Assembly (NCBI GenBank): GCA_963921825.1
Contig: OY997592.1
Span: 58,920,336-58,984,335, forward strand
DNA length: 64,000 bases
Origin: Erodium maritimum
Taxonomy: Eukaryota > Streptophyta > Magnoliopsida > Geraniales > Geraniaceae
Direction: 5' to 3'
Shown piece by piece: positions 1 to 64,000 of this stretch. Within the stretch, counting starts at the first letter, position 1, and the number at the start of each line of letters is the position of its first letter. Under the pieces are notes generated by a model that did no database searches, was not told the origin of the DNA, and worked only from the letters and a program-made list of their open reading frames with translations. The position numbers and the translations under genes were made by a program.

Positions 1-2610
1 TGGATTCAGGCGGAGACGACGTCGGCGAAGCCATAGCTTCGCCAGATCTGAGGTTCGACGCGTTGGGCTTCGTCTCTTCCTCCCTGACGTCTCTCACAGC
101 TCGGCCAGCTCTTTCATCGTCTCTACCTGCCACCACGCCGCCCATCGAAGCCGGAGAACCCACCGGAGAGCTCGCCGGGACCCTCGAGCCAGGTCGGCCT
201 CAACTCGTCCGAGCTACGGGCCTTGGGCCATGTTAGCTTTGGGCCGAGTCGGTTTGGGCTTGAACTCGGGCCTTGGGCCCAGGATTTGACTCCGGGTCCG
301 GGGCAGATCTGGGTTCGGACTCGGATTCGGGTCGGGCCGGGCCAGATCAGTTTTAATTAGTAAATTAATTGGATTAAATAAATATTTGACTTAAAATCAG
401 ATTGACTACCTGGACTTACCGGACGTACTTATTAAAGTTGAGGACCGTTACGGGTTGGACCGGGACTAATACCGTCCCTTTTGTGTAAACCATGCCTTTA
501 CCCCGAGCTCGGAGAAGACCGGAGGTAGGCCCGGACGTCAACAGCTAGGAGACGCAACGGTCGGCTCTTCAAGAGGTAGGGATTACCTCGAATCCGCTTT
601 ATTACGGTTTTACTAGTATGCATATAGGGAAACCTAATAAACCGGCTAAAGAACTAGTGTGCATATAGGAAATGAACGACTAGCGTATATGTATCAAACT
701 GCGAACATTTACAATTTATGTCTTGGGAATTGTTGTGCTGGTAGAGTCGGGTCATGTCGCGCCCGTAGGACTTGTGTGCTGAATGTATCTGTGTATGCCT
801 TGATGTTTGAACGGTTAATAAATAACGAACACGAAAACGAGTAGAATTGACTAGAGAACGCATGATCAGCGATTTGAGTGCTTTTTCCTATTATACTTGA
901 TATGTGGGGTTGGGAATGTTTGGGGATACCGGTTAAGCCGGTGGGGTAACCACGTGGAGAGTGGTATCGGTAAGTAACGGTATGTGCCTGTTGGCGGTAT
1001 TATTATTGAAACATGACTGTGGTTGTGAAAGTGATTGTGACTGTTCTGTGATAGTTGTATTGAGTGTGTCCGAGAGGGTGTCGATAAGTGATGGTCAGTA
1101 CAGAACAGTTGTGAGTGTAATTTAAGGGTCGAGACATATTGTATTCGGTGTGACATGTTGTCGTTATGTGTGGGCAAGTGTGCCGTGTTTGTGTTGATGT
1201 GAACCCTTGGTTGTGATATGGTCGGGTGAGTGATAGACCGACGTGAACGTGAATGTGGTAATGGTACGGTGGTTACTTGTGGTTGTGTTCCTGTTTGTGA
1301 GTGTGATTGCGATTGTGTTGATGCGCGGCCAGTAAAGTGTGAGAGAAGTACTTCCGTCAGGTGTATCGTACCTTCCGGCGCGTATTCGATTAATTGTTGG
1401 GTTTGTGGTACTTGGGTTACATGAGAAAGGTGGTTTCCCTACCTTCCGACCAAGAGTCGGTAAAACGTTGTGTCCTGCGAAGAGGTGATTTCCCTACCTT
1501 CCGACTAGCACTCGGTAAAACGCTGTGTTGAGCACCGCGAGTGACGAGGCCGCGAAGAGGCGATTTCCCTGCCTTCCGTCGATCGGTAAAACGCTGTGTC
1601 CGCGATGAGGTCGACCGCCTATCCTGACTTTGTGTTAGGGAAGTTGCATGCGGTTACGCCGGGCCGAGAGGGTTGCTCCCTAGACCGTGCGATGGCTACG
1701 GGCCGTTTCATTTTGAATTGCTTTGAATTGACTGAGTATTGTCGTGTTTTGACTTTGGGTGTTCTTCTTTGTTATGAGTTGCGTGTGACCGTGAATGACT
1801 CGATTTGTTTGTCTTTTGGTGAATTCATGTGTGTGGCTTCCGTGTAATTTAAAGTGTCGTAATTGTGGTTGTCCTTAAGTCGTTTGTGTAGGGGCTTGGG
1901 ATGTGGAATCTCGGGACAGTTATGGTCGGGTAAAGTGAAGTTTGGTTAAGTTGATTATATGTCTCGTTGTCATTTTCTCTTTTTAATCGTTAAAAAGTTA
2001 GTTTAAAAACGTAATTGGATGTCTGAATTGGATTGTTCCTTACGTTGTGTGCCTTAGGCGATTGGATGGTGTTGAGCTGAAGCTAGTATGGGTGGTCGGG
2101 TAAACGTCGGGATTAAAAAGGGGTTTATCTTTAAATTGGGTTATGAATCGGTGTTGGTATAGTTGGACATTGAGTATCCGAGTTTAAAGAGGGTTATTGG
2201 CTTTTATTTGGTTCAAGGTCGTTTTGTGTTAAAACCTTTATTATATTTTAAAGTATGGGACTGCATTTGTGTGACTTCGAGATAAGGTGGTTTGACGGTT
2301 TTCCCTACTGAGCGTCAAGCTCACCCCCCATTTTACCGTGTTTTTCTACAGGTAGTGGTCATGACTTGGAGTTGAGGACATCGCAGAGCATGGGGCTAGC
2401 GAGGGTCCGGGTCTATGCTTATTTATTATTTTCGTAGTGACGAACGGTTATTTTGGACTTATGTATTTTACTGAGTGTAGGACTCAGGAATTCTAATACC
2501 TTGAACTATTTTATTTACCGTTATCGAACTTCAAGTTTTTAAATTGTTATTATTTAAAATTCCCTAAGTCGCGTCTCGGGTCCGGTCGATACCGGATTTG
2601 GGGCGTGACA
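1..2610 (-). mobile_element. LTR of a large-LTR retrotransposon, truncated by the window edge
   Basis: The minus strand begins TGTCACGCCCCAAATCCGG at 2610, the same terminus as the solo LTR at 5882, and the sequence continues to the window start. It shares the family landmarks in matching order: a CTGAGCGT-AAGCTCACCCC-like block (about 2310-2335), an AT-rich patch with repeated AATTAA (345-375) and a G/C-rich region of repeated GGGTC/CCGGG motifs (230-345). The two copies are clearly diverged. The far end is outside the window, so I cannot tell whether this is a solo LTR or part of a full element. No pol-like reading frame is visible in it. Confidence 0.75.
1428..1602. repeat. Three imperfect tandem copies inside the LTR
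   Basis: A unit of roughly 60-75 bp containing TTTCCCTACCTTCCGAC then TCGGTAAAACG.TGTGT occurs three times (about 1430, 1490 and 1562), with small indels between copies. It lies in the internal part of the LTR, in the broad position where the related LTR at 5882-9173 has its own, different tandem array. Confidence 0.6.
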
Positions 2611-3175
2611 GGAACCCCCATCCGGGGATTATGGGTCCTGATCCCTCTCCCACACTGGGAGGAAAGAGGAGTTGTATGGAGGAATAACCATTGATCCCCG
2701 TTATGGGGATCACAATATGGGGACAACATCCGGACCCCAACAAAAGAATATGGAATGAACCATGTATGTGGGAGAGGGAGAATGGCTCTAGAAGGCACGA
2801 GGCGAGGTATGCTCAACAACCTCGTTGGGCTCACTAGAGATGAGGGACACACGAGGTATTCTATAGGAGCCACACCTTATCCCTCCGGGCACATAATCCG
2901 TCTGAACCTCAGTTTTCTCCTTTTCCCGAATACTTCTTTGGTGATCAGCCATCCCCTCAACTCTACCCAAGGATCTGATGCGAGGGATCAACGTGTCTTC
3001 TAAGAAAAACAAGTTTGTTCGAGTGGAGTCGAGAAAAGACAAATGGATATTCTGCACATCTCATAGACTCATAAGAAACTTACCACTACATGTTTACCTA
3101 GATTAGTCGAACAACTTAGTTATAGAGTGGGTGCTTTGATCAACTTCGATCCAACAATGACCAATTCATGCCTCG
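2611..3175. other. Unassigned stretch between LTR and LINE tail
   Basis: No recognised gene. A minus-strand open stretch (2788-3057) has no family resemblance I know and no splice context. The sequence directly next to the LTR end (CCCCATCCGGGGAT, 2618-2631) is a short palindrome. It may be internal sequence of the retrotransposon at 1-2610 or older intergenic DNA. Confidence 0.4.
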
Positions 3176-3299
3176 TTTTTTTTTCGTATTTCCATTTTAA
3201 TTGTAATCGTGACATTTAACTATTTCATCAATAAAACAGTTTTTTTTAAAACGAAGACTATTATATTTTATTTGAATTGATTTAAAATACACCCTAGTG

Positions 3300-5881
3300 C
3301 ATCTGGGATGGTAAACCCGGACCACGATTGGACAGACACAGAACGGGCCTCCCGAGCTAACCAGTAGGTTTCCCCGTTCGTTGTCCTAGAAATATACTCG
3401 AGTTTAACATCCTCGAGAAAAGATAGAACAGATCGACTACTGACCTAGTGGGGAAAAAATCTGATGGTTCCCCTGGATCAGATGCACTAGGTATTGAGCA
3501 TCACTACGCACGATTACTCTAGAACGAGCCGTGTCCTGGATCCATTGGAGCGTCTGCCAAATTGCCATTGCCTCCGCCATTTCATCCCCGGATTCCCTTG
3601 ACAAGAACCCCTTTGGCCCTCTATCATCCTTCCTTGCGCCGATCTACAAATCTATCCTCATCCGAGTTCACCCTAGTCAGGGAAAGTGGCTCCATCCATA
3701 TTGATTGTAACTCACGTCGGAGGATGAGGGGTCCACCTCATCTGCTTGCTTTTGACTGGGATGGCCATCTTCCTTCGTATACTAGTCACCTCGGCCCAGC
3801 TATGCTGAATGCTGAGTATTATAGCTAGGATGGCTCGTGGTTCCATGTGGTTGTTGTCCCATACCACTCCATTTTTGTCTTTCCATATTTTCCATAGGAT
3901 CATTACCACCCTGCATTTTGTTACCATATCGGGGAGCGCGAATACTAAGGTTAACCAGTCGAACAGAGAATGATGGGGATGAATTGGAACTTGTATACCG
4001 ACCAAATCCCAGACAGCTTGGGCAAACTGGTAGTGTAACAGTAGATGTGATGTAGTTTCCTCCCCAATTTGGCAGACCGGGCAATATAATGATACCGGGA
4101 CATGTTTAGCATGGAGATTCGCCGCTACTTGGAGCGTACCTGATAGAGCCCGCCACAGGAAAATCTTGATTCGAGGCTGAGTGTCTAGATCCCAAATCCT
4201 TGTTCATGTCGCGACTCCCCCCATATAATGACATCTCCCATTTTCTCTAGATAAAGCTATGTATCCTTCTTTGATCGTATATACTTCTCGAACATTATAC
4301 TGCCAAAACCACTTGTCCCTGGGCAGAGGGTTGGGAGATGGGACTTGTAGAATGTCTTCCACTATCTGCTGAGGAAAATTCAGGCGGAGTTTGGGTTCAT
4401 CCCAATTTGTCCCTTGCACTGTAGTCAAGTCCGAGACCATCAAATCCGGAGTAAGGGAAGTGGACAGTGGTATGCTTGGGTCATTTCCTATTAACTATGG
4501 GATACCTTCAGCTAGTGTTGAACGGCCATCCCCGATAGTTCGACGTAACCCTTGGCGAAGGAGTGGTTTGTAGCCTGAACCCCCTTCCATATATGACTTG
4601 GATTGATACCCCCACATGCATTGAGAAAGTCTCATGTCGGGTAGTACCTGAATTTAAAAACTCGGGCCACTAAGCTATCCGGTTGGGTGAGAAATTTCCA
4701 ACCTATCTTTGCTAATAATGCCATGTTCATATCTTTCATGTCTCGGAAGCCCATCCATCCTTCCTTCTTTGGTTGACATAGCTTCTGCCAATCCTTCCAG
4801 ATTACAGGTTTATTACCGCGAGGGGTACCTGCCCACCCATACCGGGGCTAATGCAATATGGATTATTTTTATAGACCCATGTGGAAGTATAAATACACTC
4901 ATCGCATAAATTTACATTTCCTGTAAAACAGATCGAATCATTACCTCCTTACTCCCTACCGATAGCATTTGACCATCCCACGTCTCAATTATCGTGACCA
5001 GGCAATCACATAAGAATTGAAGGCTCTGCCCTTTGCGCATCCCCAACATGTTTGGGACCCCCAAGTACATCGAAGACTGAGAGATTTTCTGTATACCCAA
5101 CAGTGTACAACAAGTGTTTCGATCAACCAAGGGAATGTTGGTACTGAAAAAGTTCAATGATTTGGCCTTGTTGATGACTTGTCCCAACATTTTCCTAAAG
5201 CAAGTGAGTATCTGATGCAGTTGGTCGGGCCTCCTTACTATTTTCCCTGCAGAAGATATAACAATCGTCTGCAAAAAAATTCATGTGAGATTACAAGAGC
5301 TCCCATGGCCATTGAGACCCCATGCAGCGCCCATCCCTTTCTGCTTGTGATAACATGCGAGACAAACCCTCCATACAAAATAAGAATAGGAATGGTGATA
5401 GAGCGTTTTCCTGGCGAATACCCCGGCCTGCCGTAAACGGAGAAGTGTTTTTCCCGTCCGAGGTAATTGTGTACTGGATTGACCTCATACATGCAAGTAG
5501 CAGAGATCTCCATCTTGGCCCAATTCTGAATGCTCCCATCATTTCTAGAATAAAGGACAATTCTACTCAATCATATGCCTTACTCATCTCTATTTTTAAT
5601 GCCATAAATCCATTCGGCCCCTGCGTCTGACGTCTAAGGGCATGAATTATCTCGGACGAAATGAATATATCATCCTAGATGGCTTGCCCAGGGACGAAGG
5701 CTCCTTGGTTGATGGATATAATCGGGTCCAATAATGGATTGATTTGATTGGCAAGGACTTTGGACAGGATTTTGAAAACAACGTTGCAAAGGGCAATTGG
5801 GCGAAGATCTGCAATCTTTCGGGTCGTCACCTTCTTTGGTATCAAGACTAGGATAGTCTTGTTGATCTCGCTATCAATATT
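3300..5881 (-). pseudogene. LINE ORF2, reverse transcriptase and RNase H half (broken)
   Basis: Continuation of the ORF2 remnant. The reverse transcriptase opens with NKTILVLIPKK and DLRPIALCNVVFKI, then GIRQENALSPFLF and the catalytic FADD box (Asp-Asp codons at 5264-5269), but these lie in different frames, so several frameshifts are present. A region of zf-RVT type follows (DKWFWQYN..EVYTIKEGY near 4260-4320, then CPVCQIGEETTSHLLLH near 4050-4085). The RNase H domain begins INMDGA near 3690 and has a stop at 3673-3675. A recognisable DAQYLVHLIQG segment is still readable near 3490. Confidence 0.85.
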
Positions 5882-6374
5882 TGTCACGCCCCAAATCCGG
5901 TTTCGCCTAGACCCGAGACGTGACTAAAGATCACAGTAAAACAAAAATAATGAAATAAAATAAAGGTTCCAAATGATATAAATCCTTCAAAAAGTAAAGA
6001 GTCACAGCTCAAACGGTAAAACACAATACCCAACATAAAAGAGTACACGTCTCTAATACTAGCTAAACCCTCAAGCTCCCAGGCTCCGAGAGTCCGGCTA
6101 ATACTGCTCCCGCTCAACACCTGAAACACCACAAAGACAGGAGGGGTGAGCTTACGCTCAGGAGGGAAAATGCATAACCAGGTCACCCTTTTAGTTTAAT
6201 AAACAGGAGTTCACAAGTTCATTCAAATCTTAATAAAACGAGAAACCAAACCGATGATGAAATACGGAGGCAAACCGAATGTTTAACAATTTCAAAGAGT
6301 CAATAATGATCGTAGGAAAATAAGAGAATCAATGCATTTCTTAAATACTCAATAGAAGGTCGAACGTTCAAGTA

Positions 6375-6785
6375 ATGCCGTGGGACATGAAGTCGCCACA
6401 TCCGATCCACAATACTGGTTGTGTCATGTCGGATTTTCCCTCGGTCTAGAGGAGACGCATAACGTCGCAAAGACGTATAACGTCGAGAATGCCGGAAACA
6501 TCCCTAGGAGGACGCATATCATCGGGATTCTCGGAAACATCTCCAAAGGACCATATGTCATCGAGACAAGTAGAAGAATGCCGTGGGACATGTAGTCGCC
6601 ACCCTCCGATTCACACACTCTTTGTGTCATATCGTATTTTCCCTCGGTCCAGAGGAGACGCATAACGTCGCAGACGTATAACATTGAGAATACCATAAAC
6701 ATCCCTAGGAGGACGCATATCATCGGGATTCTCGGGAACGTCTCCAAAGGACCATATTTCATAGGGAACCAAGGTAATACTCCCG
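6375..6785. repeat. Two direct repeats of about 205 bp in the solo LTR
   Basis: The block with ATGCCGTGGGACATG, TTTTCCCTCGGTC and GAGGAGACGCATAACGTCG (about 6377-6580) is repeated at about 6580-6780 with moderate divergence. It precedes the minisatellite. Confidence 0.75.
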
Positions 6786-6829
6786 TAGGACGCATACGCT
6801 CGGGTGAAATAATCAAGAAATCAATCCCC

Positions 6830-7340
6830 ACAGGGTAAACCATCCAATTGCCCCGCAGGGTCCAGTGTCCAATGCCCCGAATGGGTCCGATAATCAATGC
6901 CCCACAGGGTCCGTAGCCATTGCCCGCAGGCTCGATAACCAATGCCCCGCAGGGTCCATAACCATTGCCCGCAGGCTCAATAACCGATGCCCCGCAGGGT
7001 CCCTAACCGTTGCCCGCAGGCTCAATAACTGATGCCCCGCAGGGTCCCTAACCGTTATCCCGCAGGATCAATAACCGATGCTCCGCAGGGTCCCTAACCG
7101 TTATCCCGCAGGATCAATAACCGATGCCCCGCAGGGTCCCTAACCGTTATCCCGCAAGATCAATAACCGATGCCCCGCAAGGTCTACCAATCAATATCCC
7201 GCAGGATCTACCAAACAATGCCCCGCAGGGTCTACCAATCAATATCAAGCAGGATCTACCAAACAATGCCCCGTAGGGTCCACAATCAATATCCCGCAGG
7301 ATATACCAAACAATGCCCCGCAGGGTCCATAACCAATCAT
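6830..7340. repeat. CCCCGCAGGGTC minisatellite in the solo LTR
   Basis: About 20 degenerate units of roughly 22-26 bp built on AATGCCCCGCAGGGTCC alternating with TATCCCGCAGGATC, so a higher-order dimer of about 45-50 bp is visible. The array lies wholly within the LTR. Confidence 0.85.
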
Positions 7341-9173
7341 AGAAATACACACGTTCATCAACATAACAAAAGGAATTCATACCCATAATTACACTTACCA
7401 TCACTTACCACTTGCTCTCCACCGGTCAATCGATCACCTGATCGTGCCTCCTTGGCACAACCAGTCATACTCGATCAACCATTCAGTCATTTAAGCATTC
7501 AACAATCAACCAATGATTCAAGCATTCAAGTTCAATCACTCAAACATTCAAGCATGCATTAAATCTAGTTTCATTATACTCTTGATTAACCTAATGACTA
7601 GCAAACAAGGCGTGTGAAGCTAACACAACTAATCCGAGGGCTCATCACGGTCTCTCTACCAGTAAATCAATTCCCAAGTATTGAAAACGAGTTACACTAG
7701 TTATTCACATCCTAAGCATGCATACTAGACACGTCCGGTTATTAGTAATTGAAAGACGATTATTCTAGTTATTCGCCTCCTATATGCAATTCTAGGACCT
7801 TTCCGATTTTATTAACCTAATAGGCATACTAGTAATGAAATACTCGAGTAGTTAGGATTTCCCCTACCTTGTGGTCTTCCTCTAATACTACTCTGATGAC
7901 AAGCTCGAGTTTCTACTCCGTTCTTCACACGGGTTCCGGCGTGATCTTCGTCCGTCTAGCTCGGTTCCAAGTCCTCGTTCTCGGGCGAAGTCCCGTCTAG
8001 GTTAGACAAATAAAAAGTCCAATCAATACCGGTATTTGTCCAAAATTTTCCTTTAATTGTCCAAATTAAATTAATTAAACAATTAATTAACCTGATTTTA
8101 AAATGATTTTCTTTAAAACTGGGTTGACCCGGATCCAAGCCCAAACCCGGTCCAGAGTCCTGACCCAGGACCCAACCCAGACCCGGTCCAGACCCGGGTC
8201 CAGATCCGGCACAAGACCCGGACCCAAGCCCGGCCAGTCCAGGCCGAGACCCAGCTTGTCCCAGGCCTAGTGGACTCGTTCAGGCCCAGGCCCAATGGAC
8301 TCGTTCAGAGCAGGTTAGGGTTCCGGTCTTCGTCAGATGCCACTCCAGTGGCGGCGCCGGCGCCGGGAAGCTCAAAGGTCGACTGTTGACGGCGGAGGAG
8401 GCGTCTGAAAGCTCATGACGTCGTGGGGAGCGGGTTCTCGAGTCCTCCGTTCAGATCTGGTGCCGTGGAGGGGTTCGCCGGCGTGCGAAGCTCAGATCTG
8501 GAGCGCACGAACTCCGGCGACCCTTTCTCCGGCAGAGTTCGGCCGAGACGAGCCCACCTTTGCTCGATTTCCAGTGAAGAAAAGGAGGGGAAGATGAATC
8601 GAGCCTGGGAAAGGGGCTCACCGTGTTGTTTTCGTCTGTTACCGGCACGACGACGTTCGGAGTTGCAGCGGCGAGGCTCGAACCGAGTCGAGGGGGAAGA
8701 AGAAGGAACGGGAAAAAGGGCTTTCTGGGTTTAGGTGAGGCGCGGAGGAGGATGGTGATTTGGGTTTGGAGACTGCGATTTCCAGCGAAGATTTTTCGGC
8801 TCCGACGATGTGCGAAGGTGAGGAGGCTGCGAGATGGATCGGGGAAGAAGAGGCGTGAGAGAGGCGTGAGTTCTCGGTTCGCGTGCACAGGAAAATGGAT
8901 CTGAAGCGTTGCAATTTAGGGTTTTGTTCTCAGAAGCGGGTTGGGCTGGAAATGTGGGCCTTAAGCGCGAATTGGGCCTTGCCCTAGCTCAGCCCAAGTC
9001 TGATAGTTGAGCTGACCCAAAATTTACCCTTCTTCCCTTCTTTTTTTTTATTTCTTTTCTTTTCTTTTATTTCCCCCCTTTTTTTTGCAATCGATCCAAT
9101 AATCGATTCGCTCCCCAACTCGACGACGTTCCCATCAATAATTTATCGAGATAAAAAAAATCAAGTCTTTACA

Positions 9174-10645
9174 ATATTTCCCGTGGATACCGCTGCACGG
9201 ACGAACTCAATGACCTCCGGACTGAGAGTATCCCAATAATGTTGGAAAAACTTCGGGTTAAGACCGTCCGAACTAGGTGATTTTGATGGCCCCATTTGGA
9301 ATACTACTCTCCGGACTTACTCATTAGTAACCCGAACTATCAATATATTATTTTGTGAGGAAGATATCAATGTGGGGACCGTCATTGGGAGGTCATAATC
9401 TACACACGACCCTGCGGTGAAAATCTGCTGGAAATAGGCCAGTAGCATCTCAGCCATTCTTGTATGCCATGTGACTTCCACCCCATCATCGTTTTCTAAC
9501 ATTGTAACTTTGTTTCTCTTTTGTCTCTTTGTGGCCGAGCGCAGAAATTTTTTGTTACGATCCCCCTCTCCCAGCCAATGTTGCTTCGCTCGTTGACTCC
9601 AAGACTCGGTTATAGAGTTTCTTGACAGCTAATATATGCCTAATACATTGTCTATCCGTGCGCCCGTTTAGATAGGCCAACTTCCTCTGGTACCTTCGGA
9701 TCTTGTTAATGTTGTCCCGAAAAACTGCTTGCCCCCAACTGTCCAAAGAAGCTTCAATATCCCTGAGATGATATTTGATATGTCTGTCTCCTGGCATGTC
9801 CCATTCATTTTGGATCAGTGTCCCACACTTTTGGTGTTCCACCCATGCATTCTCAAACCTAAATTTTCTTGGTCCCTGAACAGAGTCTTCCCTGCGAAGG
9901 CGAAGTAGTAAAGGCATATGATTCGATGTAGAAAAGCCCAAATTCCTCAGGGAAACCTGAGGGAACCGATTGCCTGCCTGCGGAGACATAAAAGCCCTGT
10001 CTAGCTGGATCTCCATACGTGTATCGACATCCTGACCCCTTGTCCATGTAAATTGGTACGTTGAGAGCCATACCTCCTCAACCCTAATGTCCTGAACAAC
10101 ATGCTGAAAAGCTTGGATAAGCTCCATAGGGTACGAAATGCCACCCTTTTCTCCCTGGGTCGTAAAATGTCGTTGAAATCACCCATTAGAATCCATGCAG
10201 ATGGTGCTTGAATTGTAGCCGGTTGCCGGAGTAGATTCCAAGTCCGATATCCCAGTGCCCTATCCGGTTCGCCATAAATTCCTGTGAAGCGGATAGCCGG
10301 TTCTTGTCCAAACCCCAGCTTCACATCGATGTTAGTTTGTTGTTCAGATAGGACCTCAACCTCACACCATTCTGACCACAAAAGCATCACCCCTCCTTTG
10401 TTGGTCGTCCCCGAACCCTGTCTGTGTGCATTTTGGGATATAACTCCGTGTATACCCGTCCCCCCATGGAACCCCAAAGCACGGCGGAGAATAGTAAGTC
10501 GGGATCGGGAGTTACTATTCTCCACGTGACGAGTTTCCGCTAAAAACACCATATCTGATTTGAAGGTTGTTACGAGATCCTTCAATTGCCGGTGGTTGTG
10601 ATCCGAACCGAGGCCCCGTCAATTCCAAGCAAGGATTGTTGCCAT
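9174..10645 (-). pseudogene. LINE ORF2, endonuclease half (broken)
   Basis: Apurinic/apyrimidinic-type endonuclease domain of LINE ORF2. The start ATG is at 10643-10645, followed by ATILAWN and then TGA where the family has Cys in the WNCRG motif, a nonsense change at codon 9. Visible motifs in order: FLAETRH (catalytic Glu region), a GGVMLLW strand, FTGIYGEP, WILMGDFNDIL (the GDFN motif) and TSNHMPL, where the usual SDH has Asn for Asp. A frameshift lies near 10.0-10.13 kb. The section 9174-9550 is the linker before reverse transcriptase. It continues at 5881 after the inserted solo LTR. Confidence 0.85.
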
Positions 10646-11330
10646 TATACGACTAAGAAGTAAATCGAATCAGTAAAGATCAACCCCTGAAATCGTACCT
10701 GATGGAGAAATAGCAGGAAAAAGACCTTCGTACGATTTGAAGGGCTCGTGGAAGTCGTCTGGCGGCAGACCGAGAGGGAAAGGAGGAGACATGGGAGATG
10801 ACGGTGATCGGCCGGCAAAGCAACCCTAGAAGCAAGGAGGACGATCGGACGGCGTGGCAACCCTAGGGTTTGAGACTTAGGGTTTCTCCTTTTTTAAATC
10901 TTTTTCCGGTATCAATGAAACCGTTAGGTTTTCATATGAAGTAAAATCATATTTCGAGCCAAATTCAATTCGAACTCAATCATAACTTCAACAAAATGTT
11001 TAAGAATGAAATTCCAATCACTCATAAAAACGGGCTCATTTACGGTCCTAGTTTTGACTTAAAACCGAGTGGAGCCACTCAGTCATCATAGCAATAAGAA
11101 AAGACAACCACAACTTCCAAAACCAAGTCGCCTTACAGTGAGAATGACGAAACGATCTGAGGAAGAAGAAGAAGAAGCTTTCAAGGTTGAAACCAAGAGA
11201 AAGAGACAACCACAAACGGCCAAATTGGTCCTTCCGCATCTTCCTCTGTTGACTCCATATTTACCAACGAACCACCCAACCAAAACAACGAACCAATCCA
11301 TACCCATCGATTGATTCCCAAAACCCACCA
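10646..11330. other. Region between the LINE and the MACPF gene
   Basis: It holds the MACPF promoter/5'UTR (a GAAGAAGAAGAAGAAG run at 11162-11177 may be transcribed) and, on the minus strand above 10645, what may be the LINE 5' leader (AAACCCTAG motifs near 10860). No coding region is supported. Confidence 0.4.
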
Positions 11331-14300
11331 ATGTCCCTCAAACTGACCCCCCAGTCCGCCGCCGAGCTCGCCGTCTCGGCAATCGGCGCCGGCTACGACC
11401 TCTGCAACGATATCCGGCTATCTTCCTGCAAAAAGTCAACGCTCGTCGACCTCGACAGGACCCGGGGAGACCTCGTCTTCCCCGGAGGGGTTGTGGTCTC
11501 CGACGTCCCGTCTTCCATCAAGTGCGATAAGGGCGAGCGCACCAGGTTCACCTCCGATGTGCTCTCCTTCAATCAGGTCAATTTGGGTTTTTGAATTCTG
11601 ATCATTTGAACTGACTGTTACACTTCACTCCATCATTGTGGACTGTTTTGTAGATTATAGAGCAATAGAGATGGTGATGTTTGTTCAAAACTAAAATTCA
11701 CTTATGCATAGGCTTTGAATTCGATATTGGAGCTCTTAGTTTTATTTTAGTTTTAGCTAAACCAGCCAGTATAGATCTTATTACTAAATTTAGAAAGATG
11801 ACACTAATTTTGGTTGGTTCAGCAATAATTGTCTTGTATGAATTTATTTAAATATCAAGAACATCCCCTTGCACTACACCCTTGTTAATTGTTATGCAGA
11901 TATATTTTGTGATTGGATCTGTGGGTTCCATTTGAACTTCATGATTTCATTTCTGGAATTCATATCCAATTCCAATGTGCTCTAGCAACCATGGCTTTTT
12001 TTAACAATGTCATTTGAAATGTTTTGAATTGTATTGGAATCGAGCCTAATCCAAATTCTTTGGACACCCAAACATTGGATTTGACTCAAATTTCAAATTT
12101 CAAATCACACGTTAGTTCCGGACAAACCATTAGATTTACTAACTACTGGCATGTCCTTCATTATTAAATAAAGCGGTGGGCTATTGTGGAATATAACTTT
12201 TTGTGTATATGGTAGATGGTTATTTTGTTTCAGAGGAAGTATTTCATTTGGGTTGAAAATGTGATGGACCAGAATCTTGCGGTTCTCACATGATGTTAGC
12301 TTCTTAAGTGAATATCTTTTTAATCAAGCTTAATATGTACGCGGCATGAAGTGATTCTGCTTATAAGTATATAGTAGCATGCATTTTTAGTTACTCCATG
12401 AGCACCATTTCTGGAAGTAGAAGTTGCAGCTGGTGTTTCTGGATGTAGTGGTCATGCTTCTAATTTTTTGGTACTCTATGGTACAGATGTCAGAGCAATT
12501 CAACCAGGAACTGTCTCTGTCCGGTAAAATTCCATGTGGCCTATTTAATACCATGTTTAACTTCAAGGGCTGCTGGCAGAAAGATGCATCCACCACGAAA
12601 ACTCTTGCTTTCGATGGATGGTTAATGACCCTGTATAACATTGAGCTATCAAGAACACATTTAACGTTATCCGAACAAGTGAAAAATGAAGTACCTTCTT
12701 CATGGGATCCTGCTGCCCTAGCTGAGTAAGTTATAGAACTATAGTTTTGCTTAAAGCACAACCACTATTTGAGAGTGAGTTGCAAACACTCTGAATCTTG
12801 TAGCTTATAAAAGCTCCCAATTGATGTTCACTTATTTGGTGAACAAATCAAATACGCTGTGCAAGTCTTACTCAATGATTATTCAAATTCATAGTCAACC
12901 ACATATCTGATAAGAATGTCCTTATTTTTTTGTTTATAGACAGAATATTATGTTATAAATTGCTGTATGAAAATCAATTTGAACTTTAAGAGTACGTACA
13001 AACGATTGTATATTTGTTCTTTTCCAAATATGAAGTTCCCATTCCTGACAAACCTTCACATTGTAATTTTGACAGTCAAATGGAAACCTTGGTAATCGCC
13101 TAAAGAATGGAAAGTGTGTTGTATGCATGAAAGATTAAAATGTTTTAGAGAAATAGATTACTGTAGATGTGTCTAACTAGTATTGTAGCTTCCTTTAGTT
13201 ATGGTCTAGAATTCTCTTGTGATAAGAAGAAGCTTAGACTTGCTCTCTTATAAATTTGACGTTTGAATTTCATGTTGGTATCATTCCCTCTCCTATTTTC
13301 GGAGCCATACATATAGCTGATGATAATCTAATATCCATTTATGTCCTATGACTTGAATTCTAGGTTCATTGAAAAATATGGTACTCATATTGTTGTTGGG
13401 GTAAAGATGGGAGGTAAAGACGTAGTACACATAAAACAGTTCCAAAATTCAAATCTTCCACCAACAGAAGTGCAGAAATTGTTAAAGAAATTGGCTGATG
13501 AAAGGTTTTCTGAAGACACAACAGGAAGCGGAAGTACTATGGGAAATCGTGCCGAATCATCTGGCAAACATAAGGTATGCGGCATCAATCATAGCCAAGT
13601 CTTGTAAATTTGTTTGTTTTTGTACCATTTTACAAGATGAAACAAATCTAGCATGTATATATCTATCTTAGATTTTGACAGAATTTATTTCTATCTGTAT
13701 TCTGTTCTTTCTTCTATGCTTTCTCTTTTTGTTATAGCAATAGGTACTACAAACTGTACTTAGAAACATATCTAAGGCAACATACTTTTAACTGTTATTT
13801 CTTGGCTTCCAATATATTGAAGTTTGACATTTCAGAATATTGGAGAACAAATTTATTAGAGCTGCTGAGAGTTTTTATTGTATTTTTTAAAAATATTCCT
13901 CTTGATTTTTTCAGGATGAACATTCTATGCCATGGCATCTCCATGGAGTGTATCCCAGTAATGTCCGGCCTCCTGTAATTACTCGCTCAAAGAATAATGT
14001 AAGAATATTCAAATATGCTGTACTGGTTCTGGCCTTGTCTTACACCCGAGGCCAAGTGACATAGTCTTATATGTAAAAGATTTCAGATGATTGACATACT
14101 TATGTAGGAGACTGAGAGCATCTGTGTCCGAAGAGGAGGCATTGATATGGGTCAAAGTCATGATCAGTGGCTGTCAACAATATCTCTCTCACCAAACGTC
14201 ATATCAATGTCTTTTGTGCCTATAACTTCACTCTTAGGTGGTCTGCGAGGCATTGGATTTCTAAGCCATGCAATGAATCTGTACCTTCGATGTAAGTAGT

Positions 14301-16130
14301 CCCTCATAAGTGTCACATTTCTTATTTTGGAAGTTAGATGGGTTTGAATTACCAATATCACCTGTCAATGCAATTTAATACTTCATGGTCTGAACTGGTA
14401 TGGAGAACATGGATTGCTGATGTTTTTTTTTCTTCTTTTGATGATTCCTGCAGACAAACCACCAATAGAGGAACTCCATCAATTCCTCGAGTTCCAGTTA
14501 CCGCGACAATGGGCTCCCTTGTATAGTGATCTTCCTTTGGGCCTGAAGCGAAAGAAGCATGTTTCACCCTCACTTCAGTTCTCGTTGATGGGCCCAAAGC
14601 TGTATGTCAACACCACACAGGTAACCGTTGGGCTTAGTAAGGGTTGTGGGAGAAATGACGGGAATTGTATCTGGACATTGGTTATAATCTTCGTACCTGC
14701 ATCATCGCCTATAAAAAAAGGTTAATTCTTGATAGATATTGCGTACTATACGTCTTTGGCACATAAGTATCCCCAACTTTAAAACATTATTTACAACTAC
14801 CAAACTTTTGCAAACTGCAGACAGCTCCTTTTTTTTGCCAAAAATGACGAAAATGCCCTTAACCCTTATCTCAAAAATACCATTTTTCATCTTTTTAGTA
14901 GTTTTTTTCTCTTAATAAGTCTTTTTGCATCTACTAGGCCGTTTTCTACATCTAAACAAAATGTTTTTGGCTATAAGAGTTTAAGGTCGGGGATGGTTAC
15001 TTGCAAAAGACCGAGGTAATTGTAGGAATAGCCTTATTTTTAAAACATATTTGTTAGCTAACCTTCACTTTGAGAAATCTTTGCAAAATAGCCTTCTTTT
15101 TAATGAAAACTCGATTTTACCCTTAATGAAATCCAGATCGGGATTGGCTTTTTCCCAGATCTGGGCTTCGATTGGGCCCCGATCTGGATTTCATTAAGGG
15201 TAAAAACGTACTTCAACTACAAGGCTAGAGGGGTGCAATCATCTTAAAAAATAAGGCTATTCCTACCACTTTCCCGCAAAAGACTTATAGTACGCAATAG
15301 CTATATGCAATTAACCCTTAAAAAAACCTTATGGAGAGTATTTGATCTCCAAATTTCTGTATTCGGGAACATCTATACTATAGCGCTCTCATTCATAAAT
15401 TTATGTCATTCATTCATATTCCTTGCATCGCCTGCAGGTTGACTCTGGAAACAGGCCAGTGACGGGGATCCGATTATACTTGGAGGGAAAGAAAAGCGAC
15501 CACTTAGCAATTCATCTTCAGCACCTCACAAGCCTTCCCAATATCCTTCAGCTCTTTGATAACAAAAGCAATGAGCAAGTCCAGGAGCCAATTCAGCGGG
15601 GCTACTTAGAACCCGTCAAGTGGAGCATATCTTCACATGTCTGTACGGCCCCTGTGCAGTACAATGGAGCCCGGATAGATGACTCGGCTTCAGTTGTGAC
15701 CAAAGCCTGGTTGGAGGTCAAGACCATAGGAATGAAGAAAGTTCTCATCTTGAAGCTCGGGTTCTCAATGGTGGCATCAGCACGGATCCGAAGATCAGAA
15801 TGGGAAGGACCGTCGAGCTCATCAAGGAAGTCGGGAGTGCTGTCCATGCTGATGAGCTCGAGGTTGAGCACGGGATTGAAGCCGCTGGAGATGCCTGTGA
15901 AAGTGGACTTGAATTCGGCAGTTTTTGCCGGAGGCCCTCCTTTGACGGCAAAGGTGGCGAAAATGTCTACGTTTGTGGATACCAAGGAAATGGTGAGGGG
16001 ACCGGAGGACCTGCCCGGATATTGGGTGGTCACCGGAGCCAAGCTTTGTGTGGAGGATGGTAAGATCTCCACGAAAGTGAAGTTTTCATTGTTAGCCATA
16101 ATGTCCGACGACTCCATGATGTTAATGTAA
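11331..16130 (+). CDS. NSL1: MACPF domain protein, NSL1-like
   Basis: Membrane-attack-complex/perforin-domain protein; plant members such as NSL1 and CAD1 restrain salicylate-linked cell death. Seven exons joined in phase: 11331-11576, 12487-12725, 13364-13574, 13915-13998, 14108-14291, 14454-14620 and 15438-16130, giving 607 residues, which is normal for the family. The MACPF signature YGTHIVVGVKMGG is at residues 167-179, preceded by SIKCDKGERTRF in exon 1 and followed by KPPIEELHQFLEFQLPRQWA in exon 6. The C-terminal half contains the plant-specific FVDTKEMVRGPEDLPGYWVV. There is no signal peptide. Intron 6 holds a 600-bp MITE. NSL1 versus the close paralogue At1g14780 is uncertain; the DRM1 gene next door favours NSL1. 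Close homologues could also be CAD1-type, but sequence wording fits NSL1 better. The start is the first ATG after a GA-rich leader, and stops TAA. Confidence 0.9.
14718..15317. mobile_element. MULE-type MITE in MACPF intron 6
   Basis: Ends are inverted: GGTTAATT..TATTGCGTACTATA on the left and TATAGTACGCAATAG..AATTAACCC on the right. The flanking 9-mers ATAAAAAAA (14709-14717) and TTAAAAAAA (15318-15326) match in 8 of 9 positions, though A-richness weakens this. No coding capacity. Confidence 0.7.
15115..15205. repeat. Inverted repeat inside the intron-6 element
   Basis: TTACCCTTAATGAAATCCAG and its reverse complement CTGGATTTCATTAAGGGTAA face each other with a spacer containing CAGATCTGGG. 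The stem could fold in the pre-mRNA. Confidence 0.75.
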
Positions 16131-16487
16131 GTTTCAACGTTATATGTACAGACTTGATGTAATATGGACTTTCGTCACGAATATATACATATACACGTTG
16201 AAAATATAATTACTCTATTAATATTCCTTTCAAAAAAAATTACTCTATTAATATTTTTATTAATACGGAAATTGAAATATATATATATATATTGTGGAGC
16301 TTGGAGATCAGTCAACCGGTGGAATAGGGCATATCGAGGTTGTGTACATCCTGAGTAAAACTACTAAAATTACTATTGTGTGATCCTATTTTTCTTGGTC
16401 TTTTGTTATTATATAATGGGTCCATAAAATTGTATTTTCATCACTCACAATTCCAATAAGCCCAAAACAATACATATTGAAAGAAAG

Positions 16488-17233
16488 ATGCTAGAGAGGT
16501 TGTGGGATGATACGGTGGCCGGACCTCACCCGGAACGCGGCCTTGGGCGGCTTTGGAAGATCAACATCTAAGGTAGTAAATAATTAGTCAATTATAATTA
16601 AGACTATCCACAATGGCGTCTGCTGTGTGTCGAATAGGGGTGTTGATTCGTAATTTTTTGGGGGAAAAAGCTCAAAACCCATGAATTGGATTGATTCGAC
16701 CCCATGAAAATTAATGGAGTTGTAGACCGTCGAAAAAAGTCGAAATCCGATTCTCCTATGAAGAATCATCACGTGACCCAAATAATCAAAAATAATTTCG
16801 GCCTACTTTCTCCCACGAGTTGAGCCCACCATTTTTTTTTTCTCATCTATTAGATCTAATCGGTTCAACCTCATTGTAGATAGCCTTAGTGTCACCCGTT
16901 GATAAACAGTAATGTGTAGGGGAAGGAAGCGGGTCGGTGTCCGGTGCAGCGAGCCCGATGACTCCGACGACGCCGACATCTCCGGCGTCACCGCGGAAGG
17001 AGAACGTGTGGAGGACAGTGTTCAACCCAGGTAGCAACCTTGCCACTAAGTCCGTCGGGGCTCAGATCTTTGACAAACCCGCTCAGCCCAACTCTCCCTC
17101 CGTTTATGACTGGTACGCTATTAATTAATTAATTTTCCCTTTAATTTTCCAACAAATCATTATATTATATTTGTGAAATTCGTGTTAAATATGCAGGCTG
17201 TACAGTGGAGAGACAAAGAGCAAGCACCGATAA
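16488..17233 (+). pseudogene. DRM1: DRM1/auxin-repressed family gene with an in-frame stop
   Basis: Dormancy-associated/auxin-repressed protein family: small proteins of unknown biochemical role, induced in dormant or sugar-starved tissue. Three exons in matching phase: 16488-16572 (MLERLWDDTVAGPHPERGLG, the family's conserved opening), 16920-17112 (proline/threonine-rich linker, then RKENVWRTVFNPGSNLATK and IFDKPAQPNSPSVYDW) and 17197-17233 (LYSGETKSKHR and stop). Exon 1 runs into TAA at 16569-16571 just before a good donor (AAG|GTAGTA), where relatives have a sense codon. The acceptor of exon 2 is pyrimidine-poor. The start lacks the usual MVLLEK form. Everything downstream is intact, so this is a recent nonsense allele, an unusual splice, or a sequence error. 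Confidence 0.8.
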
Positions 17234-18727
17234 AGCGTAAGCTGCTGACTTTGAGAATGAGGAGTGGCTTAAATAAATGTTTCCAGGCCCTCCCTTTTCA
17301 CTCTTCAGCTTATACATAAATGTAGGCTTAAGAAGCCAGATTGATTGTTCATAACTGTTTTCATAAATAAGTAATACATTATGACAGTTATGCAATGAAG
17401 AGTAATCTTTCAGATCAAATTACTGATCAATCAATAAGACATTTTATTTCTGGATGGTATTGTAGGATGAATTACTAAAGCATTTTTTTTATTGACGATA
17501 TCCATAAATATTCAGGCATAATGATACTTCACAGTTATTTTGAATAATCAAGCATAGAAAAAGAAAAATTAATATTAGGGGTGGATACGGGGTGAATAAC
17601 TGGACCGGAGCTCTAACCCTTGCATTGGCTCGAAAGATCCCGTTGTTTAGATTTTTCAACCGATGCTGAACACAAGACCCTTATTTTAAATATTTTGATT
17701 ACGGTTCGGTTATTGGTTATACTTGTCACAATTCAAACTTCACTATTCATTCAAATTTTTTGGTAATTGATTGTCAAGATTGTTATAGAGGCACATGCAG
17801 ATGACTGGTCATTAGGAAATAACCAGAAGTTCAATATCTGACAACAACGTCATTTTGTCGAGTGTGTCTTTATCGATGCGTTTACTTGGTGGAAAAGTAG
17901 ATAACACATCACCGAGGAACAATTTCTGGGTCATTCCCCGGTAAAAAACCATCTTGTCGAACCCAATTGTGTGGAACGACAATTATCAATTAGCCCCTTC
18001 TACATACCATTTACCCGAGGACAATCTAACTATTATCCTTGGCTAGACACAAATATTTTTATTGAAACGACAAAAATTATTGAAGCACCGATCTTATGAG
18101 ACATAGGAAAGGGCGAGGGTTTAGCACCCTCAGAAACAAAATAGAACACTGATACCAAACACGGCCTCGAAATAACATAACAAAGCACCGATACCAACAC
18201 GGCCTCGAAACAGGGACACCCAACAAACTGGGACACAAGTACAAATAGTCTATAATACCAGATTTTACAACTGTAAAAAACGAAAAACGAACACTTGTTT
18301 TTTTAATGTTATTTTCTCTTATTATGACTTATAATATATAACCTCGTATTCTTCTAAGAGCATGTACAACGAACCGGCCCATATACTCGGCTCGCGTTTT
18401 TGCGGGACGCGGGCCGTCCCGTTGTGGGACGGCTTTAACGCGTCCCAAGTCCCGCAAAAACGCGGGCCGGGCCGCGTCCCGCGTCCCACGTCCGGCAATC
18501 ACGGGTCGGGCCGAGTCTCGCGTCTCGCGTCCCTTGTCCTTCGGCCAGCCAATGGCTGTGTGCCACACGTCCTATTATTTTTTAAATACGAAAAATCAGA
18601 TTTAAGTAAATATGATTGGTCCACTCAAAATACAAGTCTTACATCCAAGTCTTATTGTAAAACACCCGATATTTTGAGTCCTGAATGCCACTATTTTCTT
18701 CGATCAACATACTAGTTTTATATACGA
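17234..18727. other. Intergenic, no gene seen
   Basis: AT-rich DNA with no supported coding region. It holds a GC-rich patch at 18357-18560 (separate entry). Short open frames here overlap on both strands and resemble nothing. Confidence 0.6.
18357..18560. repeat. CG-rich patch, possible DNA-transposon end
   Basis: A 200-bp island rich in CGCG, GGGACGCGGG and GCGTCCC blocks in otherwise AT-rich sequence, beginning AGAGCATGTACAACG, a start reminiscent of PIF/Harbinger-type MITEs. I did not find the partner end. Confidence 0.35.
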
Positions 18728-18736
18728 GCTTTTCCA
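18728..18736 (+). repeat. Target-site duplication, left copy (GCTTTTCCA)
   Basis: Identical to the 9-mer at 30774-30782. Nine bases is the Mutator-superfamily duplication length. Confidence 0.92.
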
Positions 18737-18737
18737 G

Positions 18738-19648
18738 GCCTTATTACCCAAATGGCCTTTTAGAAGGAAAGTATAATTAAAATAGCCTCCACATTCAATG
18801 CTCTCACCTACCTAGCATCCTCATTAATGACTCTTTCCAACTACCAACATTACCCTCATAGATGATCCATGTCAGCACCCAACTATTTTCTCACTCTTGT
18901 TCCACGTCAGCTTTCGTTTGCCCTGTTGGCGCCAAATCCACGTCAGGAGTCGGTAGTTAATTCGCGCCAAATCCAGCTGAATTGGGGAAATCGAATTTTG
19001 CCCCATTCTCGTTCGCTTCTCCTTCATCCTCGTTTTTCTTCTTCAATTGCTGTTGTCCCGTGCATTGTTTGTCCTCCTACCCGTTGTTTCTTCTTCAATT
19101 TGTCGTGAGAGCTGCTCAATTGATTGTTCCACTGTCATTGAAGGCTGCCCAGAAAAACCCTAGCTAGAGGTAAGTAATTGGAAAGACCTAATTTGTAGAT
19201 TTTGAGCAATATGTATGTTTAAACGCACTTAATGTTATCATGGAATGGTTTTGAAACATATTTCGAGCTAGTATTGCTTCATTCGGACCTCCAATTCGTG
19301 TGATGATGTGGTTCGAGTTCGGACCATGCCGATGATAATAGTTCAGATCGACACGTTCTGGTATGAGCTGTTACCAGAACGGTTTGGCGTTCTGGTTTCA
19401 TGTAAACTAGAACGGGTGTCCATCCGGTATTTTACGTATCAGAATGTAGTATGAATCTGTTATTAAATCATGTATATTTAAGGCTTAACCCCTTTTGGGT
19501 TTTGTTTGAAAATAGTTTGACAAGTCCTTTATGTACAAACAAAGGCTTTTTTGTTTGAAATTGTTTTAAAATCGAGTTGTAAATATTTATAGATGTTTGT
19601 TATGGTAAATTGTAGCTTTATATTGATATGTTCATAATTGTTGTAGGA
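18738..19648 (+). promoter_or_regulatory. MULE 5' leader and probable 5'UTR intron of the transposase
   Basis: No coding region. A likely donor (AGAG|GTAAGT, 19169/19170) and acceptor (TTGTAG, ending 19646) frame a 5'UTR intron that ends three bases before the transposase ATG. The repeated GTTCTGGT/ACCAGAAC words near 19355-19400 could form small hairpins. Confidence 0.5.
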
Positions 19649-22429
<2,781 letters not shown>

Positions 22430-24001
22430 GGCCAGTTTTTATGTAATTGGATTGGGATGGGATGTATCCTGTATTTTATGGTTGAACAATTTGTGCTTGT
22501 TGAGGAACTTGGAATTGGGATGTATGCTGTAGGTTATGAACAATCAATTTGTGCTTGTTATATGAAGAATTGCTTGTTATTTCCGGGGAAATGCTGAATT
22601 TGCTGAATATGAATATGAACATTTGTTTCTTATATGTCTTTTGAATAGTTAAATTCAGGGGAAATGCTGAATTTGCTGTGTGGTGTTCCAGATACTCAAG
22701 ACAGTAACCAACCTAGCAGCCCAAATCGGAATAATGTGTCTAGACTGGCAGTCCAAATTGGAATACTGTTTTCTAGAATGGAGTGTAGAACGCTAATAAC
22801 AATTTCAGACTTTCATGAGAACCTGGATAGTAACAACTAGAAAAGACATACAAACTGAAAAATTTAGTGAAAATCTATAAAAAGTTCTTCTAGATCTAGA
22901 ACATATTTTCTAGAGCAGCAGATTATAGACAAAATGAGAACATAATTGTTGCTTCCCAGAAACACGAGTACAAGGTACAGAACACTAGAAATTGGGTTCA
23001 TTCATTTGTTGCATACAATATTTGTTTTTTTTTACCAATTGTATGAAAGTTTGTATATCCTTCCAAAATAAATAAAAGCAACAATATAAATGAATTAAAA
23101 TGGTTTGTTAAAAAAATTAAAATCTAAAATACGACTTCCATCCTAACAAAAAATAATATACAAAAGCACTTCAAGAAAAATTATCTGACTGCTCCATCAG
23201 GACCACGTTGTCATTGTTAAGTTTGCATGTTCTACATTCTCTTATATTCTATTCAATTTGTTGGGTATATGTCTTTAGAATATTTAATTTCCGGAGAAAT
23301 GCTGAATTTGCTGTGTGGTTTTCCAGATACTCAAGACAGTAACCAGCCTAGCAGTCGAAATCGGAATAATGTGTCTAGACTAGCAGTCCAAATTGGAATA
23401 CTGTTTTCTAGAATGGAGTGTAGAACGCTAATAACAATTTCAGACTTTCATGAGAACCTGGACAGTAACAACTAGAAAAGACATACAAACTGAAAAATTT
23501 AGTGACAATCTATAAAAGTTCTTCTAGATCTAGAACATATTTTCTAGAGCAGCAGATTTTAGACAAAATGAGAACAGAATTGTTGCTTCCCAGAAACACG
23601 AGTACAAGGTACAGAACACTAGAAATTGGGTTCATTCAGTTGTTGCATACAATATTTGTTTTTTTACCAATTATATTAAAGTTTGGATATCCTTCCAAAA
23701 TAAATAAAAGCAACAATATAAATGAATTAAAATGGTTTGTTAAAAAAACAATTAAAATAAGAAAATGGGTGACTATTAAAATGATTTATTAAAGGCAATA
23801 TTAAACTAAACACATTAAAATGGTTTTTAAAGTGAATAGTAAGGCAAACAGACGTTAGTTTAAGTTTTACATCCACCCGGTAGTTAGTTTTTTGACATAA
23901 TCCGTTACTTTGGTAACGACAATATAATTCAACCCAATCCACACGTTTTCAAACAGATTTTATTTGAACATTAAGGCGCGAACGCGAAAATTGTGTTCTT
24001 C
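22430..24001. other. MULE interior between transposase and GRF gene
   Basis: AT-rich, no coding region supported. It contains the transposase 3' flank, two 490-bp direct repeats and several copies of the dispersed GGCAGTTCAGATTGGAAA motif. Confidence 0.7.
22631..23757 (+). repeat. Direct repeat pair of about 490 bp inside the MULE
   Basis: Copy 1 (22631-23122) and copy 2 (about 23264-23757) share the sequence from TATATGTCTTT through GAAATGCTGAATTTGCTGTG, AACTAGAAAAGACATACAAA and GTACAAGGTACAGAACACTA to AATGGTTTGTTAAAAAAA, with few substitutions. About 140 bp of unrelated sequence separates them. Neither has coding potential. Confidence 0.9.
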
Positions 24002-24754
24002 ATGAAGAAGTCGAACGCGAACGCGAAGAAGAAGGTCCTTTGCCACTGTGGATTTGAAACTCCTGTACGAACCTCAAACACGAAGATGAATCCAGGACGA
24101 AGGTTCGTTGGGTGTGGTAATTTCATGGTAAGTCAAAAGCTTAGGGTTTTTCTTTTTTGATTTCGAAATTCCAGCTGAACTGAAATTAGGGTGATCTGAT
24201 TTGGGAAATCTTGCTCAAATTATAGTTTGTTGTTGATTTGGTAAGTCCTGCTGCGATTAGGTATTCCTAATTTAGGAATTGCTGCTGAAATTAAGGTTTC
24301 CTTTTTGATTGATGTGGGAATTGAATTGAAATTTATGCTGAAATTAGGGTTTGTTCTGTTTTTTTGGTAGACTGAAGGAACCAAAAAATGCGATTTTTTT
24401 CGCTGGATTGATGGACCCAAAGTCGAATGTGGGACAAAGTCAGCTGGGAAGGTAGAGCAATTCAACAAAATATTAGACGATAGAGGGCCAATTTACCCAA
24501 TTGCCGTTTTAGAAGATAGAGTTGCAAGGATGGAAGATGGGGAATTGCAATTGCGTGAGACACTGAAAGTTTGTGAACATACAATTGCAAGGATGGAAGC
24601 TGAGCTTTCTATTGTGTTTGAACAACAACAAGATGAGGAAAGGATTCTGAAGCTACAATTGGATTTGGATGCTCAAAGAGACAAAGGCAAAACAGTGATT
24701 ATGTTAGTTGTTGTAGGATTTGTTATCAGTTTTTGGATTAGTAGGTTAGTATGA
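24002..24754 (+). CDS. GRF-type zinc-finger, coiled-coil, membrane-anchor protein (MULE cargo)
   Basis: Two exons in phase, 24002-24127 and 24371-24754 (donor ATG|GTAAGT, acceptor TGGTAG|ACT), giving 169 residues. Residues 12-60 are a GRF zinc finger: CHCG, then NPGRRFVGCG and, across the intron, CDFFRW; GRF fingers bind single-stranded nucleic acid in proteins such as APE2 and TOP3A. A coiled-coil-like segment follows (about 98-145) and a C-terminal hydrophobic stretch (VIMLVVVGFVISFWISRLV) that could be a tail anchor. Small plant proteins with this GRF-coil-TM layout exist (At4g04775-like, from memory) and have no known function. Here the gene lies inside the MULE, convergent with the acidic-protein gene. 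No stops or frameshifts, so it may still be functional. Confidence 0.82.
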
Positions 24755-25213
24755 ATGTATGAATGAATGTACTTGGATAAGTAGCTAGGCCATATTAAGG
24801 GTTGCTTGTAACCAGAATGGCAGTTCAGATTGGAAAATGTTTTCCGGACTAGATTATAATTCTGATACTACAAACAACCAGATTGGCAGGTCAGGTTGGA
24901 AAATGTTTTCAACATAATTACATGTACTAAAACTAAACTGTAAATCATACATAAGGCATAAACTAGAATTCATATTCATATTTGGACAAAGGCCATTTGA
25001 TAAGGCCTACAAAATAGGGATAGTTCACAGATAACAAAAAAAATTACTTCAAAGTCAAACTTCCACACTGAAAAAAAAACATTCCAAAAGCAACAAACAT
25101 GGAACATCTGTTGCTTCCCAAAAGGAGGAGGCCTTGCCCCTGCAAACCCTGAACTGAACTGGCATATTAAAATATAAAAAACTAACTAACTAACTTCTTA
25201 TACAAGAAGTTAG
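24755..25213. other. Spacer between GRF and acidic-protein genes
   Basis: Convergent 3' flanks. It holds two copies of the dispersed MULE motif (24817-24851 and 24881-24910). No coding region. Confidence 0.6.
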
Positions 25214-25843
25214 TTAGTCCCATGAAGGCCAGTTCGAGCCGACACTTTCAGAAGGGTCGGCGGCCGGTAGGTTTGCAGGAACAAACAGGGCGTCATACGG
25301 GTCGTCTTCTTCATCTTCCGGCCAGCCTGGGGCTGGTGCTGGTACTGGTGCTGGTGCTGCTGGTGCTGGTGCTGGGTCCTTCGCCTTCGCCTCCTTCTTG
25401 TTCCCCTCCTTGTCCTTCGCCTTCGCCTTCTCCTTCTTGTTCCCCTCCTTGTCCTCCTTCTCTTGCTCCTCTTCGTCCTCCTCGTCCTCCGAGTCCTCCT
25501 CCTCTTCGTCCTCCTCGTCGTCGGAGTCCTTCTCCTCCACAACCGACCACGGGTCCTCCTCCGACTCGTCCTCCTCGTCTTCGGAGTCCTTCTCCCGTAC
25601 TGCTGGGTCCTCGTCAGGGTCCCCCTCCTCCTCAGCCCCGTAGAAGGGCTCGTCCTCAGGAGCGTCCGAGTCAGACTCCGAACGCTTCCGTTTACGACAG
25701 TCGTCGTCGTCGGAGTCACTGCTGCTGATGTTGGTGTCAGCAGACAGGGGAAAGAGAGGGGGGTATAGGCTTGGTTTTGATTCGTCAAACAACCAAGCCT
25801 CTGGCGAGTTGGGTGGTGGGGATGGTGGTGGTGGAGAGTCCAT
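25214..25843 (-). CDS. Acidic Ser/Asp/Glu-rich protein (MULE cargo), function unknown
   Basis: An uninterrupted minus-strand frame; I favour the ATG at 25843 (MDSPPPPSPPPNSPEAWLF, 209 residues) over the in-frame ATG at 25903, which would add a leader made mostly of a purine-rich tract. Layout: Pro-rich start, SSSDSDDDDCRKRKRSESDSD (a basic RKRKR patch that could be a nuclear signal), a long Glu/Asp run, Lys/Ala/Glu repeats (KEGNKKEKAKAKD twice), a PAPAPAAPAP hinge and a C-terminal acidic DPYDALFVPANLP motif. Antisense frames are compositional shadows. No known family; it resembles acidic histone-binding or chromatin-linker segments only in composition. Low-complexity DNA could also be open by chance, so coding status is moderate. 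Confidence 0.55.
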   Translation of the reverse strand: MDSPPPPSPPPNSPEAWLFDESKPSLYPPLFPLSADTNISSSDSDDDDCRKRKRSESDSDAPEDEPFYGAEEEGDPDEDPAVREKDSEDEEDESEEDPWSVVEEKDSDDEEDEEEEDSEDEEDEEEQEKEDKEGNKKEKAKAKDKEGNKKEAKAKDPAPAPAAPAPVPAPAPGWPEDEEDDPYDALFVPANLPAADPSESVGSNWPSWD

Positions 25844-25903
25844 GGATGGGGGGAGTTGGTTGAAAACGAAAACGAAGAGGAAGAAGAAGAGACCTTTTAC
25901 CAA

Positions 25904-26580
25904 GCAGAATGGATTTTCAGTGTGGGTTGCATGGGTTCTAGATTGGTTTCTTATATAGGCTAGGAAAAGCAGTTACATGATTACTAAAATTTATTTTGAC
26001 ATGACAAGTTGGGTTAAAGAAGTTATTACAAGTGATAATTACACCCATCTTCCAAAAGACTCTTCGGTTCATGTATAGGAATGGCCCTATAACTGTAATT
26101 ACTTTGACAAGACACAATTGTTCACAATCCAATTACAACCGCTTGCCACATAGATTCATTAATTTGAAATGATTATTCTAGAAATATATATTCTAGAATT
26201 CACATACATACTTGTCATATACCTTCTAGACTTCCAAATCATTCTAGAAACGTATGTTCTAGACGGGCAGTTCAGATTGGAAATATGTTCCTAGAATGGA
26301 ACAGAATTAGACTCCGACTGTAAATCTGTCCTCATATGTTCAGTTTCCAAATAAACCTAACGTACAAAATAGTATAAAACCAATTAACAATACAATGCAT
26401 TCAACATAAGGCTAACATTATACTAATACATGAAAGCAGTTTAGATTTAAAACCAATCTTGGTCACCAAAATAATAAAAATCACATCAAAGTGTACAATT
26501 CAAATTACAATCCACCTCAAATATTCAAATTATAAGTCAAAGAAACAGTAAAGTTTTATCCTCGATGATCATATGAAAAC
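25904..26580. other. Spacer between acidic-protein and ULP1-like genes
   Basis: Upstream region of the acidic-protein gene and 3' flank of the ULP1-like gene. It has TTCTAGAA palindromes (for example 26175-26200 and 26243) and one copy of the dispersed motif (26262-26300). No coding region. Confidence 0.55.
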
Positions 26581-29500
26581 TCATTCATGTTTGTAATCCA
26601 AGAACTTCTCGAATTGTGTTGCTATATCCACACACATCTTCAAGCGGTAAACAGAGACATACTGTGGACACATGTAAATAGGGATCGGAAATGATTGGAG
26701 CTCCAGCTCGCAATACTTCAGCGCATAAACACCCGAGTCTCCTCTGCACAATAAATGCAAATTACTGACTACTAAGTAAGGGTAACAGTTATAGAGCAAT
26801 AAAATGTTATAACATGCAAAGTTGTAGAAGATTCCATACCTAAGCTCCGCTTGTTGCAAATCAGACCGCCTTTCACACGTCCATTTGGTGCCCGAATGCA
26901 GTAATTCCGCGTGAAAATTCTTGGCAGCAATGAGAATTTGTGGGAACATCACCACAAAAGGTTCCATCACTGCAGAAAGGGAATTATCCGGAACTGTTCT
27001 ATAGCAGTCATACATGATGAGCTTGCAGAGAGTTACATCTGCCTCCACCATAACCCAATGCTGTGATACTTCGTCCACCAGCAAAGGAAAAAATATTTTG
27101 TCACAACCTGCCCATTCCTTACCAGCAAAGATCGGAAGATCGCCCCTAACGTATTCCATTAAGCGATCTGCTACTTGGGGGTTCTCACTTTGAGTCCATG
27201 CCATGTGCCCTTCCTTAACGGCATCTGCAAATTCTGCGTCCAACACCACAGCATTCTGTGCATAGTGCTTCTTGCAACGCCCCTGCCGCTTTCTAATTTC
27301 AAACAGGCAATCATTCATGTGCTGCATACATGAAAGTAATTTTATTAAATTTAAATTAAATTGAAAACAATGCAAATAATTAAGGTTCCACCTTACCCTT
27401 GCATTCAGTTTTTCGTTTGACCCGCTGAGAGTTGTGTAGTAAGACAAGTTGACCTCTTCGTAAGGTGTTTTTGGGATTTCCTCTAAGGGTATCTTCTTCC
27501 TCTTCAGTTTTGCGATCACTTCCTTATACACCTGGGTTGTGAATTGATCAGGCATAAGGAGAGGGTTCAACTTCTCTAAGTTCCCTTTAAGTCTCCTCTT
27601 CTTCTCCTTCGTTGCTTCGCTGTCCCCCTCGTGTATAACAGGAGCCGAGACTTTCGTCGAGCTTGATTCTTCTCTCTTCCGCTTGCTTGTGCCAGGATTC
27701 TTTGTGGCAGCCCCCTCCTCTTTGTGGCCCTTGTGGCAGACTTCTTTGTGTTAGACTTCACCTTTTTTGCAAGACGCTTACTTCTAGTAACTCTAGCTGG
27801 AATTTCCTTGGCCTTTTCAACAGCAGCCGCCTCATGGACCTCTTGGTTCACCTCAACTACTTCCTTCTCCACGGACCGTTCCTTTTCGTTCACATCTTCC
27901 CCTTCATTGCCTTCCTCTTCTTCATTACCTTCTTCATTCGCTTCTTCATTAACTTCTTCATTCACATTTCCTTGTTTGTTCACTTCCACTACAGCGGGCA
28001 CACCTTCTTGTCCAGCTGCCACTCCTTTTTCTTCTTCTTCTTCTTGTTTGTTCACTTCCTCTTCAACGGCTGATCCAGTTTTTAAAACATCAACTTCCTC
28101 TCCATCCTCTCCACCATTGGGAACTCCCACTTCTTCTTGGTTCTCATCCATTTCCTCCTCGGGCACTTCTTCTCCTTGGTTCACTTCAACTCCAGTGGCC
28201 ACACCTTCTTGGTTCAACTCCTTCTCACCAACATCCCCCGTCACATTATCGAACATGTCCATCTCATCTTCTTGGTTCTTCTGTTTGTCCTGCCCAGGAA
28301 ATGATGCTTCAGAACCTGCTCCGAAGTGGTTTGATGGACTGTCTTCATGTTTTCGGGCTGACAGAGCTCCCATGATCGCCTCAAATTGTGTCTTCTGCAC
28401 TTCCAACACACTTTTCACATCAGCCTGCACTGACAGGACCTGGCTCTTTAGCAGCTCAATTTGCTCCATGACAGCCTTGTAAAGTCCATCATCGGACTGT
28501 GGGTGTGACGTAGGAACCTGAACCTCCTCTGGTGCTGCTGGTGGAGTTGGCGGTGCCACATGGACGGTCTGATCTTCTGGAAATGAAACAACAAAGTCTT
28601 CCTCCATCTTTTCCACCATGTTGTCCAACAACGGATTTGGATCTTCTTCTTCTTTTTTCACGAATTCTTCCATCCAAGGCTGCTTCTTTTCTTCCTCAGT
28701 GGGGACCAACAGACTTACGATTTCCTGAGCACAAAAACGAATAAAATTTAATACGTGGAATTTATATGAAAACGCATATATTATATGAAAATTAAATTTC
28801 TAACCTCCGGTGAGCTTTTTAAGAGTGCTTCCCTAACAGCACTGTAGGACGGATTTCTACTCCACGTTGTCTTCCATTTTAGAATTCTAGGCAAGTCTAC
28901 GCCGAAGTCTTCACGAATTGTTGCGAACTTCGTTGCTAATGATGGTATGCATTCAAATGCAAGTACCTACGGCAAAAGATACAAATCATAAGAGACATCA
29001 TGTACACTACGATATTAAAAAAATATTTGTGTGAAGGATTAGTTACTTACCGTGAGAGGAAGGAAGAAGCCGGCATATGTCATACTACTCTCATTTCTTG
29101 GGTTCTTCTGAGCCACCAACATTTTATTTCTCAACTTCTTTACTTTTATCTGTTTTAGTAGATAACTGAAGGACAGAGTACCCCAAGGGTATGCGTAAAA
29201 CATCTTCAAGTTATCCACTAAAGCCAAATACTTGCGATCCAGCTTATGGAAGTGTCTGTCCAATGGCATCAATACTCCCCCGATGATCAACAGCAAGCAA
29301 ACCCTAATAATATCCCAATTAGGCTTCGTAGAAGGCCTAACCTCCATTTGTTCGCCAACCAACTGGGTCAATTTCTTCTCTAAGGTCAACATACTAGCAT
29401 CTAGTGTCGGGAAGTGTTTCGAGGACACAACTTTGGACTTCATTTGTTTTTTAAAAAGTTTATCATCGGGAAAAGCTCCACACTTCAGCCCCGATATTAA

Positions 29501-30341
29501 ACAGAATTCCTTTAAAGAAAATCTGATCGGTCTTCCTTGGACCAAGAACCAGATTTCGGACGACCGGTCCAAGTCAATTTGTCGAACTAACAGAGACCAA
29601 GAAATTTGACAAGAATTGTCACCACTCGGTTGGATGTCCATCAAATGACCAAATGGAGCTTTTTTAAGGGTACGAAGGTGGATTTCATCATTACTTAACC
29701 TCTCAAGTTCTCCTTTGATGAACTTAAAAGTTCCCCCTACATGACTCTTCACTGATATCTTGCAATCGAAATGTTCACTCTCGGCCAAAATAGGTTTAAA
29801 CTCCGACAGCTCAATTTGGACTAATCGTGCATTATCTAGGCTTGCACTTGAACTTTCACCCTCATCATAACTTGGAATTTCTCCGTCGAAGGAAGTTGAC
29901 CTAGAACTTTCATTTTCTTCACCATTTGAGTTTTGCCTACTCTCTAGGGATGATAAACTTGCCTGGTAGGGTGCAAACAAGTAATTACAATAACAGAAAA
30001 CAATTCATTTCAAATTGAACTGCAAAACTATAAACACACTTCATTTCAAATTGAACTTTAATTCCCAGATTGCCTACCATAACCGCCATATATTTAATGA
30101 CCTAACAATCCATTCTAGAATATCAACTCCCAGATTGCGAGCCAGAACACCCCCTGATTTTACGACCTACATATCCCCTAAACCGTATCTAAGCATAACG
30201 AATAAACCCCCCTAAATTTCTACATTCAAACAGGAATTCAACGTAGCTACACGACAATTACACACAATTTCACCCAAATTTCAGCCTATCTAAGCACAAC
30301 CAGGGAATGGAAACCGAGAACAGTTAGGGCTTACTTACCAT
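26581..30341 (-). pseudogene. ULP1-like cysteine protease gene of the MULE, catalytic Cys replaced
   Basis: SUMO-protease-like gene, the hallmark cargo of Kaonashi MULEs. Proposed exons in transcript order: 30341-30339 (ATG at the exon end), 29962-29051, 28966-28805, 28724-27397, 27321-26840, 26743-26581. The N-terminal part has a DUF1985-type region (SSEIWFLVQGRPIRFSLKEF, GLKCGAFPDD). A Glu-rich repetitive linker with a KRLAKK/TKRR basic patch follows. The C-terminal domain has the protease His (SQHWVMVEADV) and Asp (LIMYDCY), but the position of the catalytic Cys, usually DCG, reads GDSGVYALKY, so Ser. One frameshift near 27705 (AAGAGGAGGGGGCTG) separates linker and protease frames; a single base restores it. 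Likely inactive as a protease. Confidence 0.85.
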
Positions 30342-30903
30342 CTCAGCTCCGACAATACTTGTAGCTCGTGGAGAATGGTCGGAAACTGGAACTCGATCCT
30401 TCGAGCTTGCTGGAGAAGAACGGAGACGATTTCTTGCTGAAGATCAGTTGGGTCGAAAGTTTCTGGGTTTTGGGGGGGTTTTGGAGTCGAACAAGAAGAA
30501 GAAGAAAATAGAATTGAAGGAGGGAAAAACGACACAGCTTAATATAAGTTGTTTCAATTTGAAATTCAAGCTGACTAGGATAATTTGAAGAGCTGACAAT
30601 GATAGTTTGAAGATAACAAGACAATGTTGTTGAAGTGCTAAAAGGACACAAATGTAATCTCATGCATTTTACTCATAAAAAGAAAATCAAAATAAAAGAA
30701 ATAAGTTCAGCTAAATTACGGATTCTGTCACTGTAAGACTTTGCTAGAAAAATACCATTTGGGCAATATGGCCGCTTTTCCATTGCACATGAACATCGTT
30801 GAGTTAATTTGGTTAATGTCTCGGTCTGTGTTCGTCAAAAGATAAGACCCCAAACCGAACCTCCGATAGCTTCGCGCCTAATTGCTCCTCCGCCGTCGCT
30901 CAC
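30342..30903. other. MULE right arm and YBEY 5' region
   Basis: 30342-30773 is the ULP1-like gene leader (an overlapping minus-strand frame at 30335-30535 probably is 5'UTR) and the terminal repeat. 30783-30903 is what remains between the MULE and the YBEY ATG. Confidence 0.5.
30774..30782 (+). repeat. Target-site duplication, right copy (GCTTTTCCA)
   Basis: Directly follows the terminal GGCC of the MULE; identical to 18728-18736. Confidence 0.92.
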
Positions 30904-33900
30904 ATGGCGAGTGCAATTATACGCGCCACCCGTCCCCCTCTCCTCACCCCCTCCGCCACCGTCTCGTCTCTCCCCCTTCGTTCACTTTTAGCCTTTTTTC
31001 CTTCTCCCTCTGCTCATTTCCATGATTCTGCTGCTTCTTCTCCCTTTAAACCCTTGCTGTTTGGTCGGGGATTTCACGCTTTGCATCGACTAAACGAGAG
31101 GCCTTGGGGGGCGGCCGGAAGAGTCTACGCGGCCGGGAGAGGGTTCGGGAATTCTCCGAGGCAGCCGTCGCAGAAGAAGAAGCCCAAGGTTCCGGAGCTC
31201 GATGTTGCTATCTGCATCGAGGAAAGCTTGCCGGATGACCCTGAAATCTCGGTACTATCTCACTCTCTCTACTGCTATATCATTCGGATTTTAGGATTCG
31301 TTAATGTAATTTTTATTGTTGTTACATAGCTAAAAATAAAGGAATGGGTGAGGATAGAAATGTGATATATTGACTTGCAAATTTTTTCGATGTTGTTTTG
31401 TTGAGGGAATTGTTGGCCAGAAACAATGAGATATGGGCAAGTGTCAAAATGTAATATTGGCAGCTCTGCTGAATTTAAGTTTTCAAATTTGTATATCATA
31501 TCAAAACATGCATTTGTTGATGGGAGACTGATTAATATAGGTTTCAAATGATTGTTGTAGCATTGAGGATAGGTGGCTAATTGCCAATTGTTTTAGAAAT
31601 TGATTGGTCATTCCAAACCAGTGAGGAAATTAAGTCATGGAACTATGTTGAAGTGAAAATCATGCTTGGAGTTGCTTTCGTAATCTGCAAGCTTAGTTTT
31701 ATTATTTTCCTACAATTAGAAGAGAGATAGGAAACTCTTTCAGTGTTTCTCTGCTACTTTTATTGCAGAACCTATATTCTTAATACAACTATAATATAAG
31801 CAATATTTTTCATGTGGTAGAGTATTGCTGAACTGCTGCAACTCAGTGCTCCAATGGCAATGAAGTTGGCTTTTGACTGTTTGAAAGATTCAACATATAA
31901 AACAAGAGATACTGCCATTGATGATCTGGGTGGGTATGAAAGTATTGAGTTGTCTGTACTGTTTTGCAATGATGAATTCATACGCCAACTGAATAAAGAA
32001 TGGAGGGGCGAGGACCATGCTACTGATGTTCTTTCCATGTCTGAACATATCCCAGGACTCAAGCTTCCAGTCGTAAGAATTCAATCTTTCAACTGAATAA
32101 TTGTCTTGTAAGGTGAACAAAGTTCCACTGGGTTCTTCTTTCTAAAATTTTTCTATCTTCTGTATTTATGGGCAGCTTATGTTGGGTGACATCGTAATCT
32201 CTGTAGAGACAGCTGCAAGACAAGCAGAGGAAAGAGGGCACACAATTCTTGACGAGATACGCATCCTCTTGGTTAGTTGTGTAATCTTTCGCTAATGAAC
32301 TACTTTTATATAGCATAAGTCATACCCCATGTTTTGTTACATATAGAGTGATCTTCTACAAGACACCTATTACAAAAGCTTAAGGTACTAGATGAGCACA
32401 TTGTAGCAGAATACACACTTGTTAAATTTAAGTTCTTAGAGTATACTTGGTTTGGTTCAGATAGCTTATTTAGGGAATTTGAAACCTGCATTGCTTTGTG
32501 TGTGCAGGTTCATGGACTGTTACATCTTATGGGATTTGATCATGAAATTAGTGAAGAGGCTGAATCAGAAATGGAGAAGGAAGAGGAACGTCTTCTAGAG
32601 AGTCTTGGGTGGAAAGGGAAAGGGCTCATTCAAAGTGCTTATGATCCTGAAACTGATATAAGTCATGTGGGCAGCCAAGATGGTAAGTTCACCTCTTTCC
32701 AACCAATTGAATGGAGGCCGACTCTTTGTTGGGGGGATAATTGCAAAAAGGGCCGTGTGGTTGATACTTTTTGCAAGTGGGCACCATGTACTAAAAAGTG
32801 TTGCAAGCTGTGTCTGTTTGGTTTAAAATGATGGTACTGTTAGTCACGGTGTTAAAAAAACAAAGGAAAAATACAATTTTACCTCCATAAAAATAATAGA
32901 ATTCAATACTTCTGAATTTAAAAATATATATTTTGTACTTTTCATTTTTTTTCATTCAAGTGAAAATTAATATTTTTTAATTCAAGGGAAAAATTGGTGT
33001 TTTCAAAAAAATGGGAAGTGACGTGTGCACGTGACCATATTTACCCTTTTCCCGCTAAACTTAACTGACTGCAAAAACAATGAATCGTTAGGTACCAGCT
33101 TGCAAAAGATGTCAACCACACGGCCTTTTTTTGCAATTACCCCTTTTTGTTGTAGAGATCTTCCTATAGGATGCATCGTGCATGCTTAGCTTTCATTTTG
33201 ATGAGACAAAAGAAGCTGTATATAAGTTTGCTGTGAGACAATCTTATGGTTAATTTGTTAAAAGACAGGAAGAAAGAAGGCAGTCTCCGGTTTTATAGAC
33301 CAAAGTTCAAGTACATCTTCTGTGATATGGATGGTGAGGTTCCACATATAGTGTGCTCATGTTTTTTACTTGTTATATTTTGTTCTGTTATCACCTGATC
33401 ACGTTACTCTCGTTAATGTGCAAGGTACACTCTTAAACAACAAAAGTCAAATTTCTAAAGTAACCGCAGCAGCTTTGAAAGAGGCCTCATCAAGGGGACT
33501 AAATGTGGTGATAGCTACTGGAAAAGTATGCCTATTACGTTGTTAACATTATCTAACATCTCGGTCAGCTGGAATATTGTTTTTCCAAAATGTCGCTTTC
33601 AACTCTCCCCCACACTTTCTTTCTGTAAACCTAGCTTGTAAATGTTGCTTATTTTAGCAAGAATCTCTTTCTCAGATATTAATTTGAGCCTTGGAACAGG
33701 CCCGGCCAGGGGTCATAGAGATTATGAAGATGGCAAATTTAGCGGGTAAAGATGGCATTGTTTCAGAATATTCTCCTGGGGTTTTCTTGCAGGTTTATCT
33801 TTCCCCCTCTATCCTGTCAATACTTTTGCTGGCTGCTTGTAATGACGTTGTTACATAAATTGAATGTCAGTTTTAGCTGAATGTCAACTGTGATAGTACC

Positions 33901-35875
33901 CATGCAAAAGAAACAGATGGAATTATATTATACAATTAATATAAATAGCATCTAACTGGACTTACCCATAAAGTAACATTTTAAACTCTAATACATGTAA
34001 TGCACATGCAATTCACACCATGCGCACGAAATTGACCTGTTTTTTTATATTGTTTTCAGTAATCAGATTAAAATCGTTTAATAATCAAGTGGAAATAATT
34101 AAGTTTGATTGGATTAAGTTAGTATAGTAATACAATTTGATTCGGTTAGTATATTTTGATAATCGATAATGTCATTTCGATAACAGAAGTCGACACAAAT
34201 ACTAGTAGTTTGCTCACCACTAATAACAGCAAACTTTCATTGTGAATTTAAATTAGCCCTTATGTGCACCTGTGACTAATTCACTAAATATATTAGATAC
34301 TCATTTTGAAACAATTTGCAATTTACAAAACTCATCAGGTTGAATTTTTCTAAATTTGGTTTATTGTTTACAGTATTTCCAGTTTATTCTTATCACGTGT
34401 TTCTTAATTCCAGGGGTTGCTTGTTTATGGTAAAGAGGGTCAGGAAATTTTTAGACAAAATTTAGATGCTAATGTTTGCAGAGAGGTAATATTTCTTCAC
34501 CATTATGAACAAGGGGAGTTTCATTAAATGTTGTAATTTTTTTCCTGTGGGTTTGTATGTGTCTTGTCATCCCTGTGCACGGAATCGTAAGTTATCTTAC
34601 TCAAGCACACAGTTGCAATGTACTGGTTCATATGTAACTTGTGTCAAACCATGTTGATGGTGTTATTATATGGTGATGGATGCTGCTTCTTGGCCAGATC
34701 TAACTTGACAAGGGATACAAGCTTTTATTATTGTTTGCTGAAATTAATGATTCTCATTGTGAAATAGTGTTGAGTAAAGATTCCTTTTTAACGGCAGGCA
34801 TGTATCTACTCTTTGGAGCATAAAGTTCCTCTTGTAGCATTCTGTGAGGGTCGCTGCTTATCACTATTTGACCACCCTCTTGTTGACGCACTTCATACTA
34901 TATATAACGAGGCGAAGGTGTTTGTTACTCTCAGTTCTTTCTTTCTCATGATATCTCTGTTAGGTATTTCCTGATTGACTTATGTTAGTTCTAGCACATG
35001 TTAGTTAATTTAGTATCGAAATTTTACAGGCAGAGATCATGCCTTCAGTTGATCATCTTTTGGATGCTGCTGAGATACAGGTATGCTCCTAAGAGGTGGT
35101 AGGTAATAAAATTTTAATTGTTCTGTATTCAAACCTTAGGAAAAGAACGATATTTTTTTGTTTATAATCTATATTCGTTGCCTAACCTGAAAATAGTAAT
35201 AAAGATATGCAGAGATGAAGTGTCATTACTTTCATGTGTCCAATTGTGGTATCAAATTTATAACATGTGTCCAATTGTGGACTCTTTGATTTGCAGAAGC
35301 TAATATTTTTGGACACTGCTGAGGGGATTACTAATACTATAAGGCCATATTGGGAAGAAGCAACAAAAGATGATGCTAACGTTGTCCAAGCCATTCCTCA
35401 TATGCTTGAAATTGTCCCTCCGGGTACCAATAAAGGAAGTGGAGTGAAAATACTTCTCGATCATTTGGGTGTTAGCAAGGAGGAGGTATGTGGGTGAACA
35501 AAATCTCCTTATCAATGTGGAATTATTATCGAGGCCCAACAAAGATGGCTTTAAAACTTTTTTGATTACATGTTTCATGATCTTGAATTTGATGTTTGCC
35601 AGCAATCACCCACGTGCTGATGTTGCTCTTTTCCATGATTAGGTTTTTATAGTTACAGATTACAAGATAAGCATCAATGTTCTTTAATCATGTTCTTGTA
35701 TCTACAGATAATGGCCATTGGTGATGGGGAAAACGACATAGAGATGCTTGAATTGGCTTCCCTAGGTATTGCCATGAGTAATGGTGCTGAGAAGACGAAA
35801 GCCATAGCCAATGTGGTCGGTATTAGCAACGATGAAGATGGTGTTGCAGATGCCATTTACAGATATGCATTCTAG
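30904..35875 (+). CDS. YBEY: Chloroplast endoribonuclease YbeY fused to a HAD-family hydrolase
   Basis: Plant YbeY processes chloroplast rRNA. Twelve exons in consistent phase: 30904-31251, 31821-32072, 32176-32271, 32508-32682, 33265-33333, 33425-33525, 33700-33792, 34414-34485, 34798-34917, 35030-35080, 35297-35485, 35708-35875, about 577 residues (the Arabidopsis protein is of similar size). Residues 1-80 are Ser/Arg-rich, a plastid transit peptide. The YbeY domain (about 100-280) ends with the metal-binding box HGLLHLMGFDH (residues 234-244). A Cof-type HAD domain follows: FCDMDGTLLNN (motif I, split by an intron), VVIATGK and IGDGENDIEMLE (motif IV). Both modules look complete. Exon 5 uses the acceptor TTAAAAG at 33264, needed to keep phase. 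Intron 4 holds a 412-bp MITE. The MULE sits 130 bp upstream of the ATG. Confidence 0.93.
32732..33143. mobile_element. MULE-type MITE in YBEY intron 4
   Basis: 412 bp with long inverted ends: GGGGGATAATTGCAAAAAGG on the left and, reverse-complemented, GGGGTAATTGCAAAAAAAGG on the right, both continuing into CCGTGTGGTTGA. Flanking 9-mers TCTTTGTTG (32723-32731) and TTTTTGTTG (33144-33152) differ at one base. Noncoding. Confidence 0.82.
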
Positions 35876-36229
35876 TCTGTTTAAGTTTATGGGTGGATCT
35901 GAATTTTGGATACCATTTTTGAACATCAGCCAAGATCTATTATTAAACAAGAGAACTCATTTTTTTTTTCTCTTACAAGGAAAGATTCACTTGTAATTGT
36001 ACAACACTTGCACATTTTTTCAAACACTTCAATAAAGAGCAAAGCATTACATTCACAGTTGGAGTTTGGTCTTCAAGAACTTGGCATTTTACAGTATAGC
36101 ATTGTACAAAAAATAGTTTGCAAGAACAGGTTCCCTGAAACAGCATAAACTGCATAAATCAAGTTTCAAGATTTTGATGATCTGGCAGATATTGTTGGGC
36201 TTATGGTAGCGCCTCAAAGTTCCGGCGAA

Positions 36230-37944
36230 TCAAGCGCTTTTCTCTTGCATGTCGTTCTGAGAGTTCCTCCTCGCACACTCTAAGATAGTTTTTTCAGCAG
36301 TGATGAAGTATGCAGCAATTGAAGCTGTACCCCAACAAAGTACGGACTTGTATAAATACATAATTTGGTTGATCCAAAATTGAAAATGATATGAGCAAAG
36401 CGGGGAAGTTTACAGAATCCCTTACAAACTAGCTTGTAAGCTTTAATGGAAAGTTTATTTCACTCTCCAATCTCAAACCTCTTAATTTTTTTACACGAAC
36501 ATTCTATTCGTCAATAGCAAATCACCTTCCCCTTTTAAAAAAGTTTGTCAAATGATACTTACATTCATATGCATGCATGAACGTAATGAACATCCATGTT
36601 TATAGAAATTACAATTTACATCTTCAAATCTACACATTAAATTCATTTCAAAATGAACATCTACAGGACTTCAATCATTGCAACTAACTTGTTTGATAAA
36701 AGGTTCTACACTTACCTTGGTTGAAATAATTGAGATTGAACGGTAACTTAAGAAAGAATTGAAAGCAATTCATATGGATGTACAAGCTGTATGTATAAAA
36801 AAATTGATTATACCTGCAGATATGATGAGTACCTGAGCGGTGTAGTTGAGGTTTGCCTTTGCCCAAGGAATCACACGAACTGCAGCCAACTGTGAAAAAC
36901 ATGAGAAAATAAAAATAAATTAGTAATTTTGCATGTATCGATAGCTCCTACCAGGTCTCAAATGGGTATACTTGTTCCTGCAAGCGTATCGAACTAGACC
37001 AGGCCCATAAAATGGTAATATCTATAACAATCATGATCTCAAGACCACAAGATTTATGTTTACAAAGAGATACACAAGAGAAAACTCAAAGCAAAATCAC
37101 CCACTCTTCCTTTGACAAGTCTACTTTTTTCCTTATTTTGAGCATTCATGATTTTTTTTTATATCAGCCAATGATCTTAGGCTTGGAAAAGGCTCCCTAA
37201 AAGCAAGGATATCTATGTATTCACCATAAACATATGGAAATGATGGATATCCAGGTACGTACCGTAGGAACAGCACTAGCAACACATGCAATGGAGGCTG
37301 CCTTGAATCCAGCCCGGACACCCTCTGCCAACCATCCGAAAAACATTCATACCAGCATGGCATTTAAGGACTAATAAGCACTGATAATAATCAAATCAAG
37401 GAACAAAAATTGTTATTACAAAGGGGGGAGAGAAGAGAAGCAGCTCCCCCTCTCGGGTTTTGACATCAAGCAACGAATTGAAAATCAAGTTCAACTCAAC
37501 CTGACACTGAATAAGAATGAACAAGTACAGAGAACAAACTCTGCTTCTTTTTCTTTTTAATCACATTTACCGTCGGGTATACGATCAGAAACTGCACACT
37601 ACTGAAACCCAAGAATTAAAATTGATCAAACATGCTGCATGTTAGAATATGTTGTATAGGCCCAGCCCATGTGGCTCGTTAGGGTTAACATCGGGTTTAG
37701 GAAACCCTAGTGGTACAACACCACTATATATACACATGTACATTGTAGGTTTATTTATCGAATTCAATACAATTCCACAATTGTTATCATGGTATCAGAG
37801 CTGATAACAATTGTGGAATTGTATTGAATTCGATAAATAAACCTACAATGTACATGTGTATATATAGTGGTGTTGTACCACTAGGGTTTCCTAAACCCGA
37901 TGTTAACCCGCCACATGGACTGGGCCTATACAACATATTCTAAC

Positions 37945-37984
<40 letters not shown>

Positions 37985-39102
37985 AAACTCAAGATGGTGG
38001 TAATGAACCCAAGTTGAGTTTGTCAACTAAAGGTTTGAAGTTTCCTGGGATTAAAGCCTTGGTGAAGATATCTGCAATCTGATCGCTAGAGGAGACAGAT
38101 CGGAGAGTGAGGGTGCCCTGATTGAGATGTTGTCTGACAAAGTGACAATCGATCTCAATATGCTTGGTGCGTTCATGGAAGACATCATTATGAGCAATCT
38201 GAATAGCACTCTGATTGTCACAATGAATGGTAGTGGTTGACTTGTGAATAACACTCATGTCATGTAGTAACCAACGAAGCTATATGAGTTCGGAAGTAGT
38301 ATCAGCGAGGGCTCGATACTCAGCTTCCGTGCTGGAGCGGGCATTGGTTGTTTGTTTCTTACTTCTCCAGGAAATCAGAGAGTTACCAAGAAAGAAACAG
38401 TAACCTGTGGTAGATCGTCGGTCTGTAGGATCGCCTACCCAATCTGCATCTGAATAGGCCTGTAGGACTAAAGGTGAGTCATAAGAGAAATGTAGTCCTT
38501 GTGTTAAGGTGCCTCAAACATAGCGCAAGATCCGAAGAACGACCTCATAGTGAGTAGTGCGAGGTGCGCACATGAACTGACTGACGATGTGGACAGCATA
38601 TGCAATGTCAGACCTAGTAACAATGAGGTATACCAGCCCTCCAACTAATCGGGGTACAACACCACTATATATACACATGTACATTGTAGGTTTATTTATC
38701 GAATTCAATACAATTCCACAATTGTTATCACTACACAACACCAGTAAGTGATACAAAAATTCAGCTCAACCAGAGAGAAACCAGTTAACCACAACAGATG
38801 CAAAAACAAAAAAAAAAACCCCACAAAATGAGTAAATCAATCAACAAGACTGACCAAACCCAATACTCCGAATTAAGCTCAACTGGGTCTTAAAATCATT
38901 AAAAAAAAGTAGTCTTTCTCTCTCTCCCTACCCTTTTCTCAGCAACCAAACAGCAAAAAGCTCAAAGCAATCAGATAAAAATGATACCCTGAGTGCACTG
39001 TCTGGCATGAGAAATGCGATGATCTTCAGCCAGAGAAGCAACAATGAAGTATGATTCTCTTCTTTTGAGCCAATTGTCTCTCAAATCTGATGGAATCCCC
39101 AT
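36230..39102 (-). CDS. Early nodulin 93-like (ENOD93) protein
   Basis: Small membrane protein of the ENOD93 family, first found as a nodule-induced gene but present in non-nodulating plants; homologues have been linked to mitochondria. Four exons in phase: 39102-38988, 37324-37263, 36889-36814, 36324-36230, 115 residues. Exon 1 starts MGIPSDLRDNWLKRRESY, exon 2 has EGVRAGFKAASIACVASAVP, exon 3 has VRVIPWAKANLNYTAQ and exon 4 SIAAYFITAEKTILECARRN. Two hydrophobic helices are separated by a short polar loop; no cleavable signal is obvious. Exon 3 continues past an internal CAG|GTACTC to the donor GCAG|GTATAA, which is required for phase. Intron 1 (1.66 kb) contains the rearranged Copia element. 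Its 3' end faces the YBEY 3' end. Confidence 0.9.
37946..37982. repeat. 37-bp uninterrupted C run
   Basis: A homopolymer of C between the inverted LTR and the pol remnant: G37 on the Copia coding strand, at the polypurine-tract position. Confidence 0.95.
37983..38652 (-). pseudogene. Copia pol 3' fragment (reverse transcriptase end and RNase H)
   Basis: On the minus strand the reverse transcriptase C-terminal segment RLVGGLVYLIVTRSDIAYAV lies near 38640-38580, followed by RNase H with DNQSAIQIAHN and HERTKHIEIDCHFVR (about 38217-38140) and DQIADIFTKAL. A stop/frameshift near 38515 separates the two. It starts abruptly at the junction with the partial LTR (38652/38653). Confidence 0.85.
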
Positions 39103-40079
39103 GCTCTCTTCCTAGAAAATTGAATGAACTGCAAATGGGTGTGTTTATCAACAAAAGAACACTACTTGAAAATGATCAAACGATTAATCCGTTTCACTTA
39201 TCAATTTGGTTTCTCTACCGCAAAACAGATGTTTTTGTGTTCAGATCTCTGAACCTCAAACCTTTCCCGCAAACAATCCTGATCACATTTCCCTATTCTC
39301 TCTGTCGGAGCAGCCTAACTTTTTTAGTTTTCCGGAAATGCCCCTCGAGTGTCACGTCTATTTAAAATGTTGTGGATAGATACAAAAAAACGACCCCTAA
39401 ATATTAGTTTTTTGAACAAAAAAAACTAACAATTTATACTACTATAAACGAAATGTTGTATTTTCCCTTGAAAATAGGTCATGTATCTTGCACAAGTTAC
39501 CCAATTCTTTTTAAAATATCACCTTTACCCTTACACTACAATACATTTTTTGTAAGAAAAAAATGTCTCTCAAATGTTATATGTTTGTAGAACATACAAC
39601 TTTGATGAATGATATAATCAAGGAAAGTGCAAGGGTGCAAATTGCTTGAACTTTTTGTTTAAGAACACAAGTTCCAAAAATCAAATACCTGAGGGTCATT
39701 TTTTACAAAATGTTATTTACTTATGAACTAATCTCTAGTCATTTTAAATATCAATTAGAACTCATTTACACATAATCTCATCTCAGCTACCTCTTTAATT
39801 ACTTACAAAAATAGATGGCAGGGTAGCTTATTTTAAAAGAAAAAATCAAGATGTTACATATATAAAAAAAACTATTGATAATTCACATTTAAATGTAATA
39901 ATTTTTTCCGCCGGAATGTAAGTTCAGTATTTGGTACATGTCGAGCAAGCAGATGAGAAATTTGGAGGATTATATAAACGAGGACACAATCATCATATGA
40001 TGAAGTGTGTGCACTTGAATTCACTAGAGTAGGAAGGGCAACACAGAGCAGTAAGGTCCTGCATAATGCTTCTTCATCC
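39103..40079. other. Intergenic: ENOD93 promoter side and AUR1 3' flank
   Basis: ENOD93 5' region to about 39360, then AT-rich sequence without coding evidence. The short plus-strand frame at 39090-39365 overlaps the ENOD93 leader antisense and is not a gene. Confidence 0.5.
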
Positions 40080-43009
40080 TCAACCCTTGTAGGTGCCAGA
40101 GGGTTCAGCATTTTGAATTATCCACGGATGCTCGAGAAGCTTGTGCAGTGGCAGGCGCCTTGAAGAATCCTTGACAAGCATCTAATTACAATAAAAAGAC
40201 TGTTTAATGATGTATGGAAATGCAAAGTATATGTAGTTTTCAAGGCATAAAAGAAGAATGAAAACCTGACTGATGAGATCCTTTGCTGCAGATGATACAA
40301 CTGGTTTTGGAGGGAACTTCAGGTCGACTTGGACAATCCTGTAAATAAATACACAGTTTCAACACCCACATTGATTCTGAGGTTAAACTAAATTGATCCT
40401 CATATTGATCTACGAAATTAACTCTCTTCTTAGAGTTGCTATGTCCATACCAAAGAACTCATCTTTATTTTATTAACTTAGCAAAGAACTCATCTTTATT
40501 TTATTAACTTAGCATGTATGTCCCAAAATCTCACAAGAACAAATCTTGCAATTAGACAACAATTTCTTGCAAGTTACAAGCCTACAAGGACAAAAGGTTG
40601 AGCCACGGTTTATTGCCAAAATCATCAGACAAATCATAATCTTTGCATTGAAGATGAAAAACCAATTTTTGCATTGAAAAGAAGACTTGTGCAGCTTTCC
40701 AGAACTGTAAGCAAATCATAATCTTTACCATTCTAAAAAGCTACATGAGTTTACTTTACAACACAAAAGCTAGTTTTTTAATTTTCACACTACATTTCTA
40801 CGTTAGTTTTATTGAAAAAAATTAGGTACTTGTGTAGTTGCAAGATTTGTTCTTGAGTCTCATTCGGTGTTGTAGCTTAGATTAAAATAAGTTAGTAAAA
40901 GGCTGAACTCTTTCAATTTTTAGGCGTGGAGATGGCAACTCTACCTAGATCAATTACTTGGAACCTTACACAGTAGAAATAGGAAATATGCAGTACAGTA
41001 GGAATAATTGGTAATTTTAAATTGAACATGCCTACCTTCTATATGTGTCAGAGTGCTCCATTGCTTCAAAGGGAGGAACCCCGTATAGAAACTCATAGCA
41101 CAGGATGCCCAGGCTCCAGATATCCACATTTGCATCATGCTCTACACTCTCAACTGTCAGCCGATAAAAAAAAAGTTAATTAGCTGAACATTTTGGTTGT
41201 CTACATGAACAGTTTCACACCATTTTAATATTACCTAGTTAAATGTCAAACCAAACACAGTATAACATAGCAAATCAGATGTTTTACGAGAGAGACTTAT
41301 ATTATATATTTGATTTTCGTTTATGCTTACCCATCTCAGGAGGGAGGTAATCGAGTGTGCCACACATTGTACGCCTGCGATTGAATGTGTGCACCGACCA
41401 CCCAAAATCTGCAATCTTGAGCTCGCCCTGATAACCGAAAATTATATTGACTACATTAGGACAGTATATCTCAACTAGAGATCGCGAATCAACTAAAGGC
41501 AAGATTGTGTGGTTCATTACCTCTGCACCAATTAAAAGGTTCTCTGGTTTGATATCTCTGTGTATGACATGCTTCCCATGACAATAAATGAGTGCCCGAG
41601 CTAATGATGCAACATACTGTTTCATGCAACAATTACCAAAATAGATTATAGCAATTTCCCACAGCAATCATGGTTCATAGTTAATCAAAAACCAGATCCA
41701 TGGCATGAAAATAACTCACAGTAGCTGCTCTTCTTTCGCTGAAGTATTTACACTTCTGCAGTTCTTTGTAGAGTTCTCCTTTGGCAGCATACTCTAAGAT
41801 CAAATAAACCCGTTTCTGTGGTAATGGTATTGAAAACAACCTGGTTAGATAATAGTATAAAACTGTAGCATAACAGTATAAAACTGTAGCAAGGGTTGGT
41901 CTGTATACAGCAAAAATGACCATGAAAGGATTTTACCTGATCGTAAAAGTAACCATACAGCCGTAGAATATTAGGATGGCGAAGATGGCTTTGAATTTCA
42001 ACCTCACGACGAAGCTGATGCTCAACCTGTGACTGTTGCAGCTGGCTTTTGAAGAGTACTTTCAGTGCTACAATGTGATTGCTCTATTCGGAAAAAAAAA
42101 ACATATGGCTATGTAAGTTGTTATCAATAGTACAGCAGCAAGGCATCATAAAATTACTAAATAGATGTTACGGCAGCCGTTCTTTTGTTATGTACATGAA
42201 CTTGAATAAAAACAAAAACTGCATTTTATATCATTTTAAGCAAAGAACAAACAGTCAAACACAACCAATCATCAGTCTTCTACAATTGCAAAACTTCCAT
42301 AAAATACCAATGAAGTTGTCACATACCTAATGTTATGATATAAAAAACATAAAATACCTGCATCAATAAGGGCTTATTGTGCAGGCAATGTGAGACCTAA
42401 CAACAATTGAAAGAAAATAAATTGAGCTGTAGAATAAAAGTAAACTAACCCTCTTTTCTCTAGCCAAATAGACATGACCGAACTTCCCTCGTCCAAGAGG
42501 CTTTCCAATGTCAAAGTCACTCAGCGTCCATCTTTTTTTCTCAGCTGATGGGACATCTGAAGAAGACTGCAGAAACAAAGGTGCAGAATTAATCGGCTAA
42601 ACCCTGTAATTGCTAAAAAACTGGAAATTAGGTAAACCCATACCAACATTTCTTAAATCTGCCACTTATTAATAATTTGCAAACTCAAAATATAATTCCA
42701 ATATTTGTGATAAAATCCAAATAGTTTTGCCCAAATTTGAGTGGAAATAATACCTAATAATCTCCAGGCCCGAAATGTTCATAAGAAAATTAACCCAGTT
42801 CATCTATTTGCGTTAGGTGAAAACTAGAAACCCACTAATTGCTTAAACCTCTTAATAGAATTCATAAGCATAAATAGTCAGATCGGTAAAAACAACTAGA
42901 CGATACAGATCTACGCAGAGGCAAAGTAAGGTAGAAAACCATGTGAACAGAAGTGAATTTCTCTGGTGCTAACCTTCTCCTGAGGCTGGGTCTCCCCAGC
43001 GATCGCCAT
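40080..43009 (-). CDS. AUR1: Alpha-type Aurora kinase (AUR1/AUR2)
   Basis: Mitotic Ser/Thr kinase that phosphorylates histone H3 and acts at spindle and phragmoplast. Nine exons in phase: 43009-42974, 42566-42450, 42083-41937, 41815-41720, 41616-41521, 41427-41331, 41153-41036, 40338-40266, 40181-40080, 293 residues (Arabidopsis AUR1 is 294). Gly loop GRGKFGHV (about 37-44), VALKVLFK with Lys59, HRDIKPEN (151-158), DFGW (171-174), activation-loop RRRTMCGT with Thr184, [15 protein letters not shown] and HPWII near the C-terminus. The short N-terminus ([12 protein letters not shown]) marks the alpha class rather than AUR3. All catalytic residues are present and no break is seen. AUR1 versus AUR2 cannot be separated here. 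Confidence 0.95.
40456..40516. repeat. Tandem 31-bp duplication in AUR1 intron 8
   Basis: AAAGAACTCATCTTTATTTT with TATTAACTTAGC occurs twice, head to tail. It lies between exons 7 and 8. Confidence 0.85.
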
Positions 43010-44195
43010 TAGAGAGAGAGATGGGGTTTCTGAGAGGCTTCCAGAGAGAGATGAGAGATGAGAATGGAGAGAGAAAGATTAGAGGGACGATTGAAAAGGG
43101 GAAGGGATTGATGGCTTTCACAACGGTCGAATTTTCCCGACCACGTGGCCGCGATCCTGTCCGTTGGTCTTTTCAAATTTGGTCGGGAAGATGAGGCTAG
43201 TGCGACAGGTCTGTCACTTACGTGTTGGTACGGGCCAGTCAAGTTTCGGACCATACTCTATTTCTTCTCTTTTTGTATTAATTTATCATCCAATACTAAA
43301 TCGTCCTAATTCATTTCAATTTATTTGTTTTCGTTTAGTTTATCTTAATTTTCTTTCAAGTAAAAGTTTATCTTAATTTGAGATTTAGAGACGAAAATAT
43401 CCTAAAATATGAGATTAATTAAAATTTATAAAAAAAGAGTACACATTTATAAAAGATTAACACAATATGCTTTTCAATTGAATTTTTTAAGAAAAAGTTT
43501 CATGCTCTTTTACTTTTTGTATGGGGGACATTCAAATTGAAACAAAAAACAAGATGAATTAATATGATTTGATTATATTATAAAGTAAAGTAAAGGGTGG
43601 TGAAGTGTCATTTCCCCCCTATTCTTTCATTGAGAGGAAGAATTAGGCTGCATTGGTTTAACTCGAGTGAAGTTCGGATAATTAGAGAGGCTTAACATCA
43701 TCCATTAAATTATTAATTATAACAGTCACTTACAATCATATCTGAATGTGTTTTGGCACATTTGGTAACCATTTTGAAGGTCAGCTTTGAAACAGTCGAA
43801 AAAGGTTACAGAAATAACTCTCTACTTTTACTAGATCACGATGACTTTTACATGAAAAACTGATTCTTAACTGATCTCGAGAAAGAGGCTAGAAGAAACA
43901 TGTGCTAGGTTTCAATCCAAAAGTGCGATAAACACAAATCGTTCTCAAAACAGAGCTTAAGCACATCAGGATCTGGACGATCGTCAAAACATTGAGCATC
44001 GATATTAAATCAGTGTGGAGTGAATTACCCATAGTTATATGTTTCCTCGCTCTTGCCTGCAATAAGTGAAATCACAAACATAAATAACCTGGACAAAATG
44101 AATTACATTCTGTGGAAGGTTGCATAGCTTAAAGTGACAAAGGAAACACGAAACCTACAACCCATGATTCACCCTCAACTTCGGGAATTCTCAGA
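43010..44195. other. Intergenic: AUR1 upstream region and 3' flank of the membrane-protein gene
   Basis: The AUR1 5'UTR is GA-rich (GAGAGAGA near 43010-43080). The rest is AT-rich, with no gene seen. Confidence 0.5.
43122..43126 (+). promoter_or_regulatory. Possible mitosis-specific activator (AACGG) core upstream of AUR1
   Basis: AACGG about 115 bp upstream of the AUR1 ATG. Plant G2/M genes often carry MSA elements with this core, but the flanks (CAC-AACGG-TCG) fit the full consensus only partly. Confidence 0.25.
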
Positions 44196-45891
44196 TCAAC
44201 TGATCGAGACCTTTGGATTATTTGGTAGCAAAAACGGGGGAAGAAACCGGGGAACAGTAAATGCCAATATCAAACACAGAAGCACCAAGACAACAACCCA
44301 CCAAGCTTTGTGTGGGATGCCCAACAATAGTTCATCACAAACTGTCATCAATTAAAACACAATGTTGAGATGGAACACATAATAACATGCATATCATAAT
44401 TTTGTAAGTAGATAAATAAACAGCAAATCATAGTTCCTCAACCATTTGCAATAACATTTTGCACAAAATGTTTACATGTTAAGACACCAGTATTGGACTG
44501 TAGAACAAATACTGTTATGATATTCCTAGGCATTAAACACTTTCATCATCTAATCGGAATAGTGTTAAAGCCCAATCCACCTTAAAGCTCAAATTGATGG
44601 GTGGAGGTCCCAAGATGGCTTATCAAGTGGAAAACGGGTCCACATATTTGCGATGCGGCCTTGACCCCCCACCCACACACACACACACAGTTGAAGGCCC
44701 AGCTGCATGTGGACTATGGGCCTCTAGTCCGAAATAGAGGGCTTCAAGTATGGATGGACCAAACTCTGATATCATGTTAAAGGCCAACCCATCTAAAAGC
44801 TCAAACTAATAGGTGAAGGCCCCAAGATGGCTTACCAAGTGGCAAAGGATCCACATTTTCAATGCAGGGCCTTAACAAATAGAACTTTGTACAGATAAAT
44901 CCATACTTAACTAAACCAAATAAATATGTAAATTACGAGATGTGATACAGACAACAATTGAACCATGGACGTCGGGGACAAAATTGTTAAAGTTGCAGTC
45001 CAAAAATGTAAAAAAAATCAAGTTAATAGGGGCAAATTTCAAATTTAAGTGGGGATAAACTCCAAAAACTTACGGGAAATACACCCTCGTTATCACCCCC
45101 ATTCTGGATGCCCAAAGGCAAGATGAATCAAAACAATAGATGGAAACAGTGTGTTAACAATCGATAAAGAAAACTTATGAGCATACAATGATAAGAAAAT
45201 TTGATAGTTCATGTACGAATCTAAATTACCTATATTGAAAATGACGTATTCCCTCTCTTGTATGTTAGGTATCGCAACAATCCCCTCAGGTTCAACGTTC
45301 ACCATAACAAAAATCCCATCCTGAGCAAAGTCAAAACCTCTAAGTTTTAGCTGTGTGATAATGTGCACAATAAGCTCAAAACTAAAGAAGAATGAACAAA
45401 AACCTGGTCAAGGCTGTCGGTCTTGAAAATTAACTTTTCAGTATTGAGCAATCTTCTATTATGGTTCAGTCCTAAATCTGAGTCTGAGATGCCTCTTTTC
45501 AGTTGTATAGAAAAGCTAGCAGGAATCTGATTATTCAAAATGAGATAAGAATTTACTTCAAGAAAGCTTACAGATGAAACAATTAAGAGAGACACCAAAT
45601 ACATACAGAAGCTGGATATGATATCTTCACTTCATACCACGTATCTGGTTTCAGTCCTCGCAGTTGGTATAGTTGAGAACCCATTTGTAATGGTAGCGTT
45701 TCAGCCAATCTCTCCTCCCCCACATTCATATATCTGTTCTTAATCCTGCAGAAAATAGTAACAAATTTGTAAAACCCAAAACAACATGACCATGGCTACA
45801 AAATTGATTTCAATTAAGGAATTAACACGTACCCAACAACAGAAACAATGTAGAGTAATACGAACAGACATCGTATACTAGTACGTATCAT
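44196..45891 (-). CDS. Small signal-peptide/single-TM membrane protein, conserved in plants
   Basis: Five exons in phase: 45891-45833, 45745-45607, 45526-45404, 45350-45230, 44341-44196, 195 residues. Exon 1 encodes a signal peptide (MIRTSIRCLFVLLYIVSVVG). A lumenal/extracellular part follows (RYMNVGEERLAETLPLQMGS, WYEVKISYPASIPASFSIQL, RRLLNTEKLIFKT, GFDFAQDGIFVMVNVEPEG). After CDELLLGIPHKAWW there is one C-terminal TM helix (VVVLVLLCLILAF) and a short tail ending KVSIS. This is a type I layout. I recall uncharacterised plant proteins of this form (At3g44150-like) but no function. Intron 4 carries a TRIM. The alternative last exon at 44056-44025 also fits phase but lacks the TM and is not favoured. 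Confidence 0.85.
44563..44877 (-). mobile_element. TRIM/SMART miniature LTR retrotransposon, 315 bp
   Basis: Minus-strand order: 5' LTR (44877-44775, TGTTAAGGCC..TTTAACA), primer-binding site TGATATCAGAGTTT (44774-44761), about 80 bp of noncoding interior, a polypurine-type tract (GTGTGGGTGGGGGG, 44678-44665) and 3' LTR (44664-44563). The LTRs are 102-103 bp with moderate divergence. The perfect 5-bp duplication AATAG flanks it (44558-44562 and 44878-44882). It lies in intron 4 of the membrane-protein gene. Interior (AC)n at 44670-44690. Confidence 0.92.
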
Positions 45892-47401
45892 GGTTTTGAG
45901 GGAAAAAACTCAATTGGCCCCCAATTTCTGGATCCAGAAGAAACCCACAAGAGCTAGGCACCTACTTAAATCATCTTCTCTTCCAATAATATGATCTCTG
46001 AAGAGCAAGATTCAAGCACAATACACTCCATCAGTCCAATTCATCTGACAATCAGAAACTCAAATGAAGTAAACTAAATGTTGAACATTCGTATAAACGA
46101 AGCAAACCTCAATATCATGCCAGGAGAATAGATCAAATTCATCAAAAACCCAGAAAATTACAAACCTCTTAAGCATATCTGTCGGACAACACACAAAATT
46201 ACCTAACGAAAATCGTTTTTTTTCCTTAAAATCCCTCCTCGATGTTTGAAATAAAACAAAGTTTAAGTTCAACAATTGAAAAAATTATTATGGAATTAGA
46301 CGTGCCTTTGATGTGATGAAAGAGATTGGCGCCGTCGGTCTCCGGCCAAAATGGCGGCGGTAGTTGCTGCTTCCGGCGGCGTAAACGAGGGACTTTGAGA
46401 GAAAACGGGATGATGAAACCGAGTATTGGCCGTTTGAGTGAAGTAACTGACAGAGAGGTGATTACATTTACCACAACGGGGAAAGGTTAAATTTGTCTTT
46501 CCATAGCTAAAGCAAACTTATAAATAAAAATAATTTCATCTTAATATTTTAAAAAAAATTATATTTTATTTAAAATGTTATAAAAAAATTATGTCAGTAT
46601 CTTAAATTATTTTTATGTCATTTTAATGCTTTAAATTTTTATTAATTTTATTTAATATACTTATCATTAACTTTATCCAATGAAAATTATTATTATCACC
46701 ATTGTAGTAAAAGTCCCCGCCTGCCTAGTACCCCGTCTAGGCCTCAAAATCTATGAGAACGCTCGACTCGCTGCCTCGCCTAAGTCCCAAAATATGAAAA
46801 CCATCTGACTCGTCGTCTCACCCCATAAGTCGGAAACTTAGGCTCTACTTTGTGAAATTGGACATTTGAAAAGAGATGAAAATGTGAGAAGAACAAAATG
46901 TTTGTAATGGTCTAGAATTTTTTGATAAAAAGAATATGGTACGTGTCCTCTGGTGATTCATCGTTATAATTTTGTTTTATTAAAATAAAGAGTAAAATCA
47001 AAATGAGAACATTATTTGGTTTAGTTGTTTGTAATTTGATATTTGATGTTTTTTTTATATCATACACATATAGGTTATATTTTGAATTTTTTATTATATT
47101 TGTGTAATATATATTTATTAATAATTAAAAAAATTAAATCCGTTTAGGCTCCACCTAGACCATGACTAGTTCCCGCCTAACATCTAGGGGTCCTCACCGT
47201 CCGACTAACGTTTGACGCCGTTTACAACCTTGATTGTCACCAATAAATAAATGATTTCTCTATTTAAAGAAAAAAAAATACTTTTTGCGACAAAAGAAAT
47301 GCACGTTAAAGGAAGAGACAGCCAAACGAGCCCTTAAGCTCAACAGATAACATATACAAGTATCAGTGAGAGAGCAAATCATATCGTAAAGTAGAGGGAG
47401 A
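45892..47401. other. Intergenic: leader of the membrane-protein gene and GATC promoter
   Basis: A GC-richer patch at 46315-46400 is probably a 5'UTR exon of the minus-strand gene. 46500-47330 is very AT-rich with a CCGCCT/CTAGG-containing patch (46715-46850 and 47140-47230) that looks like transposon remnant. No coding region seen. Confidence 0.45.
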
Positions 47402-49171
47402 ATGGGAAGCAGAGCGCTGGTTGTGCTGAGAGCTATGCCTCATCTCTGTCCTCCGAAGCTCAGCTTATTCAATGGAGTTGGCCTAGAGAAGAGAAGCAAC
47501 CACCGATGCTACTCAACAAATGGCTCGTCTCTTCCAGCTCCGGACTTACCTCGTCTGGCCCAGACCGCTCGAATCTCTCTCACGCCGGAGGAGGTTCGCT
47601 ACTCCTCATCACTCTCTCGCCATCTGGGTCTTTCGTTTCATCCAATTTTCTGACTGCCCTTTTTGTTTAACTCCGGTTTTAGGTTGAGGAATTTGCTCCC
47701 AAGATCAATCAAGTCATAGATTGGTATGCTCTATGTCTCTCTCCGCAGTCAATGATTTGATGGTTGGAGTTTTTGTTTTAAAGTTTGATTATGCTTGTTT
47801 AGTTTTCAGAATTGCAAGAATGCTAATGTTGGTCAGAGGTTCATGAAGCTGATTAAGTGTTTTCTTTAGCTATAGGATTTTGTTTTTGTTTTGAAACAAC
47901 AATGTTCAACTTGAGTTATAATTGGTAGTATGTTTGGTAGGAAGATGATGTAATTGGAGTGGCTTTCTTGTGTTTGGTTCTTACTGAGGAGGTCCCTGTC
48001 TGTTACTTTCCTGTGAATGAATTGGGTGCAGCTTAATTGAATTGACCGAGTCCTCTCCGGGGTGAAAGGGTTGAGCCCAGAATGTTTAAGTCATGAAAGC
48101 CAACAAAGGCATAGCTTCACTTTTATCTGTCTATCATGAATACCTTGTAGATGAGAAGAGTCTAACTAGAGATAGGTTTGAGGGGTGAAGCTTTAAGGGA
48201 AATGACAATAAGTTGCTAACTTTGAGTGAAATGTTACTGACATGATAGTTGCAAATTTTTGTACTTCTATCGTCCCTTCTATTTTGATTGCTAATATTGT
48301 TCTTGAATGGGGACATAAATAACTGTAGGGAATGAAATTTTTTGTTGGCAAGTCCCAAAATATGAAAATAGCTATCATTTTTTATGATTAGTGATGGCTG
48401 AGGATTTTCAGGTTTGGCGAGATGTCTGTTTAAAGTTGTCTGATGAAACTCTATAGTAATTATCATCTCGGTCCTTAATTCTAGTTATAATTTACTTTTA
48501 TCATCACTACCATGTTATGCAATCTAGGTTGTTTATTTTGGAATGAGGGCGTAACTCCAATTTTTATATTTATTTTCATCTGTTTCTGTGTTGGTAGAAA
48601 AACTAAACAAGTACTGTAGGCCTTTCAACCAAACCTTCATCCAGTGTTCATTTAGATTCACTTGCCCATTCTTTAGGTGATTTATTTTAACTTCTTCAGC
48701 TCTGTGATCAATCTCGTGACCGGAGAAAATAGTTTGGTTAATTAAGATTTGTTTTGGTTCTTCACGACAGGTTTGGTCAACTTCAAGCTGTTAATCTTGA
48801 AAGCATCGACCCTGCCATTAGAGCAGGTGCCTGAAACCGTTTTTTTCATAAACTCTGTCGTTTTGTTATTAGCTAACATGCAAAAAAAAAAACTAACCAA
48901 TCATGATACAATTGAATCAAAGCCATTTTACAGTTCTTGATTAGATTTTTACCGTTTTTGCAGAAACTGAAGGGGACAATTTGCGTGAAGATATTCCAGA
49001 AGAATTTGCAAATAGGTAGGAATTTGTTTCTTAAACTATGATCATCAATGATTTGGTTTTGCCATCATTGAACTCCAACTTTTTTTTCTTTACAGGGAGG
49101 CCATGATAGCTGCTATTCCTGGTTACAAGGAGCCATATCTCAAAGTTCCCAAAATCTTGAACAAGGAATAG
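47402..49171 (+). CDS. GATC: Glutamyl-tRNA(Gln) amidotransferase subunit C, organellar (GatC)
   Basis: Small subunit of GatCAB, which converts Glu-tRNA(Gln) to Gln-tRNA(Gln) in chloroplasts and mitochondria. Five exons in phase: 47402-47593, 47683-47723, 48771-48826, 48964-49015, 49096-49171, 138 residues, near the family length. Residues 1-45 are a basic, Ser-rich targeting peptide. The GatC domain follows: DLPRLAQTARISLTPEEVEE, INQVIDWFGQLQAVN, then the conserved GDNLREDIPE and the C-terminal YLKVPKILNKE, the helix that contacts GatA. No defect seen. Intron 2 (1.05 kb) and the 3' flank were later copied, inverted, to 50-54 kb. Confidence 0.94.
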
Positions 49172-50460
49172 AACCTTTTAGGTAACTCGTTTCTTCTTTG
49201 CTGAGATCCTCTAGCTACATGAACTGGAGAGGTTACTCTACTATATTGATTTCCTTTATATTGAATTTGCCTTTTCTTCTTAAGTATAAACATTTTGACC
49301 TCTATGTAAAACTTTACTGTCAAATGTTACTATGGGATTTACTGCAATTTGTTGTCTTTTGATTTGACTTGGTATAGGAAAGCAGTTCATTGCGTTGGAA
49401 TATGTATTGCATTTTATTTAATGTGTGCCTACTAACATGACACCTCCGGATGTAACAACTTAAATTGTGTGTTTGTAATGCCAAACATCAGGTGATATAG
49501 TTTTCCTATCTCGAGGATAAATATAGTTCATATGAGTTTCGTTTTCTTACCACTTTCTTGAAAATTGTCGATTTCAGCTTCATTTTAGTTTTAATATGCA
49601 AAGACATGGTAAATGCTAAGTCGCATACCATCAGAGGGGAATGTACTGCACTTTGACTGGGGAAAATGAATGGAGTCCAACCAAGATTCTATTTGTTCAA
49701 TGAATTCTTGATATTGTGATATGCCACTTGGAAACTATGATTTGGGAAGTCATGAGTAGCATAGTTGGCATTCAAATCAGTCTATGTGCACATCATTTCG
49801 TTCAAAATTTTATGTAAAGGATTCAAACATTATATTTATGTGATGCAACCAATTGGCTCGACTCGACTGGCTGGGAAACTTATGACATGAATGCTTGCTT
49901 GATTTAACAAATGGGAGCCATAACACTGGGCCTTAAACTGTGGTTGCAGGATGCTACAAGGTTTTGGTCTTGGAGATTCTGCAGGATGCTTTTGTTTATA
50001 CCTTATTGCAGCAGCCTAGAGAGGAGGCATGTTGATGTAGGATTTTGAACTCTGATCAATGTTCTTTGGGCCAAGACTAACAATTATGTACTTGCCCTCC
50101 CAATCTTCTGTTCTTATACGCTTATTTTTTTTTACGGATAATTGTATGCCAATAGCTCTGCAATGAAACAAAATAAATACGAAGAGAAAGCTGATCGACC
50201 TAAGTTAAATGGAGTATCCATTTCCCTGCATAGCTTAAAGAATCAAATACGAAACTTGATAGACAAAAGAGATGCTTTTGAAGTCGTTATACTTATTATG
50301 GACCGAGTATTGCTAAGTATCTCATGTCAACAAGCATGACACTGAGAGGTAGTAGGCAATGGATTTGGTGTACCAATTCTATTCTATTCTGGGAAGTAGT
50401 AGTAATCTTTTTTTTATCAGTTAAAAAAACGGCTGAATGACTTTATATATTCCTACATCT
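49172..50460. other. GATC 3' flank, no gene seen
   Basis: 3'UTR and AT-rich intergenic DNA. The section 49300-49640 has an inverted relative at about 53640-53940. Confidence 0.6.
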
Positions 50461-51805
50461 TTAACTAGCATATAGTTTCACCGAACAAACTGTTTGAATT
50501 TCACCCTTTTCTTTCATGGAAAAATCATTCATTTCCCCCCTAAAGTCATGCCACTTAGCATTTACCAAGTCTTTCTTTGCATGATAAGCTAAAATGATAA
50601 CCTCCAAGGGATAAAATGCAATATATCTTCCCATCTGTCGAATCAGTAAATCCCACAGTAGCATAGAATTTCAAAGTAAAGTGGTCAACACTTGAATGCA
50701 ACTTGAATATAAAGGAAATCAATAGAGTATTCCTCTTCAGTTCATGTAGCTAGCTAGCTAGATAGAGGATCTCAAGAGACAAGAACAAGTCACAAGTTAC
50801 ATAGACTACAAGGCTCTATTCCTTGTTCAAGACTTTGAGCTATGGTTCCTTCTAACTCCGAATAGCAGCAGCTATAAGGTAAGGAAAAAAAGAGAGTTGT
50901 AGTTCAGTCATGGCAAAATCAAATCATTGCTCAAGGTAGTGGGATGCTTGCAACTTGTTCTGGAATATCTTCGCGCAAATTGTCCCCTTCAGTTTCTGCA
51001 AAAATATACAATGGGCATGATTCAATTGTCTCATGATTAGCTAATAACAAAACGACAAAGTTCGTAAAAATGGGTTTCAAGATCAACAGTTTGCAGTTGC
51101 CCAAACCTGCTGTGAACAACCAAAACCATTTTCATCAGTCACAAGATTCATCAAGGAGCCCACCAAGTTCAAACAAATCACCTAAAGCATGGCCAAATGA
51201 ATACTGGGTACTTGTCTAGTTTTTCTACCAGCAAAGAAATCCAAAACCTAGATTACATAACATACTAGTAATGATGAAAATAAATTATGGCTGGAATTAT
51301 ATACAACTTGAGACCGACATGATAATCAATATATAGCTTTATCATATAACTTTAAACAGACATCTCACCAAACCTGAAAATCCTCAGCCATAGTTATTAC
51401 CAACATAAAAATGATAGCTATTTTTCATGTTTTGGGACTTGCTAACAAATTTTTTATTCCCTATGCCTCCCTATTCAAGCACAATATTAACAATCAAAAT
51501 AGAAGGGTACAAAAATTTGCAAATATCCTGTCAGTAGCAACTTATTGTCATTTCTCTCAAGGCCTTCTCTCTAGTTATGAGTCTTCTCATCCTCAAAATA
51601 TGTAAGGATAGACAGATAAAGGAAAGCTAGCTAGCCCTTTATTGGCTTTCGTGATTTAAACATTCTGGGCTCAACCCTATACTCAGAGACGACTCAATTA
51701 AGCTGCACCATAATTCATTCACAGGAAAGTAAGAGACAGGGACCTCTTCGTCAGAACCAAAAGGAAGAAAGCCAATTCAACTGCATCCTCCTCCTTCCCA
51801 ATACA
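50461..51805 (-). pseudogene. Inverted partial GATC copy
   Basis: The minus strand follows GATC from within intron 2 (matching about 47905-48430) through a shortened exon 3 (about 51115-51063, lacking its end), exon 4 (about 50998-50945, GACAATTTGCGCGAAGATAT) and exon 5 (about 50880-50815, AGTCTTGAACAAGGAATAG, same stop) and into the 3' flank. Exon 4 lost its 3' part and the exon 5 sequence differs at several codons. No exons 1-2 and no promoter. A non-processed (introns kept) segmental duplicate in inverted orientation about 1.3 kb downstream of the parent. Confidence 0.85.
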
Positions 51806-52262
51806 CTCCCAATTATAACTCAGGATGAATATAGATGTTTCTATGTAAACAAAATCATATAGCTAAGGAAGTACTTAATCAGTTTATGAACCTCTAATCA
51901 ACAGTAAAATTATTGCAATTCTGAAAATTATATGAGCATAGCCAAACTTCAAAACAAAAACTGCATTAGAATTGAAAAAAGGTCTAACCATCAAATCATT
52001 GATGCACAGAATCTACGAACATATCAGACTGCACAAGTCCTTTATTCTTGCTGGTGAGATGTTGGTGAAGGGGAAAACTCTGAAATTTCCATTGTCAATG
52101 CAGGTCAAAATCAGCTGCGCGTCACTGATTCTTGTCTGCGTTTATCAGAAATATAATGAAGTTCATTACGTGAAGCACATCACAGCACGCAAGTTAAACA
52201 AAAGTGAAGTATTCATACAGCTGCACAAAAGTTACCAAAACCTCTGGAAGATCTTATATTAA

Positions 52263-54915
52263 TTAATAGCAGGATAGTACCTCACAAGAGGTTGTTATGT
52301 CATGGCAACTCCAGAATTTGGAAGGAACGCAGTCAGCATATCTACACCAGCTGCAATATTGGTTCAAGTCTACGCCATATATGATGCCTAGTACACATCC
52401 CGCAAGTCTGCACATGAGGGGGGACGACTCCTTTATAAGACTCGTGAAATACCAAAATTATTAGCAACAGAAGACCCTCCATGAAAAAACAAACAGAAAC
52501 TCACAGTAGGCAAAATAGAAGAAGAGAAATAGTTCTCAGAATTGGCTTGTCCAGCTTCTGCTTCAACTGGAGAGACTTGGCACCATAGTCATAAAGGCCT
52601 CCCTTATTTTGAGCCACTTGCCTGACCAGAGGTCTGAATAGAAGTGCAAATCCAAGCAGGAACCCTGAGATAAAGCCTCCAACGTTGGCAAAATTGTTTA
52701 TATAAGGTAGTAAACCAAGGCCAGTATTGATCAGGAGGACACAGAACAGTGACATCATAGCTGCAAACTGCAATAAAAGGGTCAATCAATACAATTGTTC
52801 ATGAAAATAATTGAAAAGGGTAAGAAGAAGAAGGACCTTTTCTGTGTAAAATTTCCAGTTTCGTATAAGACCAGATAACATAGCTCCGAGTAGTCCAAAT
52901 AGTGCCCCAGAGGATCCAACTGTCGGGCTATCACAGGCGAAAAGTGCTGCCACCAAGCTACCAACAAAAGCAGACAATATGTATATTGCTGCCATCCTCA
53001 CTGCCAATGGTAGAATATAACAGACAAACAACCATTTGTAAGCAAATCAATATCCAACTTTTTCCGTATGTGATCAGATGAATAAGAAATTAGAGGAAAT
53101 GCAGACATGGTCCAAACTGTTGCTCCAAGTTAATGCCGATGAAAACAACACAGAAGAGGTTGATGGCAAGGTGAATGACACCAGCATGCAGCCCGGAACT
53201 TGTGAAAAGACGCCAAATTTGGTGATATTCTGCCAAAAATGTACGCCTAAGAGCCCCCATTCGGTCAAGCCTGCGGTTACATGAAACATTAGAGTTAAAG
53301 GCAATAAAACAGGATTCATGGTAAATTTCTAATAACAAAAGCACTGGTACATGAATAAAATTGTTCGAAAGCATGGGTGACAGTGACACTGTACTATGCT
53401 TATCTTTTCCTACCCAATGACTACATCTTTCACAGTTGTTAATCCCAAACTAACTAGCAGATAGTTTCAACACCTCAAGATTTTCATCCATTTCTTTCAA
53501 GAGCAATGCTATATGTCCGAATCTTTTACAATAAATTTTGTACAAAATGATGTGCCCATAAACTGATATGCCAACTATGCTACTGATGACTTGCCAAATC
53601 ATAGTTTGCCCCCGTAAAAAATGCAACACGTTCTGCTCTGATGGTGTGCCAATTAGCATTTACCATGTCTTTGCATTATGAACTAAAATGGTGAAATGAT
53701 AACTTTCAAGAAAATGGTAATAAAACGAAAATCATATGAACTCCTTAAGATAGGATAACTATATCAAGCGATGATTGACATTATAAAAACACAATTTAAG
53801 ATCATGCTAGTAGGCACACATGAAATAAAATGCAATGCATCTTCTAGTGCAATGAATTGCTTTCCAATACCAATTCAAATCAGTAAATCCATAGTGGCAT
53901 AGTATTTGACAGTGAAGTTTCATATGGTGACCAACACTTAAAAGCAACTTGAATATAAAGGAAACCAATGTGGAATAATAGAGTAACCCTCTTCAGTTCA
54001 TGTAGCCAGAGGATCTCAAGAGAGAAGAAACAAGTTACCTAGAAGGTCAAGATTTCGACAACTTCATTGTAGGATGAAGTTGATACACTCAGGGTGAGTG
54101 GACGCAATAAGTTGAGAATGGTTGGGTATGTGAGTAAAGTAGGATATCTATTGATAGACGAAAGGGGAGTTATGTAATGCATCCTACTTGCAAAAATGAG
54201 GAAATCTCTTTGCTTCTGTTGGTTACCTTGCTACCCTATCTTTAGTGAAATTATATCATATGGTGAGGAAGTGATCATAGGAGCAAGTAAATGGTACCGA
54301 ATATATACAGGAAGCTTAAATTCCAAGTTAAGGAATGAACCCATTTCTCCAAGGTCTCACCCATTACAAAACATGAATTTTCCCTTTCAATTTTCTAAAT
54401 TTTGCTATCACAAAATGGACAGTGCCACAGCATGCATGAACTTCTACGAACTTGAATGTTGAGCATCGCAATCACAAACCATAAGATTTACAACTTTGGG
54501 GAACCAATTCAAAATGCACAAAAACTAAAAGGCGGAGATTATGCACACAGAACCTAAAACGAAACAAACAGGTGCAGAGTTGGTGTATAAAACCCCAATG
54601 GAGGAAGAAATAAGAAGTAAATCTGACTCACGTTGAAGCAGAAGGGCCGAGCAGTCGATTCTCGGAGAAGGGCTGGAAGCATGCCAATCTGCCGAGCTTC
54701 TTGAAAGCGCAATCGCCGTTGGAGGTTTTCCAACAGTCGTTGACGATCATGGTGGCAAGGAAGGCTCCGATGTGGAGGAGGACGAAGAAAGAGACGACCC
54801 AGGTGTCGCGTTGCAGGCGGGAGCGTGACTTGAAGAATGGGGTTCTGGGTTCTTCGGTGAATGGGATCGGTGGTGGCGCGGCCTTGATGTCAATCTGGGT
54901 GTGATCGTCCGCCAT
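52263..54915 (-). CDS. Rhomboid-like (RBL) membrane protein, His of the dyad replaced by Asn
   Basis: Rhomboid-family intramembrane protein, secretory pathway type. Five exons in phase: 54915-54632, 53270-53107, 53000-52837, 52767-52505, 52407-52263, 339 residues. The cytosolic N-terminus (MADDHTQIDIKAAPPPIPF) is followed by TM1 (WVVSFFVLLHIGAFLATMIV), WRLFTSSGLHAGVIHL (the conserved WR and HxxxH region), GINLEQQFGP, the catalytic-serine box VGSSGALFG (Ser180) and NNFANVGGFISGFLLGF, where active relatives read AHxGG, so Asn232 replaces the dyad His (codon AAC). A Cys-rich tail (YCSWCRYADCVPSKFWSC) is typical of plant RBLs. Probably a proteolytically inactive rhomboid, unless His is supplied elsewhere. 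The start is the ATG after a CT-rich leader. Intron 1 carries a GATC-derived block. Confidence 0.88.
53455..54020 (-). repeat. Inverted copy of the GATC 3' flank inside RBL intron 1
   Basis: Minus-strand similarity to the GATC downstream region (about 49300-49640), including GCATTTTATTTCATGTGTGC and GCCTACTAGCATG. The right part (53930-54020) matches the GATC pseudogene 3' flank (50690-50780: CAACTTGAATATAAAGGAAA, CTTCAGTTCATGTAGC). Confidence 0.8.
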
Positions 54916-55149
54916 TGAAGCTTCTGGAGAGAGTCTGCAACTTCGAGGGAGAAGGAGAGAGAGAGAGGGTCGCTTTCTCTCTCTAGAAACGGTTGAGTTT
55001 GGCGGGAATTGTTTCAGCACGAGACATAGAGCTACTCACACACAGTGAGGCATGTTGATGATGTAGCCTATCTTCCATCCCCAAGGTGTAAACAAGTCGG
55101 TCTTTAACGAGTCCAATTTGTTTTATAAACAAGTTAGTTTAAATTTAAC
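54916..55149. promoter_or_regulatory. RBL upstream region
   Basis: GA/CT-rich leader (AGAGAGAGAGAGGG near 54955-54970) next to the RBL start codon. No further motif identified. Confidence 0.35.
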
Positions 55150-55716
55150 CGCACCGTCGCCCATGGTCCAGCATGTCAACCCGGACCCCTCGTTACTACT
55201 CTCGGTACAGTCATCGCAGGGAGCGATCTCAACCCCACCGGCCTCTGACTCCCCGAGAAACCACTGTCCGTCAATTGAGGAATGAGGAAGAGGATGTTGA
55301 ACAACAGGCGAGGGATCAACAACAGCCTCGTCAGGATTCATGAGAGTCCCTAGAGAGGGGAGGGGGTCCCTTCGAAGGCCTACCTCCTAGGCCCGAGGCG
55401 TCCGATGTTGGGATGTCTCGGGATGACAAGAAGGGCAACGCATCAAGTTTTAATCCTTTATTATTTTTTTGCTCTTAGTTTGGAGTACTTTGTTTAGATT
55501 TCTATTAGTTTTTCTCGTACTAATAAACTTGAAAATGTGGTAAGAGGTTGTCCTCAGTATGTAGCTACGATGAAAAATAGCGTTTTCTACGGGTCCACCA
55601 GAGCTGGGTCCTCTACGGGAGGCTCGAACAATATTCTGGTGCCCAGGGCTTTGGCCCTACTTTGTAACCCCTGATTTGCAGTAATACACGCCTCTGTGTG
55701 CCGTTTCAAAAAAAAA
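55150..55716 (+). mobile_element. 5'-truncated LINE 3' end (tentative)
   Basis: The segment ends GCCGTTTCAAAAAAAAA at 55700-55716, with upstream TTTGTAACCCC and repeated rearranged T/G-rich 3'UTR-like sequence, typical of plant LINE tails. No reverse transcriptase frame remains. The left boundary and target duplication were not found. Confidence 0.5.
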
Positions 55717-57013
55717 TAACCTTCAAAGCCCATGAGTCGGCTAGTTTAGTACACAATTAATTGATATTTTATATTAATTTAATTAAATTAATATTTTCAT
55801 TTTATTTTTTTATCGTAAAAATTTAACGAATTGTTTAAATATGAACTGGAGTCCTAGCAAAATTAGGCTCAATACCTCACACCATGGTGTAGGTTAATGT
55901 GGCCCATCTTTTGGTGGGTGCATAGAATAGAAGGGTGACCTTTCGTGTAGCAAACACACTGAATACGTATTTATAGGTGGATGACGATATTGACGGAATG
56001 AGCTGGAAAGATTTTGTACGCATACGAATTCGGGTACTATAGCAATACTACTCTTCTGAGTCTCAGAATATAAGACACGATCTCTATTCTTATTGTCTTA
56101 TAAACACTTGTCAGGCCATTGTTTCAATTGTGGCCAACTAAGACATATGGTCAAAGATTACTCATTCTAATAATCGGGAGTAGACTCATCAGTATCTCTA
56201 TGAGAGTTGTTACGGAACTTCACGGCAACAAATTCCTCAAGAGGTACGGGCATGATTGACCGAGGCAAGAGAGAGGAATGGAGACTTGTCCCAGGTTCCC
56301 TCTAAGGCTAACAATTCATGGTCAAAAAAACTGAGGGAGCAATGGAAGTCACAAGACAACCATACATTGTGCTGAAAGGTATCAGGGCATGTTAAGGTAA
56401 GGAAATTGGCCTAGTAATCGATTTCTCAAGAAAGGACACATATCGTTGGCAATGAGGGAACCCGCTTCTCTCCTTGATCACATGAGAGGTCACATTCCGT
56501 CACTGGAAGGGTTGAGCCTCCTATCGTGGAGAGGAATGGCAGTTCATGGGGTATGAAGCCAACACGACAATCTGCATCTTAATGGGGTTCCGTTTCGACA
56601 GAAGCAGTACGACACGCGAAGAAATGGAAAGAGCAAGTGAGGTGGATGGTAATAAAAAAATTCCCTTCCGAGTCTTGGGAATAAGCCAGTTATGGACTTT
56701 CTGGGAACTGACTCAATGAGATCTGCCAACTCTAAGGGAAGGACACATTACCCATTGAGGGGTAGTAAACACAATTGCCCTCCCAATGAACAGTGAAGAG
56801 GTTTGTGGGGGTCGACAAACACTACATGCTCATCAACCAAATGGTGGAATCAATTAAAACAAGTATCGATCCGACAATCTCTTACCAAGTCAGGATCCAA
56901 CAAACTTGTTTTACCATAGGTCATCAAGCATATCATAGGGGTACGTAAGAAGCTGGGTTCTTGGGAGGCTCGTCCCAATTGAGCGAATCGAGGTGTATGG
57001 TGCAGGATTGACC
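55717..57013. other. Degenerate retroelement remnant
   Basis: No intact gene. A degraded zinc knuckle, HCFNCGQLRHMVKDYS (about 56117-56165, last Cys now Tyr), indicates gag or LINE-ORF1 ancestry on the plus strand. Other short frames are not recognisable. Confidence 0.5.
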
Positions 57014-59083
57014 AATCTTTCGTTCTTTTTTTTTATCAACAAAGACATGTTATAAAACATGCTCTATGAAGCATAGAGCATGGGTAAAGCACAATAAAGA
57101 AGCATTCTCGAAACGGAATCTCATGAACAACCTCAACACACTGAGGCAGAACCAACACCATGAACGAGCGTTGGCATCAAAGCTCAGCCTCATGACAGCC
57201 CCAACAAGGGGAACAGCCTCAAAACTAACCCAACAAGGGGTGAAAACAAAGAAAAAGGTGTAAGTACCCAAATTTTACAACCATTAAGATCGCAACAGTA
57301 ACATATCTAAAACCCATATTTTCCTACCCTGTAGCACATAAAAAAAGGATCCATCACCCGGATTTTGCAACCATTAAACGCAAGCGATACTGATAAAATC
57401 CTTCCGACTGCTTAAGAAAGAAAATACACTGTCTCATTAGGATCATCAACCAATCACATAGACTCGAAGATGAAAACTAATACGTCGACGGTAAATATCG
57501 AACGACAAACACATGCATGGGGAGTCAAACCCAACCAGACACACTAAACCCTAAAAACGAATATGTAAGTAAACAACTAAGAGGCGCAAATGCCAAACTT
57601 CTCACCGGCGGCCAACACCTTAAACCGGCAAGTCCTAACCACTGAAGTGGAAGGAAGCAAAAGAATACTAAACAAATATCGAATAAAGGGAAAGCGGGGT
57701 CACAAACTAAAGCAGACGAGATGGACAACAGTACCAAAACCCCGACACACCGCTGAATCCACGACGATCAAGACCTAGGGGATGGAGAAACGCGTCCCAC
57801 GATCAGAGTACAACGATACGCCCGGCCACCCAACGAATCAGCGGAAGCAGCTAATCAAGTCCACAACGATCCACACCTTGAGGATGAAGAAGCGCATCCC
57901 ACGGCTGTAAAAGAAACAAGACACCTCTGAAGACTCGGGGAAAGCAGCACCGACACCTTTGCGAGGAGCAAATCTTCAGCAAAGAACTGGAGACCACACC
58001 AACCGGACCAACTACTTGAGAATGCATCCACCGCAACTTACGAACAGGCAGCAGAGACCAAACTCCAGCCACAAAGGCCGAGCCAGGAGATGACAGCGTT
58101 GAAAACAAGGAAAAAAACCAAGAACCTGAACTCCTGCAACCCCCACACCCACCAACACCAACGCGCTCCGGAGAAGCCATACACCGAGTAAAGATTTGGA
58201 ATGTTGGGGCCAACACCCTATAGACCAGCAAACCCCAAAACCTTCCACCACAATGTTGCTAGAGAAGAAATGACATGATGCCCGGAGCAAAGCCACAAGA
58301 ACAAAGCATGAACAGTCCTGAAAATCACCACAAAGTCGAACCCGACTCCGAGCAACTCATCGGAGCCGGTCACCAAACACACAAGAGACCCAACCAGCAT
58401 ATAACTCATACCTGACCAAACAGCCGGCCGGAGGAGTAAAACGCTGGCCTTGAAGCAGCAGAGAACCGTCCATAAAGGTCGGATCTTGAAGCAATGCACG
58501 CCACCACAAGCAGGCTTCGAAGGAAGAAACTTGAATATGGCCTATCTTCGGGGGAAAGCGCTGGAGAGGAGAATGAAACACTGTCGTGGTCCTGCAGAGC
58601 TGCAACAACTACCCACGCAAGCCTCCTCGCAGGACCAACAACCACACCTCTTGGTGCCGGAGACGAGTAAGCTCCGGCGAGCACATCTCCACACCACAGC
58701 TCCGGCAGAAGAGCCACGCTGTTCCGGGAGATCTGATTTACCGCGGAAGAAACCCAACTCCGCCGAGCGAAAACCCCAACATGTAGGAAAGAACTCTGAC
58801 ACTTCCAGTTCTACAAACCCACGGCATGTATGAGTCCGAAGCCAGAGCAGATCTGAAGACGAGCAAAACTCAACCTGACCGAAAACGGAAAGAAGCTGCA
58901 AGGAAAAAAGAGGCCGGGAAGGGGGAGGAGGAAAGAAGAAGGGGGTAAGGATACCCTGTCGGCGACGAGACGGGCCGTCGCCGGCGGAGGAGAAGGAACA
59001 AGGCGGCGGTAGAGTTAGAGATAGGGTTTTGCAAATGGGAGAGAAAAGGGGCTAATTTTTAATCTTCACTAATCTTTCGTTCT
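57014..59083 (-). mobile_element. Retroposon of about 2.0 kb with a 13-bp target duplication
   Basis: AATCTTTCGTTCT is present at 57014-57026 and 59071-59083. Between them, the left side starts with a T run (57026-57034; a poly(A) tail on the minus strand, preceded by GTTGAT), the layout of LINE-machinery insertion. The minus strand begins with a CT-rich, CCGCCG-rich leader (about 58985-59040). Open frames on the minus strand (for example 57851-58231 and 58542-58901) overlap one another and have no family resemblance; no reverse transcriptase motif is seen. It is therefore a non-autonomous retroposon or a retrotransposed transcript. Confidence 0.82.
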
Positions 59084-59284
59084 GGACTTCTTACAACTGT
59101 TCCGATAATCATAATCGCTATTCGCTACAATAATCACGTTGAATATATGCATTAGAATGTACTGACACTTCTATTTATGTTGCTAATAGTTTACATTACT
59201 AAGTGTCTTTACATTTCACCCTACAATGGATCACCCTTTCAGAGTGGCTAGTGGATGTTAGCCAGCGAGCCGGTTTCAAGCTCT

Positions 59285-59323
59285 GGCCTTCATAGTTTTT
59301 TTTTGAAACGAGGCCTTCATAGT
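59285..59323 (-). mobile_element. Ultra-short LINE tail insertion (15 bp) with target duplication
   Basis: GGCCTTCATAGT is repeated at 59285-59296 and 59312-59323; the 15 bp between is a T run then GAAACGA, i.e. TCGTTTC plus poly(A) on the minus strand. This matches the GTTTCAAAAAAAAA tail at 55700-55716. Confidence 0.75.
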
Positions 59324-59675
59324 TCATATGTTATTTTTATTAATATATAATGTTTATGTTAAAAACAACATTGATGGCTTCAGGAATACCATAATATGGA
59401 TCCTACAAAATGAAATAAATACAAATTCCTTAATTAGGTTGGATCTTTGAATATAAATTATACATGATATTCCAAGTTCAATCTGTACATTACAAGTAAG
59501 CAACTGTGCATATTAGAGTTCAAAAGGGTTACAAAACTCACTCTAAATATCAATCTTTTCTATGCAACTTTCTTTTTGTTTTCCTATTTTATGTTAATAA
59601 AAAGCCAACTCCTCTCCAAGATACAAATCCGAAGCAAGAAAAATTGTTCAAGTGGAAAATAACTTATATATATGA
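59324..59675. other. 3' flank of the glycine-rich protein gene
   Basis: AT-rich; probable 3'UTR of the minus-strand gene. No other feature seen. Confidence 0.4.
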
Positions 59676-62600
59676 TCATGACTGCCAAAACATCTCAAAA
59701 TCACTACTATACAACGTGCGATCTTGAATCTCCAGATTTGCCACATGCCAATTGATAAGTCTCGACTGCAACAATTTACACATAACCAATGCAGCTGGAA
59801 ATATCCACCACTCGCTCTCATCCCTGCACCATTTTACACCATAACAACCATTTATAGTAGTTCTAATCATTCATTACTCATTCAACTTGAGACCTAAATC
59901 AATTTGCCTTACCAGTTAATATTCCAAGGCTGCAAGTTCGGCATTCTTTTACTCGGCAATTGATAGTTATAATGGATATATCCGCATAGAAATGCAACCA
60001 CCTGGTAACAATAATTTCTGAATTTAAATGCATAGTTAACTTTGATTAACTCAGCCAAGGATAGAGGTGGTGACAACTTACAACATTAACCATAGATGTG
60101 ATATTCCACAAAGCATAGACTCGTGCCAGACCAGCAGATCGCCTGGGTCCATGACTGAACAATGCATTGATGCCAGCAGGAAATGGAAGAAGAATGCCAA
60201 GGGGTAAAATAAACAAAACCAGAAACACCGATGCTAAGGATATTGAATACACCTGGAGTAAAGTAAGCAATACTAAGCTAAAATCTCCTAGAAGTAGCAT
60301 TGAGATTACCAAACCCACCAGATCCTGTATTTGAACAAATAAAGCCAGTTCAGAGATATGTATTTCATTTGCACTGAGATATAATAGACAGGTAACTGGA
60401 CTACAGATGTTACCTGATGACCAACAGGTTTGGTATTGTGAACCAGAAAAGAAAGGAAAGAAAATATATTTTTCTTCTCACGTAGCTTTTGTAAATTGTT
60501 AATATCTATCATTTCACCATGTGCCCTTTTCCGCCTAATGAATCTTTCCCAACTTTTGTGTGAATCATCCCACAAATGATTAGATCCCCCCTTTGTGCTG
60601 TAAGCAAAAGTAAAATAAAATCAAGTCACACCAAGTAGAAATAGAAACAAAAAAGACTTCCGATTCTTCCACTCGTTAGTTAAGAAATATGTATGTGCAA
60701 TATTGAGCAACAGCCATTACAACACGGGTTAATTACGGCCGGCTACATTCTACTTTCAATTTCACATAACTACACCCAAGTTTTGAATTACTTTGAAGAC
60801 TTCTCCAACTTTCATTTTTTTCACCATACACATTTCCATTTGAAATTCAATATTTTTTCTATTAATGTATCTCAAATGACAAAACTACCCTTCGAATTTA
60901 TACAGACCAAAATACCCTCCTATTTTAGAAAAACAACAATACTTTCTCATGTCTTCTCTAACCCTATCTCATCCATCCCTAATTAGATTTTGCAAAGGAA
61001 GATGGGGAGGCTTTTGAGCCAGCGACCATCTCGTCATGGCCATCGACAACCGCCAACATCCAAACCACCAAGTTTTTCTAACCATTCGCTCCCAATCTCC
61101 AGGATTCAGCCGCTGATTTTGACACCCATTCTGCTGTCGGTTTCCATCAGCTCTATTCTATCATATGTCCAGATCAAAGCTCTACTATGAGATCGAGCTT
61201 CAAGCTAGACACATGCAGCAAAGATTGACGCTCACCAGACATTGTGGGAGAGGACGAAGTGTGCGTTGACGCTAGTGTGGAGGTAGGAGCAGAGGAGGGA
61301 TTGATGAGGAGCTCCGAAAGCATGGTGGGAATTGGAAACATTTTATCAGTTCTGAAACCCCTAATGCAGATGCGGAAATTTTGATATATTGTGAAGAGTT
61401 TTGTTAATTTGTATTTCCCATTTCATTTGTGATTTTTAGTTGCATTGATGCGAGGCGACATCCACAGCAGTTGTGTTTCTGAAACAAAGAGAAAGTGTTG
61501 CAAGAGAGAAAAATAAAACAAAGGGCATTTCTAGAAAGTCAAACAAACTAGAAGAGAGTTTGTTAGAGAAAAATGAAAAACATTTCCGAGAAAAACCAAC
61601 TTGTCGTGAGGCAAGAACGATATATGGAGTAGACCCTTTTCTTAGGTTGATGAAAAAATGATGCTGGGTGAAATATAGAAAAAGGAAATTTAAGTTTTTG
61701 TTTTAGTTGGTTATGTTCTTAAATTAGAGTAAGGAGAAGAGGAGTGTTTAGTGGAGAGAGAAAGCAGGGTGGAGGCTGAAACAAACAAAATAGGAAAATG
61801 GCAGATGTTTCAAAAATTGAAGTTCTGTGAATGGTGTTTTGGTCCTTCAACGCTAAAATCTAACATCTGTTGGATAGATTTGAAACGATGAAAATAAATG
61901 AAAGTTGAGGCAGTTGCCAAGCGAATTTATAAGTTGGGTGTAGGTATGTGAAAATGGACCTTAATTAGGTGTACCCGGTCGTAATTAACCCTTATTCATA
62001 ACAATTACCTCGGGTGCTGCTCAATTTGTGTTCCTCCATCAGTACTTTCATTTTCTTCGATAGCGTACACCAAAATTCCATACTGGCAGTAAACATCCGA
62101 TGTTGCCTGGAACCGAGCAATATCAACCCGTATACCATGGACCCTCAAGGCTGGATTGGCATGAGTTTCAAGCCATCTAAGGACAGGTCGAAATGTCACT
62201 CTCAGCCGTCCAAGGCAGACTAGGCGTAGCTGTGCATTCAGACCCGCCACCAACCGATACCAAGTTGTTGGAGGCACTGCCTACAAATCAAAACATAATG
62301 ATTAGCGGAACCTAAAACAAGGTACAGCAGAGAGAGAGAGAGAGAGAGAGACCTGGCTCATGAGGCTTGTCAGAATATTATCACTTTGAAGTGAGAAAGG
62401 AGCCATGTAACTTCCATCACCTCCAAATATTGAAGCAATAGGAAATCTTTGGCAGAGGCGAGGGGGAAGATCTGGTCGCTTTTCATCTCCACCAAGAAAG
62501 AAATCAATATATGCAAGCATCAAATCAGAAGTTGCAGCCACCTAAAGTGATACAAGACGAATAACAATTTAAACATCTTATCTGATGAAAACGTATTATT

Positions 62601-63793
62601 AGTCATTTTCTGTTTATTTGTTGTTTTGAAGATTTCTTTTATAAAAAAAATTATGGCAGCAACGCTTTGTAAAATAACAAGTAAATGGCATGTTGGAAAA
62701 CCAAATTATGTGAAATAACGAATGGAATTTCCAAATATGAGTGCATATATTAAAACAGAAATACTTAATGTGTCCTAAACATGGGAATGGGCATCAACTG
62801 AACCGTGAAAATATATTAATACATGTATTATAAAATAGTCCAAATACTTTTATCCTGGATTTAGGTAACCCTAAAAATAACGTACATCCATACTAACCCA
62901 GAAGTCTTCTTATTAAAAGTCACTTGATCAGCACATTTACCTCAAATATGAGTCAGTTTCTATCCTAAACCCTTATCGTTTGACTTATCAAACCCCTAGA
63001 AGGCCTAGATCTAATCCTATTAAATATTAGCCCTGTTCTCAAAGCCCTAGAGGTTTCCCTTTCAAGCTCTAAGCCACAAAGTCAATTATCATTTTTTACC
63101 GAAATACAAAAAAAAACATGCCACAGATATCGCAACACCCACAATACAGTAACCAAACAGTAACAAAAAACAAACCTTAATGCCTTCATACAAAGCCCGA
63201 GAACGACAAGATCGTAAGCAAGCATGGTCATATTCTGACCTAACAAATTCACGCATATGTTGTAATTTCATTCTCCGCCGCCATTGCTGCCATGACCAAG
63301 CAAGTGGATAGACAAGAATAGATAGAATGATGTATATTGCTCCCTCCCACCATTGATAGGAAGCTATAGCATTAATCTCATCAACAAAAGTATTGAAAGC
63401 ACCTTCATATCTGCCAGGTCAAATAAATTGTTAAAGAACAATTATATTTTACAAAGCTTAACTTCTTAAGCCCAGAGATACAAAAATGATATTCTATCAA
63501 CTATGCTCAACCAAACATTAATGCCAAAATGGGAAAGAAGAGGAGCACTAAGCAATAATTCTATCAAGTAACACTGCAGGAATCAGTCACCGTTAAAAAG
63601 GCAGTTCAACCAAATTCTAAAAGAACAAAGAGAGAGTGGAGAAGGAAGGGTGAGATTAGGCATACACGATCTCTTTAATTTGCTCCGGGGGTGTGTGTGG
63701 AAGATGCCAAGGGTCACTGAAAGTATTAGGACCCATGAAATACATCCTATGCACGTGACTTTGAGACTCCTCAGCTCTGTTTGTTTCCATAAC
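59676..63793 (-). CDS. Large glycine-rich membrane protein, C-terminal part (At4g32920-like)
   Basis: The 3' part of a gene whose 5' end is beyond the right edge. Exons in transcript order: 63793-63666, 63410-63176, 62541-62353, 62280-62009, 60597-60414, 60324-60082, 60001-59913, 59823-59676. Products include HTPPEQIKEIVYEGAFNTF, QWWEGAIYIILSILVYPLAW (TM), REFVRSEYDHACLRSCRSRA, DFFLGGDEKRPDLPP, WYRLVAGLNAQLRLV, VHNTKPVGHQDLVGLVISML, a cluster of four to five TM helices (including PFPAGINALFSHGPRRSAGL and VYALWNITSMVNVV) and the end RLINWHVANLEIQD..FWQS. This matches plant glycine-rich proteins of about 1,400 residues (At4g32920/At5g11700/At5g47020 type), function unknown. All visible exons are open and in phase. 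The N-terminal Gly-rich region is not seen. The intron 62008-60598 contains a 1.27-kb TIR element. Confidence 0.9.
60726..61991. mobile_element. 1.27-kb TIR element in an intron of the glycine-rich gene
   Basis: The left end GGGTTAATTACGGCCGG (60726-60742) and the reverse-complemented right end GGGTTAATTACGACCGG (61991-61975) match in 16 of 17 positions. No clear target duplication (TTACAACAC against TTATTCATA). Interior plus-strand frames (60990-61190, 61473-61661) begin with ATG but have no recognised domain; they could be captured host sequence. Confidence 0.75.
62331..62352. repeat. (GA)n microsatellite at a splice donor
   Basis: An AG-repeat run immediately downstream, in transcript terms, of the exon ending at 62353; the intron begins GTCTCTCTCT. 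Confidence 0.9.
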
Positions 63794-63832
63794 CTTACAA
63801 ATAAAAATCAATTTATCACCCTCATTTACAAG

Positions 63833-63835
<3 letters not shown>

Positions 63836-63891
<56 letters not shown>
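63836..63891. repeat. (GA)n microsatellite, about 27 units
   Basis: AGAGAG run of over 50 bp within an intron of the glycine-rich gene, close to the acceptor of the first visible exon (63793). Confidence 0.95.
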
Positions 63892-63892
<1 letters not shown>

Positions 63893-64000
63893 ACAGAACC
63901 AAGAGGATTTTCTTGTCTCGGAAGGAGAATAAAACCTCATTTAATGACTCCAAGAAAGGAAAGGAGTGATCTATTTGAGCGCCATGTTGGGTAGGACCAG

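Follow-up and report, generated by a model that had tools for sequence, protein, structure and literature searches.

A multi-copy MULE of Erodium maritimum with a DUF1985-C48 protein bearing serine at the catalytic cysteine position: a putative variant of the KIU/VANC type

The 64,000-nucleotide stretch of Erodium maritimum contig OY997592.1 analyzed in this study, hereafter the window, contains one damaged copy of a recent, high-copy plant MULE family. From its sequence we read the element as a variant KIU/VANC MULE with a putative pseudo-protease. The reading as a whole, i.e., a recently amplified, structurally complete and genetically broken copy of a KIU/VANC-type MULE with a non-cutting C48 domain, an anti-silencing function and accessory genes, is the one toward which we lean, with some reservation.

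The element covers 12,037 bp (window positions 18737-30773) and is bounded by inverted repeats, GGCCTTATTACCCAAATGG and GGCCATATTGCCCAAATGG, that match at 17 of 19 positions. Kaonashi/KIU elements are characterized by having no long terminal repeats (non-TIR); here the repeat is short, with weak similarity up to 36 bp. An exact 9-bp duplication, GCTTTTCCA, lies immediately outside both ends. The ULP1-carrying MULE proposed in an earlier note on this DNA is confirmed; the note had also called it complete with four genes. The structure is indeed complete and all four genes are present in the order transposase> GRF> <acidic <DUF1985-C48 (Table 1), but the transposase and ULP1-like genes are broken. 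A tRNA scan of window positions 17000-33000 found none.

Searching the window's own genome with the left end returned 184 candidates, of which the 40 scored were 96-100% identical, and the 39 scored matches besides the window's own start no more than seven bases from the left repeat. The right end returned 179 candidates (40 scored). Exact target duplications were present in 17 of the 21 copies read (10 bp in 14, 9 bp in two and 8 bp in one), within the range of 8-11 bp given for MULEs (PMC6446971), and the family norm is 10 bp. Two of the remaining copies have duplications with a single mismatch, one of which was called by eye from the flanking sequence, another has none, and the last is without its right end in the stretch fetched. 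Related empty sites were found within the same genome for 22 of 39 rows.

Table 1. Features of the element, in window coordinates.
Feature	Position	Strand
Target-site duplication, left copy	18728..18736	.
Left terminal inverted repeat, 19 bp, weakly similar up to 36 bp	18737..18755	+
MuDR/MULE transposase frame, in-frame TGA at 21416-21418, long poly-Asp run	19649..22429	+
Intergenic region 1: 24 CTAGA in 1572 bases, four 17-nt repeats	22430..24001	.
Tandem duplication of ~635 bp inside intergenic region 1	22621-23116 / 23256-23748	
GRF gene exon 1: zinc finger, initial part	24002..24127	+
GRF gene exon 2: remainder of zinc finger, part resembling a coiled coil, hydrophobic C-terminus	24371..24754	+
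Intergenic region 2: two 17-nt repeats, 2 CTAGA in 459 bases, no TCTAGA	24755..25213	.
Acidic-protein gene, 209 aa, pI 4.05, single exon	25214..25843	-
Intergenic region 3: 13 CTAGA in 737 bases, one 17-nt repeat	25844..26580	.
ULP1-like gene exon 6, Ser at catalytic Cys position	26581..26743	-
ULP1-like gene exon 5, catalytic His and Asp	26840..27321	-
ULP1-like gene exon 4, acidic linker, frame-shifted in the window's copy	27397..28724	-
ULP1-like gene exon 3	28805..28966	-
ULP1-like gene exon 2, DUF1985	29051..29962	-
ULP1-like gene exon 1, start codon, modelled from splice signals	30341..30343	-
Right terminal inverted repeat	30755..30773	-
Target-site duplication, right copy	30774..30782	.

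Domain matches identify the first gene as a MuDR/MULE transposase (DBD_Tnp_Mut, E 2.9e-11; Transposase_mut, 4.6e-6; SWIM, 2.2e-8), the MULE domain being divided by the in-frame stop into halves that both fall under the cut-off. Two sister families, B and C, were each represented by one copy; transposase identity between the element and the family B copy is 62.7%. The pooled transposase dN/dS of 0.85 was discarded because it was inflated by three misaligned copies (identities 0.65-0.87), and the count of shared and private transposase changes took in 18 of the 21 copies. An IMG/VR scan gave one locus, whose match was confined to the poly-Asp run and its surroundings.

The ULP1-like gene encodes both DUF1985 (E 1.6e-29), a domain of VANC proteins (PMC5735166), and Peptidase_C48 (E 3.4e-14), and it runs opposite to the transposase, as in Kaonashi/KIU elements. 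The C48 domain is present in full, yet its catalytic Cys is replaced by Ser in 20/20 copies, as well as in the single copies of families B and C, a departure from the intact C48 of Kaonashi/KIU and from the Cys nucleophile of active SUMO proteases (ULP/SENP). A phmmer search of the PDB with the domain yielded only methyltransferases (E 0.011 or worse); a profile of the three families retrieved SENP1 and aligned the Ser to its nucleophile. The label "SUMO-protease-like" given earlier is doubtful, since the nucleophile is Ser in every copy compared. A single-sequence structure prediction of the DUF1985 exon had a mean pLDDT of 36 and was not used.

It could be argued that the domain is still an active protease with a Ser nucleophile, in which case we would be dealing with an ordinary mobile deSUMOylase in which one residue differs. 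His, Asp and Gln are invariant in all three families (B and C by one copy each), and the uniform Ser shows more order than decay requires. However, the same change in SENP1, C603S, is described as catalytically inactive (PMC3532225), and a preserved pocket also fits binding; we hold continued cutting to be improbable. The replacement of the Cys rather suggests, as far as sequence comparison can tell, that the protein binds instead of cutting.

The GRF and acidic genes proved to be regular parts of the element, present in 19/21 and 18/21 copies, respectively. The expectation that other copies would always contain them held for the majority, but two of the 21 are without both and one is without the acidic gene only. 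Genome-wide, acidic loci at ≥50% identity have GRF beside them in 75 of 82 cases; below that level the figure is 1 of 23, and some of those rows may be acidic stretches of other kinds. At 75/79 GRF loci of ≥64% identity the acidic gene follows downstream in the opposite orientation, and at 64 of the 75 it does so within 1 kb. The pairing counts took in 104 of 111 GRF and 105 of 128 acidic rows, those omitted being second pieces of the same loci, as well as 120 of 150 DUF1985 rows, without the 30 lowest-scoring. That these are host genes with MULE ends around them by chance, for which nothing beyond the single locus would speak, is ruled out by the same genes recurring at the same spacing in many dispersed copies, and its probability is practically nil. 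A single nested transposon comprising both genes is also unsupported, given that they lie on opposite strands, that each is bordered by the 17-nt repeat of the element itself, and that an acidic gene occurs in family B in the absence of GRF.

A more serious alternative, unlikely in our view but deserving real weight, is that both genes are passengers, as in Pack-MULEs, with no role in transposition. The GRF zinc finger scores above the curated cut-off of its profile (PF06839, E 1.6e-7; 31.7 bits against 25.9). The two-exon gene was found in neither the family B nor the family C copy, and purifying selection on it is not evident among the copies of the element's own family (dN/dS 1.10, 0.62-2.34; shared versus private changes, p 0.70). 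Moreover, a second GRF clade (25 loci, 44-63% identity) has the acidic gene at 1 locus and a scored DUF1985 at 1, and the three copies missing one or both genes do have both ends. On the other side stand the joint occurrence at 75 of 79 loci and the loci behind the six top-scoring GRF-domain matches, among which there was no close parent (four of five loci had pieces at 32-57% identity and one had none). An open-access literature search for GRF in such elements returned nothing relevant.

The acidic gene offers further arguments against passengers. Family B carries a likely homologue at the same place and on the same strand, so that the gene is probably common to more than one family; since family B has it without GRF and family C has neither (one copy each), the four genes are no fixed set. 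That all four act together, as the earlier note proposed, would be speculative. Several copies of the gene differ by in-frame indels, and its ends carry a sign of selection: shared changes there are 27 synonymous to 21 nonsynonymous and private ones 17 to 43 (p 0.0055, the sole value below 0.05 among ten contrasts, which would fail strict correction), with a pooled dN/dS of 0.31 (0.21-0.53). The same contrast was non-significant for the whole acidic gene (p 0.20), DUF1985 (0.82) and C48 exon 5 (0.79). A codon-boundary CpG test favoured the silent side by 17 to 4 in the acidic gene, and no such pattern appeared in the transposase (28:28), DUF1985 (4:8), GRF (0:6) or C48 exon 5 (5:3).

TCTAGA(A) is abundant in two of the three intergenic regions. 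The core CTAGA reaches 14.1/kb between the genes, against 1.44/kb in coding sequence and 1.58/kb outside, and 11.0-17.1/kb in 18 copies. In 300 shuffles the 5-mer z never rose above 8.1, compared with the observed 14.4; for 7-mers the margin was narrow (z 23.5, shuffle maximum 20.9), and raw counts of 8- and 10-mers were no higher than in shuffles. The family B and C copies are not CTAGA-rich (0.86 and 1.01/kb), and L049, which also belongs to the GRF lineage, has 0.80/kb over the 2.5 kb read. The element therefore has, except in intergenic region 2, a short non-coding motif differing between related families, as VANC-type elements do. We consider the arrays a candidate target of the DUF1985 protein. 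They and the 17-nt repeats may instead be sites of another factor or a by-product of tandem duplication, a view in keeping with the duplication in region 1 and the TCTAGA-free region 2. Even so, 27 CTAGA against 2.8 expected are left after removal of the second tandem unit, region 3 is rich in the motif beyond the duplication, element ends and introns are unenriched (2.17/kb), and the two families without enrichment are what fast-changing VANC targets would produce. We judge this explanation possible but rather unlikely.

Returning to the KIU/VANC reading, the DUF1985-C48 protein may act like a VANC anti-silencing factor, binding the element's own TCTAGA-rich DNA and lifting host silencing, while its C48 part, by analogy with the engineered SENP1 mutant, would bind SUMO or a related modifier without cutting it. 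The acidic protein could be an old accessory of the MULE lineage, perhaps a nuclear chaperone-like partner, and the GRF protein, predicted to combine a nucleic-acid-binding finger, a coiled coil and a membrane anchor, may have been added in one branch. In its boldest form, which we offer as speculation and judge unlikely, the lineage would have turned a SUMO protease into a SUMO reader: the TCTAGA-bound DUF1985 protein, through its natural Cys-to-Ser C48, would hold SUMO-modified silencing factors uncut and so block silencing, with the acidic nuclear protein as old partner and a membrane-anchored GRF protein, possibly at the nuclear envelope, spreading with the branch that gained it.

How VANC proteins lift silencing after DNA binding has been called an open question (PMC5735166), and what the Ulp1 domain does in these elements is, according to a 2026 review, unknown (PMC13317346). 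Families without the protease residue that keep the rest of the active site constitute a natural test of the role of cutting: should they still escape silencing, the function that matters would be something other than cutting. Beyond this, the element supplies a motif that is a candidate target, as well as two additional genes, of which one probably occurs in more than one family.

The nearest known counterparts are the Kaonashi (KI) MULEs of Arabidopsis and their KIU genes, where the ULP1-like gene is likewise reverse to the transposase (PMC2528002). KIU genes are tied to VANC, being VANC genes with a Ulp1 domain that act on motifs in non-coding regions, and the DUF1985 plus C48 gene matches this type; such elements are described with three coding genes (PMC13317346), while ours has four, including GRF and acidic. 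Their C48 domains are intact (PMC6117577), unlike the Ser-bearing one found here. VANDAL21 (Hiun) and VANDAL6, with their VANC proteins, similarly combine a DUF1985 protein next to a MULE transposase with a short non-coding motif and tandem repeats (PMC5735166; PMC10398659), but their motif is YAGTATTAY or AGTTGTCC/AC rather than TCTAGA(A), and our element differs in having a C48 domain. In ULP1-bearing MULEs of grapevine, melon and rice, the ULP sequence lies downstream of the transposase in either orientation, and the accessible part of that account mentions no GRF or acidic gene (PMC2528002). Finally, SENP1 C603S likewise has Ser in place of the nucleophile while the rest of its active site is preserved; there the change was engineered in a human protein, whereas in the element it is natural and carried by a transposon.

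The earlier note had described a complete 12-kb MULE that carries ULP1, shows both ends and a 9-bp target duplication, and contains four genes; most of this was borne out by our analysis. The inverted repeats at its two ends (18737 and 30773) match at 17 of 19 positions, GCTTTTCCA flanks both, and the transposase, two-exon GRF, acidic-protein and DUF1985-C48 (ULP1-like) genes all lie within the element. Completeness applies to this structure, whereas the transposase and ULP1-like frames of the window copy are broken, the former by an in-frame TGA and the latter by a frame change in exon 4.

Features of the element, its surroundings and related loci (window positions unless a locus is named)
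Feature	Position	Remark
Tandem array	6844-7337	23- and 46-bp units
Dispersed repeat	18587-18745	includes left flank of element
TGA-type trinucleotide repeat	20305-20486	60.7 units; codes transposase poly-Asp run
In-frame TGA, transposase	21416-21418	
Intergenic region 1	22430-24001	holds tandem duplication
Intergenic region 2	24755-25213	GRF to acidic gene
Intergenic region 3	25844-26580	
Shared-difference peak around acidic gene	24737-25936	
Highest shared-difference block	25537-25936	180 per kb, at acidic gene
Start codon downstream of element	30904	
37-C run	37946-37982	
Short tandem array with TTAATGTGT, family B	L047:4655-4707	in intergenic region
Three small frames, family C	L048, - strand: 3599-3892, 4327-4749, 5257-5622	alike by eye; one copy
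Second GRF clade, example	C8:31656524-31656841	

Copies were sought in the 763-Mb genome containing the window (G000), with the ends and genes as queries. The left-end query returned 184 candidates (identity 96-100% among the 40 scored) and the right-end query 179 (40 scored). Downstream of the 40 scored left ends the acidic gene was found at at least 32, the right end at at least 29 and both at at least 24. Among the 21 copies sampled (20 further copies and the window copy), 19 contain the GRF gene and 18 the acidic gene; both are missing from two copies and the acidic gene alone from a third, so that the two genes are usually, not always, inside the copies. An exact target duplication was found in 17 of the 21 and is 10 bp long in 14; with 10 bp as the family norm, the 9 bp of the window copy represents the rarer form. 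If 7e-9 substitutions accumulate per site per year, the mean private divergence of 0.88% per copy (17 copies) gives a rough age of about 1.3 million years. The transposase is in one frame of more than 860 codons in 2 of 21 copies and ULP1-like exon 4 is open over its full length in 6 of 21, while among copies having each part open frames are kept by 13 of 19 GRF genes, 9 of 18 acidic genes and 9 of 20 DUF1985 exons. This spread of frame loss is consistent with random decay after insertion. The genome seems to be very rich in elements of the ULP1 type: all 150 DUF1985 matches scored among 841 candidates were above the cut-off, and 150 of 439 C48 candidates were scored.

Regarding the insertion site, the flanks were joined without the element and 40 of 463 candidates were scored. 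Among 39 paralogous matches, 22 cross the junction with a single copy of the duplicated bases and are related empty sites. These stop 8-10 bases past the insertion point, where the dispersed repeat seems to end. The start codon downstream lies about 120 bases from the element.

The GRF and acidic genes are parts of the element, but their histories differ. With the GRF exon 2 protein as query, all 146 candidates were scored and 111 matches resulted; with the acidic protein, 150 of 459 candidates were scored and 128 matches resulted. Among the matches used, 79 GRF loci have at least 64% identity, and at 75 of them the acidic gene follows downstream in opposite orientation, less than 1 kb away in 64 of the 75. 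Conversely, among the acidic matches used from the 150 scored of 459, GRF accompanies 75 of 82 loci at 50% identity or more and 1 of 23 at 36-49%. No fewer than 67 of 105 acidic loci have a scored DUF1985 on their own strand at a distance of up to 14 kb, mostly 3.3-3.5 kb off, based on 120 of the 150 DUF1985 matches scored from 841 candidates. The genome also holds a second multi-copy GRF clade (25 loci, 44-63% GRF identity), with the acidic gene at one locus of 25 and a scored DUF1985 likewise at one; it may belong to a different element or be where the GRF gene came from.

Two related families, each represented here by one copy, bear on this history. Family B (7 kb; transposase 62.7% and C48 52% identical to the element) carries, at the same place and on the same strand as the acidic gene, a frame that is about 40% identical and retains PEDEPFSG and EEGDP; its E-value is inflated by composition, and homology therefore rests on place, strand and these two stretches. 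This copy yielded no GRF match at E 0.01, nor a convincing one at E 10. The family C copy (6.9 kb) has neither gene, and three small same-strand frames stand instead. Together with the rarity of GRF at low-identity acidic loci, this makes the acidic gene the probable older component, probably shared by more than one family. GRF was either gained in one branch or lost outside it.

The position of the C48 nucleophile is Ser in all 20 copies having the relevant exon, and the motif reads RGDSVVY in family B and MGDSGIY in family C. His, Asp and Gln do not vary across the alignment of the three families. The best PDB match of the three-family profile was SENP1 (E 7.3e-6), whose nucleophile aligns with this Ser; structure 2ckg has Cys at that position, and the mutant 2g4d has Ser. 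PMC3532225 describes SENP1 C603S as catalytically inactive. Judged from sequence, ordinary protease activity has likely been lost, and the loss is likely old if the single family B and C copies are typical.

Selection was approached by contrasting differences present in at least two copies, which stem from ancestors still able to jump, with private ones, mostly acquired after insertion. In the acidic gene's conserved ends, 27 synonymous and 21 nonsynonymous differences are shared, versus 17 and 43 private ones (p 0.0055), the only one of ten contrasts below 0.05. The others included the whole acidic gene (p 0.20), GRF (0.70), DUF1985 (0.82), C48 exon 5 (0.79) and transposase (0.06); a family this young does not allow a strong test. 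Shared differences, highest at the acidic gene, reach 98-118 per kb in the preceding 800 bases, 90 in the tandem region and 15-60 in the remaining blocks, the last 37 bases excepted. The peak could come from old alleles or from exchange between lineages. The acidic proteins form two groups, which match the GRF length groups incompletely.

The intergenic regions were found to be enriched in CTAGA, with 39 occurrences in 2768 bases on both strands (each TCTAGA counted twice), or 14.1/kb versus 1.44/kb in coding sequence and 1.58/kb outside the element. Region 1 has 24 in 1572 bases, region 2 has 2 in 459 and region 3 has 13 in 737; region 2 contains no TCTAGA, and the claim thus covers two of the three regions. 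With the second tandem unit removed, 27 were observed versus 2.8 expected. Top z-scores exceeded shuffle maxima for 5-mers (14.4 versus 8.1), 6-mers (16.3 versus 10.7) and 7-mers (23.5 versus 20.9), while plain 8-mer and 10-mer counts in these regions showed no excess over shuffles. Two of 32 control windows had a higher 6-mer z, from CCCCCC and CCTGCG, and CTAGA numbered at most 8 in every one. Density is 11.0-17.1/kb in 18 copies and 6.2 in L050 (a GRF-lineage member, GRF about 74% identical), but only 0.80 in the further member L049; the family B and family C copies have 0.86 and 1.01. The family B array is a possible counterpart of TCTAGA. Seven occurrences of a 17-nt repeat, all on the + strand, are spread over these regions, and the rest of the window has none.

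TCTAGA is a candidate target motif. GRF fingers bind single-stranded nucleic acid; the GRF protein of the element has a hydrophobic C-terminus and may be membrane-located. The acidic protein combines one basic patch with long acidic runs, as nuclear chaperone-like proteins do. VANC proteins contain a DUF1985 domain, according to PMC5735166, and KIU genes are presented in PMC13317346 as VANC genes with an Ulp1 domain that act on non-coding DNA motifs. By analogy, the DUF1985-C48 protein would be expected to bind TCTAGA arrays and relieve silencing, and the Ser at the nucleophile position suggests that its C48 part grips a SUMO-like partner without cleaving it; we infer both roles. The element is a KIU/VANC-type MULE with a one-branch GRF gene and a naturally disarmed protease site, and it varies the known type by these two features, the acidic gene and the candidate motif.
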